This document shows, in pieces, positions 1 to 64,000 of a stretch of DNA of 64,000 nt. Below the pieces are notes generated by a model that had not been told where the DNA came from, did no database searches, and saw nothing but the letters and a program-made list of their open reading frames with translations. How positions within the stretch are numbered: the stretch's first letter is position 1; each line of letters starts with the position of its first letter. The stretch lies in assembly GCA_003584625.1 (NCBI GenBank), contig AP017647.1:683501-747500 (forward strand). The letters are read 5' to 3'. A program made the position numbers and the translations under genes. Source of the DNA: Methanothermobacter sp. MT-2. Lineage in GTDB: Archaea; Methanobacteriota; Methanobacteria; Methanobacteriales; DSM-23052.

Positions 1-712
1 ATATAACAGTCCTAATATTATGATTTTTCGCATAGTTTATTATTGTTTTGTTTATTTGTTTGGAGCATCTTCCACAGGGGTGGAATCTTCCTTCAAGGGC
101 TTTTTTTATAAGATTTGAAAAGTCGACTTTGATATATTTATGTTTTATTTTTAGTGTTTTTGATAGTTTTTCTATGTTTTCTCTGAAATGTCCTGGTAGT
201 ATTATGTTTCCTGGGTCTGCTGTTATGGCTTGGACGGTGAAACCAAGGTTTTTGGCTATTATGGTTGAGAAGCTGCTGTCAACTCCACCAGATAGTGCTA
301 CTATAACTTTCCCTTTTGGAGCTTCCAATTTATAATCTAGGAAGTCAAAGTTTGGGATTTTTTTCAGTCTTTCCATGAGAAGATCCTTGAAGACTTCTAG
401 TTGGTCTTTTGCTATTTCCCTGGGTAGGGATTCTATTTTATTTAGTGAAAGTTTCATCCTATATTTTTTCAGGATTAGATCGCTGTAGGCTTCGACGTGG
501 ACTCTATCGACTCCTAGGGCTTCTTTAAGTTTACCGGCAACCCACCCGCCCTTGCCTATTATAACAGATTTGTCCGATCTGTCAGGGGCTATGATGATGA
601 TCTCATTTTTTTTCTTGTTAAAAATCACATCTTTGATATTCACATCAACCCTTTCGTGGCCTATATTTTCTCTAAGCTCTTCTATCATCTCCCTTAAATA
701 TGATAACTTCAT
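1..712 (-). CDS. KH-domain PP-loop ATPase (partial, runs off the left edge)
   Basis: About 237 codons are open from an ATG at 712 to the window edge, so the C-terminus is missing. Residues about 15-85 look like a KH RNA-binding domain with the loop IIGKGGWVAGKL. The second part has the PP-loop ATP-pyrophosphatase signature SGGVDSS, used to adenylate a substrate, and further on a CGRCSK cysteine pair typical of tRNA-thiolation-like PP-loop enzymes. The family link (ATP-dependent RNA or sulfur chemistry) is established; the actual substrate is unknown. It is divergent from the acyltransferase gene at 815. Confidence 0.8.
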   Translation of the reverse strand, partial: MKLSYLREMIEELRENIGHERVDVNIKDVIFNKKKNEIIIIAPDRSDKSVIIGKGGWVAGKLKEALGVDRVHVEAYSDLILKKYRMKLSLNKIESLPREIAKDQLEVFKDLLMERLKKIPNFDFLDYKLEAPKGKVIVALSGGVDSSFSTIIAKNLGFTVQAITADPGNIILPGHFRENIEKLSKTLKIKHKYIKVDFSNLIKKALEGRFHPCGRCSKQINKTIINYAKNHNIRTVI

Positions 713-814
713 ATAATATAATATACAAGATATTATTAGTAGTGTTTTTAGGGTGCCTTTCTCCACCTGGGGGGGATTATCCTAGGGTGGGAAGCCTAAG
801 AGGGTGAAATTGTA

Positions 815-1423
815 ATGCCAGATATTAGAAGCCTTCTCTTTGGGGATAGGGAAGATGAATGGATCCGTAAAAGGGAAACTGAGAATATAATAATAGGTTA
901 TGGTTATAGGAAGTTCAGCAAACCCCCAATTATCGGTGAGAATCCTCTTATAAGATCTAATACTGTTATCTATAATGATGTGACCATTGGCGATAATCTC
1001 CGCACCGGCCATAATGTGCTGATCCGGGAGAAAACAACAATTGGAGACGATGTACTGATAGGTACAAACACTGTCATAGAAGGACATTCAAAGATTGGGG
1101 ATAATGTTAGCATACAATCAAATGTTTACTTGCCGAAAAAAAGTTACATTGAAGATAATGTTTTCATAGGACCATGCGCATGCTTCACCAATGACAGGTA
1201 CCCGGTGAGGGTTAAATATAAACTCAGAGGCCCTATAATAAGGGAGGGGGCGTCTATAGGTGCTAACACAACATTCCTTTCAGGTATTGAGGTTGGTGAG
1301 GGTGCTATAGTAGCTGCTGGTGCTTTAGTCACAAGGAATGTGCCTCCATGGTCACTTGCTATTGGGGCACCAGCAAAAATCAAGGCACTGCCAAAAAAAC
1401 TCAGAGTACCCAACAGAATCTAA
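815..1423 (+). CDS. Hexapeptide-repeat acyltransferase (LpxA-like left-handed beta helix)
   Basis: This 202-residue protein is built largely from hexapeptide repeats of the form (I/V)GDxxxI, for example IGDDVLIG and IGDNVSIQ, which fold into the left-handed beta helix of trimeric O- or N-acyltransferases. The C-terminal end has [26 protein letters not shown]-type repeats and the terminal APAK segment of the WbbJ/WlbB/NeuD-like acetyltransferases. A likely role is acetylation of a sugar nucleotide or glycan precursor. The ATG at 815 follows a GAGGGTGA ribosome binding site. The acceptor cannot be named, and no sugar genes lie next to it. Confidence 0.8.
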
Positions 1424-1469
1424 AACAGGGGGCACACCCCTAATGGATTAGGATTTTACCCGGATATGG

Positions 1470-1934
1470 TTAATCCCTCGAATATAATCCTATTATCTCT
1501 GTTTTTTCTATTATATGTCCTTTCATGGCTTCTAGGAGTTCTTCTTTGGATGCTCCGGGTTCAAGCTCAAGCCTCTTATCCAAGGCATATAATTTGAAGA
1601 AGTATCTGTGCACTCCGAATGGTGGGCATGGACCTCCATATCCTAGATTGCCGAAATCATTAAGTCCTTGGATGATCCCATTTTCAAATTCGCCAACTGT
1701 CTCCACACCCTCTGGGAGGCTGTTAATTTCTGGTGGTATGTTGAATATGAGCCAGTGCGTCCATGTTTTGGATGGTGCGTCTGGATCATCTGAGATTATG
1801 GCGAGGGTAACGGTCCCGCTGGGCACATCTTTCCATGTGAGTGGCGGGGAGATATTTTCACCATCACAGGTATACTTTCTTGGTATTCTTTCCCCATCCT
1901 TAAAGGCACTACTTTTAATTTTAAACTTAGACAC
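1470..1934 (-). CDS. PEBP / YbhB-YbcL family protein (Raf-kinase-inhibitor-like)
   Basis: This 154-residue cytosolic protein has the PEBP family signature: DDPDAPSKTWTHWLIFNIPP followed by a GGPCPPFGVHRYFFKLYALD segment, which form the anion/ligand-binding pocket. Length matches bacterial and archaeal YbhB proteins. The biochemical role of prokaryotic PEBP members is unclear; ligand binding is conserved but no pathway is indicated here. It is convergent with the acyltransferase gene and divergent from the P-loop gene at 1978. Confidence 0.85.
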   Translation of the reverse strand: MSKFKIKSSAFKDGERIPRKYTCDGENISPPLTWKDVPSGTVTLAIISDDPDAPSKTWTHWLIFNIPPEINSLPEGVETVGEFENGIIQGLNDFGNLGYGGPCPPFGVHRYFFKLYALDKRLELEPGASKEELLEAMKGHIIEKTEIIGLYSRD

Positions 1935-1977
1935 CCCCAGAATATTTTTTTATCCTATGTTTAGATAATATTATCTT

Positions 1978-2727
1978 ATGGATTATAAAATAAATGTTCC
2001 TTCGGATAATAGGATTTTTGTTGAGACTAAAACCTATCTTAAACTTAAAGGTGTCCTAGATAACTTGAAGAATAGTCGTGGGAATATAATACATGTTATA
2101 GGCACCCCTGGGACTGGTAAGTCAACAAACATTTACAGAGCCATAGATGAACTTGGACTCAAGGTCTATGATGTGGAATGCAACCTTAAGGACTTGTCCG
2201 CAACTCCTATGGAAGTTTTCAACACTACAATAGAGGCTGTTAAGGAGACTTTGGATGCTAAGGATAAGAGGGAGGCTTATAGGCGCCTTTCAAGTTTTGA
2301 TGCTGTTTTGTTCGCTGACAGATTCCATGACAGCCACCTTCTAAAAGATGATCTTCATGGTTTTAGTGAATGGACCTTGAAGTCATGGAAAACACCATAC
2401 TTTTACCTGCTCTGCATCAGAGAATATTTCAAATACAAGGAAGAGTTTAAACATCTCAATATCATATTCCAGACAGCCTGGCGTCTGAAAATCGGGAAAA
2501 GAAAATATGATATTTTCACAGACATCCCCATCATCTCAAAGATTCTCTCAAAAATCCTTGGGATGATATTCACAGTAGTCAGGATAGAATACACGCCAAA
2601 GGAGACCATAAAGATCATAAAAGCCCATTTAAAGGTTGAAGAGGAAAAAATAAAAAAATATATTAAAGTATATGGTTGCAGACCCCGTTACATACTAGAA
2701 AGATTAGGGGGAGGTTCCCATCCCTAA
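1978..2727 (+). CDS. P-loop ATPase, archaeal, function unknown
   Basis: This 249-residue protein carries a clear Walker A motif, GTPGTGKST, at about residues 43-51. A Walker B strand is less certain. The rest is charged and helical, with a C-terminal region rich in Lys and Glu (about residues 205-240) that may form a small helical or winged-helix domain. It resembles archaeal AAA/STAND-like ATPases but I do not recognise a named family. The stop is 13 bp before the UbiA gene at 2741, so the two are probably co-transcribed; a functional link is inference only. Confidence 0.7.
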   Translation: MDYKINVPSDNRIFVETKTYLKLKGVLDNLKNSRGNIIHVIGTPGTGKSTNIYRAIDELGLKVYDVECNLKDLSATPMEVFNTTIEAVKETLDAKDKREAYRRLSSFDAVLFADRFHDSHLLKDDLHGFSEWTLKSWKTPYFYLLCIREYFKYKEEFKHLNIIFQTAWRLKIGKRKYDIFTDIPIISKILSKILGMIFTVVRIEYTPKETIKIIKAHLKVEEEKIKKYIKVYGCRPRYILERLGGGSHP

Positions 2728-2740
2728 CTTTGGATCCCCA

Positions 2741-3535
2741 ATGTTAAATGCTATTCTAAGGTCAACTAGAATCACCTGGACAGCTAAAAACGTTCATATG
2801 TATCTTCTAGCCCTAACCTATGCCCATGAATACAAGCTAATCTTCAATCCAATACCATTCCTCGAAGGACTTATCCTAGTCTCAATACTCTGGGGTGGCC
2901 TATATTCACTTAATGACCTTACAGATATAGAAGCCGATAAAAGAGACAAGCTGAAATCCAACAGACCATTCACAAAAGGAGATATAAGAGCTTGGAATGT
3001 TATATTATTCGCCCTCACCCTGATAGTATCCTCCTTGATATTCTCATATTTTCTGGATCCGCTTTTCTGCATAGTATTGCTTCTAATGGTTCTAAACCAG
3101 CTACTATATACTCTACCCCCTTTAAGGTTGAAGGAAACATCCCTAGCACCATTAAATAGCACAGCCACCAATAATATACTAAGATTGGCCTCTGCAGGCA
3201 TACTCTTAGGGGGTGTATCCATTATACCAGCAAGTATCTATATTCTGATGTTTACAGCAGGCCTTGGAACATACCTCATGTATAAAAGAAAACTTAAAGA
3301 AACAAGCTTAATATCCATAATATTCCTTTTAATATTATATTATGCATATAATATTCATGATATTAGCCTATCACAGATTCTGATAGTGATAGTACCATCT
3401 TTCATCGCAACAGTACCATTATATCTCTCTAATATATTAGAAAGGGAAAAAATGGTTAAAATAGCAGATATAATCTATCATAGAATATTACTGGTCTTTT
3501 ATCTAGCTTGTATAATCATCCTACTTTTAGAATAG
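2741..3535 (+). CDS. UbiA-family prenyltransferase
   Basis: This is a 264-residue integral membrane protein with roughly eight hydrophobic helices. The first Asp-rich motif of UbiA enzymes is visible as NDLTDIEADKRDKLKSNRP at about residues 62-80, which binds the Mg-diphosphate of a prenyl donor. UbiA members in archaea attach geranylgeranyl groups to glycerol phosphate lipids or cofactors. The convergent neighbour encodes a geranylgeranyl reductase and overlaps it by 9 bp, which fits a lipid theme. Whether this is the main digeranylgeranylglyceryl phosphate synthase or a side paralogue cannot be decided here. Confidence 0.8.
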   Translation: MLNAILRSTRITWTAKNVHMYLLALTYAHEYKLIFNPIPFLEGLILVSILWGGLYSLNDLTDIEADKRDKLKSNRPFTKGDIRAWNVILFALTLIVSSLIFSYFLDPLFCIVLLLMVLNQLLYTLPPLRLKETSLAPLNSTATNNILRLASAGILLGGVSIIPASIYILMFTAGLGTYLMYKRKLKETSLISIIFLLILYYAYNIHDISLSQILIVIVPSFIATVPLYLSNILEREKMVKIADIIYHRILLVFYLACIIILLLE

Positions 3536-4708
3536 TCTCCCAAGTTTCAGCAAAGCCCTTGGAGAAACTTTTATAAGCTTTTTAACAAGTTCAGTTGTGC
3601 TTATCTTTTCAAACTCCACATCCTTGAATGCCTCTGCAATAGAATCTAACTCATCATCACTTAAACTTAACATATAATCTTTTACTTTAAGATACTTTTG
3701 AATAGATTTACCTATACTTTCATGGCAGAGCTTCTCATACTCTCCAAGCCTAGCCTTTGAAGCGTCACCATCTCTTATTGCCTTGGCAGCGACTTTACCT
3801 GCTAGCATGGCAGCTGTCATGCCAGTTATTATACCTCCACCCGTAAGGGGGTTGACTTGACCCGCGGCATCACCTACAACCATTAGATTGTCAGTTACCA
3901 GTTTTTTCGGCATTCCACCTACTGGATCGCCACCCACATTTAATTCAACTGGCTGGGCGTTCCTGGTAGCTGGACAGTCCTCCACAAATTCCAGCAGATG
4001 CTCATATGCACTCTTAGGCGTTCTAGTTGCGAGTATTCCTAGTCCAACATTAGCTATGTCATCTCCCTTGGGGAATATCCAAGCATAGCCTCCAGGGGCC
4101 ACGCTCCCAAAATAGAATTCTATGCAATTGTTGTCTTCCATTTCAACCCCCACCATCTCGAATTGCGCTGCTGATTCCATGTCCTTTGCTTTGGTGGCGG
4201 TGTTGAGACCGGCCCATCTTGCAACCCTTGACTCTGGCCCGTCTGCTGCTATAACTATATTGGCTTTTATCTGGAATTTTTTTTCTATTGTTTCGAGGTT
4301 TACAATGTAACCATCATCTGTTTGTTCCATGCCCCTTGCAAGGGTTTTTATCATTATCTTTGAACCTGCCCTGGCAGCGTCCATCGCCATGTGTTTGTCA
4401 AAAACCTTCCTTTCGAGTATGTAACCGGCTTCTGGGAGTTCAACTTTGTCTGATGTGAGCCAAACGCTGGTACCATTGGGTGATACTAGACGCACTCCCT
4501 CTATTTTTCTTGTTATCCAACGTGGGTTAGGTTCTATTCCGAGGGATTCGAGGCCTCCCATGGAAACACCCTCTGCACAACGTTTTGGGGCGCCTATCTC
4601 AGACTTTTTATCTATTAGGATTACTTTAGCTCCTCCTAGGGCTGCGTGTTTTGCAGCGGTTGAACCTGCCGGGCCGGCGCCGATTACAAGCACATCTGTA
4701 CTGATCAT
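3527..4708 (-). CDS. Geranylgeranyl reductase family flavoprotein
   Basis: This 393-residue protein begins with a Rossmann FAD-binding motif, VLVIGAGPAGSTAAKHAA, and has the second FAD motif NLMVVGDAAGQVNPLTGGGI near residues 270-290. It shows the RCAEGVS segment seen in archaeal digeranylgeranylglycerophospholipid reductases. These enzymes saturate isoprenoid chains of archaeal membrane lipids or of other prenylated molecules. The ferredoxin gene directly upstream (6-bp gap) is a natural electron donor. The gene is the last of a minus-strand operon that also holds an ABC transporter. Confidence 0.9.
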   Translation of the reverse strand: MISTDVLVIGAGPAGSTAAKHAALGGAKVILIDKKSEIGAPKRCAEGVSMGGLESLGIEPNPRWITRKIEGVRLVSPNGTSVWLTSDKVELPEAGYILERKVFDKHMAMDAARAGSKIMIKTLARGMEQTDDGYIVNLETIEKKFQIKANIVIAADGPESRVARWAGLNTATKAKDMESAAQFEMVGVEMEDNNCIEFYFGSVAPGGYAWIFPKGDDIANVGLGILATRTPKSAYEHLLEFVEDCPATRNAQPVELNVGGDPVGGMPKKLVTDNLMVVGDAAGQVNPLTGGGIITGMTAAMLAGKVAAKAIRDGDASKARLGEYEKLCHESIGKSIQKYLKVKDYMLSLSDDELDSIAEAFKDVEFEKISTTELVKKLIKVSPRALLKLGRLF

Positions 4709-4714
4709 TTCTTA

Positions 4715-4882
4715 TCACTCCTCTGGTTCAATAGCGCCTATGGGACATGCTTGCATACAGAGTCTGCAATCTTTACATTCTTCCTTTGAGAATATTATAG
4801 ATGTTTCTTTAACTTCTATCAGGTTTCTTGGGCATACCCCTGAACATTCTCCACAATACATGCACCAATCTTTGGCTTTCAT
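4715..4882 (-). CDS. Small 2[4Fe-4S] ferredoxin
   Basis: A 55-residue protein with two cluster motifs, CMYCGECSGVCP and CKDCRLCMQACP, each of the CxxCxxCxxxCP type, so it should carry two [4Fe-4S] clusters. It is too short for many ORF callers. ATG at 4882 is preferred, with GGGGATGG upstream; ATG at 4888 would add two residues. It lies between the small membrane protein gene (10-18 bp upstream) and the geranylgeranyl reductase (6 bp downstream), and probably supplies electrons to that reductase (inference from adjacency). Confidence 0.9.
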   Translation of the reverse strand: MKAKDWCMYCGECSGVCPRNLIEVKETSIIFSKEECKDCRLCMQACPIGAIEPEE

Positions 4883-4899
4883 CAGCATCCATCCCCATA

Positions 4900-5169
4900 T
4901 TAGGTTCCTTGTGAAGTGTTTCCTTGTGGTGTTCCATCTTGTGGATTGGATGGTTCTTGGGTGTCCTGGGTGTCTGGTGTGCCTGTTACGGATCCATTTC
5001 CTTGATGGTCACTTACGGTTTGTGTGATGCCTGTATCATCCATTGTTTGGTTGCTTGAATTGGTTATGTTAAGTATTAGGTTTTGTGTTGAATAGATTCC
5101 TAGGATCCATCCTAGTACCATGCCCACAAGTAGGGCTCCTACAACCATTATTAATGCCTTCTGATCCAT
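4900..5169 (-). CDS. Small single-pass membrane protein with Thr/Gln/Asn/Asp-rich outer tail
   Basis: A protein of about 89 residues. An N-terminal hydrophobic segment (about residues 5-30) is followed by a low-complexity tail rich in Thr, Gln, Asn, Ser, Asp, Gly and Pro (for example TPDTQDTQEPSNPQDG). The likely topology is a short cytosolic N-terminus, one membrane helix and an extracytoplasmic disordered tail containing N-x-S/T sequons. ATG at 5169 is preferred because GGTGA lies 5 nt upstream. It sits between the ABC ATPase and ferredoxin genes. No family recognised. Confidence 0.7.
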   Translation of the reverse strand: MDQKALIMVVGALLVGMVLGWILGIYSTQNLILNITNSSNQTMDDTGITQTVSDHQGNGSVTGTPDTQDTQEPSNPQDGTPQGNTSQGT

Positions 5170-5174
5170 TTTAT

Positions 5175-5918
5175 TCACCTTAATTTAACTTCCTTTTCGA
5201 GTATTTTGAGTATTTCACCCCTTAGGGTTAGGAATTCTTTGCTTAGTCTGTCTCTTATCCTTTCTATTTCGACCTTGAATATTTTGAGTATTCTGCCTGG
5301 TCTTGCGCTTAAGACCACTATCCTATCTGCTAGGAATACGGCTTCATCCACATTATGTGTTACGAATATTATGGTTTCATTTGTTTTCTCCCATATGTAT
5401 AAAAGTTCTTTTTGGAGTAGGTTTCGTGTTTGTATGTCGAGGGCTGCGAATGGTTCGTCCATGAGTAGAAATTTTGGATTATTTGCAAGGGCCCTTACTA
5501 TCGCAACTCTCTGTTTCATACCCCCTGAAAGCTCATAAGGGTAAGCGTCCTTGAAATCTTCTAGTCCGACAAGTTTAAGGTATTCCATGGCGATTTTTTC
5601 CCTTTCATCCTCTTTTAGTCCTTTAAGTTCTAATCCGAATGTCACATTTTCAAGGACTGTGCGCCATGGAAATAGAGTGTATTGTTGGAAAACGAATCCA
5701 CGATCGGCTCCAGGTCCTGTGATTAGTCTGTTATCTGCGAATATTCTGCCTGTGGTTGGTTTTTCTAATCCTGCGATTATCCTTAGTAGTGTTGTTTTAC
5801 CGCAGCCTGAGGGTCCTACTATGCATAGGAATTCGCCATCTTCAACTTCTAGGTTTATGTTCTTGAGTATGGGGCGGTCTTTGAATTTCTTTGAAAGCTT
5901 TTCTATTTTCAGTGACAT
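5175..5918 (-). CDS. ABC transporter ATP-binding protein, NitT/TauT/SsuB type
   Basis: This 247-residue ATPase has Walker A GPSGCGKTT, the Q-loop in FVFQQYTLFPW, the signature ELSGGMKQR, Walker B FLLMDEPFAALD and the switch His in VTHNVDEA. This matches the nitrate/sulfonate/taurine/thiamine-precursor importer family. It is followed within a few bases by the small membrane protein gene and preceded by the permease gene (9-bp gap). The solute is not determined by the sequence. Confidence 0.93.
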   Translation of the reverse strand: MSLKIEKLSKKFKDRPILKNINLEVEDGEFLCIVGPSGCGKTTLLRIIAGLEKPTTGRIFADNRLITGPGADRGFVFQQYTLFPWRTVLENVTFGLELKGLKEDEREKIAMEYLKLVGLEDFKDAYPYELSGGMKQRVAIVRALANNPKFLLMDEPFAALDIQTRNLLQKELLYIWEKTNETIIFVTHNVDEAVFLADRIVVLSARPGRILKIFKVEIERIRDRLSKEFLTLRGEILKILEKEVKLR

Positions 5919-5927
5919 ACTATCCTC

Positions 5928-6689
5928 TTAGATGGTTTTACCTCTCCATGGGATGTATTTTTCTTCGACTTTTGCAAGTAGGTAATCGATGGCGAATCCT
6001 ATCAGGCCTATGGTGAGCATGCCCACTACAACGTCTCCGGTGTCGAGTAGGCGCATGGATTCCATGATAAGATATCCTAGGCCTGATTTGGCTGCTATCA
6101 TTTCTGCTGCTACTGTGCACATGAATCCTATCCCGAAGCCAACCCTTAGGCCTAGTAGTATTCCTGGTGATGATGCTGGTAGAACAACTTTTGTCAAGAC
6201 TTGGCTTTCTGTGGCTCCTAGGGTGCAGGCTGCTTCGATTAGGACTTTTTCCACGCCTTTGACAGCGTCTAGGCTGTTTAGGAGTATTGGGAAGAATGAT
6301 CCTATGAATATTATGAAGGCTTCTGCTTTGAGCCCGATGCCGAACCAGAGGAGGGCGAATGGTACCCATGCTAGTGGGGGTATTGGTCTTAGTATTTGGA
6401 TTATGGGATTGAATAGGGTTTCCAGTGTTTTGGACCAGCCGATACCAACTCCTAGTGGTATTGCGATGGCGGTGGCTATTAGGAATCCTGTGACAACCCT
6501 CAGAAGCGTGCTTGTAGCGTCTATGAATAGTTTTCCTGTTATTAGTAGGTTGTAGAATGCTATTAGGACCTCATATGGGTTGGGTAGGATATATGATGGT
6601 ATCAGGCCGGTGAATGTTAATATTGACCATATGGTTAGTAGTATCACTGGGATGGTTAGTGCTTCGAGGAAATTTTTCAAAAATTTCAC
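5928..6689 (-). CDS. ABC transporter permease, NitT/TauT/SsuC type
   Basis: A 253-residue inner-membrane protein with about six helices. The cytoplasmic EAA loop is seen as EAACTLGATESQVLTKVVLP at about residues 152-171, the coupling helix that docks on the ATPase. It is the middle gene of the importer operon, 10 bp after the binding-protein gene. Family assignment is secure. The solute could be an organic anion, a sulfonate or a thiamine precursor. Confidence 0.92.
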   Translation of the reverse strand: MKFLKNFLEALTIPVILLTIWSILTFTGLIPSYILPNPYEVLIAFYNLLITGKLFIDATSTLLRVVTGFLIATAIAIPLGVGIGWSKTLETLFNPIIQILRPIPPLAWVPFALLWFGIGLKAEAFIIFIGSFFPILLNSLDAVKGVEKVLIEAACTLGATESQVLTKVVLPASSPGILLGLRVGFGIGFMCTVAAEMIAAKSGLGYLIMESMRLLDTGDVVVGMLTIGLIGFAIDYLLAKVEEKYIPWRGKTI

Positions 6690-6699
6690 CTTCAGGGTT

Positions 6700-7647
6700 T
6701 TATGGGAGGTAATTTAGGTTGAAGATGTCATCTTTTGTAAGGTCTTTTTTAATGTATCCTAGTTGTTTTTCTATTTCAGCGAATTTTATGACGTTGTTTA
6801 TAAATGATTCTGTGGGTATTGCTATGAATTTGATGTTTTGGAATGCTTTTTTTTCTATGTTGGGGTCTGTTCCAATGGTCTTGGCTACTATGGTTGCTGA
6901 TTCTTCCTTGTGGCTGTTAAGGTATTCTGTGGCTTCTATATGGACTTTCAGGAATTTTCGCAGCAGATCTGGGTGTTCTTTTATGAATTGGTCGGTGGCT
7001 ATCACTACACAGCATGGGTGATCTTTCCATATGTCTTTTGAGTATAGTATTGTGTGTCCATATCCTTTTGTTTCTGCCATGGATACGTAGGGTTCCCATG
7101 CGATGAATGCGTCTATTCTACCCGCTTCTAGGGCTTTTGGCATTAGTGGGACTTGCATTTCTATGATGTTAACGTCTTCTGGGTTTATTCCATGTTCTTT
7201 TAATGTCATCTGCAGTAGGACGTCTTGGATGCTGCCTTTCATGGGTATTGCTATTGTTTTGCCTTTAAGATCTTCTATCTTTTGGATCCCAGTATTGTTA
7301 CCTGCAACTATCCCTGATCCTTCCTGGTTGACCGCTGCAACCACTTTTATGGGCACTCCTTTGGCTATTCCAGTGATTGCTGGGGGTGTTCCACAGTAGC
7401 CGATGTCTATTTGTCCTGTGGCAGCTGCTTTCACAATATCTGGTCCGGCGTTGAATTCTATGGTTTCAATTTTTATGCCTTCTTTTTCGTACATTTTTTT
7501 TGCTTGTGCTATGAATAGTGCTGAGTGGTGGTCGTCTTTTAGGTGCCCTACTCTTATCACTTTTTCTTCTGTTTTGGGTTGGAGTGTGTAAGCTGCTGTG
7601 ATGGCCACTATTATTATTATCGCGGCTATGATCCATTTTTTGTCCAT
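6700..7647 (-). CDS. ABC transporter substrate-binding protein, NMT1/SsuA-like
   Basis: A protein of about 315 residues with an N-terminal hydrophobic anchor (WIIAAIIIIVAITAAYTL), then an NMT1/SsuA-type periplasmic-binding fold: IRVGHLKDDHHSALFIAQ, AATGQIDIGYCGTPPAI and KALEAGRIDAFIAWEPY. No lipobox Cys is seen, so it is probably held by the uncleaved N-terminal helix outside the membrane. ATG at 7647 is chosen because GGAGG lies 8 nt upstream. The ligand is unknown; the adjacent kinase may sense the same compound (inference). Confidence 0.9.
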   Translation of the reverse strand: MDKKWIIAAIIIIVAITAAYTLQPKTEEKVIRVGHLKDDHHSALFIAQAKKMYEKEGIKIETIEFNAGPDIVKAAATGQIDIGYCGTPPAITGIAKGVPIKVVAAVNQEGSGIVAGNNTGIQKIEDLKGKTIAIPMKGSIQDVLLQMTLKEHGINPEDVNIIEMQVPLMPKALEAGRIDAFIAWEPYVSMAETKGYGHTILYSKDIWKDHPCCVVIATDQFIKEHPDLLRKFLKVHIEATEYLNSHKEESATIVAKTIGTDPNIEKKAFQNIKFIAIPTESFINNVIKFAEIEKQLGYIKKDLTKDDIFNLNYLP

Positions 7648-7659
7648 GTGCACTCCCTC

Positions 7660-8046
7660 CTATTTGAATCTTTTTTTGTAGTATATGAGGGTTTCAGGTT
7701 CTTTTTTTGCGATTCTATCTATGAGTTTCTGATTTTTGAAATCTTTTATTGTTTCTTCGAGTATTTCTATTTTTTCTCGGGCTTCATCTAATAGTTTCTT
7801 GGTTATTTCTGTTCGGTGTTTTAGGCGGTTGTTTTCATCTTCTAGGCTTTGGATGTTTTTGAGTTTGAGGTCTAATCTTAAAACTTCGAGTTCATTTAGT
7901 CTTTTATTTAGTCTTTTTTTCTCTTCTCTCAGCTCATCTAGTCTTCCCTTGTATTCGTAGAGTTTCCTTCGGAGCTTTTCTATCTTTTTGTCTTTTTCTT
8001 TTATTTCCTTTTTTAGTTTTTCTATTTTTTCTTTTTCGTCTATAAG
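7660..8046 (-). CDS. Coiled-coil protein without a normal start codon
   Basis: About 125 codons encode a highly charged Lys/Glu-rich heptad-like protein (for example IEKLKKEIKEKDKKIEKL), almost certainly a long coiled coil. The frame is the same as that of the upstream kinase gene, separated by the kinase TAA stop (8068-8070) and a few codons with no ATG, GTG or TTG. An ATG at 8057 is out of frame but is followed by seven G; one extra G would place it in frame. So either a rare start such as ATA is used, the G run varies, or the base count is wrong. It lies 12 bp before the binding-protein start. Confidence 0.65.
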   Translation of the reverse strand, partial: LIDEKEKIEKLKKEIKEKDKKIEKLRRKLYEYKGRLDELREEKKRLNKRLNELEVLRLDLKLKNIQSLEDENNRLKHRTEITKKLLDEAREKIEILEETIKDFKNQKLIDRIAKKEPETLIYYKKRFK

Positions 8047-8067
8047 CGCCCCCCCATAAAATAAACT

Positions 8068-10314
8068 TTAGTATCTTTTCATGTATTTGAGTTCTTTGAA
8101 TGTTATCATGAGATCTAGGCCTTTTTTGTCTTTGATTGTTAATTTTCCTCCTACTTGGTTTGTGAGGGATTTTATGAGTTGCCATCCTAGTCCTTCCGAT
8201 TTTTGGATTTTGTCTTCTGTGAGGCCTTTGCCATCATCTTTGTAGTGCAATTTTAGTTTTTGGTTTGTCTTTTTTAGTTTGATTTCTGCTTTTGTTGCAT
8301 TTGCGTGTTTTATTGTGTTGGTTAATAGTTCGTTTATTATTAGGCCGAGTGGGAGGCTTGTTTCAATATTTAATGTGATATCTTCAATGTCCGTTGTTAT
8401 ATGGATGTCTGTTGGGTAGGCTTGTAGGGTTTTTGTCACAAGATTTTCTATATAGTCTTTGATTTTCACGCTTGCAAGATCCGTTGACTGGTATAAATGT
8501 TCATGTAGGAGTGCTATGGATTTTATGCGCTCTTTGCTGCCTGAGAGCATGTTTTTGAATTCTTGATTTTTTATTTTACGTTCTTGCATGCCTAGTAGAC
8601 TTGATATGATCTGCAGGTTATTTTTAACACGATGATGTATTTCACGTAAGAGCAGCTCTTTTTCTTTTATGGATTCCTTTAGTGGTGTTATATCATCTAT
8701 TATAGTGATTATCTCATCTTCTAGTCTGCTGAAGTTTATCTTAGCATATAAGATGCTATTATCCTTCCTCTTGATCCTATATTCTCCCGGGACAGGTTGT
8801 TTGATCTTATCTTCTAGGATATCATTGATGTTTTTACCTATGAGTTCCTCTGGTTTATAGCCGAGTATGCTCACCATCCTGTTAGAGTCTTGGATTTTAA
8901 GATCCTTGTCCAGTGAGAGGATGATACTTGGGGCTGTGTTGAATATGCCCCTGTATCTTCTCTCGCTTTCTTCAAGCTTCCTTTGCACATGGTAAAGTTT
9001 TGTCATGTCCTCAGCTGCGATAATAGCCCCTTTGAACTCTCCATTTTCATAGATTGGCCTGGCGGTCATTTGCATTATCTTCTCATTACCTTTACATGTG
9101 ATAACCCTGCCAGTGATAGTATAACCCTCATCTTCCCTGATGTGCTTGAAGTATTTTTTCTCTCTTTCAAGTCGTTCATTGGCAGGCACGAAATTCAAGA
9201 ACCAATTTTTACCCTTAACATCCTCTTCATTACCTTCCAGTATCTCAAGACCCCTCCTATTTATATATTGTATCTGGGCTTTATCATCTAGGAATATGAG
9301 GCCCCATGCTGCGATTTCAAGGTATAATTCAGCCCGGTTTTTCTCGGCATTCAAATCTTCAATAAGCTTCCTATTTTCAACTAGGGCGATATGGTGTCGT
9401 CCAACAGCAAAATATAATATTACAAGGAATGCTAGTGCAAAACCTTGCGCTGTTTTAATGTTGAAATTGAAAATTACAAACAAGAATATTATAAAAAGGA
9501 ATAATATGAAGAAGTCTGGGAAATGTTCCATTATCCATGCACGTTTTTGTGAATATACTGGCTTTTCAAAATCTTCAAGTCTAAATTCAACAGTTGACAA
9601 TGTTAATAATAGGTAGCCTATTATCCATCCAACGTCGAGTAGGCAGCCACTATAATAGAATCCATAAAATTCTCCAGCGGCAAATAGAAGATCGCTCAAA
9701 AGTAAAATTATCATAGCAGCAAGGAATATGTTAATGGCCCGAGATTTCACCGCACCAATCTTGTTGATAATGAAGTCTACAAGGATAAATAGAACTATGG
9801 AACCTCCTATAATGTAAATTGCAGAAAATAAAACTTCAATTGGAGATCCGCCAGCAAGTATAACGGGTTTAAGAAGGAATATCCATACTATCGTGGCTAT
9901 GGCCGCCGATATTATGCAAAAATCGAATATGGCCTTAAATTTATCAGTTTTCCTCTCTACTGGGATGATGAGAAGTCCAAGGCCAAAAAAAGGATAATAT
10001 AATATGTATAATATGTCTGCTATGGATGGGAATGGTTCCTGACCCAAAAACTCAAGGATGAACCATGCAACATCTCCAAGCGCCAAGAAGAACAAACCAA
10101 GGCCCAAAAATAAAAATGTGGGATAATACTTCTGGTAAACCCTCTTTGAATAAATGGCGAGATAAAAGAACGCGAAAGATGCTATAAACGCCGTGACAAA
10201 GGTTATAACATTTATGATAGGAATTCGTAAACTAAGAGGTAAAAGAAACGCGCCAAAGGAAACCAACAACATTATAATGGCATAAAGATAAACCTTCTTA
10301 TACATACCCATCAA
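8068..10314 (-). CDS. Membrane sensor histidine kinase with two PAS domains (HisKA_2 type)
   Basis: A 748-residue protein. Residues about 1-300 hold eight or nine hydrophobic helices in a MASE-like sensor. PAS 1 is at about 315-435 (WGLIFLDDKAQIQYINRRG) and PAS 2 at about 450-545 (PSIILSLDKDLKIQDSN). The phosphoacceptor is in the HisKA_2 box REIHHRVKNNLQ. The ATPase has the N box INELLTNTIKHA, G1 DDGKGL and G2 GLGWQLI. No response regulator gene is adjacent, which is common in methanogens. It heads an operon with an ABC importer, so it may respond to the transported solute (inference). Confidence 0.93.
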   Translation of the reverse strand: MMGMYKKVYLYAIIMLLVSFGAFLLPLSLRIPIINVITFVTAFIASFAFFYLAIYSKRVYQKYYPTFLFLGLGLFFLALGDVAWFILEFLGQEPFPSIADILYILYYPFFGLGLLIIPVERKTDKFKAIFDFCIISAAIATIVWIFLLKPVILAGGSPIEVLFSAIYIIGGSIVLFILVDFIINKIGAVKSRAINIFLAAMIILLLSDLLFAAGEFYGFYYSGCLLDVGWIIGYLLLTLSTVEFRLEDFEKPVYSQKRAWIMEHFPDFFILFLFIIFLFVIFNFNIKTAQGFALAFLVILYFAVGRHHIALVENRKLIEDLNAEKNRAELYLEIAAWGLIFLDDKAQIQYINRRGLEILEGNEEDVKGKNWFLNFVPANERLEREKKYFKHIREDEGYTITGRVITCKGNEKIMQMTARPIYENGEFKGAIIAAEDMTKLYHVQRKLEESERRYRGIFNTAPSIILSLDKDLKIQDSNRMVSILGYKPEELIGKNINDILEDKIKQPVPGEYRIKRKDNSILYAKINFSRLEDEIITIIDDITPLKESIKEKELLLREIHHRVKNNLQIISSLLGMQERKIKNQEFKNMLSGSKERIKSIALLHEHLYQSTDLASVKIKDYIENLVTKTLQAYPTDIHITTDIEDITLNIETSLPLGLIINELLTNTIKHANATKAEIKLKKTNQKLKLHYKDDGKGLTEDKIQKSEGLGWQLIKSLTNQVGGKLTIKDKKGLDLMITFKELKYMKRY

Positions 10315-10430
10315 AACCTTGTATCTCTATGAATCATTTTACCTAGATTTCATCAGCACACAGATTTGTATTACACTTTTCTATAATCCACTATAAATAA
10401 TAAAGTAGAGGGTTTCCTCGGTGAAAAATC

Positions 10431-12071
10431 ATGGCACTGCCAATACTTAAAGATATTGTTATCATCTTCGGCTTGGCCTTCCTTGTGCTCATCCTATTCC
10501 AGAAGGTGAAAATGCCCACTATAGTTGGATTTTTCATCACAGGGATGATAGCAGGCCCCCAAGTACTTGGACTCGTCCAGGATACAGAACAGATAAGACT
10601 AATGGCCGAAGTAGGAGTTATACTATTATTATTTACAATTGGCCTTGAACTTTCAACTGAAAAATTCGGCGAATTCAAACGCACAGCACTACTTGGAGGC
10701 ACGCTCCAGATACTCCTGACAATAATCATAATATTAATCATACTATCCAAGGTTGGGTTAAATTTTGGAAAGGCATTATTCATAGGCTTTCTAGTTTCGC
10801 TCAGCAGCACAGCTGTCGTTTTAAAGGTTTTGCAGGATTCTGAGCAGATAGAATCTCCACATGGGATGGTGTCAACCTCAATATTAATATTCCAGGATCT
10901 TGCAGCAGTACCCATGATATTACTCGTACCGGTGCTTGCAGGAGCCAATAAGGGGATAACACTCCCAAGTGTGATATTAAAAGGGGCTATTATCATAGCA
11001 TTCACATTAATCGCCTCAAAATATATCATACCAAGGATTTTGCATTTAGCGGCAAAAACCAAAAACAGAGAATTATTCCTGGTAACGGTTATATTTGTCT
11101 GCGCTTCTGTAACATGGCTTACAAGCGAAGCCGGATTATCACCAGCCCTAGGAGCTTTCATAGCAGGTTTCATGGTAGCCCAAACAGACTATGCCCACAG
11201 GGCCCAAGGGATAATTCTACCATTCGAAGAAATACTCTTAAGCTTCTTCTTCGTGTCTCTTGGAATGCTAGTAGACCTTAACTTTCTGTTCACACATTAT
11301 ACCCTGATCTTGGCTGGTGTCGCCATTGTTATCTTCATAAAATTTCTCATTAACAATGTGGTAGGTTTCCTGCTTGGATATTCTATTAGGGTTATGGTAC
11401 TCGTGGCCCTTATGTTATCACAGATTGGGGAATTCTCATTTATCATATCTGAAAGCGGATTAAGGTATGGTCTTATAGACAGTGTAACATTTCAGGGTCT
11501 TCTTTTAGTTTCTGTTGTGACTATGGCTCTGACACCCTTTGTTATCATGGCTTCGCCGCATATAGCTGATCGTTTTATGAAATTCCCATTACCAAGAAAG
11601 GTTAGAAGGGGAAGATATTATGAAAAACCTGCGAAACTCCCAGAGGATCATCTTATCATCATAGGCACGGGTTTAACAGGTCAAAAACTTGTGAATATGG
11701 CTGATGAGAACAACATACCATATGTTGGAGTTGACATAAATCCAGAGGTTGTTAATAGGCTCAAAGATGAAGGATACAATATATATTATGGTGATGCAAC
11801 CCACCTTAATGTTTTAAAACATTTTAATGTCTCCGAAGCGGCTGTGATGGTTGTGGCTATAACAGATTATGATTCAACAGTCCATGTTGTACATGAAGCA
11901 CGCCACTTAAACCCTCTTATGAAAATAATAGTCAGAATCAGAGGATTCGAAGACGAGGAACCACTCTACAGGGCCGGGGCAGATATCGTGATCTCGGAGA
12001 AAAGAGAAGCCACAAAAAGGATAACAGAGGAGATATTCACATGCTACAAGGACATCTGCAAACTAGAATAA
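10431..12071 (+). CDS. CPA2-family cation/proton antiporter with TrkA-N domain (Kef-type)
   Basis: A 546-residue protein. Residues about 1-385 form 12-13 membrane helices of the monovalent cation:proton antiporter-2 family (SLSSTAVVLKVLQDS and the IFQDLAAVP segment). A C-terminal Rossmann TrkA-N domain follows (LIIIGTGLTGQKL and later YYGDATHLNVL), expected to bind NAD(H) or nucleotide and gate transport of K+ or Na+. ATG at 10431 has GGTGA 6 nt upstream. Its 3' end overlaps the Ogt gene by 31 bp, suggesting translational coupling. Confidence 0.92.
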   Translation: MALPILKDIVIIFGLAFLVLILFQKVKMPTIVGFFITGMIAGPQVLGLVQDTEQIRLMAEVGVILLLFTIGLELSTEKFGEFKRTALLGGTLQILLTIIIILIILSKVGLNFGKALFIGFLVSLSSTAVVLKVLQDSEQIESPHGMVSTSILIFQDLAAVPMILLVPVLAGANKGITLPSVILKGAIIIAFTLIASKYIIPRILHLAAKTKNRELFLVTVIFVCASVTWLTSEAGLSPALGAFIAGFMVAQTDYAHRAQGIILPFEEILLSFFFVSLGMLVDLNFLFTHYTLILAGVAIVIFIKFLINNVVGFLLGYSIRVMVLVALMLSQIGEFSFIISESGLRYGLIDSVTFQGLLLVSVVTMALTPFVIMASPHIADRFMKFPLPRKVRRGRYYEKPAKLPEDHLIIIGTGLTGQKLVNMADENNIPYVGVDINPEVVNRLKDEGYNIYYGDATHLNVLKHFNVSEAAVMVVAITDYDSTVHVVHEARHLNPLMKIIVRIRGFEDEEPLYRAGADIVISEKREATKRITEEIFTCYKDICKLE

Positions 12072-12538
12072 CACCCAAGAAAACTCCAATCGGAACAATC
12101 CATATACTCTGGCATATAAAAGATAACAGACCAGTCATATACAAGGTCATCTTACCCGGAAATCTAAATAGAAAGGTAAAATTTACCAGCCTACCCTTAA
12201 AGACTGTGAAGATGGAGAACCTTGCATTGGACCTTTGCTCAAAATTCCAAAGAAAAGTTTTAAATACAGTCTACAAGATACCGGCCGGTTTTGTAAGTAC
12301 CTATGCTTGTATAGCGAAGAAACTTTCAACAAGTCCTAGAAGTATAGGAAGAGCCCTCGCCACAAACCCCTTCCCTATCATCGTACCATGCCATAGGATC
12401 GTGAAATCTGATGGAAGCCTTGGAGGATACCAAGGCAAAGCATGGATGAAAAAAAGACTACTAGAAACTGAGGGTATAAAATTTGATGAAAATAATATAA
12501 TAGACAAAAACAAAATCCTTCGAGAGGTGAAAAGTTGA
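12041..12538 (+). CDS. ogt: Methylated-DNA--protein-cysteine methyltransferase (Ogt/MGMT)
   Basis: A 165-residue DNA repair protein that transfers the alkyl group from O6-alkylguanine to its own Cys. The active-site motif is IIVPCHRIVKSDG, preceded by the helix-turn-helix region STSPRSIGRALATNP with the Arg finger. Length agrees with archaeal Ogt. The N-terminus overlaps the antiporter gene by 31 bp; a shorter start inside this region is possible but no better one is obvious. It overlaps the next gene by 4 bp. Confidence 0.92.
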   Translation: MLQGHLQTRITPKKTPIGTIHILWHIKDNRPVIYKVILPGNLNRKVKFTSLPLKTVKMENLALDLCSKFQRKVLNTVYKIPAGFVSTYACIAKKLSTSPRSIGRALATNPFPIIVPCHRIVKSDGSLGGYQGKAWMKKRLLETEGIKFDENNIIDKNKILREVKS

Positions 12539-13026
12539 AAAAATATCTAATACTCCTTCTTGTAATCTTGGCCACAGGTTGTATCTTCAAGGGACATTAT
12601 GAAGGTTCTGGGATATCATTTGATTATCCAATGGGCTGGGTAACTGGCACAGTAATGGATCTTCCAGGCGCCATTGTAGTTGTCGAAGACATCTCACGCG
12701 AAAGCACGGTTTTCATATTCAAAGAAAAAGCAAACACCACCCTAGAAGAAAGATACTTGGAATACACCCAGAAAATGTCAAGAGAACTTTCAGAATACTG
12801 TTACAAACAAATATCCAACAGGACTCTCACGGTAGATGGTTCAAAGGCCTATGAAATAGTATATACTTTTGGCTGCGATCAAACCCAGACAAGAGAACAG
12901 ACCCGAACAGTAATCTTACAAAAAGGAGACTACTTTTATATCATAGAGTGTAAAACCACTCCAGAGAATTTTAAAAGTGAAAATCCAAACTTTGATATTA
13001 TCATCAACAGCCTAGATATACTCTAA
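12535..13026 (+). CDS. PsbP-like predicted lipoprotein
   Basis: A 163-residue secreted protein starting at TTG that overlaps the Ogt stop codon (TTGA). The signal sequence KKYLILLLVILATGC ends in a lipobox-like Cys, so lipid anchoring at the membrane is likely. The mature part (GISFDYPMGW, a VFIFKEKANTTLEERYLEYTQ-like stretch, then a final FDIIINSLDIL) resembles PsbP-like proteins often seen in methanogens. No enzymatic residues are recognised. Gene order suggests an operon with antiporter and Ogt, although a functional link is unclear. Confidence 0.75.
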   Translation: MKKYLILLLVILATGCIFKGHYEGSGISFDYPMGWVTGTVMDLPGAIVVVEDISRESTVFIFKEKANTTLEERYLEYTQKMSRELSEYCYKQISNRTLTVDGSKAYEIVYTFGCDQTQTREQTRTVILQKGDYFYIIECKTTPENFKSENPNFDIIINSLDIL

Positions 13027-13541
13027 TCTATCACCTTAAAGGCCTCTTCTATGCTCACCCTAGGTGGTGGTGATGGTTTCTCAGCAGGATAACCCACTGG
13101 TAGAAGCGTTACAGGTCTTAGAGTGGATGGGATATCCAATATTCCGGCTACGAGTCTTTCATCGAATGCTCCGATCCAGCAAGCTCCGAGGCCGAGTTCA
13201 TGGATTTCAAGCAGCATGTTCTCAACTGATGCGGCGACATCAAAAAGACAGTAAAGGTTTCTTCCACGTTCACCATAGCCTAGGGCGGATCTTTCGAGGT
13301 CGGCGCATGCAACGATAACAATAGGAGCCTCTGCTATGGATGGTTGGCCATAGGCTGCCTTTGAAAGTTCATTTTTGAGTTGAGGGTTTTTAACGATTAG
13401 GAATTTTCTACTTTGGAGGTTGCCTGCAGATGGAGCCCATCTTGCGGCTTCCATTATCTTCTCAAGATGTTCCTCGGGTATATCCTTCCTTTTAAATTTC
13501 CTTATACTCCTTCTCTCCTTGATAGTTTCCAAAAGACTCAT
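13023..13541 (-). CDS. Nitroreductase-family flavoprotein
   Basis: A 172-residue FMN enzyme with the family start LETIKERRSIRKFKRKDIP, the WAPSAGNLQSRKFLIV motif that binds FMN, and GLGACWIGAFDE near residues 125-137. Such proteins transfer electrons from NAD(P)H or F420H2-like donors to quinones, nitro compounds or other acceptors; the substrate here is unknown. ATG at 13541 is preferred over an upstream start because GGGGTG lies 6 nt before it. It is convergent with the lipoprotein gene, overlapping by 4 bp. Confidence 0.9.
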   Translation of the reverse strand: MSLLETIKERRSIRKFKRKDIPEEHLEKIMEAARWAPSAGNLQSRKFLIVKNPQLKNELSKAAYGQPSIAEAPIVIVACADLERSALGYGERGRNLYCLFDVAASVENMLLEIHELGLGACWIGAFDERLVAGILDIPSTLRPVTLLPVGYPAEKPSPPPRVSIEEAFKVID

Positions 13542-13781
13542 CAAAACACCCCAAAGATCTATTATATACAAACTAATATATAATCCCCGCACTTTTTACA
13601 ATGGAAAACATTGAAAATCCCCCACCCCATGATAAAATTCATACAATTTGTGATAATTGCAAATAAACAAAAAATATTAGGGGGGCCTCAACACGCAAAA
13701 AATGGCAAATCTAACATTCTATGAAACCTTATTCCCAGGAAAAAAACAATTAAATAATATTATTTATAATAAATTTCTGTC

Positions 13782-16280
13782 ATGATCCAAAGGATACTAG
13801 AAAGATTCAAAGAAGATAGGAGATTCAAGGATGCTATCGAACACATAGAGACCATACCAGGAAGGAAAGCAAAATATACTAGAGTCGGTGGTCTGCCAGA
13901 GAATATAAAAGGATACCTACTAGAAAATGGGATGAAACTTTACCATCACCAGGCTAGGGTTCTTGAATATATCCGTAATGGTATGAATGTTATCATAACA
14001 ACTCCAACAGCTTCGGGTAAAACATTGGCATTTAACCTTCCAATAATGGAAAAACTAACCCATGATGAGAATGCAACAGCTCTCTACATATACCCTGCCA
14101 AGGCCCTATCCAACGACCAATTAAAAGTTTTAAAGGAGTTGGAATCCGAGCTTGGGCTGAAATTGAATCCAAGTGTTTATGATGGTGACACGCCAAAAAA
14201 TAAACGGCCTTGGATAAGAGCGAATGCAAGGATTGTTATAACTAACCCTTATCAACTTCACAGGATTCTGCCATGGCACCGACAATGGCATCGATTCTAT
14301 AAAAACTTGAAATTTATAGTTGTAGACGAAGCACACCAATATCGCGGCGTCTTCGGATCAAACGTGGCATTCCTCATAAGGAGGCTTAAAAGAATCTGTA
14401 ACTACTATGGCTCCGATCCACAATTTATAGTTTCAAGCGCAACCCTTGCAAACCCCCAAGAGTTCGCGGAGAAACTCATAGGCGAAAAATTCAAATTAGT
14501 TTCAAAGGACACTTCACCATCTGGAAAAAAACACTTCATACTCTACAATCCCTCCAAGAAGAAAGAACAACTATCAACGCACCAAGAAACCAAGAACATA
14601 CTATCATACCTTGTATTTAACAGGTTGCAGTGTCTTTGCTTCACAGTCTCGAGGAGGATGGCCGAGCTCATAGCACGTTGGACAAGAGAAGAACTCGACA
14701 AAAAGAAAAAGGAGCTCGTATACCGCGTAACAGCATACCGTGCAGGTTACAGGCCCGAAGACAGGCGAAAAATAGAAGAGGGCTTGAGAAGTGGGGAACT
14801 TTTAGGTGTTAGCGCGACAAACGCCCTAGAACTTGGCATAGACATAGGATCTTTAGATGCGGTTATAATATCAGGGTATCCTGGGACTATGATATCTACT
14901 TGGCAGCAGGCCGGCCGTGCAGGTAGAAAAGAGAACGATTCTATCATAGTACTTGTGGCTTTTGAAAATCCACTAGACCAGTATCTTATGAAGAATCCAT
15001 CATTTATTTTTGAAAAGTCTCATGAGAATGCTATAATAGACCTTAAAAACAGGTTTATACTTAGGAATCAGATAGCATGTGCTGCAAGCGAACTACCCTT
15101 GAATCTTGAAGATTTTTTTGAGCATGACTTTAACTTGAAGGTTATAGCAGAGATGTTAAAGGATGGTGAACTTACTATAACAGATCATGGCCTCGTATAT
15201 AGTGGAGGAGGCGATCCTCAGTTTATTTATGGGCTTGATCAGATATCAGATGATAATTTCACAGTCTTGGATAATGGTAGGGTTCTTGAGAGGATGGATA
15301 GGGCGCATGCTTATCGTGAAGCCCATGAAGGTGCGGTGCTCATAAATCGTGGGGACACCTATACAGTGGATGAATTCGATTTGAAGAGGCGCAGGATCCA
15401 TGTTACAAAAAAGAGTGTGGATTATCATACGCAGGCCTTTAAAAGGATTGATCTTAAAGTTAAAAGGGTTTTGAGAAAGAGGAGATTTCAGGGTTTAGAT
15501 TTGTATTTTGGGGAGGTTGAAGTTACAGAGGATTATTATCTTTATCGTGTGATGGCTTATAGTAAAGTTCTTGGAACTTTTCCGTTGGTTTTGCCGCCTT
15601 TAAAGTTTAGGTCAACCGCTCTCTGGTTCACCATCTCAGAGGAACTTGAGGGGAAGATTAGGGATGAGTTTGGTGATGAGGCTTTTGAGGGTGGTTTGCA
15701 TGGTTGTGAACATGCTATTATTTCATTGTTCCCTTTACATGTGCTTTGTGATCGTATGGATATTGGTGGTTTGTCAACTTCTCATCATACTGATACTGGT
15801 GCGGCTACAATATTCATTTATGATGCTTTTGAGGGTGGTATAGGATTGGCTGAGAAGGCTTTTGCATTATTTGAGGATGTTATCGCTTCGACTTTTGAGC
15901 TTGTGGATTCTTGTGGCTGTGTTGATGGTTGTCCTTCTTGTATATATTCTCCTAAGTGTGGTAATGATAATAAACCATTGCATAAGGAGGCTACTAGGAG
16001 TTTACTTGCATATTTGGATAGTGTGACTAGTGGAGGCTTTTTGATGGATGTTGAGATTGGGGTGGGTGAGGATATTGATTTGGAGGTTGAGGGTGTGTAT
16101 TCTGAGGTTTATTCTCTTTATAGAAGTGGTAAGTTTGCTGAGGCGAAGTTGAAGCTCCATGATGTGCTTGAGAAGAATCCTGGGGATGCGAGGGCATGGT
16201 ATCTTATGGGTGCTATTCTTACAAGGCAAGGGGAAAAGGAGATGGCGGCGTACTTCCATGGAATGGCTAGGAGAGGTTGA
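13782..16280 (+). CDS. DEAD/DEAH-box helicase with MZB/DUF1998-type zinc domain and C-terminal TPR
   Basis: An 832-residue superfamily 2 helicase. Motif I is TPTASGKT, motif II VDEAHQY, motif [11 protein letters not shown] and motif [11 protein letters not shown]. After the two RecA domains comes a region related to YprA/Hrq1 helicases, with a four-Cys cluster [17 protein letters not shown] near residues 708-724 that should bind zinc. The last 60 residues form a TPR unit ([20 protein letters not shown]). A role in DNA repair or replication restart is inferred from the family. The TPR tail is an uncommon addition. Confidence 0.92.
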
Positions 16281-16331
16281 ATCCCATACTATGATTTTTT
16301 TTAGGTTGAAATTTTTCTTTTTGACACCCAA

Positions 16332-16359
16332 ATCGACATGTATTTATATGCATGTCGAT
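16332..16359. promoter_or_regulatory. Inverted-repeat operator embracing the TATA box of the tup operon
   Basis: The half-sites ATCGACATG (16332-16340) and CATGTCGAT (16351-16359) are perfect inverted repeats of 9 bp. The 10-bp spacer TATTTATATG contains the only good TATA box upstream of tupA. A dimeric regulator bound here would cover the TBP site, so repression is the simplest reading. Tungstate- or molybdate-dependent control is an inference from the downstream genes. Confidence 0.75.
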
Positions 16360-16381
16360 AGATTACATCAAGGTGATAAAA

Positions 16382-17230
16382 TTGAACAAAACCCTAATAG
16401 CCACCATAATAATCATCCTAGTAACAATAGTAGGAATATACCAGCTAAGCAACCCTAAAAAAGAAATCCTTAGAATATCCACAACAACAAGCCTCGAAGA
16501 CACAGGATTGCTCGAAGAACTCGAAGCCAAATTCGAAAAAGAGTATCCCAACATAGACGTTCAAATAGTATCAGGAGGAACCGGAATAGCCATAGAACGT
16601 GGAAAAAAAGGAGACGCGGACCTAATAATAGTCCATGACAAAAAAAGAGAAGAGGAATTCATAAATGAAGGCTACGGGACGAAAAGATACCCATTCGCCT
16701 ACAACTACTTCTACATAGTCGGCCCAAAAGACGACCCGGCAAAAATCAACGAAACAAAAACCGCGCAAGAAGCATTCCAAAAAATACTCACAGAAGCGCA
16801 AAAGAATCCTCAAGTAAAATTTGTATCAAGGGGCGATAATTCAGGAACACACACAAGAGAAATAAAAATCTGGAACAAAACCGGCATAGATTACAACAAA
16901 ATAAAAGAGAGTCCATGGTATATTGAAACCGGCAGTGGAATGGCCGACACTCTCAGAGTAGCCGATGAAAAACAAGCCTACACAATCACAGACTCCGGAA
17001 CCTACCTAGCATACAAAAACCAACTAAACCTCACAGTCTATATTAGCAATGACAGCGACCTTCTTAACGTTTACAGTGCAATACCCATAAACCCAGAAAA
17101 GATAAAAGGAACAAACTATGACGCCGCCATGAAATTCATAAACTTCCTACTAAGCAAAGAAGGACAAAAAATCATAAGCCAATACGGCGAAGACAAATAT
17201 GGGAAACCACTATTCACACCACTCTCCTAA
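16382..17230 (+). CDS. tupA: Tungstate-type ABC transporter substrate-binding protein (TupA family)
   Basis: A protein of about 282 residues with an N-terminal hydrophobic anchor (TLIATIIIILVTIVGIYQL), then the TupA signature LRISTTTSLEDTGLLEELE and VSGGTGIAIERGKKGDADLIIVH, where the TTT and GTG segments bind the oxyanion. A later SRGDNSGTHTREIKIW segment is also diagnostic. TTG at 16382 is chosen since GGTGAT lies 5 nt upstream. The family imports tungstate (molybdate less often), which this type of organism needs for formylmethanofuran dehydrogenases. Confidence 0.92.
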   Translation: MNKTLIATIIIILVTIVGIYQLSNPKKEILRISTTTSLEDTGLLEELEAKFEKEYPNIDVQIVSGGTGIAIERGKKGDADLIIVHDKKREEEFINEGYGTKRYPFAYNYFYIVGPKDDPAKINETKTAQEAFQKILTEAQKNPQVKFVSRGDNSGTHTREIKIWNKTGIDYNKIKESPWYIETGSGMADTLRVADEKQAYTITDSGTYLAYKNQLNLTVYISNDSDLLNVYSAIPINPEKIKGTNYDAAMKFINFLLSKEGQKIISQYGEDKYGKPLFTPLS

Positions 17231-17256
17231 AAATCTTCCCAGTGGGTGATGCGAAT

Positions 17257-17943
17257 TTGAACGAAATACTACAAGGCATCCTAGAAGCATTAGAACTCAT
17301 AATAACACTAAACCCAGAAGTCATTGATATAACATCACGCACACTGATGATCTCATTATCATCAACACTATTCGCATCACTCATCGCAGTACCCACAGGG
17401 GCAATAATACACTTTAAAGAATTCAAGGGCAAAAGAGCCATCATAAACCTAATCCAAACACTATACAGTATACCCACAGTACTAGTAGGATTACTTGTAT
17501 TCATGCTCATCTCAAAATCCGGACCCCTAGGCTCCCTAAATCTTCTATTCACCCCAGGGGGCATGATACTTGCACAGGCAATCCTGATTTCGCCATTGAT
17601 AACAGGTTTCACTATAACAGCGCTTAAAGGAGTTGGCAGCGAAATCGTGGATCTTGCACGATCGCTAGGAGCTACAGAATACCAGACACTAGTCACCTTA
17701 ATAAGTGAAGCCAGATACGCTATAGTAGCCGCTATAATCCTTGGTTTTGGCAGGGCAATATCAGAGGTTGGTATAGCTATAATGATCGGTGGGAACATAA
17801 GAGGCTACACAAGGGTTATAACAAGTGCAATGTCCCTTGAAACTTCTAAAGGAAACCTTGAACTTTCAATAGCCCTTGGGATAATACTACTCCTAATTTC
17901 GCTCATGGTAAACACGCTACTCAATTATTTCCAGGAAAGATAG
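17257..17943 (+). CDS. tupB: Tungstate-type ABC transporter permease (TupB family)
   Basis: A protein of about 228 residues with five or six membrane helices. The EAA loop is present as DLARSLGATEYQTLVTLISEA. The segment GRAISEVGIAIMIGGNIRGYTRVITSAM is characteristic of TupB permeases. TTG at 17257 is preferred over GTG at 17242 because GGTGAT lies 5 nt before it, exactly as for tupA. It follows tupA by 26 bp. The ATPase gene is not next but 1.6 kb downstream, beyond a TrkH gene. Confidence 0.9.
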   Translation: MNEILQGILEALELIITLNPEVIDITSRTLMISLSSTLFASLIAVPTGAIIHFKEFKGKRAIINLIQTLYSIPTVLVGLLVFMLISKSGPLGSLNLLFTPGGMILAQAILISPLITGFTITALKGVGSEIVDLARSLGATEYQTLVTLISEARYAIVAAIILGFGRAISEVGIAIMIGGNIRGYTRVITSAMSLETSKGNLELSIALGIILLLISLMVNTLLNYFQER

Positions 17944-18002
17944 TAGGACATCTCAGAGCATAGGTTGAGACATAATTTGGAGGCAGCCCATAAACTTTAT
18001 AA

Positions 18003-19514
18003 ATGATCATGGAAGATAATGGAGAAAAGGGGATGGCAGATGAAATACTATGCTCTTCGATTAAGGAGGGGAGAATTACATTCAATGCTCCATTATACTG
18101 GTTATATTTGCATCCTCTAGGCCTATTAATGCTCTTACCTATAGTGGTGGCCCTAATATATGGTGAAGTAAAACTTGTCTCCTCATTCCTTTATTCCTCT
18201 CTTATAAGCATTTTGATCGGCGCCATATTTTATAGATTCTTTAAGAGTAGGGGAGAACTTTCTTTGAGGGGTGCTATGATATTTTCGAGTAGTCTCTGGC
18301 TTCTCGTATGTGCGCTGGGAGCGCTCCCATATTATCTTTCAGGTTATCTCAGTTACTTTGACGCATATTTTGAGGCCATGTCTGGTTTCACGACCACAGG
18401 ATTTTCAATGTTCCCGAATTTGGACATTGTACCATATAGTATCCATTTTTGGCGAGGGTTTACACAATGGCTTGGCGGTATAGGTATCATAGTTTTGGCT
18501 CTTGTCATCCTTTCACCTTCTCGCAATATAATGCGATTGTACATATCAGAGGGTAGAGAGGAGAGAGTACTCCCGACGATAAGGAGTACTGTTAGGATAA
18601 TCCTATACATCTACCTTATTTACACTCTAATCTCCATAATCTTATATTTAGTGGCTGGCATGCCCCTCTTCGATTCCATGTTCCACGCTTTTAGCGCGCT
18701 TTCAACAGGGGGCTTCGCCATGCATAATAGTAGCATAGCCTATTATCATAGTATATGGATAGAGATAGTTGCAATGATAGTGATGATTATGGGGGCTACG
18801 AATTTTGCAGTCCATTATGCAATATTGAAGGGAAAATGGAAAGAATATTTCAAGGATATTGAAACTAAAGTATCCTGGCCTCTACTCATACTCGGGACGC
18901 TTATTATCACAATGTTCCTTTACAATATGCATTATTATGATATCCTATCCTCTCTAAGATATTCCATTTTCCAAGTAGTCTCCGCATTATCAACCACAGG
19001 ATTCCAAACAGTTTCCGGGCCTGGTATAAGCAAGTGGGCGGGTCTTGGAATGTTTATACTCACCATACTCATGATTATAGGTGCGGGCTCATGTTCCACT
19101 GGAGGCGGTATAAAATGGATCAGATTTGGGATAATGCTGAATGGGATAAGCTGGGGGATCAAATCATTTTTATTCCCAAAGGCCAAGATACCCCGAAAAA
19201 TCCATCACATATTTGACATGAACATTAGCAAAGAAATATTTGAGATGACAGGATTATTCATCTTCGCCTACATTCTAATATACGTAATAAGTGTCATGAT
19301 AGTCCTATTCTATTATCATAATATTGGACAAGTCATGTTTGAAGTTGCATCTGCCCAGAGCAATGTGGGCCTCAGTTGTGGGCTTATGACCCCAGCTTCC
19401 CCAGCTATCACCAAGTTAGTGTTCATGCTCGATTTTTGGGTGGGCCGACTCGAGATATGGCCAATACTATTATTCATAACAATCCCCCTCCTCAATATAA
19501 AGAGGAGAATATAG
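18003..19514 (+). CDS. trkH: TrkH/KtrB-family potassium transporter subunit
   Basis: A 503-residue membrane protein of the Trk/Ktr/HKT superfamily. The four pore-loop units are visible through their selectivity-filter regions: SGFTTTGFS, FSALSTGGFA, VSALSTTGFQ and SAQSNVGLS, each with a central Gly. It forms the K+-conducting dimer and usually needs a TrkA/KtrA NAD- or ATP-binding partner, which is not adjacent. The gene lies between tupB and the tupC-like ATPase in the same orientation. Starts at 18003, 18009 or 18033 are possible. Confidence 0.92.
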   Translation: MIMEDNGEKGMADEILCSSIKEGRITFNAPLYWLYLHPLGLLMLLPIVVALIYGEVKLVSSFLYSSLISILIGAIFYRFFKSRGELSLRGAMIFSSSLWLLVCALGALPYYLSGYLSYFDAYFEAMSGFTTTGFSMFPNLDIVPYSIHFWRGFTQWLGGIGIIVLALVILSPSRNIMRLYISEGREERVLPTIRSTVRIILYIYLIYTLISIILYLVAGMPLFDSMFHAFSALSTGGFAMHNSSIAYYHSIWIEIVAMIVMIMGATNFAVHYAILKGKWKEYFKDIETKVSWPLLILGTLIITMFLYNMHYYDILSSLRYSIFQVVSALSTTGFQTVSGPGISKWAGLGMFILTILMIIGAGSCSTGGGIKWIRFGIMLNGISWGIKSFLFPKAKIPRKIHHIFDMNISKEIFEMTGLFIFAYILIYVISVMIVLFYYHNIGQVMFEVASAQSNVGLSCGLMTPASPAITKLVFMLDFWVGRLEIWPILLFITIPLLNIKRRI

Positions 19515-19554
19515 CCACGCAACTCCATCTCTACAACTTAAAAGAAGAGAAAAG

Positions 19555-20604
19555 ATGATGCTGCAATTACAAGAGATTTCGAAAGTTTATGGCAAAAAAG
19601 TAATCTTAGAGGATGTGAATCTTAAAGTTGATAGGGGAGAAACGATTGGGATTATAGGACCCACTGGGGCGGGTAAAACAACACTACTAAGGATCATAGA
19701 CCTCCTTGAGGAACCCACCACCGGTAGGATAATATTTAATGGTAGAGATGCCTTAAAAGCAAAAAAAGTAGAGATAAGGCGGAGAATAGGGATGGTATTC
19801 CAGGAAACACCACTACTAAAAGGCACAGTCAATGATAACATACTATACGGGCCCAGGATAAGGGGCCTCAAACCATCAAACAAGAAAATAGGGGAAATCC
19901 TAGAAATTGTAGGCTTGCAAGGATATGGGGAAATGGACGCCAGGAAACTCTCAGGGGGTGAAAAACAGAGGCTTGCATTCGCACGCGCCCTTATAAACCA
20001 GCCGGATCTTCTACTCCTCGATGAACCAACATCAAACCTCGATCCAATCTCAAAAAGGCAGATAGAAAATATAATAAACAAAATAAAAGGCCAGGTTACA
20101 ATCATATTCACCACACATGACCTAATCCAAGGACAACTTTTAGCAGAGAAGATCGCTATACTCAACAAGACCATAATACAAATGGGAAAAGTAGATGAAG
20201 TATTCCAAAGACCAGCAAATAGTTTCGTGGCCAAATTCTTAGGCGTGGAGAACATAATAAAAGGTGAAGCTCGCCTAGAAGATGATGGACTCACATTCAT
20301 AAAAGCTAATGGTATAAACCTTTATTCTTCAGAAGAGGCAGAGGGTGAAGTTATCGCCACCATAAGACCAGAAGACATAACAGTATCTTGGGTTCGTGGA
20401 AATTCAAGCGCGCTCAACAAACTTAAAGGCAAAATAATCAAAATAGAGAAGATAGGATCATTATTCCAACTCCAAGTAAAAGCGGGAGAAGAAATTTTCA
20501 CAGTGCACATGACAAGAAAATCGTTCCATGACATGAACATAAACTTAAACTCTATGGTATGGATAGAATTCAAGGCCTCAGCAGTCCACATAATCGACCA
20601 ATAG
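19555..20604 (+). CDS. tupC: Tungstate/molybdate-type ABC transporter ATP-binding protein (TupC-like)
   Basis: A 349-residue ATPase with Walker A GPTGAGKTT, signature KLSGGEKQR, Walker B LLLLDEPTSNLD and switch FTTHD. A C-terminal extension of about 110 residues resembles a TOBE/Mop-type oxyanion-sensing domain (IRPEDITV, LKGKIIKIEKIGSLFQLQVKAGEE). It would energise TupB. An intervening TrkH gene separates it from tupB, yet spacing and strand suggest one transcript. It is followed by about 290 bp of non-coding sequence before a convergent gene. Confidence 0.88.
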   Translation: MMLQLQEISKVYGKKVILEDVNLKVDRGETIGIIGPTGAGKTTLLRIIDLLEEPTTGRIIFNGRDALKAKKVEIRRRIGMVFQETPLLKGTVNDNILYGPRIRGLKPSNKKIGEILEIVGLQGYGEMDARKLSGGEKQRLAFARALINQPDLLLLDEPTSNLDPISKRQIENIINKIKGQVTIIFTTHDLIQGQLLAEKIAILNKTIIQMGKVDEVFQRPANSFVAKFLGVENIIKGEARLEDDGLTFIKANGINLYSSEEAEGEVIATIRPEDITVSWVRGNSSALNKLKGKIIKIEKIGSLFQLQVKAGEEIFTVHMTRKSFHDMNINLNSMVWIEFKASAVHIIDQ

Positions 20605-20892
20605 GAAGCTTCTAGGGGTCTAAAATATAGTGGAGTGAATTATCCTCTTCTTGCTATCATAAAGGGCTTCTTGCTTTAATGATGGGGTTTGGTGATATTT
20701 TTTTATCAGTAGAGTTTCCATCTCAGCAGGCGATGAAGGGCTGTTCTATCCGGCCTCATCTTTCGCTAGTTACTATTATTTTTATTAAATGTTTTTCGGC
20801 TCTTATTTCACGTTTATGTATTGTGTGGGGGACTTCCTGCAGATTTAGTTAAAGCATCCTTGATAAAATTTGATGAAGACGAAGGTATTGGT

Positions 20893-22656
20893 TTAATCAG
20901 TAGCTATGAAGCGTCTTGGATCTGTGTCGATATCAACTAGTACTGGCTTATCAAATTTAAGGGCTTCATCAACAACTTTTTCAAGTTCTCTTGGATCATC
21001 TGCTTTGATCCCGATACCTCCACAGTTTTCTGCGAAGCCCGCGAAATCGCAGTCTTGGAGTTCTGTCTGCCATATGGGATAATTTTCAACCTTTTGTTCC
21101 TGCATTATCATGGCCAAATTTTTATTGTTAAAAAGGAACACTTTTATTGGCAGATCATATTTTATGGCTGTTAGGAAGTCGCCCATTACCATTGAGAAGC
21201 CGCCATCGCCTGTTATGCATGCAACTTGTCTCTCTGGATATTCTAGTTGGGCTACGAGGGCTGCTGGTAAACCGAACCCCATGGATCCAAGGTAACCGGA
21301 GAATAATACGCGTTGGGTGCTCTTCATCTGGAAGTTGCGCCCGAACCACCAGCCATTTTCACCAACATCCAATGTTATTATAGCATCATCGTCCAGTTTT
21401 CTATTCAGCACACTTATGATATATTGGGGTCTTATAGGAGTGCTGATAGGATCTGCTTCGGCTTCGAGCAATTTTAACCAACGACTTTTAAGTTCGCTCA
21501 TCTTTTTCCTGTAATCTTTTCTTTCTTTTTTGTCTACGAATTTGAGTATTTTTGGGATTACGATTGCTGATCTGCCTATTATACCTGATTCAACAGGATA
21601 TCTTCTGGCTATCATCATGGGGTCGATATCAATTTGTATCATCCTTTTTTGGGGTATCTGTGTAAGATCGGAAAAGGATGAGCCGATGACTATTAGAAGA
21701 TCTGAGTCTCTGACAAGTTCTGCGGCGGCTGTGGATCCTATGGTTCCATGGCTGCCCATGTATAATGGATGGTTCTCGTCAACCACGCCTTTTCCCCTGA
21801 ATGTTGTTACAATAGGTGCATCTATCTTCTCGGCCAATCTGACAACTTGTTCTTTGGCTTCTAAGCTTCCGAAACCTGCGATTATAACAGGTTTTTTGGA
21901 TGTGTTGATGATCTCGGCGGCTCTTTTGAGGTGTTTTTCGTCTGTTGTTATGCTCCTGTTCGGGATGTTGTCTTTGAATGGTTTTATTTTTTCTTTGCAT
22001 TCTAGGCTTTGCATGTCTCTTGGAACATCTATGTGGGCTACGCCACCGAGTAGTAGGGCGTGTTTTATTGCGCTTGTAACAAGGTTGGTGGTTTGGTCAG
22101 GGGATATGAGTGTCATGTTAAATACTGAGAATGGTTCGAAGAATGCGTGTTGGTCTATTTCTTGGCTTGCACCTGTACCTATCCTGTTTCTTTCCACTTG
22201 TCCTGTGATTGCAAGTACTGGGGCTCTGTCGAGTTTGGCATCATATAAGCCTGTTGCGAGGTTTGTTGCGCCGGGTCCTGCGACTGTAAGACATGCTGCG
22301 ATATGTCCTGTGAGTTTTGCATAGGCTGATGCCATGAAAGCGGCTGTCTGTTCATGCCTTACTTGTATGTAGCGGATGTCCTTGTTTTTTCTCAGAGCAT
22401 CTACTAGGCCAAGGGCTGATGTTCCAGGAATCCCGAAAACGTATTTCACACCCCATTCTATCATCTGGGCGATGAAAACATCGGCAACTGTATTTGAGAC
22501 CGGTTTAACACCCTTTTCTGGTGTGAGTTTTACAAAGAGGCTCTTTGGGGCGTTGCAGACTGGACATCTCCAATCATCTGGAAGTTCTGAGAATCTTTTC
22601 TTCTCTTCTTTTTCGCTGTAAACGTAATTGCATACTGTGCATCTATATTCTGCCAT
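20893..22656 (-). CDS. Rubredoxin domain fused to a thiamine-diphosphate enzyme (acetolactate synthase/pyruvate oxidase-like)
   Basis: A 587-residue protein. Residues about 1-45 are a rubredoxin with CTVCNYVY and CPVCNAPKSLF cysteine pairs. The remainder is a complete TPP enzyme: the glutamate in IQVRHEQTAAFMASAYAKLTG-type sequence near the N-terminus, the central FAD/nucleotide-like domain, and the TPP motif GDGGFSMVMGDF...NN. Such enzymes decarboxylate pyruvate or related 2-oxo acids; the rubredoxin may pass electrons to or from the active site (inference). ATG at 22656 follows GGTG. Neighbours are cytochrome b5-like and Dps-like genes, suggesting oxidative defence. Confidence 0.9.
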   Translation of the reverse strand: MAEYRCTVCNYVYSEKEEKKRFSELPDDWRCPVCNAPKSLFVKLTPEKGVKPVSNTVADVFIAQMIEWGVKYVFGIPGTSALGLVDALRKNKDIRYIQVRHEQTAAFMASAYAKLTGHIAACLTVAGPGATNLATGLYDAKLDRAPVLAITGQVERNRIGTGASQEIDQHAFFEPFSVFNMTLISPDQTTNLVTSAIKHALLLGGVAHIDVPRDMQSLECKEKIKPFKDNIPNRSITTDEKHLKRAAEIINTSKKPVIIAGFGSLEAKEQVVRLAEKIDAPIVTTFRGKGVVDENHPLYMGSHGTIGSTAAAELVRDSDLLIVIGSSFSDLTQIPQKRMIQIDIDPMMIARRYPVESGIIGRSAIVIPKILKFVDKKERKDYRKKMSELKSRWLKLLEAEADPISTPIRPQYIISVLNRKLDDDAIITLDVGENGWWFGRNFQMKSTQRVLFSGYLGSMGFGLPAALVAQLEYPERQVACITGDGGFSMVMGDFLTAIKYDLPIKVFLFNNKNLAMIMQEQKVENYPIWQTELQDCDFAGFAENCGGIGIKADDPRELEKVVDEALKFDKPVLVDIDTDPRRFIATD

Positions 22657-22670
22657 TAAAACACCAAATT

Positions 22671-22901
22671 TCACCTTTTAAGGATTCCTACAATTGGAAA
22701 TTTTTCTAGGAGTTCTACTCCATGGGGGGCCTTTGATATTTCATCTGAGAGGTCTTTTCCGGCTTGGTGTGTTACCTGGTGCTCACCATCCTTCCAGAGA
22801 AAACTAGCAGATACATCATAGACTTTACCATCACATGCAACATATGCTGGGGTGCCATTTTTGCCATTAAACTTTTTAAGATCCTCTAATGTGAATTCCA
22901 T
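22671..22901 (-). CDS. Cytochrome b5-like heme/steroid-binding domain protein
   Basis: A small protein of 76-82 residues made of a single b5-like domain: FTLEDLKKFNGKNG, YVACDGKVYDVSASFLWKDGEH and HQAGKDLSDEISKAPHG. The b5 axial His positions are only partly evident, so it may belong to the MAPR-like subgroup that binds heme differently. It is cytosolic with no signal peptide. Starts at 22901 or 22919 are possible. It lies between the Dps-like gene and the rubredoxin-TPP gene in the same direction. Confidence 0.88.
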   Translation of the reverse strand: MEFTLEDLKKFNGKNGTPAYVACDGKVYDVSASFLWKDGEHQVTHQAGKDLSDEISKAPHGVELLEKFPIVGILKR

Positions 22902-22951
22902 CAAAGTATTAGCCTCCAAAAAGCCTAAAAAAAGGAATGGGGAAATAATGT

Positions 22952-23503
22952 TTATTCTAGGAATTTTCTCACGAATGGTGATGTTTCCCCTTTGCGCATG
23001 AAGTGTCCTGATGGTCCTTCACCGAGGAATTCTGAGAACCATGCTTCGTGTTGTATCTCTTCATGTAGGATTGAAAGTGCGAGATCATAGGTTCTATGGT
23101 CCTTGCCTGCTGTTATGTTACAGATGTGTGTGTATTGGCGTACTGCACACCTTTCTGCCTCTACAAGAACTTTTAGTATCTCCATTGTATCATTGGTTTT
23201 CTTGGGTAGGTATGCTGGTGGACAGCCTGATATGTCATGGAAATCCTTCATATTCTGTGGCAGCTCCCCTCCAAGCTCATATATTCTTGGCACAAGCGCC
23301 TCGAAGTGGTTTCTGTCCTCTATCCTCGCGGCTTCCGCTATCTCCTTCACGCCTTCACCTTCAAGTCCGATCAAGTTTGCTCTGAGTATCGTATAATAAT
23401 AAAACGTTGTAAGTTCCGCAGCAGCATTTTTAACCAAAAGTTCCACGAGTTCATCAACATTTATCCCAGATTTCTCAACCATTTCACGGGTTACCTTAGC
23501 CAT
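22952..23503 (-). CDS. Dps-like ferritin (archaeal thioferritin/DPSL type)
   Basis: A 183-residue four-helix-bundle protein. Ferritin-type iron ligands are suggested by AAELTTFYYYTILRAN, EAARIEDRNHFEALVPRIYELGG and HEEIQHEAWFSEFLG. Two cysteine segments, CPPAYLP and ERCAVRQYTHIC, match the cysteine pair near the di-iron site that marks Dps-like thioferritins of archaea. These proteins use peroxide to oxidise and store iron, protecting DNA. GGTG lies just before the ATG. It probably leads an operon with the b5-like and rubredoxin-TPP genes. Confidence 0.85.
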   Translation of the reverse strand: MAKVTREMVEKSGINVDELVELLVKNAAAELTTFYYYTILRANLIGLEGEGVKEIAEAARIEDRNHFEALVPRIYELGGELPQNMKDFHDISGCPPAYLPKKTNDTMEILKVLVEAERCAVRQYTHICNITAGKDHRTYDLALSILHEEIQHEAWFSEFLGEGPSGHFMRKGETSPFVRKFLE

Positions 23504-23566
23504 TATAATACACCAGGTATTATATTGACGATGATCATTAATAAAAATTTCGCATGATAAATGTCT

Positions 23567-24358
23567 TTATTTGAGGGTCACATCTAATATCATCATTAAA
23601 ATGAAGCCTAATAGCAAGCTTATTGTTGCAAGATCCACGTTACCTTCTCTTTGACATTCTGGGATAAGATCTTCTATGACTACGAATATCATTGCACCTG
23701 CTGCAAATCCCAGAGCATATGGTAGCATGCCAGTGAAGACTGTTACCATCAAGGCTCCTAGTACCCCTGCAAAAATTTCAATGATCCCTGATAATTGCCC
23801 ATAAAAGAAACTCTTCCACTTTGAAAGTCCTCCACCATAGAATGGCAGGGAAACAGCCGCGCCCTCAGGCAAGTTTTGTATACCAATTCCAAGCGCAAGG
23901 GAGAAAGGCGCTGCGATATTCCTAGTACTTGCAACCGCGCCGAAAGCCACTCCCACAGCAAGACCTTCAGGGATGTTATGGATCACAATAGCAAGAAGAA
24001 GCAGCCAATTCTTATCCCAACTTGTCTTTAACCCCCTCAGCATCCTCTACCGGACAGCCAAGATGCAAATGTGGTATGATACCATCTATCAAATATAAGA
24101 AAGTTCCACCAGCCAAGAATCCAATGGTCGCAGGCAACCAATTTAAAAAACCATAAGATGCTGACAATTCTATCGAAGGCGCCAAGAGAGACCAGAAACT
24201 CGCAGCAATCATCACACCAGCAGCGAATCCAAGCGAAGCATCCAGAAACTTCCTATTAGCATTAAGGATTATAAAAACTGCTGCGGCGCCGAAAGCCGTC
24301 ATAAGCCATGTGAAACAGTTGCCAAAAACGCATTTATAACCGCTGTGGATGCATCCAT
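23567..24358 (-). pseudogene. ZIP/GufA-family metal transporter interrupted by two single-base frameshifts
   Basis: Three frames join into one ZIP transporter of about 263 residues. The N-terminal piece starts at ATG 24358 (MDASTAVINAFLATV), the middle piece covers TWLMTAFGAAAVFI to GCPVEDAEG, and the last contains the metal-binding helices HNIPEGLAVG and QNLPEGAAVS. One missing T near 24315 and one extra G in a five-G run near 24028 would explain both shifts. The product would move Zn/Fe-type divalent metals. Either the gene is dead or the base calls in these runs are wrong. An intact paralogue is at 37089. Confidence 0.85.
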
Positions 24359-24449
24359 ATGATATTAAACTCTTAATATAAGCTATAGTTATATTCCTTG
24401 ATGAAAATAATTAGAAAGCAGAACCATAAGAATTGGGAGTTGATGGTTT

Positions 24450-25208
24450 ATGAAACAATTCTTTATAACACCTAGCGCCGGTAAACGACTCATAGCCCAT
24501 GGCATTCTCGAACACCCTGACATAAAACGAGTATTAAATCATGGCATCCTTACAATAATCGCTGGTACAACTAATGGCTACATAGCAGAAGAACTGCTCA
24601 AATCTATTGGTGAAGATGATTTTAGACATGATGGATTCTTCCGCGGTATAACTGTACCGCCTTCATTCAACCATGAAAAAATCGAAAAAATGCGTGAAAG
24701 TTTCCCAGGAGACATTATTATAAGGGATGGCCAATGGGAGCCTGGCAAGACCATATTTGATGTTTTAAACGAAATAGGGAAGGGTGATGTCATACTTAAA
24801 GGTGCTAATGCGCTCAACATTAAAAAAAGAAAAGCCGCTATCTATATAGGACACCCAGAAGGGGGGACCATAGTCGCATCCCTCCAAGCCGTGGTTGGAC
24901 GCCGCGCCAAACTCATAATACCAGTAGGCCTTGAAAAAAGAGTCCCAGGAGACCTTGATAAAATCGCGGCCAAACTTAATTCGCTAGAGGCTAAGGGGCC
25001 CCGTATGTTACCCGTTGTTGGCGAAATCTTCACGGAGATAGAGGCTATAAAAGTTTTAAGTGGTGCTAACGCAGAGTTGGTCGCGGCTGGGGGTGTTTCA
25101 GGCGCAGAAGGTGGCGTATGGCTGCTTGTAAGCGGTTCGAAAGAAGAAGTACAAAAAGCGGAAAAGATCATAGACTCTGTATCCAGGGAACCACCATATA
25201 CTATATGA
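24450..25208 (+). CDS. Conserved archaeal protein of unknown function
   Basis: A 252-residue soluble protein with no signal peptide or membrane helix. It contains several Gly-rich strand-loop segments: GILTIIAGTTNGYIAEELL, the region near KGANALNIKKRKAAIYIGHPEGG, and ELVAAGGVSGAEGGVWLLVSG at the end, suggesting an alpha/beta nucleotide- or sugar-phosphate-binding fold. I do not recognise the family. The codon pattern looks like the neighbouring core genes. It is divergent from the broken ZIP gene. Confidence 0.75.
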   Translation: MKQFFITPSAGKRLIAHGILEHPDIKRVLNHGILTIIAGTTNGYIAEELLKSIGEDDFRHDGFFRGITVPPSFNHEKIEKMRESFPGDIIIRDGQWEPGKTIFDVLNEIGKGDVILKGANALNIKKRKAAIYIGHPEGGTIVASLQAVVGRRAKLIIPVGLEKRVPGDLDKIAAKLNSLEAKGPRMLPVVGEIFTEIEAIKVLSGANAELVAAGGVSGAEGGVWLLVSGSKEEVQKAEKIIDSVSREPPYTI

Positions 25209-25544
25209 TCTCCTTACACAACATATGCTTATTAAGACTGTTCTTGGAGTATTATAGCGTATAAATTTAATGCACTATCCCATGAGAAGATAATAATTAA
25301 ATCACGCGCTAATTTTTAGATAATATCATGGAAAAACCGGGCCAATACTATACAGTAACTCCTCCTATAATGGAAGATAACCTTTGGAGCCCTAAAAAGT
25401 AGCAATCCACTTCAAAGCAATTACAATAGTTAAGGATTCACCCTCCACTTCACCCATAAATATTAAATCCAAACTTAAAAATTATAATTGGATTTGGATG
25501 AAACAATAGGGTATAATCAGCTGAAAATTAGGAGGTGTAAAGAA
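25209..25544. other. Intergenic region
   Basis: No convincing gene. The last part contains AT-rich sequence suitable as promoter for the following membrane protein, and a perfect GGAGGTG at about 25531-25537. Confidence 0.5.
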
Positions 25545-26047
25545 CTGGACGGAAAATACCTATCGATAATATTAACAGTTATTATAACACCCATGATCGG
25601 TTATTTCACCTACAGCGAATATAGAATGCTACAAATGGATAAATTGTCACAATCTTATGAAATTAATGGTGAAAAAGATGAAATAATTGATAAACCGACA
25701 AACTCGCAAGCAATGGAGAGCTAGACAAGGCCATTGCCAACGCAGATAAAATAATAGAAAAGCAAAAAGAGATGATTTCATTCGAAGAAAAAGCATATAA
25801 GTATGCTGATGGACCATACGAAGAACTGATAGGATCATATTTAAAAGCGGATCGTCTATACTTAGAATCATATAAATCATGGAAGAGTGGACTAGAATAT
25901 ATGAAAAAGGGTGATTATCCCCTCGCAGCTCAAGCCCTAGAAAAAGAAGAAGAATTATCAACAAAAGGAGCAATAATCTATAATGAAATCCATAACTTCC
26001 TAATAAAACATCCAGAAATCAAAGAACATATAAACAAATACTGGTAA
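25545..26047 (+). pseudogene. Small membrane-anchored coiled-coil protein with one frameshift
   Basis: Two overlapping frames join into one protein of about 165 residues: an N-terminal membrane helix (YLSIILTVIITPMIGYFTY), then a charged helical region, then ELDKAIANADKIIEKQKEM and a C-terminal helical domain ending in HPEIKEHINKYW. The shift lies near 25690-25700 (one base missing). The best ribosome binding site, GGAGGTG, is 7 nt before a CTG codon at 25545, so a CTG start is possible; an in-frame ATG lies farther up at 25488 without a good site. No family recognised. Confidence 0.6.
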
Positions 26048-26175
26048 CCCCCCTCAAAAAAAGAGAATAATTTCAAATTTATGAAATAGTATTAGGCTTC
26101 TTAGAATTTCTTCCCGCACCAAATCATATACCCGCCCTTGGAAAAAATAAAAATAAAATTTATGGTAGTTCCACT

Positions 26176-26511
26176 ATGCTAATAAAAAAGAGAAGAATAT
26201 TATCAAGCAAAGTAGTTAAAACTCTCCCCGATAGAGTTGAAAGGATAATCTTTGGGATCATACAATAAAAAGAAGCCCGATCTTTTCACAAACTTGAATA
26301 TCCTCCTAAAGATTTCCTATAAAGGCTAAAGGGAGATCTATTCTCAAATATCTTTACCAGGATATGGATATCCTATTCTACACCCCTGAAGAATTTAAAA
26401 GAAAAGATTCTCTAAAACGAAGGACAAACTCGTATTATAAGAGATGCGATCAAAGAAGGAAAAAGATGGTTTGAACAAGCAAAAGTAATCTTCTTTTTTT
26501 CATGTTTGTAA
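26176..26511 (+). pseudogene. Remnant of an MNT-type nucleotidyltransferase
   Basis: Pieces in several frames match the small nucleotidyltransferase family that acts as antitoxin or tRNA/AMP transferase: KTLPDRVERIIFG (where intact members have LFGSxARG), DMDILFYTPEEFKRK (the second Asp motif) and IIRDAIKEGKRWFEQA (the usual C-terminal end). The central part is deleted and there are stops, so it cannot make an active enzyme. It is similar in kind to the MntA remnant at 33058. Confidence 0.6.
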
Positions 26512-28059
26512 AATTATAAGCGGGATTCTTATGTATGCGCTGCGACGCCTTTCTACATTTTTGAAGGCCTCCCCCTCTTAGCATTTCCCAATTACACTTA
26601 AAGATAAGAAAATAATATAGATGATTAGTAGTAGGGCTTTTTGGCGTGTTATACCCCACTTTTTAGAAATATTATAAAAATAAAAATCAGTAATATTAGA
26701 AAGATTGAAACGATCTGAAAATCTGTTAGATCCATGATTAAGATTGGTCTCATAACTGCAGCTAGTGTTAAATTTCTGATAAAATGAAACTATTCCCTGA
26801 AAAAGTGCCATGCATTCACGGACCCTCATATGGGATTTTATCCTCGCCTGATCCACAATATTATTGGACCATCACAGTTTATTATGATTATAGGAGACGG
26901 CAATTGCAACAGCAAGTAGAAACACCTCAACTAGATAAGGGGAAATGTTCATCATAGGCCCCAATAACAAGAAAGGGTCATTACAAGTGGGGGGTAACAT
27001 TTTCCTTTGCTGTCCTCCAAGATACTCTGAATGGGGGGTAGTGCTATTACACTTTCCCTTGAATTTATAATGATAGTAGCCATGGCAGCCATAGGATGCA
27101 GAAGACTATCCAAGAGGTTGGGGTATCTGCAAGTTTGGTAGGGGGTGATAGGCCAGTTACATGAGAAACCAAGACATTATATTTCTGCAAAATATTCAAG
27201 TATTTGGTTGAATCCATAAAATTCAAATGAGAAAATTAGGTTAAAAAGGAGGGTGTTTGAAAGTATGGATGAATCCATAAAAGCCAAAAACAAAAGACAA
27301 CCTAAACTAAAGATTATCGCGACTTTCTGATCAAAATACAAGAATATTATAATAAGTCCATGGATACTAAATCCTAGACTAATAAAAATTTCGCCCTGAA
27401 AAATGGACCTGACAACGGAAAAGAAAATTATAATCATTGCAAAGGGAAATCGAAAGACGCCTTGCAAAGGCTACAGAGGACTCCACCATCGCCATGTCAT
27501 CTTCCAATTAAAAAATTATAGATTATCCACCCACATAAAAAGGTTTCCTACCCTCATAGCCTATTTCCTCTCAAATACAAATTGGACTTTTATAAGGTGG
27601 AAATATTCACATCGAACCTTTAACTCTCCCAAACCCTGAAAAATGTTAAAATTAAATTAATCCCCCTATATAAAGAAGAGGGTGACACTAACAAGATGCC
27701 TTATTAGAAATTGGCACAAATCTTGTTTTGCCTGTGAAACACTAAGATGTTCCCAGGATAATCTTTCTGCAACTAGCTGTTATACAACACTTGCATCCTA
27801 ATTATACAGTGAAAAAGAAAGATGATGATATGAAAATCCCTGGAAAACTCCCAGAAATTTTGATGGTAAATATAAGGTGAAACTAATTTATTTCGACTCC
27901 AATTATAGATAAGGGGACTCTAAAACGGGAAAGACTTAACAAAAACGATAAAATTTTAGCTGGTAAGCCCAAACTTAAAATCTGTCATTGGATTAAAAAA
28001 GCACAACATGATCCAATAAACATGTGCCCCATGAATAAAAAAATAGTAGAAAAAAGATT
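26512..28059. other. Gene-poor region with possible decayed membrane genes
   Basis: No gene can be supported with confidence. A minus-strand frame at 27177-27467 would encode 96 hydrophobic residues with three helices and could be a small membrane protein, but has no clear ribosome site. Around 27035-27130 the plus strand has a permease-like stretch (ITLSLEFIMIVAMAAIG) that breaks into stops. The composition looks like degraded coding sequence. Confidence 0.4.
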
Positions 28060-30729
28060 TTAGATTGTGACATAGTTTGGCAGTTTGTGGTTTGTTCCGT
28101 AGAATGCTATGATCTTAGTGTACATGTAGACTAGGCGTTGGAATGGTATTCTGCCAAGGCTTGTCATAGCATAATTTGGCGCCCTACCATAACGGTCAAT
28201 GGATGATAGAATGTTCGCTGCAACTTGCAGATAAGCCGATTTGTAAAGCCTGCCATGCCTGTAACTTCCACTTGGTGAAGTTGGAGCTCCAACAGCCCTT
28301 GGATTAATAGCTTTTAAGTTGCCCAAGTTTATGTTGACTGTTGCCCTTGTAAGCAAGTAAAGCAATTGAGCCATACTATACCTTTGCCCAGCAATCGTCA
28401 CAAAACTTGGAAGCCTACCATAACGCTCATAATACCCTCTAACAGTACCTGCAGCCGAAACAAGATCGCCTAAACTAACACCAGCCGAAGCCACACTCAC
28501 CTTCACCGGCACCAAACCATCTATCGCCACATTGTAAGCTCCAGCTGATGCCAACCTGTATATAAACGTTACTGTCTTGGCTTCTCCAGCCCCTACTGTC
28601 ACAAGCTGACTGTCAACAACCACACCATTTATCTTGAGCTCTGCTGTGTAGTCTCCTGCAACATCACCAGTATTTGTTAGCTTGCAGGATACTGTCACAC
28701 TTAATGGTGCAACGCCAGAAGCTGGCGTCACAGAAAGGTTGCCTGCTGTTATATTGGCTGGTTTCAGCACGGTGATTGTAGTGGGTGACATGTCATTTAT
28801 TGTTATGTTGTGGGTTCCGGGTTCGTTTAGAATGTAATTGAATGTTACCGTCCTTCTTTCCCAGGCTTTGAGGGTGACTGTCTGATTTGCTACTGGTCTT
28901 CCATCTATGTAGAGTGTTATTGTGTAATTTCCTTCTGCGTCTCCATTGTTTATTAATGTGCATGATACATTTACTGGTACTGGAGCTGGCCTGTTCATCC
29001 AACTTACAACAATCTCTTTCATGATTATATTGGCTGGTTTTATCACTGTCACTGTCATTGGCGCTAGGTTGTCTATTGTCACATTATAGATTCCTGGTTC
29101 GTTGAAGGTGTAAGTGAATGTTATTGTATTTTTCTCCCAGGCATCTAATGTGATCGTCTGGTTTGCTGCTGGCCTTCCATTTATGTAGAGTGTTGCTGTA
29201 TATTCTCCGGGGAGGTTACCATCGTTAGCTATGAGAGCATTGATTATAACATTTAATGGTGCTTTTCCTTCTTTGGGTTCGACTGTTAGATTTGAGATTC
29301 TGGGTTTGAATTCCTGCACTATTGTAATGTTTTCATAGAGTCTTGGGATTTCCAATGGGATGCATTTTATAGCTGACATATAATAGAGTTCTGCCAAGTC
29401 TATCTTCCCGTCTTTGTTAGCATCTGTCATCGGATCTGAAAACGCGTCTATGATGCTCTTTCCTAATCCTGACCCGTGTCCTCCAAATGCGACTGATTCC
29501 ACTCCTGTTGCTGTTATTATTGTAGTGTTTGTGTCGAAAAAGCTTGTGGTGTCGTTATAGTCTTTGATGGCCACTCCTCCACTATGACAACTATCAAGTA
29601 TTAATATTTTGTTATGACAGCATATGCTCCTGACCAATTCTTCCAATTCATAATTGTAGATATCGTTAAATGGGGAGGCTAGGAATGAGTATAAGGGGCC
29701 ATTAGTTTCAGTTCCTCCATGGGCGTTGATGTAGATTGTGCAAGTGTCTTCTGGTTTAATGATTTGTGCAAGAACATTTAATGCCTGGAATACTTGCTCT
29801 CTTGTAGGTTCTATCAATTTTTGGATGTTGTAGCCTAGATTGTATAAAAAAACTGTCATTTCTTCAACACCCTCTGGATTTATACCAACGCCTTTAATCA
29901 ATAGAGCATACTTTTCTGCGCCGTTGTTTAAGTAGCGGTCGTGTAATCCTTGGATGATTGGAGAATCAGTTATGGTTGTGGAATATTCTATGTAGATTGG
30001 GGACTCTTTTGCATTTGTGATAATGTTCCCTATGACTTTGTCTGCTTTTGACCCGAAGATTGTTAACCCTCTTCTCCCACCTGTGATGGTATTGTTGCTT
30101 ATTGTGTTATTGTAGGAGTAGGCTACTGTTATACCATCCCAGAGCGAATTTTGGATGCTATTGTCCTTTATTATATTGTTTGTGGAGTTGCCGAGGAATA
30201 TTCCTGAATATCTGCTATTTGTAAAGCGATTTCCTTGTATGGTGTTTGATGAGCCGTTGATTATGGCGATTCCGCAGTGTGTGCAATTATCAAATGTATT
30301 ATTGAGGATTTTGTGTCCTCCACCCCCTTCGATGATAACACCAAACCTGAGGCCACTGAATTGATTGTTAATGATCGTCACATTTTTGCGCCAGCTAATG
30401 CGGATGCCGTCGCACTCTTCTCCTACAAATCTGAAACCCTCAACATACACGTTGTTATTCCTTATGTACATTATGTTCAAGTATGGAGCGTTACTTATGG
30501 TTACAGAACCGTTTGCTTTAAGTACTAGGGGCTTGTACACGTCTATGGTTTCATTGTATGTTCCTTGGTCGACTATAATCCAATGTCCTGGTCCTGTGCT
30601 GGGATCGTCTATTGCATCCTGGATACTGGCGAATGTTTTAGTCGTGTTCTGGTTGATTACAGTTGCAGAAGCCGAATTTAATGCGAAGACCATAAAAAAT
30701 AATAGAAGCACAAACTTTAAACCCCTCAT
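28060..30729 (-). CDS. Secreted, cell-wall-binding clan CD (caspase/legumain-like) protease with beta-helix domain
   Basis: An 889-residue exported protein. The signal peptide is residues 1-22 (cleavage after SASA). Residues about 25-260 contain parallel beta-helix repeats (NNTISNNTITGG). Residues about 270-460 form a clan CD cysteine peptidase: YALLIKGVG, catalytic His in YINAHGG (about 338) and catalytic Cys in LILDSCHSGG (about 383). Three CARDB-like beta-sandwich repeats of about 90 residues follow (each with VxxQTVTL-type and AW(E)(K/R)(N/R)T(I/V)TF strands). The end has two pseudomurein-binding repeats (YYERYGRLPSFVTI; IDRYGRAPNYAM). ATG is preceded by GGGGGA and an AT-rich TATA-like box at about 30757-30770. 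Confidence 0.88.
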   Translation of the reverse strand: MRGLKFVLLLFFMVFALNSASATVINQNTTKTFASIQDAIDDPSTGPGHWIIVDQGTYNETIDVYKPLVLKANGSVTISNAPYLNIMYIRNNNVYVEGFRFVGEECDGIRISWRKNVTIINNQFSGLRFGVIIEGGGGHKILNNTFDNCTHCGIAIINGSSNTIQGNRFTNSRYSGIFLGNSTNNIIKDNSIQNSLWDGITVAYSYNNTISNNTITGGRRGLTIFGSKADKVIGNIITNAKESPIYIEYSTTITDSPIIQGLHDRYLNNGAEKYALLIKGVGINPEGVEEMTVFLYNLGYNIQKLIEPTREQVFQALNVLAQIIKPEDTCTIYINAHGGTETNGPLYSFLASPFNDIYNYELEELVRSICCHNKILILDSCHSGGVAIKDYNDTTSFFDTNTTIITATGVESVAFGGHGSGLGKSIIDAFSDPMTDANKDGKIDLAELYYMSAIKCIPLEIPRLYENITIVQEFKPRISNLTVEPKEGKAPLNVIINALIANDGNLPGEYTATLYINGRPAANQTITLDAWEKNTITFTYTFNEPGIYNVTIDNLAPMTVTVIKPANIIMKEIVVSWMNRPAPVPVNVSCTLINNGDAEGNYTITLYIDGRPVANQTVTLKAWERRTVTFNYILNEPGTHNITINDMSPTTITVLKPANITAGNLSVTPASGVAPLSVTVSCKLTNTGDVAGDYTAELKINGVVVDSQLVTVGAGEAKTVTFIYRLASAGAYNVAIDGLVPVKVSVASAGVSLGDLVSAAGTVRGYYERYGRLPSFVTIAGQRYSMAQLLYLLTRATVNINLGNLKAINPRAVGAPTSPSGSYRHGRLYKSAYLQVAANILSSIDRYGRAPNYAMTSLGRIPFQRLVYMYTKIIAFYGTNHKLPNYVTI

Positions 30730-31305
30730 ATCCAGTCCCCCGTTTTTAATCTTATCTCTTATAATTTAAATGCTTTTTGAAAAATTTATCAGACATTCAT
30801 GAAAATAGTTTGAAAGGACAAAGTATTTTGTAAATGTCCATACTCGAGGAGCCATGTACAAGAATCCCCCGAGAAGATCAAGAAAGGCTATAAATTATGT
30901 AAAAAGACTTAAAAAACCCGTTGCAGACTTAAAGAAGGGAGTAATTTTTCTCAAAATTTAAATACATATCCCTATCACCGGAAGACGAATCATGAATATT
31001 GTATGCCTATGGATGTTCACAGCACCTTAATGCAAAAATATGGGGGGCCGTTTCCTTACCAGTGCAAATCTGCAACAATTCCAAGAATAAAGGATTGTGC
31101 CTAAAACTAATCTCCAAAAAATTTATATCTCACCGATAATTCTCTTTTACAACTTCACCACCCTCTCCCTTTAATCTAATAATCGTTTATAAGTCTCAAC
31201 TTTAATTATCCCATTCTTCTATATTTTGAATTTCCAAGGACAAAATTTTATTGCCGCAAACTATTTAAACAGAAAATGCTATTCCTTTTGATAGGAGGCT
31301 TTAAT
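30730..31305. other. Intergenic region
   Basis: It contains the promoter of the protease gene on the left and, at about 31260-31270, a TATA-like CTATTTAAAC before the FMN-protein gene on the right. A 35-codon frame at 30853-30960 encodes a basic peptide (MYKNPPRRSRKAINYVKRL...) but nothing else supports it as a gene. Confidence 0.45.
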
Positions 31306-31728
31306 ATGAAAAAGGATGAAATAATAAAATTTATCAACGAGAATCCTATCAGTTACCTTGCAACCGTTGATGGAAACCTTCCAAGAGTCAGAGCAATAAA
31401 AATATACCGAGCAAATGAAGATAGTATAATATTCCACACTTTAAATTTCAAGGACCTATACAAACAATTACAAAGAAATCCCCATATAGAAATGTGCTTT
31501 GTAGATTCTGAGGGAAAGACACAAGTGCGAGTAAATGGAAAAGCCAAATTAATAGAAGACCAGGAGTTAAAGGAAGAAATAGTAGAGGAAAGAAATTTCT
31601 TAAAGCCCTGGATACAAGAAAAAGGATGGGACCTATTAAAAGTTTTCAAAGTAACCGACGCCAAAGCCACAGTCTGGACCATGGAAACAAATTTCCAACC
31701 CAAAAAATACATCAAATTATATGAATAA
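31306..31728 (+). CDS. Pyridoxamine 5'-phosphate oxidase-like FMN-binding protein
   Basis: A 140-residue split-barrel flavoprotein: INENPISYLATVDGNLPRVRAIKI at the start and the IIFHTLNFKDLYKQLQRNPHIEMCFVD region typical of the PNPOx-like family in methanogens. It probably binds FMN or F420. ATG at 31306 is chosen because AGGAGG lies about 9 nt upstream; an upstream ATG at 31276 would add an odd hydrophobic stretch. It stands alone. Confidence 0.88.
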   Translation: MKKDEIIKFINENPISYLATVDGNLPRVRAIKIYRANEDSIIFHTLNFKDLYKQLQRNPHIEMCFVDSEGKTQVRVNGKAKLIEDQELKEEIVEERNFLKPWIQEKGWDLLKVFKVTDAKATVWTMETNFQPKKYIKLYE

Positions 31729-32320
31729 GCCGCTACCATCTCCGAGCAGCTTCTAGTGAACATTTATAAGTCAAAACGGGAATCATGCTAATTCTCTACC
31801 TCCTTCTTTCAAAATCATAGATCCCGCCAATATAGACTCCAAGAGCCTCTCCTCTTTCAATCCCATTTTAGTCTGATTTAGGGCAAAATTTTTTTGTTTT
31901 ATCTTTTTTCTTGTCATGTTTTTTGTGTCGGGCGATCTCTGAATTTATAAGGATGGACGACCCCGGCCAGAAAGGCCAATAATACTAGAACAAAAGATGC
32001 GGAATACAAGGAATAGAAGTCCAGAGTGTTCCAAAAAAAGACATTCGATAACATAACACCAAATTTTAGGTGGAAAAAACAACACCCTACAAAAAACAAT
32101 AAAAAAATCTAAACACGCCCTCTATCAAGTCAACTAGAACGAGCATGCCTCCCATACGACATACTAGCATGTGGTCTGCTGTGAGAAATAACTTTTTCGT
32201 TGATCACGCCGTCCAAACTTAAATTATGCAAGTTAGAGCATGTCTTGAGGTTTTGTCAGGCGAAAAAAGTTTATAGGATTTTCTAAGGAAACCCTTATCA
32301 TCCTGTAATGGGGGGAGAGA
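31729..32320. other. Gene-poor region, possible tiny membrane protein
   Basis: On the minus strand, 32054-31914 could encode 46 residues with one membrane helix (SFVLVLLAFLAGVV); GGTG lies upstream of its ATG. Nothing else confirms it. The remaining sequence shows no coding pattern. Confidence 0.35.
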
Positions 32321-32494
32321 TTATTGGAGTATGTCCATTTGGACGCAGTAAAGTTCTTCTTCTACACTTCTCTTTTTTCTCCTCTTCTTGGAGGATTTTT
32401 TTATTTTGATTGGCTCCACTTCAGGGATACTACCGTCCAATGGTATGAACTTCACAACTTCTACTATCTCCTTTTTTCTCTTCTTCTCGGGCAA
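32321..32494 (-). CDS. Small Lys/Arg-rich protein, paralogue 1
   Basis: A 57-residue basic protein starting at TTG 32494, with GGTGAT 5 nt upstream. Key segments are PEKKRKKEIVEVVKF, EVEPIKIKKSSKKRRKKR and the acidic end SVEEELYC. It is a clear paralogue of the protein at 35990-36160 on the same strand. Aligned codons differ mostly at synonymous third positions (for example GAA/GAG, GTA/GTG, TAC/TAT), which shows selection on protein. No known family; a nucleic-acid-binding role is suggested only by charge. Confidence 0.7.
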   Translation of the reverse strand: MPEKKRKKEIVEVVKFIPLDGSIPEVEPIKIKKSSKKRRKKRSVEEELYCVQMDILQ

Positions 32495-33057
32495 AGGGGA
32501 TCACCCTTTTTCTATCAACAATACTTTTTTTGTCTCTTCAAGCATATACTTATTCATTCCCTTATGGAGGTGAGCTGGCCCCTCCTTTGTGTCTAGCCTT
32601 TAAACAATGATTAGGTTTCCTATACTGGGGGATGGAAAGAGTCTGTCAAGGTGGTGGTTTAATGGTTATGGAGGCTAAACTTGCCCTAGAAGATGGGTGG
32701 ATACGGCAAGCGGTTTGAGAAGGGCAACCTTTTATTATGTAGATATATGTATGGCTTGCAAGGACTGAGAGAACCGGTAGGAGAGCGGAGATGATGTGGG
32801 GGGCTGGAACGGTCCCTTGAACGCCCGTGGAGAAAGAACATTTTACTCTTTCACGATCCACTTACAGGCGAGTTTGAAGGGGAGGTTCTTTCGATGAAGT
32901 GAGGGAACACCATCTATCAAGGGCAAGCTTAATTCACTTTTTTATTGGAATAAACCTCTTTGGCCATTTTCAATATTTCACTAAATTGTATAAGGTTACT
33001 TCAGTTTTTTGGTTAATCTTCGAGATTTGATCAAGAAATTTGTGTGGGGGGGAGGCG
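32495..33057. other. Region without supported gene
   Basis: G-rich segments at 32640-32900 look structured but match no RNA family I recognise. A ten-codon stretch at about 32661 (MVMEAKLALEDG) recalls the N-terminus of a carbamoyl-phosphate synthetase small subunit but then stops. Confidence 0.35.
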
Positions 33058-33475
33058 ATGGAAACTAAAATCCTTGAAAAACTTGCAAAATTTTTTTGAA
33101 ATAGAAGGGCAAGGTAAGGTTAGCTTATCTTTTCGGTTCCACTTCTAGAGGAGATAAAGGGAAATTGGGCGACTTTGACCTGGGAGTTCTACTAGATGAA
33201 TCCCTTAAGAAATATGATAGGTTCCAATTTCAATTGAAATTGTTGAATGATCTTGTATCCATACTTAAAACAGATAAAGTTGATTTAGTTATCATGAATG
33301 ATGCACCACTATCCTTAAATTATAATATTATAAAGGGGATGGAATACTCTTGAAATATGATAAAGAAAGGATAAGATTCGAGAAAAATGTCATGTCAGAA
33401 TATTTGGATAGAAATTACTTTGATAGGCATGCAAGAATAGCCATCAAGAGGATAGCCCGCGAAGGATTAACATGA
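33058..33475 (+). pseudogene. Broken MntA-type nucleotidyltransferase antitoxin
   Basis: After correcting three single-base shifts the frame encodes about 138 residues: METKILEKLAKFFEIEG, the catalytic GSxxRG motif as FGSTSRGDKG, the DFDLGVLLD acidic motif, VDLVIMNDAPL and the C-terminal FEKNVMSEYLD. MntA transfers AMP to HepT and so silences it. Shifts lie in the T7 run near 33095, near 33138 and near 33335. GGAGGCG precedes the ATG. It overlaps the HepT remnant by 4 bp, the usual operon form. Confidence 0.75.
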
Positions 33476-33865
33476 AAAAATGAAATCTCATCAAAATTAG
33501 AAAGATTAAGAGAATACTTGAAGATATTAAGGGATTACCAGTCCCCATAATTTAGATGATTTGAAAAAGGATATTACTTTAAGAGGGGCTGTAGAAAGAT
33601 ACCTAGAAGTTTCCCTGGAATCCCTGCCTTGATATTGGTGAAATGATCATCTCAAAGGAGAAAACCAGAAACCCACAGGGGAAGTAATAGAAATACTCGG
33701 AAAAATAGGAATCCTACCAACGGATTTCGCTGACAAATTCGCCCCAGCCGCAAGTTCCAGGAACATACTAGTCCATATGTAGAAATAGACATAGAAAAAG
33801 TCTATGAATACCTACAAAACAATCTAGAAAATATAAACAAATTCGCAAAATATCTTGAAAAATGA
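33472..33865 (+). pseudogene. Broken HepT-type toxin (DUF86, HEPN)
   Basis: Pieces read as a HEPN ribonuclease of about 130 residues: SSKLERLREYLKILRDY, LRGAVERYLEVSLESL(L)DIGEMII, ILPTDFADKFAPAASSRNILVH followed, after a frameshift, by YVEIDIEKVYEYLQNNLENI. The R-x4-H-x-Y active site falls exactly on the frameshift. At least four lesions (near 33545, 33625, 33690 and 33779) mean the toxin is dead. It directly follows the MntA remnant. Confidence 0.75.
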
Positions 33866-34317
33866 CAAGTTCAACCTTCGTCGCCTAAGGGCAACCCTAT
33901 TTGCCCCCCATCAAATCCATGTTCTAGGCTTTCCCTTGATAACAGCTTTCAGTACAATTCCCATCTATAGAGAACTGATAATATTGCCATTGACTGCGAT
34001 ATCAATGATTGATCCATATACTGTTAAGGAAATGTCCTGTTCTTTTTTTCATCCCTTCGAACTGCTATGCCATTCACATAAGCCTCCATACCCTAATATT
34101 TTCCCCAGCAATGTTTATGGCGCATTTATCTCATGTGAATATCAATTTACTGGTTTTAACATGTTCAAAAAAAATTTCACAAAATTCGCTATATAATCAG
34201 CGCAAAAAATAGGCTTAAAACATTCCATCTTCTTGACAACCTGTACTATCGCAACTCGCCCCCATACATTCGCCATAATTTCGCTTTTTTCCTACTAATA
34301 AGAAAAAAATAGCTATC
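33866..34317. other. Region with weak decayed coding sequence
   Basis: On the minus strand around 34030-33900 there are short protein-like stretches (LTVYGSIIDIAVNGNIISSL, then MGIVLKAVIKGKPRTW) separated by a stop. They suggest a degraded small gene; no family can be named. The rest is AT-rich. Confidence 0.3.
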
Positions 34318-34719
34318 TTAAAACCCATAGATAAACCAAAAATCTAACCTTACACCTACTAAATAATGATGAAACGATATTCTAGACTCATCTACTGAAA
34401 ATAACTTTTCAAGCTGTTCTATCAATCTCAAAAAACTTTGAAGTTCAGATAAAGAAATACTTTTGGGAATAAGCGCAAGAACAGACAAAAACATCTCCCC
34501 ATCCAATCCCTTCCTTAACCAATAAATATGCTCAAAAGAACCATCAAAATAAACCATGGACACGAGCTCCGCCCTATAATCTTGAAAATCCTTATACCGA
34601 CATTCACCCTCAAAAAAGAACGGACAGGTAAGACACATCAACTCCACAACCGACTCCACCCCTAAATGAGTGAAAAACAACCTCCTCCAGGCCTTAAACC
34701 GGCCTAAATCATCTGACAA
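34318..34719 (-). CDS. Hypothetical protein with a three-Cys cluster
   Basis: A 133-residue protein starting with TTG 34719; AGGTGG lies 6 nt upstream, which supports a real gene. Near residues 28-40 it has MCLTCPFFFEGECRY, where three cysteines could hold a metal. The C-terminal half is helical (SLSELQSFLRLIEQLEKLF). No family recognised. It lies in the gene-poor accessory stretch, downstream of a HEAT-repeat fragment. Confidence 0.55.
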   Translation of the reverse strand: MSDDLGRFKAWRRLFFTHLGVESVVELMCLTCPFFFEGECRYKDFQDYRAELVSMVYFDGSFEHIYWLRKGLDGEMFLSVLALIPKSISLSELQSFLRLIEQLEKLFSVDESRISFHHYLVGVRLDFWFIYGF

Positions 34720-34830
34720 TTATAACCACCTTCTCCTTTTTTTATCAATAATAAAAACAATGAGCTAATGCTAAGCAAAGCAATAATTTCGGAAACGATA
34801 AACTAAGTCATCCTACTCATTTTCCAGACT

Positions 34831-35064
34831 TCACCTTATCTTCCCCACCAATCCAACCCACTTTCCATAATCTAAACCAAAATTCCGACTTTTAATCTCC
34901 CAAAGGACTCTGACTGCTGCCAAGCGGACCCAATTGTCTTCATCCCTTAACGCCTCAATAGAGGGTTCAACTGAATGAGGGTCTTTTACTTCACCAAGGG
35001 CAATGGGCCGCTCCCCCCGAACATGCCCAGCCTTCATTCCCTTGTGCTTTAATAAACCAGTCAA
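34831..35064 (-). pseudogene. HEAT-repeat protein fragment
   Basis: About 77 codons containing one and a half HEAT/PBS-lyase-type repeats: ALGEVKDPHSVEPSIEALRDEDNWVRLAAVRVLWEI. Intact members carry many such repeats as scaffolds. The N-terminal part (LLKHKGMKAGHVRGERP) looks like a damaged repeat, so this is probably a remnant. Confidence 0.55.
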
Positions 35065-35989
35065 CTAATCCCATTTTTCGTCTCCTCATGTTATTATGGT
35101 TTTTGCTATTATTGGCCTTAAACTTATTGTAGATGTTCAGATTGCAAAAGATTTAGTTGCCTTGATTTTTATAGATGTGATTGTGGCGAGGGTGCATGTT
35201 TCTTTTTGTCTTTCTGCGATTTTGATTTGATAAAGTTAAAATCCTTCGCAAAGGGTTTGCATGTCCCCCTTGAAGTGTGTTGATTTTGGCTTTTGTAAAA
35301 GTCCCCCTTTTTTTGTGATTATGCCTAAGTTGATCCTCCCACTATTTTTTTGATGGTGTAGGTTTTTGTGGTTGGGAGGGTTTTGATGGATGTTTATTTT
35401 CGTTATATCCGGGAAAATTTATCATTCCCATCTTTCTATAAGAAACAGGGTATTTAAATATTCAAAATCAGTTTAATATGAGGGTATCTCACTTAGTTTA
35501 AGAATAATAGCACGCCCAAAAAGCATCTGCTGAATGTAAGACATTTTTATTTTTTACCTAAGGAGCAGTTCAAAGGTGTCAAACCCTCCAAAAAGATGTG
35601 ACTGGGATAAAAATGATATTTGATAATTTTAGGCGAAGAAGGAGATGACAAGGAGAGAGAGGTAAACTTTTACTTTCTGTTTTATCCCAATCCTAATTTT
35701 GACAGCCAAATTTTCGATATTCTTTGCTCTTTTTTTGTGATCTGGGACTTACAAGCAATGTAAGTTAAAATAGGTTATAAACGCGCAAAAAAAATGTACA
35801 TGTATACTCATATAGTAGATCCATTAATTGGAGTCATAAGTTATATCATTTGGGAGTTTAAAGGAGATTATCAAGCTTTTCTCCTCCCATGAGTTTCAAA
35901 TAATATTTTTTTTTGGTAGGATGAATTATGGTCTTTTTGATGGAGGGATTTGCACAGATTTTTTGGAGGGTGTGATAATCGGGGATATT
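35065..35989. other. Long AT-rich region without gene
   Basis: About 0.9 kb of T-rich and A-rich sequence with scattered stops in all frames. I see no RNA gene, repeat array or promoter that I can support. Confidence 0.45.
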
Positions 35990-36160
35990 TCATTCTAAAT
36001 CCATCAGGAAGCAATAAAGTTCTTCCTCCACACTTCTTTTTCTTCTTTTTGCCTTTTTGGGAGATTTTTTTATCTTTACGGGTTCAACCTCGGGGAAACC
36101 ACCATACTCGAAGTTGAACTTTAAAATTTCCACAGTCTCCCTTTTCCTCTTCTTGGTCAA
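35990..36160 (-). CDS. Small Lys/Arg-rich protein, paralogue 2
   Basis: A 56-residue protein from TTG 36160, with GGGTGG about 6 nt upstream. Segments are TKKRKRETVEILKF, FPEVEPVKIKKSPKKAKRRKR and SVEEELYCFLMDLE. It aligns along its full length with the protein at 32321-32494, keeping EVEPxKIKKSxKK and KRSVEEELYC. A TATA-like GTATAAAAA lies upstream. It is divergent from the glycerophosphodiesterase gene. Function unknown; the charge pattern (basic body, acidic end) may suit binding to nucleic acid or a protein partner. Confidence 0.7.
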   Translation of the reverse strand: MTKKRKRETVEILKFNFEYGGFPEVEPVKIKKSPKKAKRRKRSVEEELYCFLMDLE

Positions 36161-36401
36161 AGCCAACCACCCTACATGTTTTATCTATTTTTCTTTTTTT
36201 ATACATGTTTCTCCCCAAGCCTTTCCTAAAACTAAAAAAGCTTATAATGGCTGACAATCAAATGGGAAGCTTTTATGAATGTAATCAATAAATAGAATCG
36301 TGCAGTAAAATTAAAGTTACCTACCTAAAAGATTTTTTTTATCTTCATGTATATGGGATTAGAATATAAAGGATGTCTAGAATTTTATTGGGTGGAATGT
36401 T

Positions 36402-37060
36402 ATGGAGGTTATAGCCCATAGAGGAGCATCTTATTTTGAACCTGAAAATACTTTAAGGTCTTTTAGAAGGGCTGTGGAGATGGGAGCTGACAGAGTCGAA
36501 GTAGATGTTCGGCTCAGCAAAGACAATAAACTTGTCGTAATCCACGATCCCAGGGTGGATAGGACAACAAACGGCACAGGCAGAATAAAGGACATGACAC
36601 TCCAAGAACTTAAAAGTTTAGATGCTGGGAAAGGAGAGAAAATACCAACACTACAAGAAGTCATAGACGCCCTGAAAGACACAAAACTAGTAATAGAGAT
36701 GAAAATTCCCGGAATCGAAGAAAAACTCTCCGAGAAAACAGATTAAAAAATGTGCTGATAACATCATTCTACCATGGCAGCCTCAAAAAAATAAAAACTC
36801 TAAATGAGAACATAGAAACCGGAGCAATATTCTCATGCCAACCCATAAAACCAGAAAAATTAGCATTAGATGCACGTGCAGATGCAATATTCCCCAAGCA
36901 CAAATTCGTAAACCAGAAAATGATAGAAAAAGTCCATGAACATAAAATAAAAATATACCCATGGACAATAGACAACCCAAAAACAGCAAAAAAACTAATA
37001 AAACTAGGAGCAGACGGCATCGTAACAAACAAACTAATAGGCCCTAAACTGCACTATTAA
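36402..37060 (+). pseudogene. Glycerophosphodiester phosphodiesterase with one frameshift
   Basis: Two frames join into a GDPD enzyme of about 219 residues. The first has the catalytic HRGASYFEPENTLRSF and EVDVRLSKDNKLVVIHDP motifs (His, Glu, Asp metal ligands). The second has VLITSFYHGSL, the VHEHKIKIYPWTIDNP strand and LGADGIVTNK. Adding one A to the A4 run near 36741 restores a continuous frame (ENRLKNVLIT). It hydrolyses glycerophosphodiesters to glycerol phosphate. ATG is preceded by GGGTGGA. It may be a recent pseudogene or a base-call error. Confidence 0.85.
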
Positions 37061-37088
37061 AAGGGGGGGAGGCCCTTATCATTTAATG

Positions 37089-37820
37089 TTAAATTTTTGA
37101 TAAAATGAATGAAACTATAAAACCTAGGACTGTTATAAGCCCCGCGAGCTCATGAGTCTCTGAGAAAGCTTCTGGTATCATCGTATCGACGAGCATGGCT
37201 AGGATGGCGCCAGCTGCAAGGGCCATGTTAGTCGCGATCAAACCCTTAGGTAGATTATTGAAGAGCGTGTAACCTGCAAGTGATGCCATTGCAGTGCAAA
37301 ATGCTACGAAAAGCCATAAACCAAAAATTGAAATAGCCTTCCAACCCGATTTTTTCATCCCCACAGAACTTGAAAGACCCTCTGGTATGTTAGACAAGAA
37401 TATGGCGATTACAGTGGCCATGCTCACAACACCACCTTCTATCATAGTAAGGCCTATTGCAATGGATTCTGGTATACCATCCAAGACCGAGCCTACTGCA
37501 ATGGCTAGACTATCACATTCTAGCATATAGTCGCCGGAACGTTTACGATGTTTACCCCCTTTACGCGCCAAATAAACATTCACTCCAGTGAAGATGACAG
37601 CTCCACTTATAAAGCCGAGGGTAACGTGTAGAAAGCCTCTAAGTTTATAGGCTTCATCCATTAGTTCGAATGCTATGGCTGATATGAGCACACCAGCCCC
37701 GAATGCCATGATAGAAGCAACAAGACGCTTGGGCATCCTGAAAAAGTATCCGATTATGGCGCCGATTAGAAGGGCTGAACCAGCGAAGAATCCCCAAAGT
37801 CCCGCTAACAACACCAACAT
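37089..37820 (-). CDS. ZIP-family divalent metal transporter
   Basis: A 243-residue membrane protein with about eight helices and the two ZIP metal-binding helices LDGIPESIAIGLTMIEGG and LSNIPEGLSSSVGMKKSG. A charged loop KGGKHRKRSGDY separates helices 3 and 4. It is expected to import zinc or iron. It is intact, unlike the ZIP gene near 24 kb, so the organism keeps at least one functional copy. It is convergent with the GDPD gene. Confidence 0.9.
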   Translation of the reverse strand: MLVLLAGLWGFFAGSALLIGAIIGYFFRMPKRLVASIMAFGAGVLISAIAFELMDEAYKLRGFLHVTLGFISGAVIFTGVNVYLARKGGKHRKRSGDYMLECDSLAIAVGSVLDGIPESIAIGLTMIEGGVVSMATVIAIFLSNIPEGLSSSVGMKKSGWKAISIFGLWLFVAFCTAMASLAGYTLFNNLPKGLIATNMALAAGAILAMLVDTMIPEAFSETHELAGLITVLGFIVSFILSKI

Positions 37821-37868
37821 AATTAATATTTTGTAAACTTTAAAATATGTTTCTCTAGAGTGTAAAGT

Positions 37869-38642
37869 TTATATTTTGATTTCGAGTCCTATGGGGCAGT
37901 GGTCTGATCCCATAACATCTGATAATATCCATGATTTTTTAACATTACCCATAAATTCCTTGTTAACGAAGAAGTAATCTAGTCTCCATCCAACATTCCT
38001 TTCACGGGCTCTTGTCCTGTAACTCCACCATGTGTATTGTCCCGGTTCCTTGTTGAATGCCCTGAATGTGTCGATGTAACCGTTTTCGATGAAAGTGTCA
38101 ATCCATGCCCTCTCAACCGGTAAGAACCCTGAGATGTTACTGTTTTCCCTTGGCCTTGCGAGGTCTATTTCTTTATGGGCGGTGTTGAAATCGCCGCAGA
38201 CTATTATGTTATGTCCTGAATCTCTTTCGCGGTTCACATCCTTGAGGAATGCATCATAGAAGTCTAGTTTGTATTTGAGGCGTTCTTCGGACATTTTACC
38301 ATTGGGAAAGTATATGTTGTAGAGTAGGAAATCATTGAAATCTGCTATTTGGATTCGGCCTTCGATGTCGAATTTTTTTATTCCGAATCCTTCTCTCAGG
38401 CTTTTGGGTTTGATTTTGGTGTACATGGCAACTCCACTGTAGCCTTTTCTCTGGGCTGGTGTGAAGAATGTGCTGTAACCTTCAACGTGCCTTAATTTTC
38501 TCGGGATTTGTCTGTGGTTTGCTTTTATCTCCTGTAGACATAATATGTCAGGTTTTTCTGTGAGGAACCAGTCCAGGAAACCTTTACGATAAACAGCCCT
38601 CAGACCATTAACATTCCATGAAATTATCTTAACAGTGGACAT
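37869..38642 (-). CDS. xth: ExoIII-family AP endonuclease / DNA uridine endonuclease (Mth212-like)
   Basis: A 257-residue nuclease, the same length as Mth212 of Methanothermobacter. Catalytic motifs are [15 protein letters not shown] (metal Glu), [15 protein letters not shown], and [11 protein letters not shown] (His-Asp pair). Members cut at AP sites and, for Mth212, directly at deoxyuridine, which compensates for the lack of uracil glycosylase. Uridine activity here is inferred from close resemblance as I recall it. It stands alone upstream of the ZIP gene. Confidence 0.93.
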
Positions 38643-38774
38643 ACCAGCACCTATTTTGATTATATAATTCTCTGGATAAAATAATAGTTAGTATCCATTT
38701 TTTTTATCTTGAAATTTTTTTGTAGTCAAATGTTGAATTTTTATAAACCTGGAGTGAGATATGTTTTCTTTGTT

Positions 38775-39254
38775 ATGATGAGGCATTCATTTAGGACTGG
38801 GTTTAGTTTTGGTTTGACTTCCGCGGTAATCACAACCTTGGGTTTGATGGTGGGTTTGAATTCCGGGACACATTCGAAGTTTGTGGTTATTGGTGGTATA
38901 TTAACGATAGCGGTTGCTGACGCTCTTTCTGATGCGCTGGGTATCCATGTTTCTGAAGAAGCAGAAGATAGACATACTACAAGGGAGATATGGGAGTCTA
39001 CCTTGGCCACTTTCTTGTCTAAGTTTGTTTTTGCTTTAACTTTTGTCATCCCATTTTTATTGTTGAGTTTATCAGTTGCAGTTGTGGTGAATATCTTTTG
39101 GGGTTTGTTTCTTTTGGGAATTTTCAGTTTTCAGATTGCCCGGGAACAGAAGAGGGATCCTTGGAGGATAGTGGTGGAGCATGTGGTTATAGCGTTGGTG
39201 GTTATAATCATAGCACATTATGTTGGAGTTTGGATCTCATTAACATTCTGCTAG
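38775..39254 (+). CDS. VIT1/CCC1-like membrane protein
   Basis: A protein of about 159 residues with four or five helices. The first, GFSFGLTSAVITTLGLMVGL, followed by a cytosolic acidic segment VADALSDALGIHVSEEAEDRHTTREIWESTL, resembles the Ccc1/VIT family of iron/manganese transporters. ATG at 38775 is chosen because a TATA box (TTTTTATAAA, 38736-38745) places the transcript start just before it, implying a leaderless or nearly leaderless mRNA. A longer frame from 38709 is open but lies over that TATA box. Confidence 0.75.
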   Translation: MMRHSFRTGFSFGLTSAVITTLGLMVGLNSGTHSKFVVIGGILTIAVADALSDALGIHVSEEAEDRHTTREIWESTLATFLSKFVFALTFVIPFLLLSLSVAVVVNIFWGLFLLGIFSFQIAREQKRDPWRIVVEHVVIALVVIIIAHYVGVWISLTFC

Positions 39255-39514
39255 GAAGTTTAATTTTAGCGTGGGAAGCTTATTTTTTTTCAGAAGTTTG
39301 CCAAGAATTATATTAAAGGGGAATTTTTTTCGCTAGGAAAGCTATTTTTCTTTGGATATAAGTGGGGTTCTCTTTCCTCTCTCTTTTTTGTTTGGTGTAT
39401 TGTGAAGTTTTTTTGGGTGTTTAACCCCTCTACTCTTTACAAACTTTAGAACCTACGATCATGGGGGAACAATTAGAGGAGATGGGTTTGTCTGTTAACC
39501 AAATTTTGAGACTT
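39255..39514. terminator. T-rich convergent intergenic region
   Basis: Between two convergent genes there are several T runs (TTATTTTTTTTC near 39285 and others near 39325-39355) on the plus strand, consistent with archaeal oligo-T termination of the VIT1-like transcript. Confidence 0.5.
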
Positions 39515-39904
39515 TTATTTTGTTTGGTTGAGGAATTCCTTGGGTGTTATAGCATTCATCCATTTAAAATGTTTTTTGTTGTTTGTGATTAATTTTGCAT
39601 TTAATGAGAGTGCTGTGCCGCCTATGGCATAATCTCTAGCATTTTCGCTGAAATCCCAATTGTCGAGGGCGCTTGCAACGGCTTTTTTTGCTTCTTTTTC
39701 TCCGAATGGCACAATTTTAATATTTGCTTCTTTTAGGAAGGTGTTTACCATGGACTCCGTATTCCCTTTTTTCATTTGATGGTATAGAAATTCCATGTAA
39801 GCAATTGATGGCAAATATTTTTGTTTTTTTGAGTTCAAAAGCCAGTTACAAAATATTTTATCGTTAAAAACATTAGTATCTAAGATTATCTTCACCATGA
39901 TCAC
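39515..39904 (-). CDS. vapC: PIN-domain ribonuclease toxin (VapC family)
   Basis: A protein of up to 129 residues with PIN-domain landmarks: KIILDTNVF (first Asp), IAYMEFLYHQ (Glu), ENARDYAIGGTALSLNAKLITNNKKHF (second acidic cluster; the usual Asp of TND is Asn here). It should cleave RNA when free of antitoxin. The start may be GTG 39904, ATG 39898 or GTG 39895; AGGTGAT overlaps the first. It lies 5 bp after the AbrB-type antitoxin gene. Confidence 0.88.
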   Translation of the reverse strand: MIMVKIILDTNVFNDKIFCNWLLNSKKQKYLPSIAYMEFLYHQMKKGNTESMVNTFLKEANIKIVPFGEKEAKKAVASALDNWDFSENARDYAIGGTALSLNAKLITNNKKHFKWMNAITPKEFLNQTK

Positions 39905-39909
39905 CTATA

Positions 39910-40152
39910 CTATTTTAGGGATTTGAGGTTCCTTGTTATACCCCTTTTAAAACCTTCTCTTGATTCTTTTACTGTTTCCTCTATATCTTTTGATGATTCT
40001 ATTATCTTCTCTGCTAGTTGTTCAAGTTTCATGAGCTTCCATTCCCCTTTTTTGTCTTTTATGAAGACTACTTTGTCTTTTGCTCGGATTTTAAGGTCTT
40101 CACGCACTTCCCTAGGAATCGTTACTTGATACTTGCTTGTAACACTTACCAT
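39910..40152 (-). CDS. vapB: AbrB/MazE-type antitoxin (VapB)
   Basis: An 80-residue protein. Residues 1-45 are an AbrB swapped-hairpin DNA-binding domain (VSVTSKYQVTIPREVREDLKI and DKVVFIKDKKGEWKLMKL). The rest is a helix that would wrap the toxin (IIESSKDIEETVKESREGF). GGTGAT lies 3 nt before ATG. A TATA-like CATTTATAGTA lies about 30 bp upstream. Such antitoxins usually repress their own operon. Confidence 0.88.
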   Translation of the reverse strand: MVSVTSKYQVTIPREVREDLKIRAKDKVVFIKDKKGEWKLMKLEQLAEKIIESSKDIEETVKESREGFKRGITRNLKSLK

Positions 40153-40319
40153 AATATCACCTTACCCTATTTGTATATGTAATACTATAAATGGTTTTCT
40201 ATTACCATCCCACTTTTTAAGTAAATTCTCATTTAAAATGAAGACTAAATTGAGTTTATAGGTGAAAATTTGGGTTGTCTCAAAAAATCAGTTTTCAAAA
40301 AAATTAAAAAGGGGAAAAA

Positions 40320-42925
40320 TTATTTGCTTTTTGGCGTGCTTTTAACATTGTTGATTGCATGGAGGATGCTGCCTCTTTTGATGTAAGCTAGCCCTGCTAC
40401 TATGAGTATTGCAATCAAAGCTAAGGCTAAGTATGAAGTTCCTGTGGCGAGTTTATGGGGGCTTGGATGTGAAGCCTTCTTGACTGGTTGAGGCGTTGTA
40501 GGAGCCGGCATTGCATAATGACTTACACTTGCCCGCCCCTCTACCATTGAAATGCTTGAAATTCTAGGCAATACTATCACATTTGACTGCGTTCCCGGCG
40601 TTGGAGTGACTGGAGTTGTTGGTTGAGTTTCCTCAGTTTTAACTGGTACTGTTATCTCTTGAGTTTCTGCTCTGTTTCCACTGGCATCAACGCCATAATA
40701 GTATATTGTAGCTGTTTTTTCAAGTTTTATTGGATTTGTGTATTGTTGCCATGTTGAACCGTCTGTTGAATAATATATGGTGCCTTCTTCGTTGATGTCC
40801 ATGTAAACTGTTGAATCTTTTACTGTTACCGTAATTTCTGGTGGCGTGACATCCTGGAAGTTTAATAGGTATTCAACAGAGTCTCCAGCCGCTAATAGCT
40901 GATAATATTCCGTTTTTGTGAGTGTAACTTCCTTTTTGATGCTGTATGCTTCCTGTAATTGGCTATAAAGCTCTTTTCCTGGGAATGCGCTTGTAATGTA
41001 CCAGAGGGCCCAGTACATTGTCCTGTAGTAATTGTTGTTATTAGGTTGTATACTAGTTAGAATTTTCTTGTCATAGTCTATGAGGATTGCTTTGCCTGTA
41101 TTTTTTGACGGATCCCATCTTATCGCTATACCCTGTGATGAGGATAAGGCTTGTGTATTTCTAACCCCTGTGGTGTAGTATGTTCCTTGAGAAGCTGAAA
41201 GTCCGAGAACTTGCATTATAGCTTGTTCTTTACAATGGGCTGGTACTCCAATGTATACATAATATTGTGTTCCTGTTAATGGTAGCCATGATTTTATGAG
41301 ATCTGCTATTACATATCCCTGTGTCAGCCCTGAACCTGGACAGCCGCCTCCAATGGCCGCTAACATGAAGTCGTATGGCATTCCAACTGCCCATTGGTTT
41401 GCAAGGCTAACTATATAATAATCTTGCTGAGCATATGCTGGTATATCATACGTGTATGTTTCATAGACTGCGAGAGATTTTGCATAACCTTCTGTCCCCT
41501 TGTTTCCTTCAAGGTTTTTAGCGCTGATATCGAAGACATTATAGCTTACACCATTGTAGACTACTGGTTTTATCTTTCCTTCAGAATCGATGAAAACTGC
41601 ATATAAAGGTCCGTCTGCAATTGTCGGTTTTTTCACGAAGACGTACCAGAGTGGTGTTTGGGCGCCTCTTTTAAGGGAATAAATGTTCTTTAACAGCATC
41701 CCTGTGGAATCTATCACACCATCGATGGCTGCATAGGTTAGTCCGAGGGTTTGTGAGTAGCCGGCTGATGTTATGAGAAGATCTTCCTTGGTAAGTGGTG
41801 ATAGTCCAGCTTCTGTGAATGCTTGGTTTGCTGCTTCCACTGCTTTTTTACCGTTTTCGTAAAGGTTATTGTAATTGTTTATTGGTAAAACTGGAATGTT
41901 TGTGTTCATAGTTTCTTGGGGTCGTGGCAAACTGTTTATATATTCTTTGTCTATTCCTGTGGCCCATAGGTGTGAGAATTGTTCATCATTGATTGTGGCT
42001 AGTTTCAGGATTTTGTAGAGAGAGGCTGGGTTTGTTGAAAGTAGTGTGAGCAATTCTAGGTCATGTTTTAGTTCTGTGAGCGTTCCTGTAGGACCATTGT
42101 ATTTTACATTATCGTTTATTGTCCAATAAAGCAGTTTACCCGTTTTTGAGTTTGCGTCCCACCATATGTAGATGTTTTCGTTCGGATCCTTTGTATATGT
42201 TGATCTGAAGTTGTAGTAGTTGCCGTTCCATTTGAGTGGTGTGGAATCCATGAAGAACATGGGGACGTCGTCGTCACCGCCTACAGATGTTATTACATGG
42301 TATGAGTTTGTATTTGATTCAAGAGGATAATTTTGCATGAATTGTTTGCATGCTGCATATGCGGCTATAAGGCCGTCGTTGATTGTCCCAGTCCATGCTG
42401 CTATCTTTAGCATGTCTAATGGCGCTCCTGCTATCCAAGCGCTTGCAATAGCTAAAATGTCGTATCCTAGTTCTTTGCTGGCGGTTGTGAATTGTGTTTC
42501 TGTCATCTGCGGTCCTATGTTAATTTTTTGTGTTTTTTCCCATCCTGATTCGAGGATTGTGTATTTTATTGCATAAGCGTTGTTGTTTTTATTGCATAAG
42601 CGTTGTTGTTTTCTTTTTTGATGAATGTGAATGTCACTGGATCGTTGGGTTTGTTTAGTTGGAGTATGTTCGAATATTGTAAGGGGATTTCGTCTTTTAC
42701 GGTTTGTAGAGCGTCTTCTGTTGTTGAATTTTCATATTTCGCGGGTCCTGCCGTGGTTATTAATAATGTGTTGTGTGGATCTTGTAAGTTTAGTGTGTTT
42801 TGTGCGTCTGTTGCCATATTTTTTGTAATGTTTGTAAGGTCGGATGCTGAGGCATGTCCACTGAGTGCGATGACTATTGCTGATATTATTAGAAAGTGTA
42901 TTATTTTTTCTTTAATTTTCTTCAC
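40320..42925 (-). pseudogene. Secreted membrane-anchored protein with FmdE-like domains, split by a 23-bp tandem duplication
   Basis: Removing one copy of a 23-bp repeat joins two frames into one protein of about 860 residues. It has a signal peptide (FLIISAIVIALSGHASA), two FmdE-like domains (the second reads GGGCPGSGLTQGYVIADLIK and AHCKEQAIMQVLGLSASQG), a chitobiase-C/Fn3-like sandwich (INEEGTIYYSTDGSTWQQYT), a Thr/Pro-rich linker, and a C-terminal helix (YLALALIAILIVAGLAYI) with a basic tail. The outer part is thus exposed on the cell surface. GTG at 42925 overlaps GGAGGTG. As it stands the gene makes a 120-residue N-terminal piece; the larger part has its own ATG at 42506 but no signal peptide. 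Confidence 0.8.
42565..42610. repeat. Perfect 23-bp tandem duplication inside the FmdE-like surface gene
   Basis: Positions 42565-42587 and 42588-42610 are identical (on the plus strand beginning TTTATTGCATAAGCG). The length, 23, is not a multiple of three, so the second copy shifts the frame. On the coding strand a single copy reads through into the downstream part. Confidence 0.95.
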
Positions 42926-43088
42926 CTCCCTAGTCGAAATGCAATAAAATGCACTTCGTGTATAATGAAGGTGAAACATCTAATAAAATTAACGAAACAA
43001 TCCTGAACAGAAAAATTTATATATAAAATATGGTGGTCTCTAAAAACTTAACATTGACACAAAAAAATCTTGAAGGAGAAAGAACACT

Positions 43089-43697
43089 TTGATACGCCCC
43101 GTTTTAAAAAAGCTTGAAAGCAAAAGAAATGACGTCTACGCTATAAAATATAAAAATAAGCAGTTCGTAGTGAAAATCTACAAGAATAAAGATTCCAGAG
43201 TCATGGAAGAAAAAACTCTTAAAAGATTAAACAAACACGGATTAAACGTGCCCAAAGTAGTCAACTCCCATAAAAACATCTTAATAACAGAATTTATAGA
43301 GGGCAAAACAATAGGAGAAGCAATCCATAAAAGTGCAGATTGGGTTGAAGACCTTGCAAAGTGGCTAGCAAAGCTCCATAATATAAAACACAATGAAACC
43401 ACTATCTTAAAAGGAGATTGCAACCTGAAAAATTTCATATTCACAAAAAAAGGAGTATACGGGATCGACTTTGAAAATACATTTTATGGAGACCCCATCC
43501 ATGACCTGGGAGAGATATGCTTCTTCATAATCGACAGCACTTCAACCCTAAAAAGAAAAACCAAGGAAAAAATAATTAAAAAGTTCATCCAAAACTACCA
43601 AAAACACTCCAAAAAAAGTATAGATACCAAAAAACTAAAAGAGGCTATGAAAATAGCAAAAGAAAAAGCACAAAAAAGAAGATCAAAAAAAAGATAG
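43089..43697 (+). CDS. Small protein-kinase-like / aminoglycoside-phosphotransferase-like protein
   Basis: A 202-residue protein with a minimal kinase fold: a Lys strand QFVVKIYKNKD, the hinge ILITEFIEGKTIGEAI, the catalytic loop LKGDCNLKNFIF (where H-x-D is replaced by K-G-D) and the metal-binding GVYGIDFENT. A highly basic C-terminus (AKEKAQKRRSKKR) follows. It resembles Bud32/RIO-like and APH-like small kinases, but is not the fused Kae1-Bud32. TTG 43089 has AAGGAG upstream. Substrate unknown. Confidence 0.75.
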   Translation: MIRPVLKKLESKRNDVYAIKYKNKQFVVKIYKNKDSRVMEEKTLKRLNKHGLNVPKVVNSHKNILITEFIEGKTIGEAIHKSADWVEDLAKWLAKLHNIKHNETTILKGDCNLKNFIFTKKGVYGIDFENTFYGDPIHDLGEICFFIIDSTSTLKRKTKEKIIKKFIQNYQKHSKKSIDTKKLKEAMKIAKEKAQKRRSKKR

Positions 43698-44312
43698 ACC
43701 CTATATTAGATCATAAAATATCCTTTTATTTTTTTAATCAGGTTTTTACAGAAATTATGGCCTTTTTCATCATGGACAATCCTCTAACCAATTTAGTATC
43801 ACCAAATATTTCTCTAAGCACGTCAACCATATTCTTTTTTTGGAACCTCACCTTCTGTAATAGATTACAATAATATTCTCATATTTGATGACAGACATAA
43901 AATTCACCCTAGATTTCAAAAATATTGTGTAGTTTCCATTTTATAACGGTAGTCAAAATGCAAAGGTTAAAGCAACAAGCCCCCATGTAAAAAAAGTGTT
44001 GCTGAGATGAAAGTGCCCCCCCCCAAAATAGGCATTACTAAATGGTTAAAGTGTGTAGGAAACAAAAAAAGCTTAACTAAAAAGAGATTAAACAATGGGG
44101 GGTGAAAATCCAAATTTTAAGATCAAGGTGAACCACCCCGCCGAGAGACAAGACTTCTCCCGTTCCACTTGAATTTACGTCAAAGAGCTTCCATTTTATT
44201 CCGGGAGACGGCTCCCTCATCTCAAACAAAAGATAAAATCTTCCCTAGAACCATTCCATGTTACCACAAAAAAACCAGATACAATAACCTCCCATATGGG
44301 AGGCTACAGACT
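43698..44312. other. Intergenic region with weak coding traces
   Basis: No supported gene. A plus-strand stretch at 44120-44310 remains mostly open (VNHPAERQDFSRST, then a continuous frame up to the methyltransferase start) and may be a degraded gene or the leader of the FkbM gene. A run of nine C occurs near 44017-44025. Confidence 0.4.
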
Positions 44313-45227
44313 ATGTTAAATGTAACCTTCACAGATTATATGAGCGCCATATTCTCCTCTAAACTCTTGTTTTATCATGAAGAGTTTTTAAATGCTAGAA
44401 AGGTTTTCAAGAATTGGTTAAAGGCCATACTATTCAGATTTGGCGTCTTGAACAGATTTGTAGGGGAGCTTAGCAATGGAGAAAGAGTAGAAATAAAAAA
44501 TCTATGGGACTATTATCATATCTTGTATTCTCACATGCTAGAGGATGCTAAGATTTGGGGTTCCATCATAAAATTCAAATTCAAAAACCGAAACCTTAGA
44601 TTCTATTCAAGTAAAAGAGTGCTACTAGACTCCCTCAAAGTGTTAAACGAGACCTTTGGCATGAGAGTCTACAAACAATTAAACGTTAAAGGGAAAATTG
44701 TGGTTGATATAGGCTCATATATCGGAGATTCACCAATATACTTCATACTAAAGGGGGCGGAGCGAGTATATGCCTTCGAACCCTATCCAAGCTCATATTC
44801 ATTGCTCCTAAAAAACATTAAAGTTAATAGCTTAGACAAGAAAATAATAGCATTCAACGAGGGCCTCAGCAAGAACATAGGGAAAATAAGGATAAAGGAA
44901 GATTATGAAGGCCTGGCCACTTCACAATTAAAGGATTTCCACCAAGGAAAGCAAGTAAAATTAACAACCTTAGAAGGGATTGTGAAAAGATTCAATTTAA
45001 AGGATGCTGTATTGAAAATGGATTGTGAAGGTTGCGAATACACTATACTTAAAACGCCAAAAAAGATTCTGAAATCTTTCCAGGAGATAATAATGGAGTA
45101 TCATTATGGCTACAAGGATCTTAAAGAAAAACTTGAAAGGGCTAGCTTCAAAGTCAGAAACACAAAACCAATTAGAGTAAACAGGCTCTTGATGGGTTAT
45201 CTACACGCAACCCCATTAATGTGCTAA
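44313..45227 (+). CDS. FkbM-family SAM-dependent methyltransferase
   Basis: A 304-residue protein. The SAM-binding Rossmann core begins VVDIGSYIGDSPIYFILKG, followed by VYAFEPYPSSYSLLLKNI, and the FkbM hallmark LKMDCEGCEYTIL with the conserved Asp/Glu. FkbM enzymes O-methylate sugars or secondary metabolites. ATG 44313 follows GGGAGG; an open upstream extension from 44169 lacks support. The stop overlaps the start of the truncated DUF364 frame, suggesting this gene was inserted there and removed the 5' end of that neighbour. Confidence 0.85.
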   Translation: MLNVTFTDYMSAIFSSKLLFYHEEFLNARKVFKNWLKAILFRFGVLNRFVGELSNGERVEIKNLWDYYHILYSHMLEDAKIWGSIIKFKFKNRNLRFYSSKRVLLDSLKVLNETFGMRVYKQLNVKGKIVVDIGSYIGDSPIYFILKGAERVYAFEPYPSSYSLLLKNIKVNSLDKKIIAFNEGLSKNIGKIRIKEDYEGLATSQLKDFHQGKQVKLTTLEGIVKRFNLKDAVLKMDCEGCEYTILKTPKKILKSFQEIIMEYHYGYKDLKEKLERASFKVRNTKPIRVNRLLMGYLHATPLMC

Positions 45228-45842
45228 ACTATCTACAGATGAAATTAAAGATTATCCATTGGTCAAAGGTCGTGAAGTGCTTCTACGCGCAACACTTCCC
45301 AATGGTGCGTCAGGGGAATGTTTCACAGACAAGCCTATGAACTTCAAGGGGACATTAGAAGAACTTCTTGAAATCGGTGAACTTCCCTCCCTTATCGCAG
45401 CCCTCAATGCACTTATGAAACATGAAAAACTTATAGAGAAGACGATTCATTGCATTGGAGACACTCCTAGAAAGTGTTCCAGGTTGCTTTGCAATTATCT
45501 CCAGATCATAGAAGCTGAAAAGGTCGGTTTAATAGGATTTCAACCAGCTTCCTAAAAGGTCTCAAGGAGACATTCGGTGAAAATGTCATGTGCACAGATC
45601 TAAATCCTGAAAATATCAATAAAACAAAGTATGGCGTGGAAATCCTTGATGGGAGAAAACATAACAAAACAGTCATCAGGAGATCGGACATAATCGTTGT
45701 GACAGGTTCTACGATAGCAAACGGTACCTTCAAGGAAATCATGGACATGGGCGCGGATAAAAGGCTGATATTCTATGGAACTACCATTGCAGGAATCGCA
45801 GCACTCATGGGGGTGGAAAGATTTTGTCCACTAGCAGACTGA
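45220..45842 (+). pseudogene. DUF364 (Rossmann-like, metal-chelation-type) gene, truncated and frameshifted
   Basis: The frame opens at 45220 without a start codon and encodes VKGREVLLRATLPNGASGE and IGDTPRKCSRLLCNYLQ, then shifts near 45550 (one T missing) into LKGLKETFGENVMCTDLNPENI and DIIVVTGSTIANGTFKEIM. These match the DUF364 family, often found near molybdenum or metal transporters and represented intact at 62574. The N-terminal DUF4213-like portion is missing. The stop overlaps the permease start, so the pair was once translationally coupled. Confidence 0.75.
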
Positions 45843-46630
45843 ACCTATTCCCCCTTGCCTGCAGATTCGTTGCACTGGCTTTTGTTTTAATGTTTTTTAC
45901 CCTCTGTATTAATCTATGGACTGTCTCAGACCTCAATTCTATTTTAACCTCACTTATAAGTGAGGACATGATCCATTCACTTAAACTTTCTATTATCACA
46001 TCATCCATAGCAACACTACTTGTGATACCTTCTTCAATCATGATAGCATATACACTTTCTGATGATACATTCGGGGGAATCTCCATTGTTAAGGCAATAC
46101 TTGACCTCCCATTTGCTGTTCCTGAACTTCTAATTGGAATCTTACTCCTTATGTTCTTCAGTAATACACCTGTGAGTGGTATTTTATCCTTCACTATCAG
46201 TGGGATTATATGTGCTCAGTTCTTTGTTGCCCTTCCATATGCTGTTAAAATGTGTTACTCAACCTTTGTTGGAATAGACAATCGCCTCAAATTTGTGTCA
46301 CGTTCACTTGGATACAGTGAATTTGAAACCTTCAAGAACATAATACTCCCTTTATCAAGGAATGGGATTCTTGCAGCGATTATTGTAACATTTTCTAGGT
46401 GTATAGGTTGTTTTGGGGCTGTACTGATACTGGGAGGGGGAACTTATCAACGAACGGACACTCTCCCAGTTTCACTTTATCTCAATCTATCCTATGGCAA
46501 TATTGACATGAGCGCTGCTTCGGGAATATTCCTCATGATAATAGCTTTCTTAACGATATTCGCAATCGAAAAAATGGGGGTTAATGATGTCATTCGTGAA
46601 AGTGGAAAATCTAAGAATGGATCTTGGTGA
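45824..46630 (+). CDS. ABC transporter permease, ModB/CysT type
   Basis: A 268-residue membrane protein with six helices and the EAA-like loop FVSRSLGYSEFETFKNIILPLSRNGILA. It resembles molybdate/sulfate permeases (TFSRCIGCFGAVLILGGGT). TTG 45824 is used, with GGGGGTGG upstream; it overlaps the DUF364 remnant by 19 bp and the ATPase gene by 47 bp. No binding-protein gene is adjacent. Molybdate, tungstate or a related anion is likely from family and from the fmd operon downstream (inference). Confidence 0.85.
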   Translation: MSTSRLNLFPLACRFVALAFVLMFFTLCINLWTVSDLNSILTSLISEDMIHSLKLSIITSSIATLLVIPSSIMIAYTLSDDTFGGISIVKAILDLPFAVPELLIGILLLMFFSNTPVSGILSFTISGIICAQFFVALPYAVKMCYSTFVGIDNRLKFVSRSLGYSEFETFKNIILPLSRNGILAAIIVTFSRCIGCFGAVLILGGGTYQRTDTLPVSLYLNLSYGNIDMSAASGIFLMIIAFLTIFAIEKMGVNDVIRESGKSKNGSW

Positions 46631-47648
46631 ATTTGAGATGCACATCAATGAACTCCATTTGAAAAAAGGCGAACATCTTATTATCATCGGACCTAGCGGT
46701 AGTGGCAAGTCAATTTTTCTTGAAACAATAATGGGTTTTTATACTCCAGATGCAGGGAGTATCTATATAAATGATGAGGAGATAACAACTAAGCCGGTTG
46801 AGGAACGCAATATAAGTATAATCTATCAAGATCATTGCCTTTTCCCACATATGAATGTTTTTGAAAACATAGTCTATGGGTTGAAGAAAAGAACAGAAAT
46901 ATCAGAAGATCACATCAAAGAAGAAGTTGTGAAAGTTTCCAAGATGTTAAAAATAGATCATTTACTCTATAGAGATCCTATAACATTGAGTGGGGGCGAA
47001 TTGCAGAGAGTTTCGATAGCAAGGGCGATTATTGTAAAACCAAAAGTACTGTTGATGGATGAACCCTTTAGTTCACTAGATCAGAAGACAAAAGCCTCCA
47101 TAAGAAAGATTATAAGGGATCTGAGAGAGCAGTTTAATATGACAATCATCCATGTTTCCCACGATCTTGACGATATATGGTGGCTGTCCTCGAAGGTTGC
47201 TGTAATGGATAAAGGTAAAATCCTCCAGATAGGTACTAAGGAAGAGGTTATTAATCAACCAGCAAAGGTTGTTGCAGATTTCTTTGGAATTAATATCCTA
47301 GAAGGGGTGGTTGAAGGTTATAAAGATGGCCTCACTTATGTAAGAGTGGGCTCATATATATTTAAAACAGTTGATGAGGGGGAAGGTCGTGTCACTTTAT
47401 CAATAAGGCCTGAAAACATTGTCGTGGCGGATAGAAATTCTCCCTTCATATCCTCAGCACAGAATAAGTTCACAGCAAGTGTGGAGGATATAGTGGAATT
47501 ATCAAAAATAGCTTACATCACATTTAAACTTGGAGAGCTCCTTCTTAATTGTGTTATCACGATAAACTCCCTTCATGAGATGGGAATAAAAAGAGGAGCT
47601 GAAGTTCTTATATTAATTAAGGCTATAAACATAAAGATCATTGATTAA
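46584..47648 (+). CDS. ABC transporter ATP-binding protein with TOBE domain, ModC-like
   Basis: A 354-residue ATPase: Walker A GPSGSGKSI (Ile replaces the common Thr), Q-loop IIYQDHCLFPH, signature TLSGGELQR, Walker B VLLMDEPFSSLD, switch HVSHD. The C-terminal 110 residues form a TOBE-like domain (LSIRPENIVVADRNS, ASVEDIVELSKIAYITFKLGE) that in ModC-type proteins binds the oxyanion. The start overlaps the permease gene. It completes a transporter lacking a visible binding protein. Confidence 0.9.
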   Translation: MMSFVKVENLRMDLGEFEMHINELHLKKGEHLIIIGPSGSGKSIFLETIMGFYTPDAGSIYINDEEITTKPVEERNISIIYQDHCLFPHMNVFENIVYGLKKRTEISEDHIKEEVVKVSKMLKIDHLLYRDPITLSGGELQRVSIARAIIVKPKVLLMDEPFSSLDQKTKASIRKIIRDLREQFNMTIIHVSHDLDDIWWLSSKVAVMDKGKILQIGTKEEVINQPAKVVADFFGINILEGVVEGYKDGLTYVRVGSYIFKTVDEGEGRVTLSIRPENIVVADRNSPFISSAQNKFTASVEDIVELSKIAYITFKLGELLLNCVITINSLHEMGIKRGAEVLILIKAINIKIID

Positions 47649-47665
47649 TTCCACTTCATTAGTAA

Positions 47666-47830
47666 CTTAAAGGTCATTGTGGACCTACAGCCCTTGCAAC
47701 ACTCCTAAGTAACCTTGGAATCAATGCAACAGAACAGGATCTAATGATTCTCGCTGGAACAAATGAAAATGGAACAACAACGTACAGATTAGCAGAGGCA
47801 ATTATGTTAAGGAACACTAGAAAAAAATAA
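47666..47830 (+). pseudogene. Fragment of a C39-type (papain-like) peptidase domain
   Basis: A 54-codon open piece without start codon: GHCGPTALATLLSNLGI followed by NATEQDLMILAGTNENGTTTYRLAEAI. This is the catalytic-Cys end of C39-type peptidase domains, which in methanogen surface proteins and in bacterial exporters process or anchor secreted proteins. The rest is missing. It lies about 135 bp upstream of the large surface protein gene, outside its reading frame, and may be left from another surface-protein copy. Confidence 0.6.
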
Positions 47831-47964
47831 ATATGAGGATTTGGGGGGATTGTTTTATTTGTAATGTTGCATGATCATGTTCTCCCTTCATATTTTTCGC
47901 CCCTAAAAGAGATAGTAATCTTTTTATACTATAATGTATTATCATATTTTTGTGGTGGTTTGTT

Positions 47965-50505
47965 ATGAGGAGGTTATTGTTTCTTCTGGCAATCCTCTCT
48001 TGTTTCTGTCTTTTGGGCAGTTCTTCAGCTGTGAGTTTATCCTATGATGAGATTTGTGACGTTTCAAAGCTGATCGGAAACTACACTGCACAAAATGGGA
48101 AAATACCATCACAGGTTGTGATTAACGGTAAGAATGTGTCGGCAGACGACTACCTCTACGCCTCATCCACAACCATCATAAACCTTGATCAGGGTAGGAG
48201 AGTTGGCTTGTCATTCAATAGTATGGCCTCCCCGCCCAGTCCAAGTGGAACAGGAACAGGAACACTCCAAAAAGCAGGATACCTGCAGGTGGCAAAGAAC
48301 GTTAAGGCTTTCATGGAATCCTATGGGAGGTCGCCGAATTATGCCAGCACAGCCATTGGACAAATCCGCCCAGAAAGCCTAATATATGCCAATGCAAGGA
48401 TAATAAACTTCTACAACAGCACAGGAAGACTACCAAACCATGTAACAGTAGAATATGTTACAGGTAAGGCCGGAACCCTGACAAGGCGAAGGGCAGACTA
48501 CACCTACACAATACAAGGCTATAATGTCCAATTCCAGGATAAAAGTACAGGGACAATACAATACTACAAATGGGACTTCGGAGACCAAAGCACAAGCACC
48601 CAGAAGAATCCAGTACACGCCTACAAACCAGGAACCTACAAAGCAACCCTAACAGTCCAAGGCTATGGCATAACAGACACGAAGACTATGACATTGGAGG
48701 TTATGCTTGCAACGGTCCATGTTAATTCCACGGCAACATCCTCTGGGAAGCCTCTAAATTTAACATTTAAAATTCCGCTCAATGACACGGTTAAATGGAT
48801 TAGTATAGGGGCTATAGCTTCGGGCCTATTCAATGAAACAATATTCCTTGTGGAGGATGGCACAGCATACAAACTAGCCGAGGTCACTAACCCATTCTAC
48901 CAGGCTAACAGCCAGAGCCAAAGAGAAATAGTCTGGCAAGTCATAGCTGGCCTGAACAGACTCATAGAAATTTACACAAAGCTCGGAGCAGAACCTCAAG
49001 TGAATGAATATCTCAACAACTTCAATTTAACCCAGGCAGAAAAGACATTCATACTCACAAACTATAACAAGTGCATAGACCCTTTACAGGTCAGTGTGGA
49101 GTATCCCGGCGAGGAAAGCGTGACAATAGCCAATATAACATTCCCAGGGAACCGATCAACAAGGACGCTCCTACTACTCTACACAAACGGCTACTACATA
49201 CACCCGCCAGGAGAAACAGGACCCAATATCATAATAAACGACACTCTCATCTGGGAGGCTAGCAACTACGACGCCATCATAACCTACACCCTCGCCACAG
49301 GGAAGATAACAAACCAGACATTACAAAAGTGGCTAAACAGGACATACGAGCCCGGACCATTAAAGGCAGCCCACGGAACATTCCTAACAGGCCTTGAAGT
49401 AATATACCTCCACGATCTCATCGCAGAAGAAGCAGCCACGCGCTATAATGTAACATGGACCAGGACCATGCCAGTGATGGTCTCAGCAGGAGACCACAGC
49501 CCAGGGACATGGATAAGCCTCGAATGCAACCACAACATGGCCGTGAAAGCAGAAGGCACACCCGAAAACATAAAAGCATTCAATTATGCGAGAACATCAG
49601 CTATAAATCCAATAGAATACTATGTGATGGAGGCCCTCTTCCCAGGATCAGACCCCACAAGCGCGCCCACAACAGGAATAGGCCTAACACTCCTCAACGG
49701 CGGGTCACTAAACATTCTCGAAAGCGGGAATTACACGCTTATCAGTGACGGGCAGGGAAGATACATCATAATAGACCATGCAACAGGGATAGTAAGGGAC
49801 ATGATCTATGCTTTCATGGGAGCATACTGCTACTACCACCAGCAAACAGAACTAGCCAAAAAACTTGGGAATGAAATTTTGAATGGGAGTGGTTGGTGGA
49901 AATTTATTGGTGTTGCTGGTGTTTCAACAGCCGAGGCTGCTGTGCTTGAACTGGGTGTGCTTTCAGCCCCAGAAACCCTTGGTTTGAGTTTGGCTGTTAC
50001 CCTGGCCACATATATTATCATGGAGCATCCTGAATGGCTACCATACATCAAAGACGCCGCAATAATGACACTACTACTAACACCAGGTGGTCTGCCAACA
50101 TTCATCACCTACACATTACTAACAGGAGACACAGAACCAATACAAAACTATCTTGAAATACTATCAAGACAGTCAGACGGATGGACCCGTAGAATGGTAA
50201 ATGAGTATAGAGAAGCCGTAGATACTCTAAGGGCGGTTAGCAGTGGTAGTGTTGGTGGCGATCCCGACGATATAGAAAGGGCTATAAATAATTTAGGTAA
50301 ATTCATGAGGGATGAATGGGAGCTGTTCAAGGAGGCTTTAAAGGATGGGGATGTTGTGGGCGCCATAAAACATGGAGGCACTATAATAGGCACCGGAATG
50401 GGCGTTGTGGCCCTGTTAACATATGAGAATCGCGAGGCGATAGAGGCATGCATACTAGGATTCAAAAACTACCTGGAAAAGAAGTTGAGAGAGGCTGGAG
50501 CATGA
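47965..50505 (+). CDS. Cell-wall-bound surface protein with pseudomurein-binding repeats, PKD domain and variable C-terminal tip
   Basis: An 846-residue exported protein. The signal peptide is RRLLFLLAILSCFCLLGSSSA; pseudomurein-binding repeats follow (IGNYTAQNGKIPSQVVI; FMESYGRSPNYAST and FYNSTGRLPNHVTV), then a PKD domain (YYKWDFGDQSTSTQKNPVHAY), a large unassigned region with many N-x-S/T sites, and near residues 600-630 the ISDGQGRYIIIDHATG / AYCYYHQQTE segment reused in partial copies downstream. The tip has two hydrophobic stretches (VSTAEAAVLELGVLSAPETL; LAVTLATYIIMEHPEWLPYI) and a charged helical end. ATG 47965 has GGTGG upstream and a TATA box near 47920. It overlaps the TPR gene by ATGA. 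Confidence 0.88.
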   Translation: MRRLLFLLAILSCFCLLGSSSAVSLSYDEICDVSKLIGNYTAQNGKIPSQVVINGKNVSADDYLYASSTTIINLDQGRRVGLSFNSMASPPSPSGTGTGTLQKAGYLQVAKNVKAFMESYGRSPNYASTAIGQIRPESLIYANARIINFYNSTGRLPNHVTVEYVTGKAGTLTRRRADYTYTIQGYNVQFQDKSTGTIQYYKWDFGDQSTSTQKNPVHAYKPGTYKATLTVQGYGITDTKTMTLEVMLATVHVNSTATSSGKPLNLTFKIPLNDTVKWISIGAIASGLFNETIFLVEDGTAYKLAEVTNPFYQANSQSQREIVWQVIAGLNRLIEIYTKLGAEPQVNEYLNNFNLTQAEKTFILTNYNKCIDPLQVSVEYPGEESVTIANITFPGNRSTRTLLLLYTNGYYIHPPGETGPNIIINDTLIWEASNYDAIITYTLATGKITNQTLQKWLNRTYEPGPLKAAHGTFLTGLEVIYLHDLIAEEAATRYNVTWTRTMPVMVSAGDHSPGTWISLECNHNMAVKAEGTPENIKAFNYARTSAINPIEYYVMEALFPGSDPTSAPTTGIGLTLLNGGSLNILESGNYTLISDGQGRYIIIDHATGIVRDMIYAFMGAYCYYHQQTELAKKLGNEILNGSGWWKFIGVAGVSTAEAAVLELGVLSAPETLGLSLAVTLATYIIMEHPEWLPYIKDAAIMTLLLTPGGLPTFITYTLLTGDTEPIQNYLEILSRQSDGWTRRMVNEYREAVDTLRAVSSGSVGGDPDDIERAINNLGKFMRDEWELFKEALKDGDVVGAIKHGGTIIGTGMGVVALLTYENREAIEACILGFKNYLEKKLREAGA

Positions 50506-51713
50506 ATCCCCTTAAGAAGATAAAGGATTGGATAGCCAGGGGAAAGGCTGGATGGCACCTCAGCGGGGGCCGATCAAGCCTAAAACAGGGAAAATACAAA
50601 GAAGCTCTTAAAGAATTCAGGAAAGCCCTCAAGGCGAGTCCAAACGACCCGGAAATCTTGCACTATAATGCAATGACACTACTAAAACTCAAAAGACCAG
50701 AGAAAGCCTTAAAATGTTATGAAAAAATCCTCAAAAACAATCCAAAACTAGCAGAAGCATGGAACAACAAAGGAGTAGTCCTTAAAGAACTTAAGAGATA
50801 TGATGAGGCATTGGAATGCTATGAAAGGGCACTACAAATAGATCCACAAGACGATGGAACATGGAACAACAAAGGAGCGCTCCTTGACACAATCGGTAAA
50901 CCTGAAAAAGCAATAGAATGCTATGAAAAAGCCTTAGAAATAAACCAAAAAAATGCAAAAGCATGGTATAATAAAGGTAACGGATTACGCAGTCTCGGAA
51001 AATATGAGGAGGCATTGGAATGCTATGAAAAAGCATTACAGATAAACGCAGAATTCGTAGAGGCATGGTACAACAAAGCACTAATTTTTGAAGAACTTAA
51101 GAGATATGATGAGGCATTGGAATGCTATGGAAGGGCACTACAAATAGATCCACAAGACGATGGAACATGGAACAACAAAGGAGCGCTCCTTGACACAATC
51201 GGTAAACCTGAAAAAGCAATAGAATGCTATGAAAAAGCCTTAGAAATAAACCAAAAAAATGCAAAAGCATGGAACAACAAAGGAGTAGTCCTTGAAGAAC
51301 TTAAGAGATATGATGAGGCATTGGAATGCTATGAAAAAGCCTTAGAAATAAACCTAGAAAACGACGAAACATGGGCTAACAAGGGAGTACTCCTCAGGAA
51401 ACTTGGAAAATATGAGGAGGCGCTGGAATGTTTTGAAAAAGCCCTTGAAATAAACCCAGAATTCGCCGATGCATGGGAATGGAAAGGTATAATCCTGGAA
51501 GACCTCAAAAAACCAGAGGAAGCCCTGAAATGCTACGAGAAAGCCCTCAAACTAAACCCCCAAGACAAAACACTATGGTACATGCAAGGAAAAACACTAC
51601 AAAAACTTGGAAAACACCAAAAAGCCAAAAAATCCTACAAAAAAGCCCTGAAAATAGACCCAGAATACAAAAAAGCCAAAAAAGCCCTGAAAGAACTCCA
51701 AATGAAAGGCTAA
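50502..51713 (+). CDS. TPR-repeat protein coupled to the surface protein
   Basis: A 403-residue cytosolic protein: a short basic N-terminus (NPLKKIKDWIARGKAGWHL) and about eleven 34-residue TPR units with consensus AWNNKGVVLKELKRYDEALECYEKALEI. No signal peptide is seen. Start ATG 50502 overlaps the surface protein stop (ATGA), so translation is coupled. TPRs bind proteins; a role as partner or neutraliser of the surface protein tip is an inference from the coupling and from the fact that the partial copy at 52.65 kb duplicates tip end plus TPR together. Confidence 0.88.
   Translation: MNPLKKIKDWIARGKAGWHLSGGRSSLKQGKYKEALKEFRKALKASPNDPEILHYNAMTLLKLKRPEKALKCYEKILKNNPKLAEAWNNKGVVLKELKRYDEALECYERALQIDPQDDGTWNNKGALLDTIGKPEKAIECYEKALEINQKNAKAWYNKGNGLRSLGKYEEALECYEKALQINAEFVEAWYNKALIFEELKRYDEALECYGRALQIDPQDDGTWNNKGALLDTIGKPEKAIECYEKALEINQKNAKAWNNKGVVLEELKRYDEALECYEKALEINLENDETWANKGVLLRKLGKYEEALECFEKALEINPEFADAWEWKGIILEDLKKPEEALKCYEKALKLNPQDKTLWYMQGKTLQKLGKHQKAKKSYKKALKIDPEYKKAKKALKELQMKG
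50786..51269. repeat. Internal 306-bp-spaced direct repeat in the TPR gene
   Basis: The roughly 178-bp segment from about 50786 recurs nearly identically from about 51092, 306 bp away, i.e. exactly three TPR units of 102 bp. A similar 306-bp spacing is present in the second copy (about 53056 and 53362). This shows recent expansion by unequal recombination. Confidence 0.85.
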
Positions 51714-51830
51714 AGTCACTCTTAGGATAACAGCACAGCAAACCTTTGAAGGCTTAAAGGACAACGCGAGAAAAGCCTTCAAGAGGCCTTATTAGCCCAA
51801 TACAACCCGCCCCACACAATCCCATGACCT

Positions 51831-52279
51831 TTGGAAATCATCAGTTATGGCCTGGTGGGTCAGGGCCTCATAAGAGTTAACATGGCAGCATACGCAACAA
51901 CAATAGCCTACATAGACTCCAAACTCAACAACATTACAGGTAGCATCAAAGAATTTATCGTGGAACATCAAACATACATCCCAAAGGATATTCTAGATGC
52001 AGTAGGTGTGGTTGGTGGCTGTTATTTTATGTTAGAAGGAGGATCTTTTGTGGCAACTGTAGCCTTGTTTTTTGTATTATTGCAGAAGGGGATTTGATTC
52101 TTAATATAAGGGATCATTACCTACCTAGGGAATACTGGAAGTATATATCCCTTCATCGTGGCCCGATATATGGATACAAACTGGAAGCATACATTGGTGC
52201 GGATAATTGTATACACTACAAGGAGATTCCTAAAAATCCAGATGATACGCTAAGAGAGAATGAAACAATATACATTTAG
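51831..52279 (+). pseudogene. Orphan C-terminal tip module B (EHQTYIP / RDHYLP type), frameshifted
   Basis: Two frames overlapping by 4 bp at 52094 encode parts of one protein: GSIKEFIVEHQTYIPKDILDAVGVVGG with a hydrophobic middle, then LNIRDHYLPREYWKYISLHR and CIHYKEIPKNPDDTLRENETIYI. The same protein occurs in one continuous frame at 54714-55076, so a shift has occurred here, unless TTG 52094 (AAGGGGAT upstream) makes the second part a separate product. No signal peptide; it lacks the N-terminal wall-binding region and looks like a displaced C-terminus of a surface protein. Confidence 0.6.
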
Positions 52280-52296
52280 GTAAATAGAGGGGTTGT

Positions 52297-52554
52297 ATGA
52301 TTGAAAGGTCTGAAAAAGGTGAAAGAAAATTTGATATACTTTTTATGGTTACTTTCATAATCTTTTTCCTTGAACTGTTATATTTAAACAGCCAAAAGGT
52401 TGAGTTGACTGACTGGTTAGTCGTGGGGCTCCTTTTCGTTTTATTGTATTTTTTCAGAAAAAAAGAAGATTGGATAATTCGCCATCAAGAGGCAATCAGA
52501 ATTTTTGGGCTAATGATGCTCGCAATTCTTACGATTAGAATCCTTAAGACATGA
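52297..52554 (+). CDS. Small membrane protein, putative partner of tip B
   Basis: An 85-residue protein with two or three membrane helices (FDILFMVTFIIFFLELLYL; WLVVGLLFVLLYFF; IFGLMMLAILTIRIL). It follows tip module B by 17 bp. Two other tip modules (D and E) are also followed by small multi-pass membrane proteins of unrelated sequence, the layout expected of immunity genes; this is inference. No family recognised. Confidence 0.6.
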   Translation: MIERSEKGERKFDILFMVTFIIFFLELLYLNSQKVELTDWLVVGLLFVLLYFFRKKEDWIIRHQEAIRIFGLMMLAILTIRILKT

Positions 52555-52649
52555 AAAAACCTCATGTAAACCTATACTAACAGATAAATAAAGAATCAAC
52601 CCTAATAGGTTCCGCTGCAAGCATAGGAAGCCTATCAGAATCATGAGAC

Positions 52650-53727
52650 GATAAAAACTTGCATACTAGGACCCAACGATTACATGAAAAAGAAGTTGAG
52701 AGAGGCTGGAGCATGACCCCCCTTAAGAAGATAAAGGATTGGATAGCCGAGGGAAAGGCTGGATGGCACCTTGCTGGGGGCCGATCAAGCCTAGAACGTG
52801 GAGACTACAAAGAAGCCCTCAAAGAATTCAGGAAGCCCTCAAAGCAAGACCAAACGACCCGGAAATCCTCCACTACAATGCAATAACACTACTAAAACTC
52901 AAAAAACCAGAGAAAGCCTTAGAATGCTATGAAAAAATCCTCAAAAACAATCCAAAACTAGCAGAAGCATGGAACAACAAAGGAGTAGTCCTTGAAGAAC
53001 TTGAGAGATATGATGAGGCACTAGAATGCTATGAAAAAGCCTTGGAAATAGATCCAGAAGATGATGGAACATGGGCTAATAAGGGAGTACTCCTCAGGAA
53101 ACTTGGAAAATATGAGGATGCACTGGAATGCTTTCAAAAAGCCCTTGAAATAAACCCAGAATTCGCTGATGCATGGAAATGGAAAGGCATAATCCTAGAA
53201 GACCTCAAAGAAGCAGAGGAAGCCCTGAAATGCTACAAGAAAACCCTCAAACTAGACCCGCAAAACAAAACACTATGGTACATGCAAGGAGCAGCACTAC
53301 AAAAACTCGGCAAACACAAAGAAGCACTAAAATGCTATGAAAAAGCCTTGGAAATAGATCCAGAAGATGATGGAACATGGGCTAATAAGGGAGTACTCCT
53401 CAGGAAACTTGGAAAATATGAGGATGCACTGGAATGCTTTCAAAAAGCCCTTGAAATAAACTCAGAATTCGCTGATGCATGGAAATGGAAAGGCATAATC
53501 CTAGAAGACCTCAAAGAAGCAGAGGAAGCCCTGAAATGCTACAAGAAAGCCCTCAAACTAGACCCGCAAAACAAAACACTATGGTACATGCAAGGAGCAG
53601 CACTACAAAAACTCGGCAAACACAAAGAAGCACTAAAATGCTACGAAAATCCCTGGAAATAGATCCAGAATACAAAAAAGCCAAAAAAGCCCTGAAAGAA
53701 CTCACCATCCAAAAAAATCAACCATAA
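52650..53727 (+). pseudogene. Second copy: surface-protein 3' end plus TPR gene, with two frameshifts
   Basis: Positions 52650-52712 repeat the last codons of the full surface protein (LEKKLREAGA and stop). The TPR copy starts at ATG 52713 (TPLKKIKDWIAEGKAGWHLA) and has about eight repeats. One A is missing near 52830 (GGAAGCC versus GGAAAGCC in the first copy) and one near 53645. Correcting both gives a protein of about 338 residues ending at 53727. The comparison with 50502-51713 makes the lesions clear. It shows that tip end and TPR move together. Confidence 0.8.
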
Positions 53728-53734
53728 ACCCAAA

Positions 53735-54359
53735 TCCCAGGATCAAAACCTCCGCACAACAGGAATAGGCCTAACACTCCTCAACGGCAGGTCACTAAAC
53801 ATCCTAGAAAACGAAGTATGCGCTTATCAGTGACGGGCAGGGAAGATACCTCATCATAGACCATGCAACAGGGATAGTAAGGGACATGATCTATGCTTTC
53901 ATGGGAGCATACTGCTACTACCACCAACAAACAGAATGGGCCAAAGAACTTGGTCTGATTGTTATGGAGGTTGAGAGGTTTATGGATTTGCCTTTTGGGC
54001 CTTTGTTGGCGGCTGTTTTCCCAGGTGAAATGTATATTGTTTGTTGCTCCAGCATCATATATTATTATTTAGGTTCTATAGAACCGCTTAGAGGAGTTCT
54101 AGAAAATTTAACATGCAATTGGAGGATGGTGTACAGGTTTGATGGATGGGAAATTGTCAAAGAGAGGATTGAACATGCAAAACTGATATTCTTGGGTGCT
54201 GTAACAATACTAGGAGGATTGGAAAGTGGAGGATGGTTCTCTCGTTTGTCAAGTTTGGGTGGTGGTTTGGATTTATTGGTTAATGGACTGAGAGAATATG
54301 AGCAATGGTACAAGAGTGAAGGCTATAAATATGATGATGCCTTGAGGCTGAAAGCATGA
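53735..54359 (+). pseudogene. Orphan module D: shared surface-protein core plus a different C-terminal tip
   Basis: Positions 53735-53953 match 49641-49868 of the full gene (TGIGLTLLNG, DGQGRYLIIDHATGIVRDMIY, AYCYYHQQTEWAKELG), with one frameshift near 53820. After this the sequence switches to an unrelated tip: VMEVERFMDLPFGPLLAAVFPGE, a hydrophobic stretch, NLTCNWRMVYRFDGWEIVKERIEHAKLI and LREYEQWYKSEGYKYDDALRLKA. A frame from ATG 53886 gives 157 residues. No signal peptide or wall-binding part is present, so it looks like a stored alternative C-terminus. It overlaps the next gene by ATGA. Confidence 0.75.
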
Positions 54360-54721
54360 GTGAAGATATGAAATGGTCGTTATTTATCATCGAAGGAATT
54401 TTATGTTCCCTTTTCATTGCTTGTTATATTGTTTTAGGTTTTAATCTGGCGTTTCCATGGCTAATATTGGTAGGGGTGGCTGATTATTTAGGTTGTGAGG
54501 CGGCTGGAAAATACCCTGATAAAAAGAAAAGATTAGAAGCCATTATATACATACTAACTTTAATTTCATGCGTCATCCTTATTTATTATATGTCAGAACC
54601 CTTCAAGATACTAGCAGCATTAACACTCATAGTAACCTTAATATACGGGAATAAAAGAATCTCCAGCCCCCCACGCCCAAAAAAACTGGAAAATCTTAAA
54701 GAAAAAATATTAAACCTATAA
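54356..54721 (+). CDS. Four-helix membrane protein, putative partner of tip D
   Basis: A 121-residue protein with about four membrane helices (LFIIEGILCSLFIACYIVLGF; FPWLILVGVADYLGC; AIIYILTLISCVILIYYM; ILAALTLIVTLIYG) and a basic C-terminal tail. Its ATG overlaps the stop of tip D, indicating translational coupling. It is unrelated in sequence to the small membrane proteins after tips B and E. An immunity function is suggested by position only. Confidence 0.65.
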   Translation: MSEDMKWSLFIIEGILCSLFIACYIVLGFNLAFPWLILVGVADYLGCEAAGKYPDKKKRLEAIIYILTLISCVILIYYMSEPFKILAALTLIVTLIYGNKRISSPPRPKKLENLKEKILNL

Positions 54722-55076
54722 AAAAATATCACAACTCATCACAGACGATATCAAAAAATTCATCATAGAACACCAAACATACATTCCAAGAGACATTATA
54801 GATATTTTACTTATTGTTTTTGGATACGTGTCAAAAGGAGGTGCTAGTGTAATATTAGTGCCAATTGGGTCTTGTATGTGGATAGGTGAGAACATATTGA
54901 GATTTAGAGATCATTATCTTCCAAAAGAGTACTGGAAGTATATTTCGATTCATCGTAGCTGGGCTTATGGTTATGAGTTGAGATGTTATGTTGGTGAGGA
55001 TCATTGTATACACTATATTGAAATACCGAAGAATCCTGATGGTAGTTTGAGGTGGGATGAAGCAGTATATATCTAA
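54714..55076 (+). pseudogene. Orphan C-terminal tip module E (second EHQTYIP / RDHYLP copy)
   Basis: The frame is open from 54714 with no start codon before GTG 54828. It encodes DDIKKFIIEHQTYIPRDIID, a hydrophobic segment, then LRFRDHYLPKEYWKYISIHR, YGYELRCYVGEDHCIHYIEIPKNPDGSLR and stop. This is a homologue of module B with many substitutions, most conserved in the last 60 residues (RDHYLP(K/R)EYWKYIS and CIHYxEIPKNPD). The conserved His, Arg, Glu and Tyr pattern may be an active site, but I cannot assign a known toxin family. Confidence 0.65.
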
Positions 55077-55332
55077 AGTGGAGGGGATCTTATTGGATTA
55101 TGAATCTTGGTATAAGAGGGCTTATCCTCTTATCTGCATAGTTATGTTCCTATGTATTCTTGCGCTTAAGTATCATTGTGATGTTTTGTCCCTAATAGCA
55201 GCCCCTTTAGGCTTGTTCACTCTTCTCCTTTTATGCTGGCTCTACTACGAGTTGAAGGAAAAAGAGTATGAAATAAGATGGATGATGGTAATGCTCCTTA
55301 TAGTGGGTTTAATTGCATCTCCAGGGGTATAA
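55057..55332 (+). CDS. Small membrane protein, putative partner of tip E
   Basis: A 91-residue protein with three membrane helices (AYPLICIVMFLCILALKYH; LSLIAAPLGLFTLLLLCWLYY; MMVMLLIVGLIASPGV). ATG 55057 lies 20 bp inside the end of tip E, so translation is tightly coupled. It is unlike the proteins after tips B and D. The arrangement repeats the tip-plus-membrane-protein order for the third time. Confidence 0.65.
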   Translation: MKQYISKVEGILLDYESWYKRAYPLICIVMFLCILALKYHCDVLSLIAAPLGLFTLLLLCWLYYELKEKEYEIRWMMVMLLIVGLIASPGV

Positions 55333-55449
55333 CAGGGCTATTTAATTATTGTCGGGACATCAAACCCCTCAGAGTTCAATGCAACGCCTATTCCCATACA
55401 ATGGAAGCCTCGACAATATAGGGGATATCATGGAAGGTGCTGCGATCAC

Positions 55450-55845
55450 AAGCATAGCATACAGGCTCCTGAACGGAGAAAAAACTAAATATTACAAAAG
55501 CTGGGAACTACACCATAATAGGCTATGATAATGACTATCTAGTCATTGACTCGGCAACAGGAATATTAAGGAATGTCAGAGTCTTTAATAGTATCTATGG
55601 GGCTTACTGTTTCAGCCACCTCCAGACAGAATGGGCAGCCAACCTCGCAAAAGAACTACTGAATAGGAGCAGTTGGTGGAAGTTCATTGGGTTCGCTGGT
55701 GTTTCAACGGCCGAAGCAGCTGCACTTGAATTGGGTGTGCTTTCAGCCCCAGAAACACTAGGTTTAGGCTTGGTAGTTGCAGTAGTCGCTTGTATCCTCA
55801 TTGAGCACCCTGAGTGGCTCCCATACATCGAAGATACTATTATTC
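55450..55845 (+). pseudogene. Orphan module F: surface-protein core fragment
   Basis: After frame corrections this stretch encodes TIIGYDNDYLVIDSATGILRN, GAYCFSHLQTEWAANLAKELL, SSWWKFIGFAGVSTAEAA and LELGVLSAPETLGLGLVV up to IEHPEWLPYIEDT. It is homologous to 49740-50060 of the full gene but more diverged than module D. It ends abruptly at about 55845, where sequence of a CobN-like gene begins. No start codon or signal peptide. Confidence 0.7.
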
Positions 55846-56472
55846 AGGGAGATCTTTCCGCTTCTGGGCGTGCTCCTGGACCGCGCATCGAGGGTGGCAC
55901 TTGCAGCATCCTTCAACACACTGATGGCAGCTATAAATCAGAAAACAGCAGATAACAGGACAAAACTCCTCGCCGCACTCAACGCTTCGGTTTCAAGCAT
56001 CCAGAAAGCCGGACTCTTCATTCCTGGCAGCGACCCACTTGATAAGAACCCCATTGCAGTTCACTGGCTCTCAGACGTTAAGGCGCTCATTAAACTTGGA
56101 ATGAAACCCGAGGACGCTGGAATCGCCGCAATATCCAGGCTATTTGGACCATCCCTTGGTAACTATGGCACCAGACTCCCTGAGGCTGTTCAGCAGGACT
56201 GGACATGGGATGAGAGACTGGACCTTGGAAAACTCTACATCGATAGCATGAAGTATGCGCTGAGCGAGAATGGCTGGGGAGTGGACCTTGAAGAGGTTCT
56301 AACAATGAGGCTACGTGACGTTGAGGGTGTCTACCACTCAAGGTCAACAAATTTCTATGGCGTTGTGGACGTGGACCATAACTTCGAGTTCCTCGGTGGT
56401 TTCAGGCTTGCAGTGGAGGCTGCAGAGGGCAATGTGTCTTTTGATTGCATCAGGCAGTTCCCTTTCATGTAG
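55846..56472 (+). pseudogene. Fragment of a CobN-like cobalt/magnesium chelatase large subunit
   Basis: About 209 codons in one frame: REIFPLLGVLLDRASRVALA, AGLFIPGSDPLDKNPIAVHW, GMKPEDAGIAAISRLFGPSLGNYG, DLGKLYIDSMKYALSENGWG and VYHSRSTNFYGVVDVDHNFEFLGG. These are conserved segments of the C-terminal half of CobN/BchH-type subunits (over 1200 residues when complete), which insert metal into tetrapyrroles. Both ends are missing, so it is not functional. It shows that the surface-protein array recombined into or beside a metal-chelatase gene. Confidence 0.8.
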
Positions 56473-56529
56473 GGATAGATTGTTTTTGAGTTCTTCTTCA
56501 ACTTCCATTTTAAATCTTTTTTTCTTAGC

Positions 56530-56870
56530 ATAGTATCATCTTTTCCTATGGTATTCCATATAGTGCTTCTTTGAGCTTCTTCAAGCTTGGAAATATGTTA
56601 AACAGGTTTTTAACCTCTTCATCATCAAGTGAATCGAAGAGAGATTTAACTATGAGAGCGTCACTCTCATCTCTGCCATCCCGGAATTCATAGACTCTCT
56701 GCCGGCTCTAAGCGCAGGATCCTTCTGTTTTCAGGACCATGTTTTATTTTTATGAGTCTCGCATCCTCGAGGCTAACTACTAGCTGCTTGACGTTCTCGT
56801 GGTGATCATGGCATTGGCCATTTTATTCATTGAGGGTGGCCTTTTAAACACGTTCCCAAGGATCACCAGA
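56530..56870 (-). pseudogene. MarR-type regulator remnant
   Basis: Reading the minus strand, with a few shifts, gives HENVKQLVVSLEDARLIKIKHGPENRRILRL, a recognition helix and wing typical of MarR proteins, followed by a C-terminal dimerisation part (RDESDALIVKSLFDSLDDEEVKNLF, LKKLKEALYGIP). The N-terminal part is degraded. It lies downstream of a membrane-protein remnant, as expected for an autoregulated operon. Confidence 0.55.
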
Positions 56871-57049
56871 AAAACCACTGCTTTGCTGTTATGTCATCTT
56901 CAAGGAACTCGCGGCTCACTATAGCTCCAGCGCTGCTCGATGAGGAAGTGAGCTACAAGTATGTACCTCTCAAGGAATCTCCTGTTTCTCTGTGTTCATC
57001 TCTTAGTTCTTGCATATCCTTCATCAGCTCTCAACTCCTATTGTCGTTC

Positions 57050-57789
57050 CACCGTAGAAACTCCATGTGACACCTATGCCTGTGACAGTGAGGACTAAAA
57101 GAAAGAGGTCTGCCCCGAGCTAAAGGAGACCCCCTTCATGGCCATGAAGGCCACCATTAAGATTATGGCTGTTCCCAGTAGCGATACCTTAACAAGGAAT
57201 ACATGTGCGAGATGTAGTCTCACCTTTTCTTTTCAGCAGGAGATATGATGTTAGGATGGCCACTGGGACCACCACGCCAAGGTGGAGTGCCTGTATGACG
57301 AGGGTTGTGTACCCCTCTAAGGTCCCAGGTGCATGCCTGTTATTAGGGAATCTATAATCATCTTAATTCACGTGCTTCCAAGCATCAGGCCGTTGAAAGT
57401 CAGGTAGAGTGCTGTGGCCCATGATTTGCTGTCATCAACCTTAACCCTGGCAGTCGTTGTGAATAGTTCCCCATAGTCTGTACAGTAATAAAGTTAGCAT
57501 GCCTACATAGGAGGAACTGCTGTTAGAGATGCTAGGATGGCCATGGGGGCATAGTTATAGGTGAAGTAGAACATTTCCCCTCTAGAGCAGCCGGCTTTAG
57601 CTGAGGTATGCTGAGATAATTATAAAGGGCATGCCTATGGTAAGTGTTACAAGGTTCTGGCCCATCTGTGCGGCGGCTGATAAAGAGTCCTTAAGGCACG
57701 TTCTCCGGTTCAAAAAGGTCTGATAATGTTGTAATAAGCCCTATAAGTGCTATGAGATCTGTTAGTGTGTATATTTTATTTATTTTCAT
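57050..57789 (-). pseudogene. Degraded polytopic membrane protein
   Basis: From ATG 57789 (KINKIYTLTDLIALIGLITTLSD) the minus strand gives, in shifting frames, SAAAQMGQNLVTLTIGMPFIIISAYLS, FYFTYNYAPMAILASL, WATALYLTFNGLMLGS, MIIDSLITGMHLGTLEGYTTL and VLTVTGIGVTWSFYGGT. This is a membrane protein of perhaps eight helices, broken at several sites. No transport family recognised. The MarR remnant follows it. Confidence 0.5.
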
Positions 57790-57806
57790 CTTCTCAAAAA
57801 CCGTCC

Positions 57807-57839
<33 letters not shown>

Positions 57840-58553
57840 ATTTTTCTATATATCTTTCGGCGTGCTTTAAGTTAGGATGATCAAAATGTCCAATAAGGTG
57901 ATTTAATGGAACTTAAAAATTCTCACATGGAATCGGGCATCTTTCACCTGGAGGAACCTCTGGGGGTATGGGGGGAACTGGAATTCGATGCAGGATTTTT
58001 TCAGGGACCTAGACGATACTCAACGAGATATTACAATTTTCCTTGCTATCTTGGTATATAACTTGGATAACATGGGGGCGGTTAAACCATCAAATGGTTA
58101 CTTGACGTTGGCGTGGGAATAGATGAAAAATAGAGATATGTCTGTAGGTTCTTTTAATAAACTAGCATCAATTGCAACTCTTGGAATTGGAAGCTGGGAA
58201 TAACAGGCACAGAGATCGCTTTAAAAATATTTGGAAAGTTCTGAGTAAAAACATGACAGGTCTTATGAAATATGCGCTGAGAGTAAGTGAACTTTTTTAA
58301 AAATGTTCCTAATCATTTCAATGTTTTAAAACTTGCTGGAATTGTTTTAGATATATTAATTATTCTACTGGACTTATTATTATTAGAGTTCTCTGCTCCT
58401 GGAGATATAACTTTGCCTTGACCTCTTAAACTATTGGCATGAAATTGAGAATTTTAATTTCAATAATTTTGCTGGAAGTTTTTAAATTACATACCTGTAA
58501 ATAACATGCCAATAGTCAAATATTTTCATTTTACAAAAAAGAATATAAGAAAG
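57840..58553. other. Region without supported gene
   Basis: Plus-strand coding-like stretches are short and broken (for example LSKNMTGLMKYALRVSELF near 58240). No RNA or repeat is evident. The right end contains the promoter of the fmd operon. Confidence 0.4.
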
Positions 58554-58603
58554 TTTATTTATCTAATTAAATAAAAAACAGTATGACATGTAAAACATTT
58601 CAT
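58554..58603 (+). promoter_or_regulatory. fmdECB promoter and downstream inverted repeat
   Basis: TTTATTTA at 58554-58561 is the likely TATA box, placing transcription start near 58580-58583. ATGACATGT (58583-58591) and ACATTTCAT (58595-58603) form an inverted repeat with one mismatch, immediately at and after the predicted start. Published work on Methanothermobacter reports that Tfx binds downstream of the fmdECB promoter, so this repeat is a candidate Tfx site (inference). Confidence 0.65.
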
Positions 58604-58629
58604 TTCGAGGTGGTGATAATATAAAATGT

Positions 58630-59163
58630 GTGAAGCACAACGAACTTAAAAAAATAGAAGAATTTAGAGGTTTTCTGTCACCTGGTGCACTAATAGGAGC
58701 CCACATGTTTAACATTGCGAAAAAGGTTTTAAAGGTGGATGAAAATGATAAAATCTTTGCAGTATGCGAAGGCTATAATTGCATGATTGATGCTGTTCAA
58801 GTCCTCGGAAAAAGTACAGTAGGAAATGGAAGATTAAGAATAAAAGACAGAGGCAAAATGGCAATGACAATTAGCAAAGCCGGTGATGAAGGTAAAATTA
58901 TCGAAGGCATGAGAATCATCCTTGATCCTCAAAAAACAACCCGTTATCCAAGACTCCATGCATGGTACATGAACTCTAAGAAATTCCCTCCAGAAGAAAT
59001 CAACGACGAGATCATGAACGCTGGTGAAGATGTATATTCATGGAAAAAAGTCAACTTAAGAGTCCCAGAAAAGGCAGAAAAAAGGGTTAAAATTTGTAAA
59101 ATATGTGGAGAAGCCTTTTTACAAAATAAAAATGAAAAGACGTGTATTTCATGTAGAAGGTGA
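58630..59163 (+). CDS. fmdE: Formylmethanofuran dehydrogenase operon protein E
   Basis: A 177-residue protein. The FmdE fold shows EEFRGFLSPGALIGAHMFNIAKK, then AVCEGYNCMIDAVQVLGKSTVGNG. A C-terminal zinc ribbon is formed by CKICGEAF and CISCRR. GTG 58630 is the likely start; GGTGGTGAT lies some 12 nt upstream. It is the first gene of the molybdenum formylmethanofuran dehydrogenase operon, 6 bp before fmdC. FmdE is not a catalytic subunit and its precise role is unsettled. Confidence 0.92.
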   Translation: MKHNELKKIEEFRGFLSPGALIGAHMFNIAKKVLKVDENDKIFAVCEGYNCMIDAVQVLGKSTVGNGRLRIKDRGKMAMTISKAGDEGKIIEGMRIILDPQKTTRYPRLHAWYMNSKKFPPEEINDEIMNAGEDVYSWKKVNLRVPEKAEKRVKICKICGEAFLQNKNEKTCISCRR

Positions 59164-59169
59164 GGTTAT

Positions 59170-60366
59170 ATGGAAATCCTATTAAAACCTAAGAGTGAAT
59201 TTCAAATACCTTTAGAAGCAGATGTCATTTCTCCAGACAACTTTGTAGATAAAAGTATCAAGGAAATAGAAGATTTAACGGTGTTGGAAGGAAATGTTGA
59301 AAAACCCCTTAAAGATTTTTTTGATGTGTCAATATCCCCGTCAGCCACCTCTCGGATAGTTATAGATGGAGATGTTGAAAGGGTGAACTACATTGGTAAA
59401 GAAATGTCCTTTGGTGAGATTGTGATCAATGGCAATGCCGGTTTACAATTAGGGAGTGAAATGAAAGGTGGCATGATCATTGTTAATGGGGATGTATTGT
59501 CTTGGCTTGGAATGGGAATGGAAAATGGGAGTATTCATGTTAAAGGTAATGCTGGAGACTATGTAGGATGTGCTTATAGAGGAGAATGGAGAGGAATGAG
59601 GGGAGGTGAAATAACCATAGATGGATCAGCAGGCGATAATATTGGAGGAGCAATGATAGATGGCACTATAAGAATCCAGGGAAATGTTGGGGATTTTTGT
59701 GGTGTAAACATGAAAGGTGGAGAAATAATCGTAAGGGGTGGCACTGGGAGGGCCGTTGGAGCGGAAATGACCGGTGGAAAAATAATGGTTTTCGGTAAAA
59801 TATCTAAATTCCTACCGGGTTTTGAATATTCTGAAACCATGAGCATGAAAGGTCAATTATTCTTAGGGTTTAAAGGAGATTATTCAGAAATAAATCCCAA
59901 TGGGAAACTCTATGTGTCCTATAATGAAAATAAAAACCTTATTATGGATGTTATTACTAAAGAGGAGGATAACGTGGATGAAAGTGGCTTTAAGGCGATT
60001 TATAATAGTGGAAGTACTATAACGCAAGGCAGGATAATTAAAGGGGGCAAAAAGCTCACGGAAGAATACATGAAAGAATGTGCAACATGCCACATTAACC
60101 CAGCAGATTATGAATCCATGGGAAAACCCTCAAAAGTAGTAATATCGTGTGGAAATAATGAAATAGTCCTGAGAGCAGTGAAAGATGATGGAGTACAACG
60201 TGGAAACATATTTATACCTCGAGGCATCTGGGCAAATGCTATAACTCCTGCAGCTACCGAAACTACAGGTTCACCCATGTATAAAGGAGTGGAAGTGGAT
60301 GTGAAGCCTGCTCCTCCAAGTGCCAAAATATTGTCTGCAGAAGAGATAATCGAAAAAATGAGGTGA
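59170..60366 (+). CDS. fmdC: Molybdenum formylmethanofuran dehydrogenase subunit C, fused to a subunit-D-like domain
   Basis: A 398-residue protein. Residues about 70-235 contain the GxxGxxxG beta-helix repeats of FwdC/FmdC (MKGGMIIVNGDVLSWLG, MRGGEITIDGSAGDNIGG, MKGGEIIVRGGTGRAVG). From about residue 275 a FwdD-like molybdopterin-dinucleotide-binding domain follows (NSGSTITQGRIIKGGKKLTE, GNIFIPRGIWANAI). This C-D fusion is known for the molybdenum isoenzyme. With FmdB it helps reduce CO2 to formylmethanofuran. It overlaps the open frame of fmdB by a few bases. Confidence 0.95.
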   Translation: MEILLKPKSEFQIPLEADVISPDNFVDKSIKEIEDLTVLEGNVEKPLKDFFDVSISPSATSRIVIDGDVERVNYIGKEMSFGEIVINGNAGLQLGSEMKGGMIIVNGDVLSWLGMGMENGSIHVKGNAGDYVGCAYRGEWRGMRGGEITIDGSAGDNIGGAMIDGTIRIQGNVGDFCGVNMKGGEIIVRGGTGRAVGAEMTGGKIMVFGKISKFLPGFEYSETMSMKGQLFLGFKGDYSEINPNGKLYVSYNENKNLIMDVITKEEDNVDESGFKAIYNSGSTITQGRIIKGGKKLTEEYMKECATCHINPADYESMGKPSKVVISCGNNEIVLRAVKDDGVQRGNIFIPRGIWANAITPAATETTGSPMYKGVEVDVKPAPPSAKILSAEEIIEKMR

Positions 60367-60371
60367 CCAAA

Positions 60372-61685
60372 ATGAACGTCTATAGGAATATAACTTGTCC
60401 AGTCTGCGGAGCTTCATGTGATGATATAGAAGTCCATTATGACGGCAGCAATATAAAGACTAAAAATGCTTGCCGTATGGGAAATGCAAAATTTGAAGAA
60501 CTAGTAAGCCCTCATAGGATAAAGAACCCTCAAATCAATGAGAATGGATCGTTTAGGGAAGTAGAATGGGACGAAGCAGTAGAAAGAGCAGCTAAAATCC
60601 TCGTTGATGCTAAAAAGCCTGGGATATTTCTGGGAAGTGAAATTTCAATAGAAGCCATGAGCGTTGGCCTTGAACTAGGAGAATACATTAGAGGAGTGGT
60701 AGATTCCAATGCAACTATTTGTCATGGCCCTACAATTATGGGAATGCAAGAAGCAGGGTTGAGTGGAGCAACCGCAGGTGAAGTGAGAAATAGAGCTGAT
60801 CTCATTATATATTGGGGTTCGAATCCCATGGATTCCATGCCCCGCCATTTGTCACGTTATACGACCTTCATGAGGGGATTTTTCAGAGAGCGGGGGCGTA
60901 GTGATCGCACAATTGTAGTCGTTGATCCACGAGAAACGGCCACTGCTAAGGCAGCAGACATGTTTTTACAATTAAAACCTAATTCCGACTATGAATTGTT
61001 TTCAGCACTATTGACTGTCTTAAGAGGAAAGGAGCCGCATAAGAGTATCGAAGAAGTAAGCGGTATTGAAATAGAAAAAATAAAAGAACTTGTCCAGCTC
61101 ATGAAGACATCCCAATTTGGCGTGATATATGGAGGTCTTGGATTAGCATCTTCCCAGGGAAAACACAGAAACCTTGAGATGGTTCTTAAACTTGTCGCAG
61201 CCCTTAATGAACATACAAAGTTTGTGATCGGGGCTTTAAGAGGACATTGCAACGTGGCAGGTTTCAACCAAGTTGCTTCATGGCAATATGGTTATCCATA
61301 TGGACTAGATTTCACAAGGGAATATCCTCGTTACAATCCTGGTGAAACAACAATAGTGGATTTGCTCCGGAGGAGAGAAGTTGATGCTCTCTTAGTGATA
61401 TGTGCCGATTTAGCTGCTCATTTACCTAAAGAGTGTGTTGAGTACATGAAAGAAATACCTGTTATCTGTATAGATATAGCTCCATGTCCTACAACTCTTG
61501 TTTCTAATGTTCTTTTACCGGGAGTTATAGATGCGATGGAATCAAGTGGCACGTTTTACAGATTTGATAACGTTCCAATACACCATAGAGCCTTCACAGA
61601 ATCACCGTTCACCTTCACAGAGAGCAATGAGGATACTCTGAATCAGATTTTTGAAAAAGTAAAGATGCTGAAAAAGCAAGATTAA
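60372..61685 (+). CDS. fmdB: Molybdenum formylmethanofuran dehydrogenase subunit B (catalytic)
   Basis: A 437-residue molybdopterin enzyme. The iron-sulfur ligands are in ITCPVCGASCDD and NACRMGNAKF. The metal-ligand Cys is in NATICHGPTIMGMQEAG at residue 117, the position of Cys118 in FwdB, so this is a Cys not a selenocysteine form. Further cofactor-binding segments are WGSNPMDSMPRHLSRY and GALRGHCNVAGFNQ. ATG 60372 has GAGGTGA upstream. It forms the active site for CO2 reduction in the first step of methanogenesis. The gene is convergent with tfx. Confidence 0.95.
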   Translation: MNVYRNITCPVCGASCDDIEVHYDGSNIKTKNACRMGNAKFEELVSPHRIKNPQINENGSFREVEWDEAVERAAKILVDAKKPGIFLGSEISIEAMSVGLELGEYIRGVVDSNATICHGPTIMGMQEAGLSGATAGEVRNRADLIIYWGSNPMDSMPRHLSRYTTFMRGFFRERGRSDRTIVVVDPRETATAKAADMFLQLKPNSDYELFSALLTVLRGKEPHKSIEEVSGIEIEKIKELVQLMKTSQFGVIYGGLGLASSQGKHRNLEMVLKLVAALNEHTKFVIGALRGHCNVAGFNQVASWQYGYPYGLDFTREYPRYNPGETTIVDLLRRREVDALLVICADLAAHLPKECVEYMKEIPVICIDIAPCPTTLVSNVLLPGVIDAMESSGTFYRFDNVPIHHRAFTESPFTFTESNEDTLNQIFEKVKMLKKQD

Positions 61686-61728
61686 GACCTATTGGGGAGT
61701 TATTGCCTACATTTTGGCAAGTTCTACA

Positions 61729-61760
61729 AATTGTGGATTCGACGGGACTAAACCACAATT
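61729..61760. terminator. Hairpin between convergent fmdB and tfx
   Basis: AATTGTGG (61729-61736) and CCACAATT (61753-61760) form an 8-bp stem with a 16-nt loop; the right arm covers the last codons of tfx. It may help terminate one or both transcripts. Confidence 0.45.
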
Positions 61761-62158
61761 ATTTCCCCATCCTTTGTTATTCCGACATTAAATTTTTCCA
61801 CTACGAGTCTATGTCTCATTCTATGCGCTGCTTCGTCACGGATTTTCATAGCTAAAAAGATTCCATCATAAACTATGTGTATATTTTTTCTATTGGCTTC
61901 TGAAAATATCTTTTCCATAATCTCATCAAGGTCCATGCCTTTTTTTACAGTGAAACAGATTGGAACTTCAAGTAATCTGACGAACTTAAGTGTATTTTCG
62001 GCTTTTTTTATGTTTTTTCGGGCAGCTCTTTCGATTGCAGAAACGTTTTGCCTTGTTGTCCCTAGTTTGTCTGCGATTTCTTGTTGTGTATATCCTTCAC
62101 TTCTAAGTTTCAATACTTCTATTTGCTTTTTAGTTAAGATTGTATTTTTTGCTTTCAT
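61748..62158 (-). CDS. tfx: Tfx-family DNA-binding regulator
   Basis: A 136-residue protein. Residues about 8-50 are a basic helix-turn-helix (LTKKQIEVLKLRSEGYTQQEIADKLGTTRQNVSAIE). The C-terminal acidic domain (VRLLEVPICFTVKKGMDLDEIMEKI; IVYDGIFLAMKIRDEAAHRMR) is typical of Tfx. Tfx of Methanothermobacter binds DNA downstream of the fmdECB promoter and is thought to act on its transcription. The position directly downstream of and convergent with fmdB supports the assignment. Confidence 0.95.
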   Translation of the reverse strand: MKAKNTILTKKQIEVLKLRSEGYTQQEIADKLGTTRQNVSAIERAARKNIKKAENTLKFVRLLEVPICFTVKKGMDLDEIMEKIFSEANRKNIHIVYDGIFLAMKIRDEAAHRMRHRLVVEKFNVGITKDGEIIVV

Positions 62159-62424
62159 TGTTTTCTCACATCAAATTGTATTGTCAATTATTTATATTTT
62201 ACTCTAAAAAAAATGAAAATATATATATCTCTGAGCAAATGATAAAACAAAGAAAAAAGGGAAAGAAGAGGGGGTGGGAAATAGATTAGAATAGGTGTTA
62301 TAGATAAGGTTCTTGGCTCTATTTTCTATTCTCAGAGCGAGCGCATTGATTCTGCATTAAACGTCAAGCAATTTATACCGTACCAAAGTAATGAATACAA
62401 AAAGTAAAATTATCTAGATTAGAC

Positions 62425-62577
62425 ATGCCGGGCGAACTCAGATCTATAGTTATATGTAGTGGATGTGGAGACATGTACTCGACAGAAAAGAAGTTATCTG
62501 ATAAACAAAGAAAACATTATGCGAGGGATGTGCAAGCAACTATATTATACCGTCATAGAGAGGAGGTGATGAGTTGA
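62425..62577 (+). CDS. Small CxxC protein upstream of DUF364 gene
   Basis: A 50-residue protein (MPGELRSIVICSGCGDMYSTEKK, then a charged helix KQRKHYARDVQ and LYRHREEVMS). One CSGC pair may bind metal as a dimer. It ends in the sequence that also provides the perfect GGAGGTGAT site and overlaps the TTG start of the DUF364 gene by 4 bp, so the two are coupled. Its own ribosome site is weak. No family recognised. Confidence 0.55.
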   Translation: MPGELRSIVICSGCGDMYSTEKKLSDKQRKHYARDVQATILYRHREEVMS

Positions 62578-63293
62578 CTAGAATGAAACTTATTGAAGAC
62601 CTGATCGCGTCTCTTAACGTGGATGCTCCGATAAAGGATTTGCATGTTGGTTACACATGGATTGGTGTTTTAAGTAGAAATTGTGGAGTTGCAAAAAATT
62701 ATGGGACGTCGCATGATCAAAACATAAGAGGATTAGGGGAATTGACAAAAAAAACCGCACTTGAACTTGCAGAATATGCAAAATCATGGAATATGATCGA
62801 AGCAGGTTTAGGCCTCGCTGCCATTAATTCATTAATCGAACCAACAGGTGAAAAATTAAACGTTTTTGATTTTCTAATTGAGAACGCCAAAGAAAAAAAA
62901 ATAGCGATGATTGGCCATTTTCCAAAAGCAGATGAATTCAAAATCCGAAAAAGGGCTGAAAAATTATGGATTATCGAAAAAGAACCAAAAAAAGGGGACT
63001 TACCAGACACCGCCGCGGAATACTTCCTTCCTGAAGCTGATATAGTTCTAATAACAAGTTCAGCTATAATAAACAAATCAATTGAACGCTTATTAGAATT
63101 AAGTGAAGGCTTCACTATCCTTGCCGGGCCAAGCACGCCAATGTCTCCTATTTTGTTTGAGTATGGTGTGGATATGCTTGCGGGGATAAAAGTATTGGAT
63201 AATAAGCGCATGATGAGGAAAATTACAGAAGGCGGAGGTCGAGTAAAGCAGTTTGAAGATGTTATTGAATTCTTAGTTATGAGGAAATATTGA
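62574..63293 (+). CDS. DUF364 / DUF4213 Rossmann-like protein
   Basis: A 239-residue cytosolic protein. The N-terminal DUF4213-like part includes DLHVGYTWIGVLSRNCGVA; the C-terminal Rossmann-like DUF364 part has KKIAMIGHFPKADEF, EADIVLITSSAIINKSIERLLEL and ILAGPSTPMSPILFEYGVDML. The family is proposed to handle metal or metal-chelate compounds and often lies near molybdenum genes, as here. TTG 62574 has GGAGGTGAT 3 nt upstream. A broken homologue is at 45220. Confidence 0.85.
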   Translation: MTRMKLIEDLIASLNVDAPIKDLHVGYTWIGVLSRNCGVAKNYGTSHDQNIRGLGELTKKTALELAEYAKSWNMIEAGLGLAAINSLIEPTGEKLNVFDFLIENAKEKKIAMIGHFPKADEFKIRKRAEKLWIIEKEPKKGDLPDTAAEYFLPEADIVLITSSAIINKSIERLLELSEGFTILAGPSTPMSPILFEYGVDMLAGIKVLDNKRMMRKITEGGGRVKQFEDVIEFLVMRKY

Positions 63294-64000
63294 CCATTTC
63301 ACGGAAACAGGATGCCTTGATAAATGGTTTATTATTGATTATCTTTTTATCATTTTTCAAGTTTTTTTGTCTTTATCTTATTGCTATTACGTTTTCTGCG
63401 GATTTAATACATTCCAGATGGCTTAAGGAGCGAAGAATCGACTTGTTAGTCAATTAACGTTGAATTGGTCAGATCTAGATGGTAAGAAAGTTCTATGAGA
63501 TGGCCTTGCAATGCCATCGGCACTGATTTACAGATGATTTTGAGAGATCATAGTCCTCGGGCGCTTCTTCTGCAACGTCTTGGGTGGAGATGAACTCCTC
63601 ATTGGAGGAAATATTCAAAATGACGCAGGCAATCTTCAATGTGGGCGTTATCATATCACTTGAATATATAGCAGACTTTTTAGGTTCATACTGACGTCAG
63701 AATAGACAAATTCTTTGAATACTAGTTGATGAATAATCTGGAGGTATTATTGCTAAGACTGCATACTAAGTTGGAGAAAAATGTTTATATCGATTGTATG
63801 TGTTTTCATGTTCGCAAAAGAACGTGTGGCCAACGTTGTGAAGATAGTGTGATGAAGTTGTAAAGGTTGTAGTAGATTAGTTCTGCAGTGAATGTGTCAA
63901 GAAGTAGGGCAAGCAATTTCCAAAGACTCTGTAAAATATTTACATTTTCTTTAATTTCAAAAGGAAAATTATTTATATTGACTAGGGATAATAGTGGTAT
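63294..64000. other. Right-end region without firm gene
   Basis: A frame at about 63290-63457 could give a 55-residue single-helix protein (LINGLLLIIFLSFFKFFCLYL, then SRWLKERRIDLLVN) starting at TTG overlapping the DUF364 stop; weak. The rest shows no gene. AT-rich TTATTTATATTGAC near 63971-63983 may be a promoter for a gene beyond the window. Confidence 0.4.

Follow-up and report, generated by a model that had tools for sequence, protein, structure and literature searches.

Gene and predicted protein

The window, the whole 64,000-nucleotide stretch that was analysed, carries on its minus strand a coding sequence whose bounds are exactly 28060..30729. It starts with ATG, contains no internal stops, and encodes an 889-aa predicted secreted protein with pseudomurein-binding repeats (PMBR) and a C14-like peptidase domain. 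Upstream of the ATG, on the same strand, are a G-rich, ribosome-binding-like stretch, GGGGGA (30736-30741), and, about 40 nt from the start codon, a TATA-like box, TTTAAATTA (30762..30770); both are named for consensus resemblance only.

All features of the protein are given on the minus strand. Residues 1-22 (30664..30729) form a predicted Sec signal peptide, read directly as MRGLK, FVLLLFFMVFAL and ASA|T, with the predicted cut after ASA. It is followed by a right-handed parallel beta-helix (residues ~30-255; 29965..30642; Pfam Beta_helix/NosD and TIGR03804) and a clan CD, C14-like peptidase domain (residues ~270-462; 29344..29922), the latter assigned by family, profile and model matches. 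Three CARDB domains (residues ~471-740; 28510..29319; Pfam) then lead to a pseudomurein-binding domain of three PMBR (residues ~745-889; 28063..28497; Pfam). In the whole-protein Pfam search, the beta-helix scored 3.5e-28, the PMBR 7e-20 in three stretches, and CARDB 7.8e-16 in three stretches. The initial annotation had proposed this very order, from signal peptide to PMBR, without naming the strand, and the reading frame and Pfam bear it out. The protein thus has every feature of an adhesin-like PMBR protein, namely a signal peptide, a beta-helix, a repeat stalk and PMBR.

Three motifs are required for pseudomurein binding by the PMB domain of MTH719 (PMC3124540). Since the protein combines a signal peptide with that number of PMBR, we infer that it is exported and wall-bound; the extracellular position on the pseudomurein wall assigned earlier holds as a prediction from these two features. 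We scanned ten further PMBR proteins of the same genome (L072-L081). Transglutaminase heads were present on four, and other heads included a C5-epimerase C-terminal, an aspartoacylase-like and a biotin-ligase-N-like domain. Given this variety, PMBR looks like a general, interchangeable wall tether and the peptidase like one more enzyme on it. Knowing that one tether serves many different enzymes helps in interpreting and engineering the surfaces of methanogens. The window also holds a second PMBR protein (47950-50505, 851 aa) with three PMBR near its N-terminus and a PKD domain, which adjoins an 11-repeat TPR protein (50448-51713).

Catalytic dyad, fold and EF-hand loop

Alignments and motifs place the catalytic residues at His337 (codon 29719..29721), within INAHGG (residues 334-339), and Cys381 (codon 29587..29589), within LDSCHSGG (residues 378-385). 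They lie in HG and D[AS]C contexts and are invariant in both alignments of relatives. The generic paired pattern HG...D[ASTM]C.[SA]G arose in 1 of 20,000 shuffles of the protein, and the His-Cys dyad that had been proposed from the two motifs is upheld. Asp379 (codon 29593-29595), at the L4 position of the S1 pocket, sits two residues before Cys381 and is kept, as are the glycines around the dyad.

Peptidase_C14 (PF00656) matched the whole protein at 29.8 bits (6.2e-7) and the isolated domain at 33.8 bits, both passing the Pfam curated cut-off of 21.4 bits. A three-sequence profile, built from the domain and two methanogen relatives, matched only metacaspases, MALT1 and one bacterial C14-like protein in the PDB, with values of 2e-10 to 3e-6 for the metacaspases and MALT1. 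The AlphaFold2 model of the domain, made from nine sequences, was of moderate confidence (mean pLDDT 59, pTM 0.62) and weakest at the beta1-alpha1 loop and the C-terminal end. Its top Foldseek matches were MALT1, the Candida glabrata metacaspase and Yca1 (E 2.7e-5 to 3.5e-4, probability 1.00), indicating a caspase-haemoglobinase fold. The query TM-scores of the MALT1 and metacaspase matches were only ~0.4-0.6, which leaves the assignment to this fold sound and the detailed geometry unreliable. A structure without a clan CD fold had been named at the outset as what would refute the proposal, and the domain model agrees with such a fold. The full-length single-sequence model (mean pLDDT 44.5) was too poor to use.

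The domain also contains a canonical 12-residue EF-hand loop, DANKDGKIDLAE (residues 436-447; 29389..29424), which fits the consensus perfectly; the consensus was matched in 3 of 20,000 shuffles of the protein. The loop is conserved in archaeal and bacterial relatives (L035, L033 and the bacterial L036). Its canonical form and this conservation suggest that the domain binds calcium.

Rarity of the domain combination

PF00656 was scanned against 152 genomes of the phylum, and matches were found in five: this one, G151, G148, G129 and G140. G151, a 1.24 Mb genome outside the order, encodes a secreted C14 and CARDB protein of 521 aa (L035:1300-2865). The C14 protein of G148 has 281 aa and, by eye, one N-terminal hydrophobic segment. 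In G129, a Methanobacteriales genome estimated to be 8% contaminated, a 1988-aa protein (L088:1280-7246) has C14 fused to what looks from its sequence like a UvrD-like helicase, with no evident signal peptide. The G140 match is false, as it lies inside a P-type ATPase reading frame. Besides the present protein, clear predicted membrane-exported C14 proteins occur in two of the 152 genomes, both without PMBR, and none of the other four PF00656 proteins, as far as read, is a C14 and PMBR fusion. The combination is therefore found only here among the 152 related genomes, in keeping with its earlier description as unusual, and each part is of a known kind. The same 152 genomes hold a single match to C25, the gingipain family, in a 791-aa open frame (L086; G053:C354:3022-4170).

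Wider scans gave distant matches at most. Among genome contigs, the full protein had no relative, and all that the three-sequence domain alignment retrieved were distant C14 proteins from bacteria. Viral scans returned distant C14 proteins or nothing, the plasmid scan four distant caspase/C13 annotations, and the phage scan one weak, unannotated match. In published work, metacaspases were found in 5 of 114 archaeal genomes surveyed (PMC3501461), and a survey of adhesin-like proteins in two gut methanogens listed papain-family and transglutaminase domains and no caspase domains (PMC11532034).

Mosaic origin and genomic setting

The genome consists of one 1.52-Mb contig and belongs to a four-genome group that forms its own family within the order, a placement that fits the Methanothermobacter tenebrarum lineage, which has been described as a separate family (PMC13135261). 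The last 250 residues, in the CARDB/PMBR tail, share 74-87% identity with other PMBR adhesin-like proteins of the genus. At the DNA level, the gene shares 87% identity over 836 bases with a gene of G002 in which there is no C14 match. A paralogue in the same genome (L062:1318-3927, 869 aa) consists of beta-helix, stalk and PMBR, with no peptidase. The peptidase domain is absent from all three other genomes of the genus; conservation therefore offers no proof of a selected activity. In G001, the gene is absent and the conserved flanking blocks are only ~5.5 kb apart, compared with 12 kb here. On these comparisons, the best reading is that the gene encodes an adhesin-like protein formed by domain shuffling and that this part of the chromosome is variable.

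Around the gene, the window has long stretches in which hardly any genes can be recognised (25210-28060 and 31730-36400). Parts of these match G001 in inverted orientation, which points to rearrangement of the region between species. Two small basic paralogous ORFs of 57 and 58 aa (32321-32494 and 35990-36166, minus strand) lie in the gene-poor stretch; they share VEP[IV]KIKK...KRSVEEELYC and have no Pfam match. A glycerophosphodiester phosphodiesterase gene (36402-37060) is split into two frames of 114 and 102 aa by an apparent frameshift, and the matching place in G001 has a single 253-aa ORF (L059:8899-9660). A 26-nt inverted repeat around the peptidase gene was judged to be due to chance, with an exact core of 12 nt and several such pairs expected in 13 kb. 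PADLOC gave no defence-family match.

Proposed role and alternatives

We propose that a C14 (orthocaspase-like) domain was recombined between the head and stalk of a beta-helix, CARDB and PMBR adhesin. The protein would be exported by Sec and held on the pseudomurein by its three PMBR, with the CARDB units serving as a stalk and the beta-helix presumably binding a ligand on a surface or a glycan. The domain with the His337/Cys381 dyad may depend on calcium through its EF-hand loop. It would cut proteins in reach: further surface proteins, in trans, or the linkers of its own chain, which would release the head. That this adhesin-like protein carries a recombined, working C14 protease cleaving nearby proteins or itself has, in our judgement, an even chance of being right. 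The most likely role would be that of a wall-bound, possibly calcium-dependent protease which would trim surface proteins or clip its own head. Should the protein be active, a pseudomurein archaeon would have a caspase homologue anchored to its wall, and the function of extracellular prokaryotic caspase homologues could be tested there in a genetically simple way.

In the alignment, the beta1-alpha1 loop is ~8-9 residues shorter than in other members, among them the L035 relative (35% identity). Where these have the Asp of the ND[VA] motif, which we take from the HMMER alignment to MALT1 to be the alpha1 position of the S1 pocket, our protein has Gly287, within this shortened and poorly modelled loop. 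Of the acidic S1 pocket of C14B enzymes with basic P1 preference, Asp379 in L4 is thus kept and the alpha1 Asp is, by alignment, replaced by glycine in the poorly modelled loop. The alpha1 residues Asp95 of TbMCA2 and Asp365 of MALT1 are part of the S1 pocket (PMC4357240). Given the loop deletion and the loss of this Asp, weak or lost peptidase activity is possible. The domain could then be a catalytically dead caspase fold that serves the adhesin only as a structural or binding spacer, in the manner of the pseudo-orthocaspases. Its 33.8 bits for C14, weaker than the 75-94 of its relatives, and its occurrence in one species only would fit such a spacer. However, His337, Cys381, the Asp two before the Cys and the surrounding glycines are all kept, and in the pseudo-orthocaspases known so far it is the dyad that is replaced, by Tyr/Ser (PMC6426788). 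We consider a dead fold unlikely, though well worth keeping in mind.

The proposed working protease could also act mainly on itself. Autoprocessing is common among clan CD enzymes, and the domain, with its EF-hand loop, lies where the beta-helix head joins the wall-bound stalk; it might cut its own linker and shed the head on Ca2+ or another cue. This self-cleaving switch names neither a cleavage site nor a cue, however, and the L035 relative lacks a beta-helix head, which means that the two proteins do not have shedding in common; we find the switch rather improbable. A broader version, in which a calcium-gated surface caspase homologue clips its own or its neighbours' adhesin heads as a regulated shedding system that arose by PMBR domain shuffling, is more speculative still.

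A legumain-type (C13) protease or transamidase/ligase is very improbable: Peptidase_C13 (PF01650) is present in the scores, and legumain and GPI transamidase are in the Foldseek list at lower ranks, but C13 reached 19.0 bits for the whole protein and 22.6 bits for the isolated domain against its cut-off of 22.8, C14 is clearly better, DSCHSG is a metacaspase motif, and the PDB profile matches are the C14-type proteins named above. The initial label, caspase/legumain-like, is better restricted to C14, metacaspase/paracaspase-like, with its legumain half dropped.

A wall-lytic or cell-death enzyme (autolysin, fratricide) is likewise hardly credible, and the role in cell lysis suggested earlier is poorly supported. 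The usual target of clan CD enzymes is alpha-peptide bonds. In pseudomurein, in contrast, the bonds cut are Ala-epsilon-Lys isopeptide bonds, and the enzymes that cut them, PeiW/PeiP, belong to another family (PMC4592898); this makes lysis of the wall by this protein unlikely. The 889-aa protein has no match to the C71 peptidase domain in Pfam or NCBIfam. In favour of a lytic role are the wall-binding domain and the proposal that extracellular prokaryotic caspase homologues, some of which have peptidoglycan-binding domains, act at the cell surface or in fratricide (PMC3501461).

Comparison with known systems

The closest counterparts in overall build are the adhesin-like proteins of the Methanobacteriales, such as the paralogue L062:1318-3927, which have in common with our protein a signal peptide, a right-handed beta-helix, a repeat stalk and three C-terminal PMBR. 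The last ~250 residues of the two are 78% identical, but the paralogue lacks the peptidase domain. The G151 protein shares the signal peptide, the C14 domain (35% identity over the core), the EF-hand loop and CARDB after it; at 521 aa, it has neither beta-helix nor PMBR and, unlike our protein, a canonical S1 loop with the ND motif. PeiW and PeiP, the pseudomurein endoisopeptidases (C71 and PMBR), likewise fuse a cysteine peptidase to PMBR, but the peptidase is of another family and targets an isopeptide bond, and the PMBR are at the opposite end. With the prokaryotic caspase homologues (MEROPS C14B, orthocaspases/metacaspases), the protein shares the C14 match, the DSCHSG dyad and the clan CD model; it differs from them in its short beta1-alpha1 loop, in the missing alpha1 S1 Asp, and in having the domain embedded between a beta-helix and CARDB/PMBR.

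What the first reader, a model, noticed from the sequence alone, without database searches (positions are those of the whole stretch)
47965..55845. Archaeal polymorphic-toxin-like array: surface protein followed by orphan C-terminal modules, several with small membrane proteins
One full gene encodes signal peptide, pseudomurein-binding repeats, PKD and a C-terminal tip. Downstream on the same strand are start-less or signal-less pieces. Modules D and F begin with the shared core (IIDHATGI / GAYCxxHxQTE) and then carry other ends; modules B and E are homologous tips (RDHYLPxEYWKYIS). Tips B, D and E are each followed by a different small multi-pass membrane protein, with ATGA or 20-bp overlaps in D and E. 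The full protein and the partial copy at 52.65 kb are instead coupled to TPR proteins. This order is known for bacterial CDI/Rhs toxins and their immunity genes, but not, to my knowledge, for pseudomurein-walled archaea.
Basis: partly seen in the sequence, partly recalled or inferred. Interest (0 to 1): 0.88.

Follow-up and report, generated by a model that had tools for sequence, protein, structure and literature searches.

The report
Archaeal wall-anchored swappable toxin array
In a heat-loving methane-making archaeon, one cell-wall protein and a row of spare tail-ends, most paired with their own likely protector gene, look like a set of interchangeable weapons that related methanogens swap and pass between families; killing itself has not been tested.

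Summary
A secreted, pseudomurein-binding carrier (47965-50505) is followed by start-less tip modules, most with a small partner gene. Tip families sort without exception by partner type (TPR or small membrane protein; 27 of 27 homologous tip pairs). All 27 E-type tips with an intact end precede a 2-5-helix membrane protein, against 11.6% of control genes. The same E-type domain also ends an unrelated carrier (secreted C39 peptidase). Parts of the array are 97-100% identical between GTDB families whose ordinary genes are mostly 66-74% identical, so it moves laterally. The core occurs in 104 of 152 Methanobacteria genomes and matches nothing in Pfam or PDB. Best reading: a polymorphic toxin-immunity system with its own carriers and tip families. 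Toxicity is untested and no tip has a known toxin fold. Archaeal polymorphic toxins are already predicted as a kind, and the key survey (Makarova 2019) could not be read, so this is scored as a new variant of a known kind.

The parts
47920..47929 (+). archaeal TATA-box-like sequence CTTTTTATAC ahead of the carrier; GGTGG ribosome-site-like sequence just before ATG 47965
   Evidence: read from sequence; inference
47965..50505 (+). carrier gene: signal peptide, 3 pseudomurein-binding repeats, PKD, mid region, core, A-type tip
49315..49893 (+). conserved core domain; ends in GAYCYYHQQTE; tips are exchanged at about 49851
   Evidence: no Pfam or PDB match (76, 77)
49894..50502 (+). A-type tip, predicted all-helical with hydrophobic stretches (model not reliable)
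50502..51713 (+). TPR protein coupled to the A tip by ATGA overlap; proposed immunity or chaperone partner
   Evidence: pairing
51828..52279 (+). orphan module B: E-family tip broken by a frameshift near 52.09 kb
52297..52554 (+). B membrane protein, 85 aa, 3 predicted TM, intact; proposed immunity
52633..53727 (+). remnant module C: 3' end of an A-type tip plus frame-broken TPR gene
53755..54359 (+). orphan module D: core segment (93% DNA identity to the carrier's) plus unique D tip
54356..54721 (+). D membrane protein, 121 aa, ATGA overlap; proposed immunity; identical copy in second bank at G000:C1:464.7-469 kb
54714..55076 (+). orphan module E: E-type tip, variable hydrophobic part then constant C-terminal domain
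55057..55332 (+). E membrane protein, 91 aa, 3 predicted TM; start and ribosome site lie inside the last codons of the tip; proposed immunity
55473..55843 (+). orphan module F: diverged core plus truncated A-type tip start
55844..56472 (+). CobN fragment in another frame: right edge of the array, not part of the system

Best explanation
A polymorphic toxin-immunity locus. The carrier is exported by its signal peptide and held in the pseudomurein wall by its binding repeats; PKD, mid region and core form a stalk and a presentation domain; the last 110-200 residues are the effector. Downstream modules lack promoter, start and signal peptide. They are a silent bank: recombination between near-identical core segments joins a new tip to the carrier or pushes the old one downstream. 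Each tip brings its own protector. A-type tips come with a TPR protein without signal peptide (immunity, or possibly an export chaperone). B, D and E tips come with a small multi-pass membrane protein. E-type tips have a hydrophobic, specificity-like segment followed by a constant domain, and most likely act at the membrane of a neighbouring cell; the membrane partner blocks its own tip there. Shown by sequence: modular structure, tip exchange at a fixed junction, tip-partner linkage, sharing of a tip between two carrier types, loss of tip with retention of partner, lateral transfer. Inferred: secretion and wall anchoring (domain content), membrane action, immunity, contact dependence.
For: Tip swap at a fixed point: G148 carrier 97.1% DNA identity over 47905-49851, then an E-type tip; the A-type tip and TPR gene follow 1.06 kb later. 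E-type or A-type tips on 78-100% aa identical core in G000, G143, G148, G150. Partner linkage: 27/27 homologous tip pairs share partner type across genera; 27/27 E-type tips with intact end precede a membrane protein of at least 2 TM, control 28/242. Same tip domain on a second, unrelated carrier, secreted C39 peptidase (PF03412, 1e-28 to 1e-31), with 4-TM partner and tandem start-less modules. Second carrier-less bank in the same genome with three E-type tips and a D-tip fragment, Dmem 100% identical. Partner retained where tip decays: B in three genomes. Lateral transfer: A tip plus TPR 1737 nt without a difference to G150, against 66-74% for ordinary genes.
Against: No tip matches a known toxin; A-tip model unusable (pLDDT 43), E-tip model only partly confident (67) and without fold match. 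Partner linkage is partly explained by common descent of the two neighbours. TPR proteins without TM or signal peptide are an odd immunity for a membrane-active tip. Many Methanobrevibacter-like genomes (genus g10) hold one conserved ~970-1000 aa core protein, which could have a housekeeping role. No killing data.
Confidence: 0.74

Rival explanations
1. Surface-antigen variation. Silent C-terminal cassettes recombine into one expressed wall protein to change the exposed tip, for example against viruses that use it as receptor; the small genes are anchors or assembly partners.
For: One expressed carrier plus silent cassettes; homogenised core repeats; adhesin-like stalks in other genera.
Against: Variation needs no dedicated partner for each tip, yet each tip family keeps one partner type; partner genes stay intact or identical while tips decay; the same tip sits on a C39 peptidase carrier; tips are hydrophobic rather than exposed-surface-like.
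Confidence: 0.13
2. Bacteriocin-like or signal-peptide system. Tips are cut from the carrier and act as diffusible membrane-active peptides or pheromones; membrane proteins are immunity proteins or receptors.
For: C39 is the protease family of bacteriocin leaders; C39 carriers hold short W/Y/K-rich tips next to membrane genes; a C39 locus in archaea was read as bacteriocin or quorum-sensing by others (PMC6393860).
Against: The window carrier has no C39 domain and binds the wall; A- and D-type tips are 130-200 residues long.
Confidence: 0.08
3. Simple tandem duplication with decay of a structural surface protein and its neighbours, without function of the copies.
For: Frameshifts in B, C remnant, truncated F.
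Against: Unrelated tips and partners cannot arise by duplication of one gene; carrier swap between genomes; repeated cross-family transfer at 97-100% identity.
Confidence: 0.05

Closest known systems
Bacterial polymorphic toxin systems (Zhang et al. 2012, PMC3482391)
   Same: Secreted modular carrier, variable C-terminal tip after a conserved junction, partner gene directly after each tip, start-less cassette bank, tip domain shared between carriers.
   Different: Apart from PMBR, PKD and TPR, none of the carrier core, tips or small membrane proteins matched Pfam or NCBIfam; wall anchoring by pseudomurein-binding repeats; TPR proteins as frequent partner. That paper calls such systems generally absent in archaea, with few exceptions.
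Wall-associated WapA/Rhs toxins of Gram-positive bacteria (own knowledge)
   Same: Wall-bound carrier with swappable tip and partner gene, the closest functional analogue.
   Different: No Rhs/YD repeats found; different wall polymer and carrier.
CdiA/CdiB contact-dependent inhibition (own knowledge)
   Same: Orphan tip-partner modules downstream of one full gene.
   Different: No two-partner secretion domain in the carrier; no CdiB-like gene was noticed, but none was searched for; one membrane, so no outer-membrane route.
VARTIG modules of Thermococcales (PMC8416519)
   Same: Archaeal hypervariable surface protein followed by subfamily-specific membrane proteins.
   Different: There the variable part is an Ig domain; here the tips have no Ig match and homologous tips occur on unrelated carriers.
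Archaeal polymorphic toxins surveyed by Makarova et al. 2019 (mBio 10:e00715-19, not held)
   Same: Same kind of system predicted in many archaea.
   Different: Cannot tell whether this Methanobacteriales family is included.

Membership tests
Polymorphic toxin systems | Conserved N-terminal carrier with variable C-terminal tip after a fixed junction | tested here: met
   Breakpoint at window 49851 between 97% identical carriers with different tips.
Polymorphic toxin systems | Gene directly downstream specific to each tip | tested here: met
   27/27 homologous tip pairs share partner type; 27/27 E-type tips precede a TM gene vs 11.6% control.
Polymorphic toxin systems | Orphan start-less tip cassettes downstream or elsewhere | tested here: met
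   B, D, E, F in window; second bank L111.
Polymorphic toxin systems | Same toxin domain on different carriers | tested here: met
   E-type domain on PMBR/core and C39 carriers.
Polymorphic toxin systems | Secreted carrier | tested here: met
   Hydrophobic N-terminal signal MRRLLFLLAILSCFCLLGSSSA and wall-binding repeats; no export experiment.
Polymorphic toxin systems | Tip is a toxin | not testable with these tools
   No known toxin domain found; absence of a match is not a test of activity.
Polymorphic toxin systems | Partner gives immunity | not testable with these tools
   Genetic linkage only.
CDI (CdiA/CdiB) | Two-partner secretion domain (and CdiB transporter) | tested here: not met
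   No such Pfam match in the carrier; a CdiB gene was not searched for.
Rhs/WapA | Rhs/YD repeats | tested here: not met
   Pfam shows only PMBR and PKD.
VARTIG | Variable C-terminal Ig domain | tested here: not met
   No Ig-like match in the tips; PKD lies in the constant part.
Surface-antigen cassette variation | Silent variants of the expressed gene | tested here: met
   Orphan modules; does not explain the partner genes.

The most novel reading that the evidence does not exclude
A toxin-immunity lineage of pseudomurein-walled archaea in which one tip family is carried both by wall-anchored stalks and by C39 peptidases, specificity between tip and membrane immunity protein lies in a variable membrane segment ahead of a constant domain, and whole arrays pass between families of methanogens. 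The adhesin-like proteins of other methanogens that end in this core would then be weapons rather than adhesins.
Probability: 0.4. Interest if true: 0.87.

Novelty: new variant of a known kind. Interest (0 to 1): 0.7.

Why it matters
Antagonism among methanogens is almost unstudied, and Methanobacteriales dominate methane formation in guts and digesters. A core domain found in 104 of 152 Methanobacteria genomes, with exchangeable partner-linked tips, would give a molecular basis for strain competition, new toxin and immunity families, and a role for some of the many adhesin-like proteins. It also shows recent gene flow between archaeal families at one locus.

Tried and rejected
RNA element: no Rfam hit in the window. 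Known domains in tips, partners and core: none in Pfam, NCBIfam, PADLOC, PHROGs or PDB; weak hits judged chance, for example 8pra/8prs 'cell surface protein' to the E-type profile (E 0.0002-0.06 over 38 positions) and Glyco_hydro_11 to the core (0.013). Viral origin of E-type tips: none in viral contigs. A-tip structure: not usable. Fold search hits to a CDI complex (6cp9) have E > 1 and were discarded. The GTDB scan returned only four loci because near relatives are left out. Mantel tests (hydrophobic part vs partner r=0.74, constant domain vs partner r=0.55) were run only on pairs already chosen for a TM partner and are confounded by common descent, so they are suggestive only.

Full report
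What is there. The window is G000:C1:683501-747500 of a 1.52 Mb Methanobacteriales genome. The carrier 47965-50505 has a signal peptide, three pseudomurein-binding repeats and a PKD domain; the rest has no family match. A TATA-like box and a ribosome-site-like sequence precede it. Downstream lie modules B (51828-52279, frame-broken), C (52633-53727, remnant), D (53755-54359), E (54714-55076) and F (55473-55843, truncated). Partner genes are a TPR gene after A and membrane genes of 85, 121 and 91 codons after B, D and E. A/TPR and D/Dmem overlap by ATGA. E/Emem overlap by 20 nt, and the last codons of the E tip (SLRWDEAVYI) spell GAGGTGGG-ATG, so they hold the ribosome site and start of the partner. 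Module F ends in a CobN fragment, the right edge of the array.

Swapping. A search of the order found the same array in two genome groups, G002-G003 and G143-G150. Mapping shows the carrier with different tips. In G148 the carrier matches the window at 97.1% DNA identity over 47905-49851 and then carries an E-type tip and Emem; the A-type tip with its TPR gene follows as an orphan. The window's A tip onwards matches G148 1.06 kb further down, and the window's E module matches the G148 insert. In G146, G147 and one G143 locus the carrier is only 76-79% identical, but an orphan copy of the window's A-tip end plus TPR is 97-98% identical. The core segment 49668-49851 recurs in many modules at 93-97%, a likely recombination anchor.

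Lateral transfer. A tip plus TPR are identical over 1737 nt between the window and G150; Emem is identical over 273 nt in G003, G143 and G148; the B tip is identical over 444 nt in G148. Ordinary DNA is 80-87% identical to same-genus genomes and mostly 66-74%, in a few stretches up to about 81%, to genomes of the other GTDB family. G143, G148 and G150 are assemblies of one or two contigs, so contamination is unlikely. High identity starts 75-200 bp ahead of the carrier.

Partners follow tips. In 20 carriers or modules from other genera, plus the window's A and D tips, tip families split cleanly: 12 have a TPR neighbour and 10 a membrane protein, and all 27 homologous tip pairs share the type. 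Three carriers checked have beta-helix/Ig adhesin-like stalks instead of PMBR-PKD. For E-type tips, all 27 with an intact end precede an ORF with at least 2 TM within 260 nt; the same permissive rule fits 28 of 242 control genes (counted from the list after leaving out decayed pieces, a contig end and one false hit). Related species are included, so these are not independent events.

Two carriers, one tip family. An E-type profile also hits secreted proteins with a C39 peptidase, each followed by a 4-TM protein, some in tandem with start-less modules holding other W/Y-rich tips and membrane genes. In G150 such modules lie directly upstream of the carrier. The same genome as the window holds a second bank without carrier at 464.7-469 kb: a D-tip fragment, identical Dmem, and three E-type tips with membrane genes.

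Mechanism. Within the thermophile arrays the last 65 residues of E-type tips score 0.63-0.97 in similarity whatever the partner, while the 32 residues before them fall into two groups that track the partner family (seven tips, suggestive). The E-tip model gives a confident small C-terminal domain and an unreliable hydrophobic N-half, without fold match. I infer action at the membrane, with immunity by helix packing. How TPR partners, which lack a signal, act is less clear: immunity for a tip that reaches the cytoplasm, or an export chaperone.

What stays open. Toxicity and protection are untested. The core is in 104 of 152 class genomes, often as one conserved protein per genome of genus g10, so not every core protein need be a weapon. 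Literature: polymorphic toxins were called generally absent from archaea in 2012 with few exceptions (PMC3482391) and later predicted in many (cited in PMC8416519); the survey itself is not held. No paper found here describes this family.

Noticed in passing
L131 8999-11664, L133 8713-11236: Tandem arrays built on a secreted C39 peptidase: tips of 60-110 residues rich in W, Y and K, several followed by a small membrane gene; looks like a second, bacteriocin-like swappable system.
   Followed up: partly
L111 6784-10955 (G000:C1:464.7-469 kb, minus strand): Carrier-less bank of tip and partner genes; Dmem is DNA-identical to the window copy although only the end of its D tip remains.
   Followed up: partly
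window 55040-55080 and homologous tips in L034, L035, L111: The last codons of E-type tips encode the ribosome site and start of the partner; in some copies the old partner start survives as a scar before an unrelated partner gene.
   Followed up: partly
L112-L115 and many g10 genomes: One ~970-1000 aa core protein per genome with distant E-like C-terminus followed by 60-115 aa membrane proteins; may be a conserved or housekeeping branch.
   Followed up: no
window 55844-56472: CobN fragment in a frame overlapping the truncated F module; origin not traced.
   Followed up: no
G000:C1:349800-354242: 2226-codon open frame with PMBR and two PKD-like matches, another large wall-protein candidate.
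   Followed up: no
L034 4161-4263 (reverse-complement coordinates): The G150 carrier is frame-broken inside the core while its A tip and TPR are identical to the window's.
   Followed up: no
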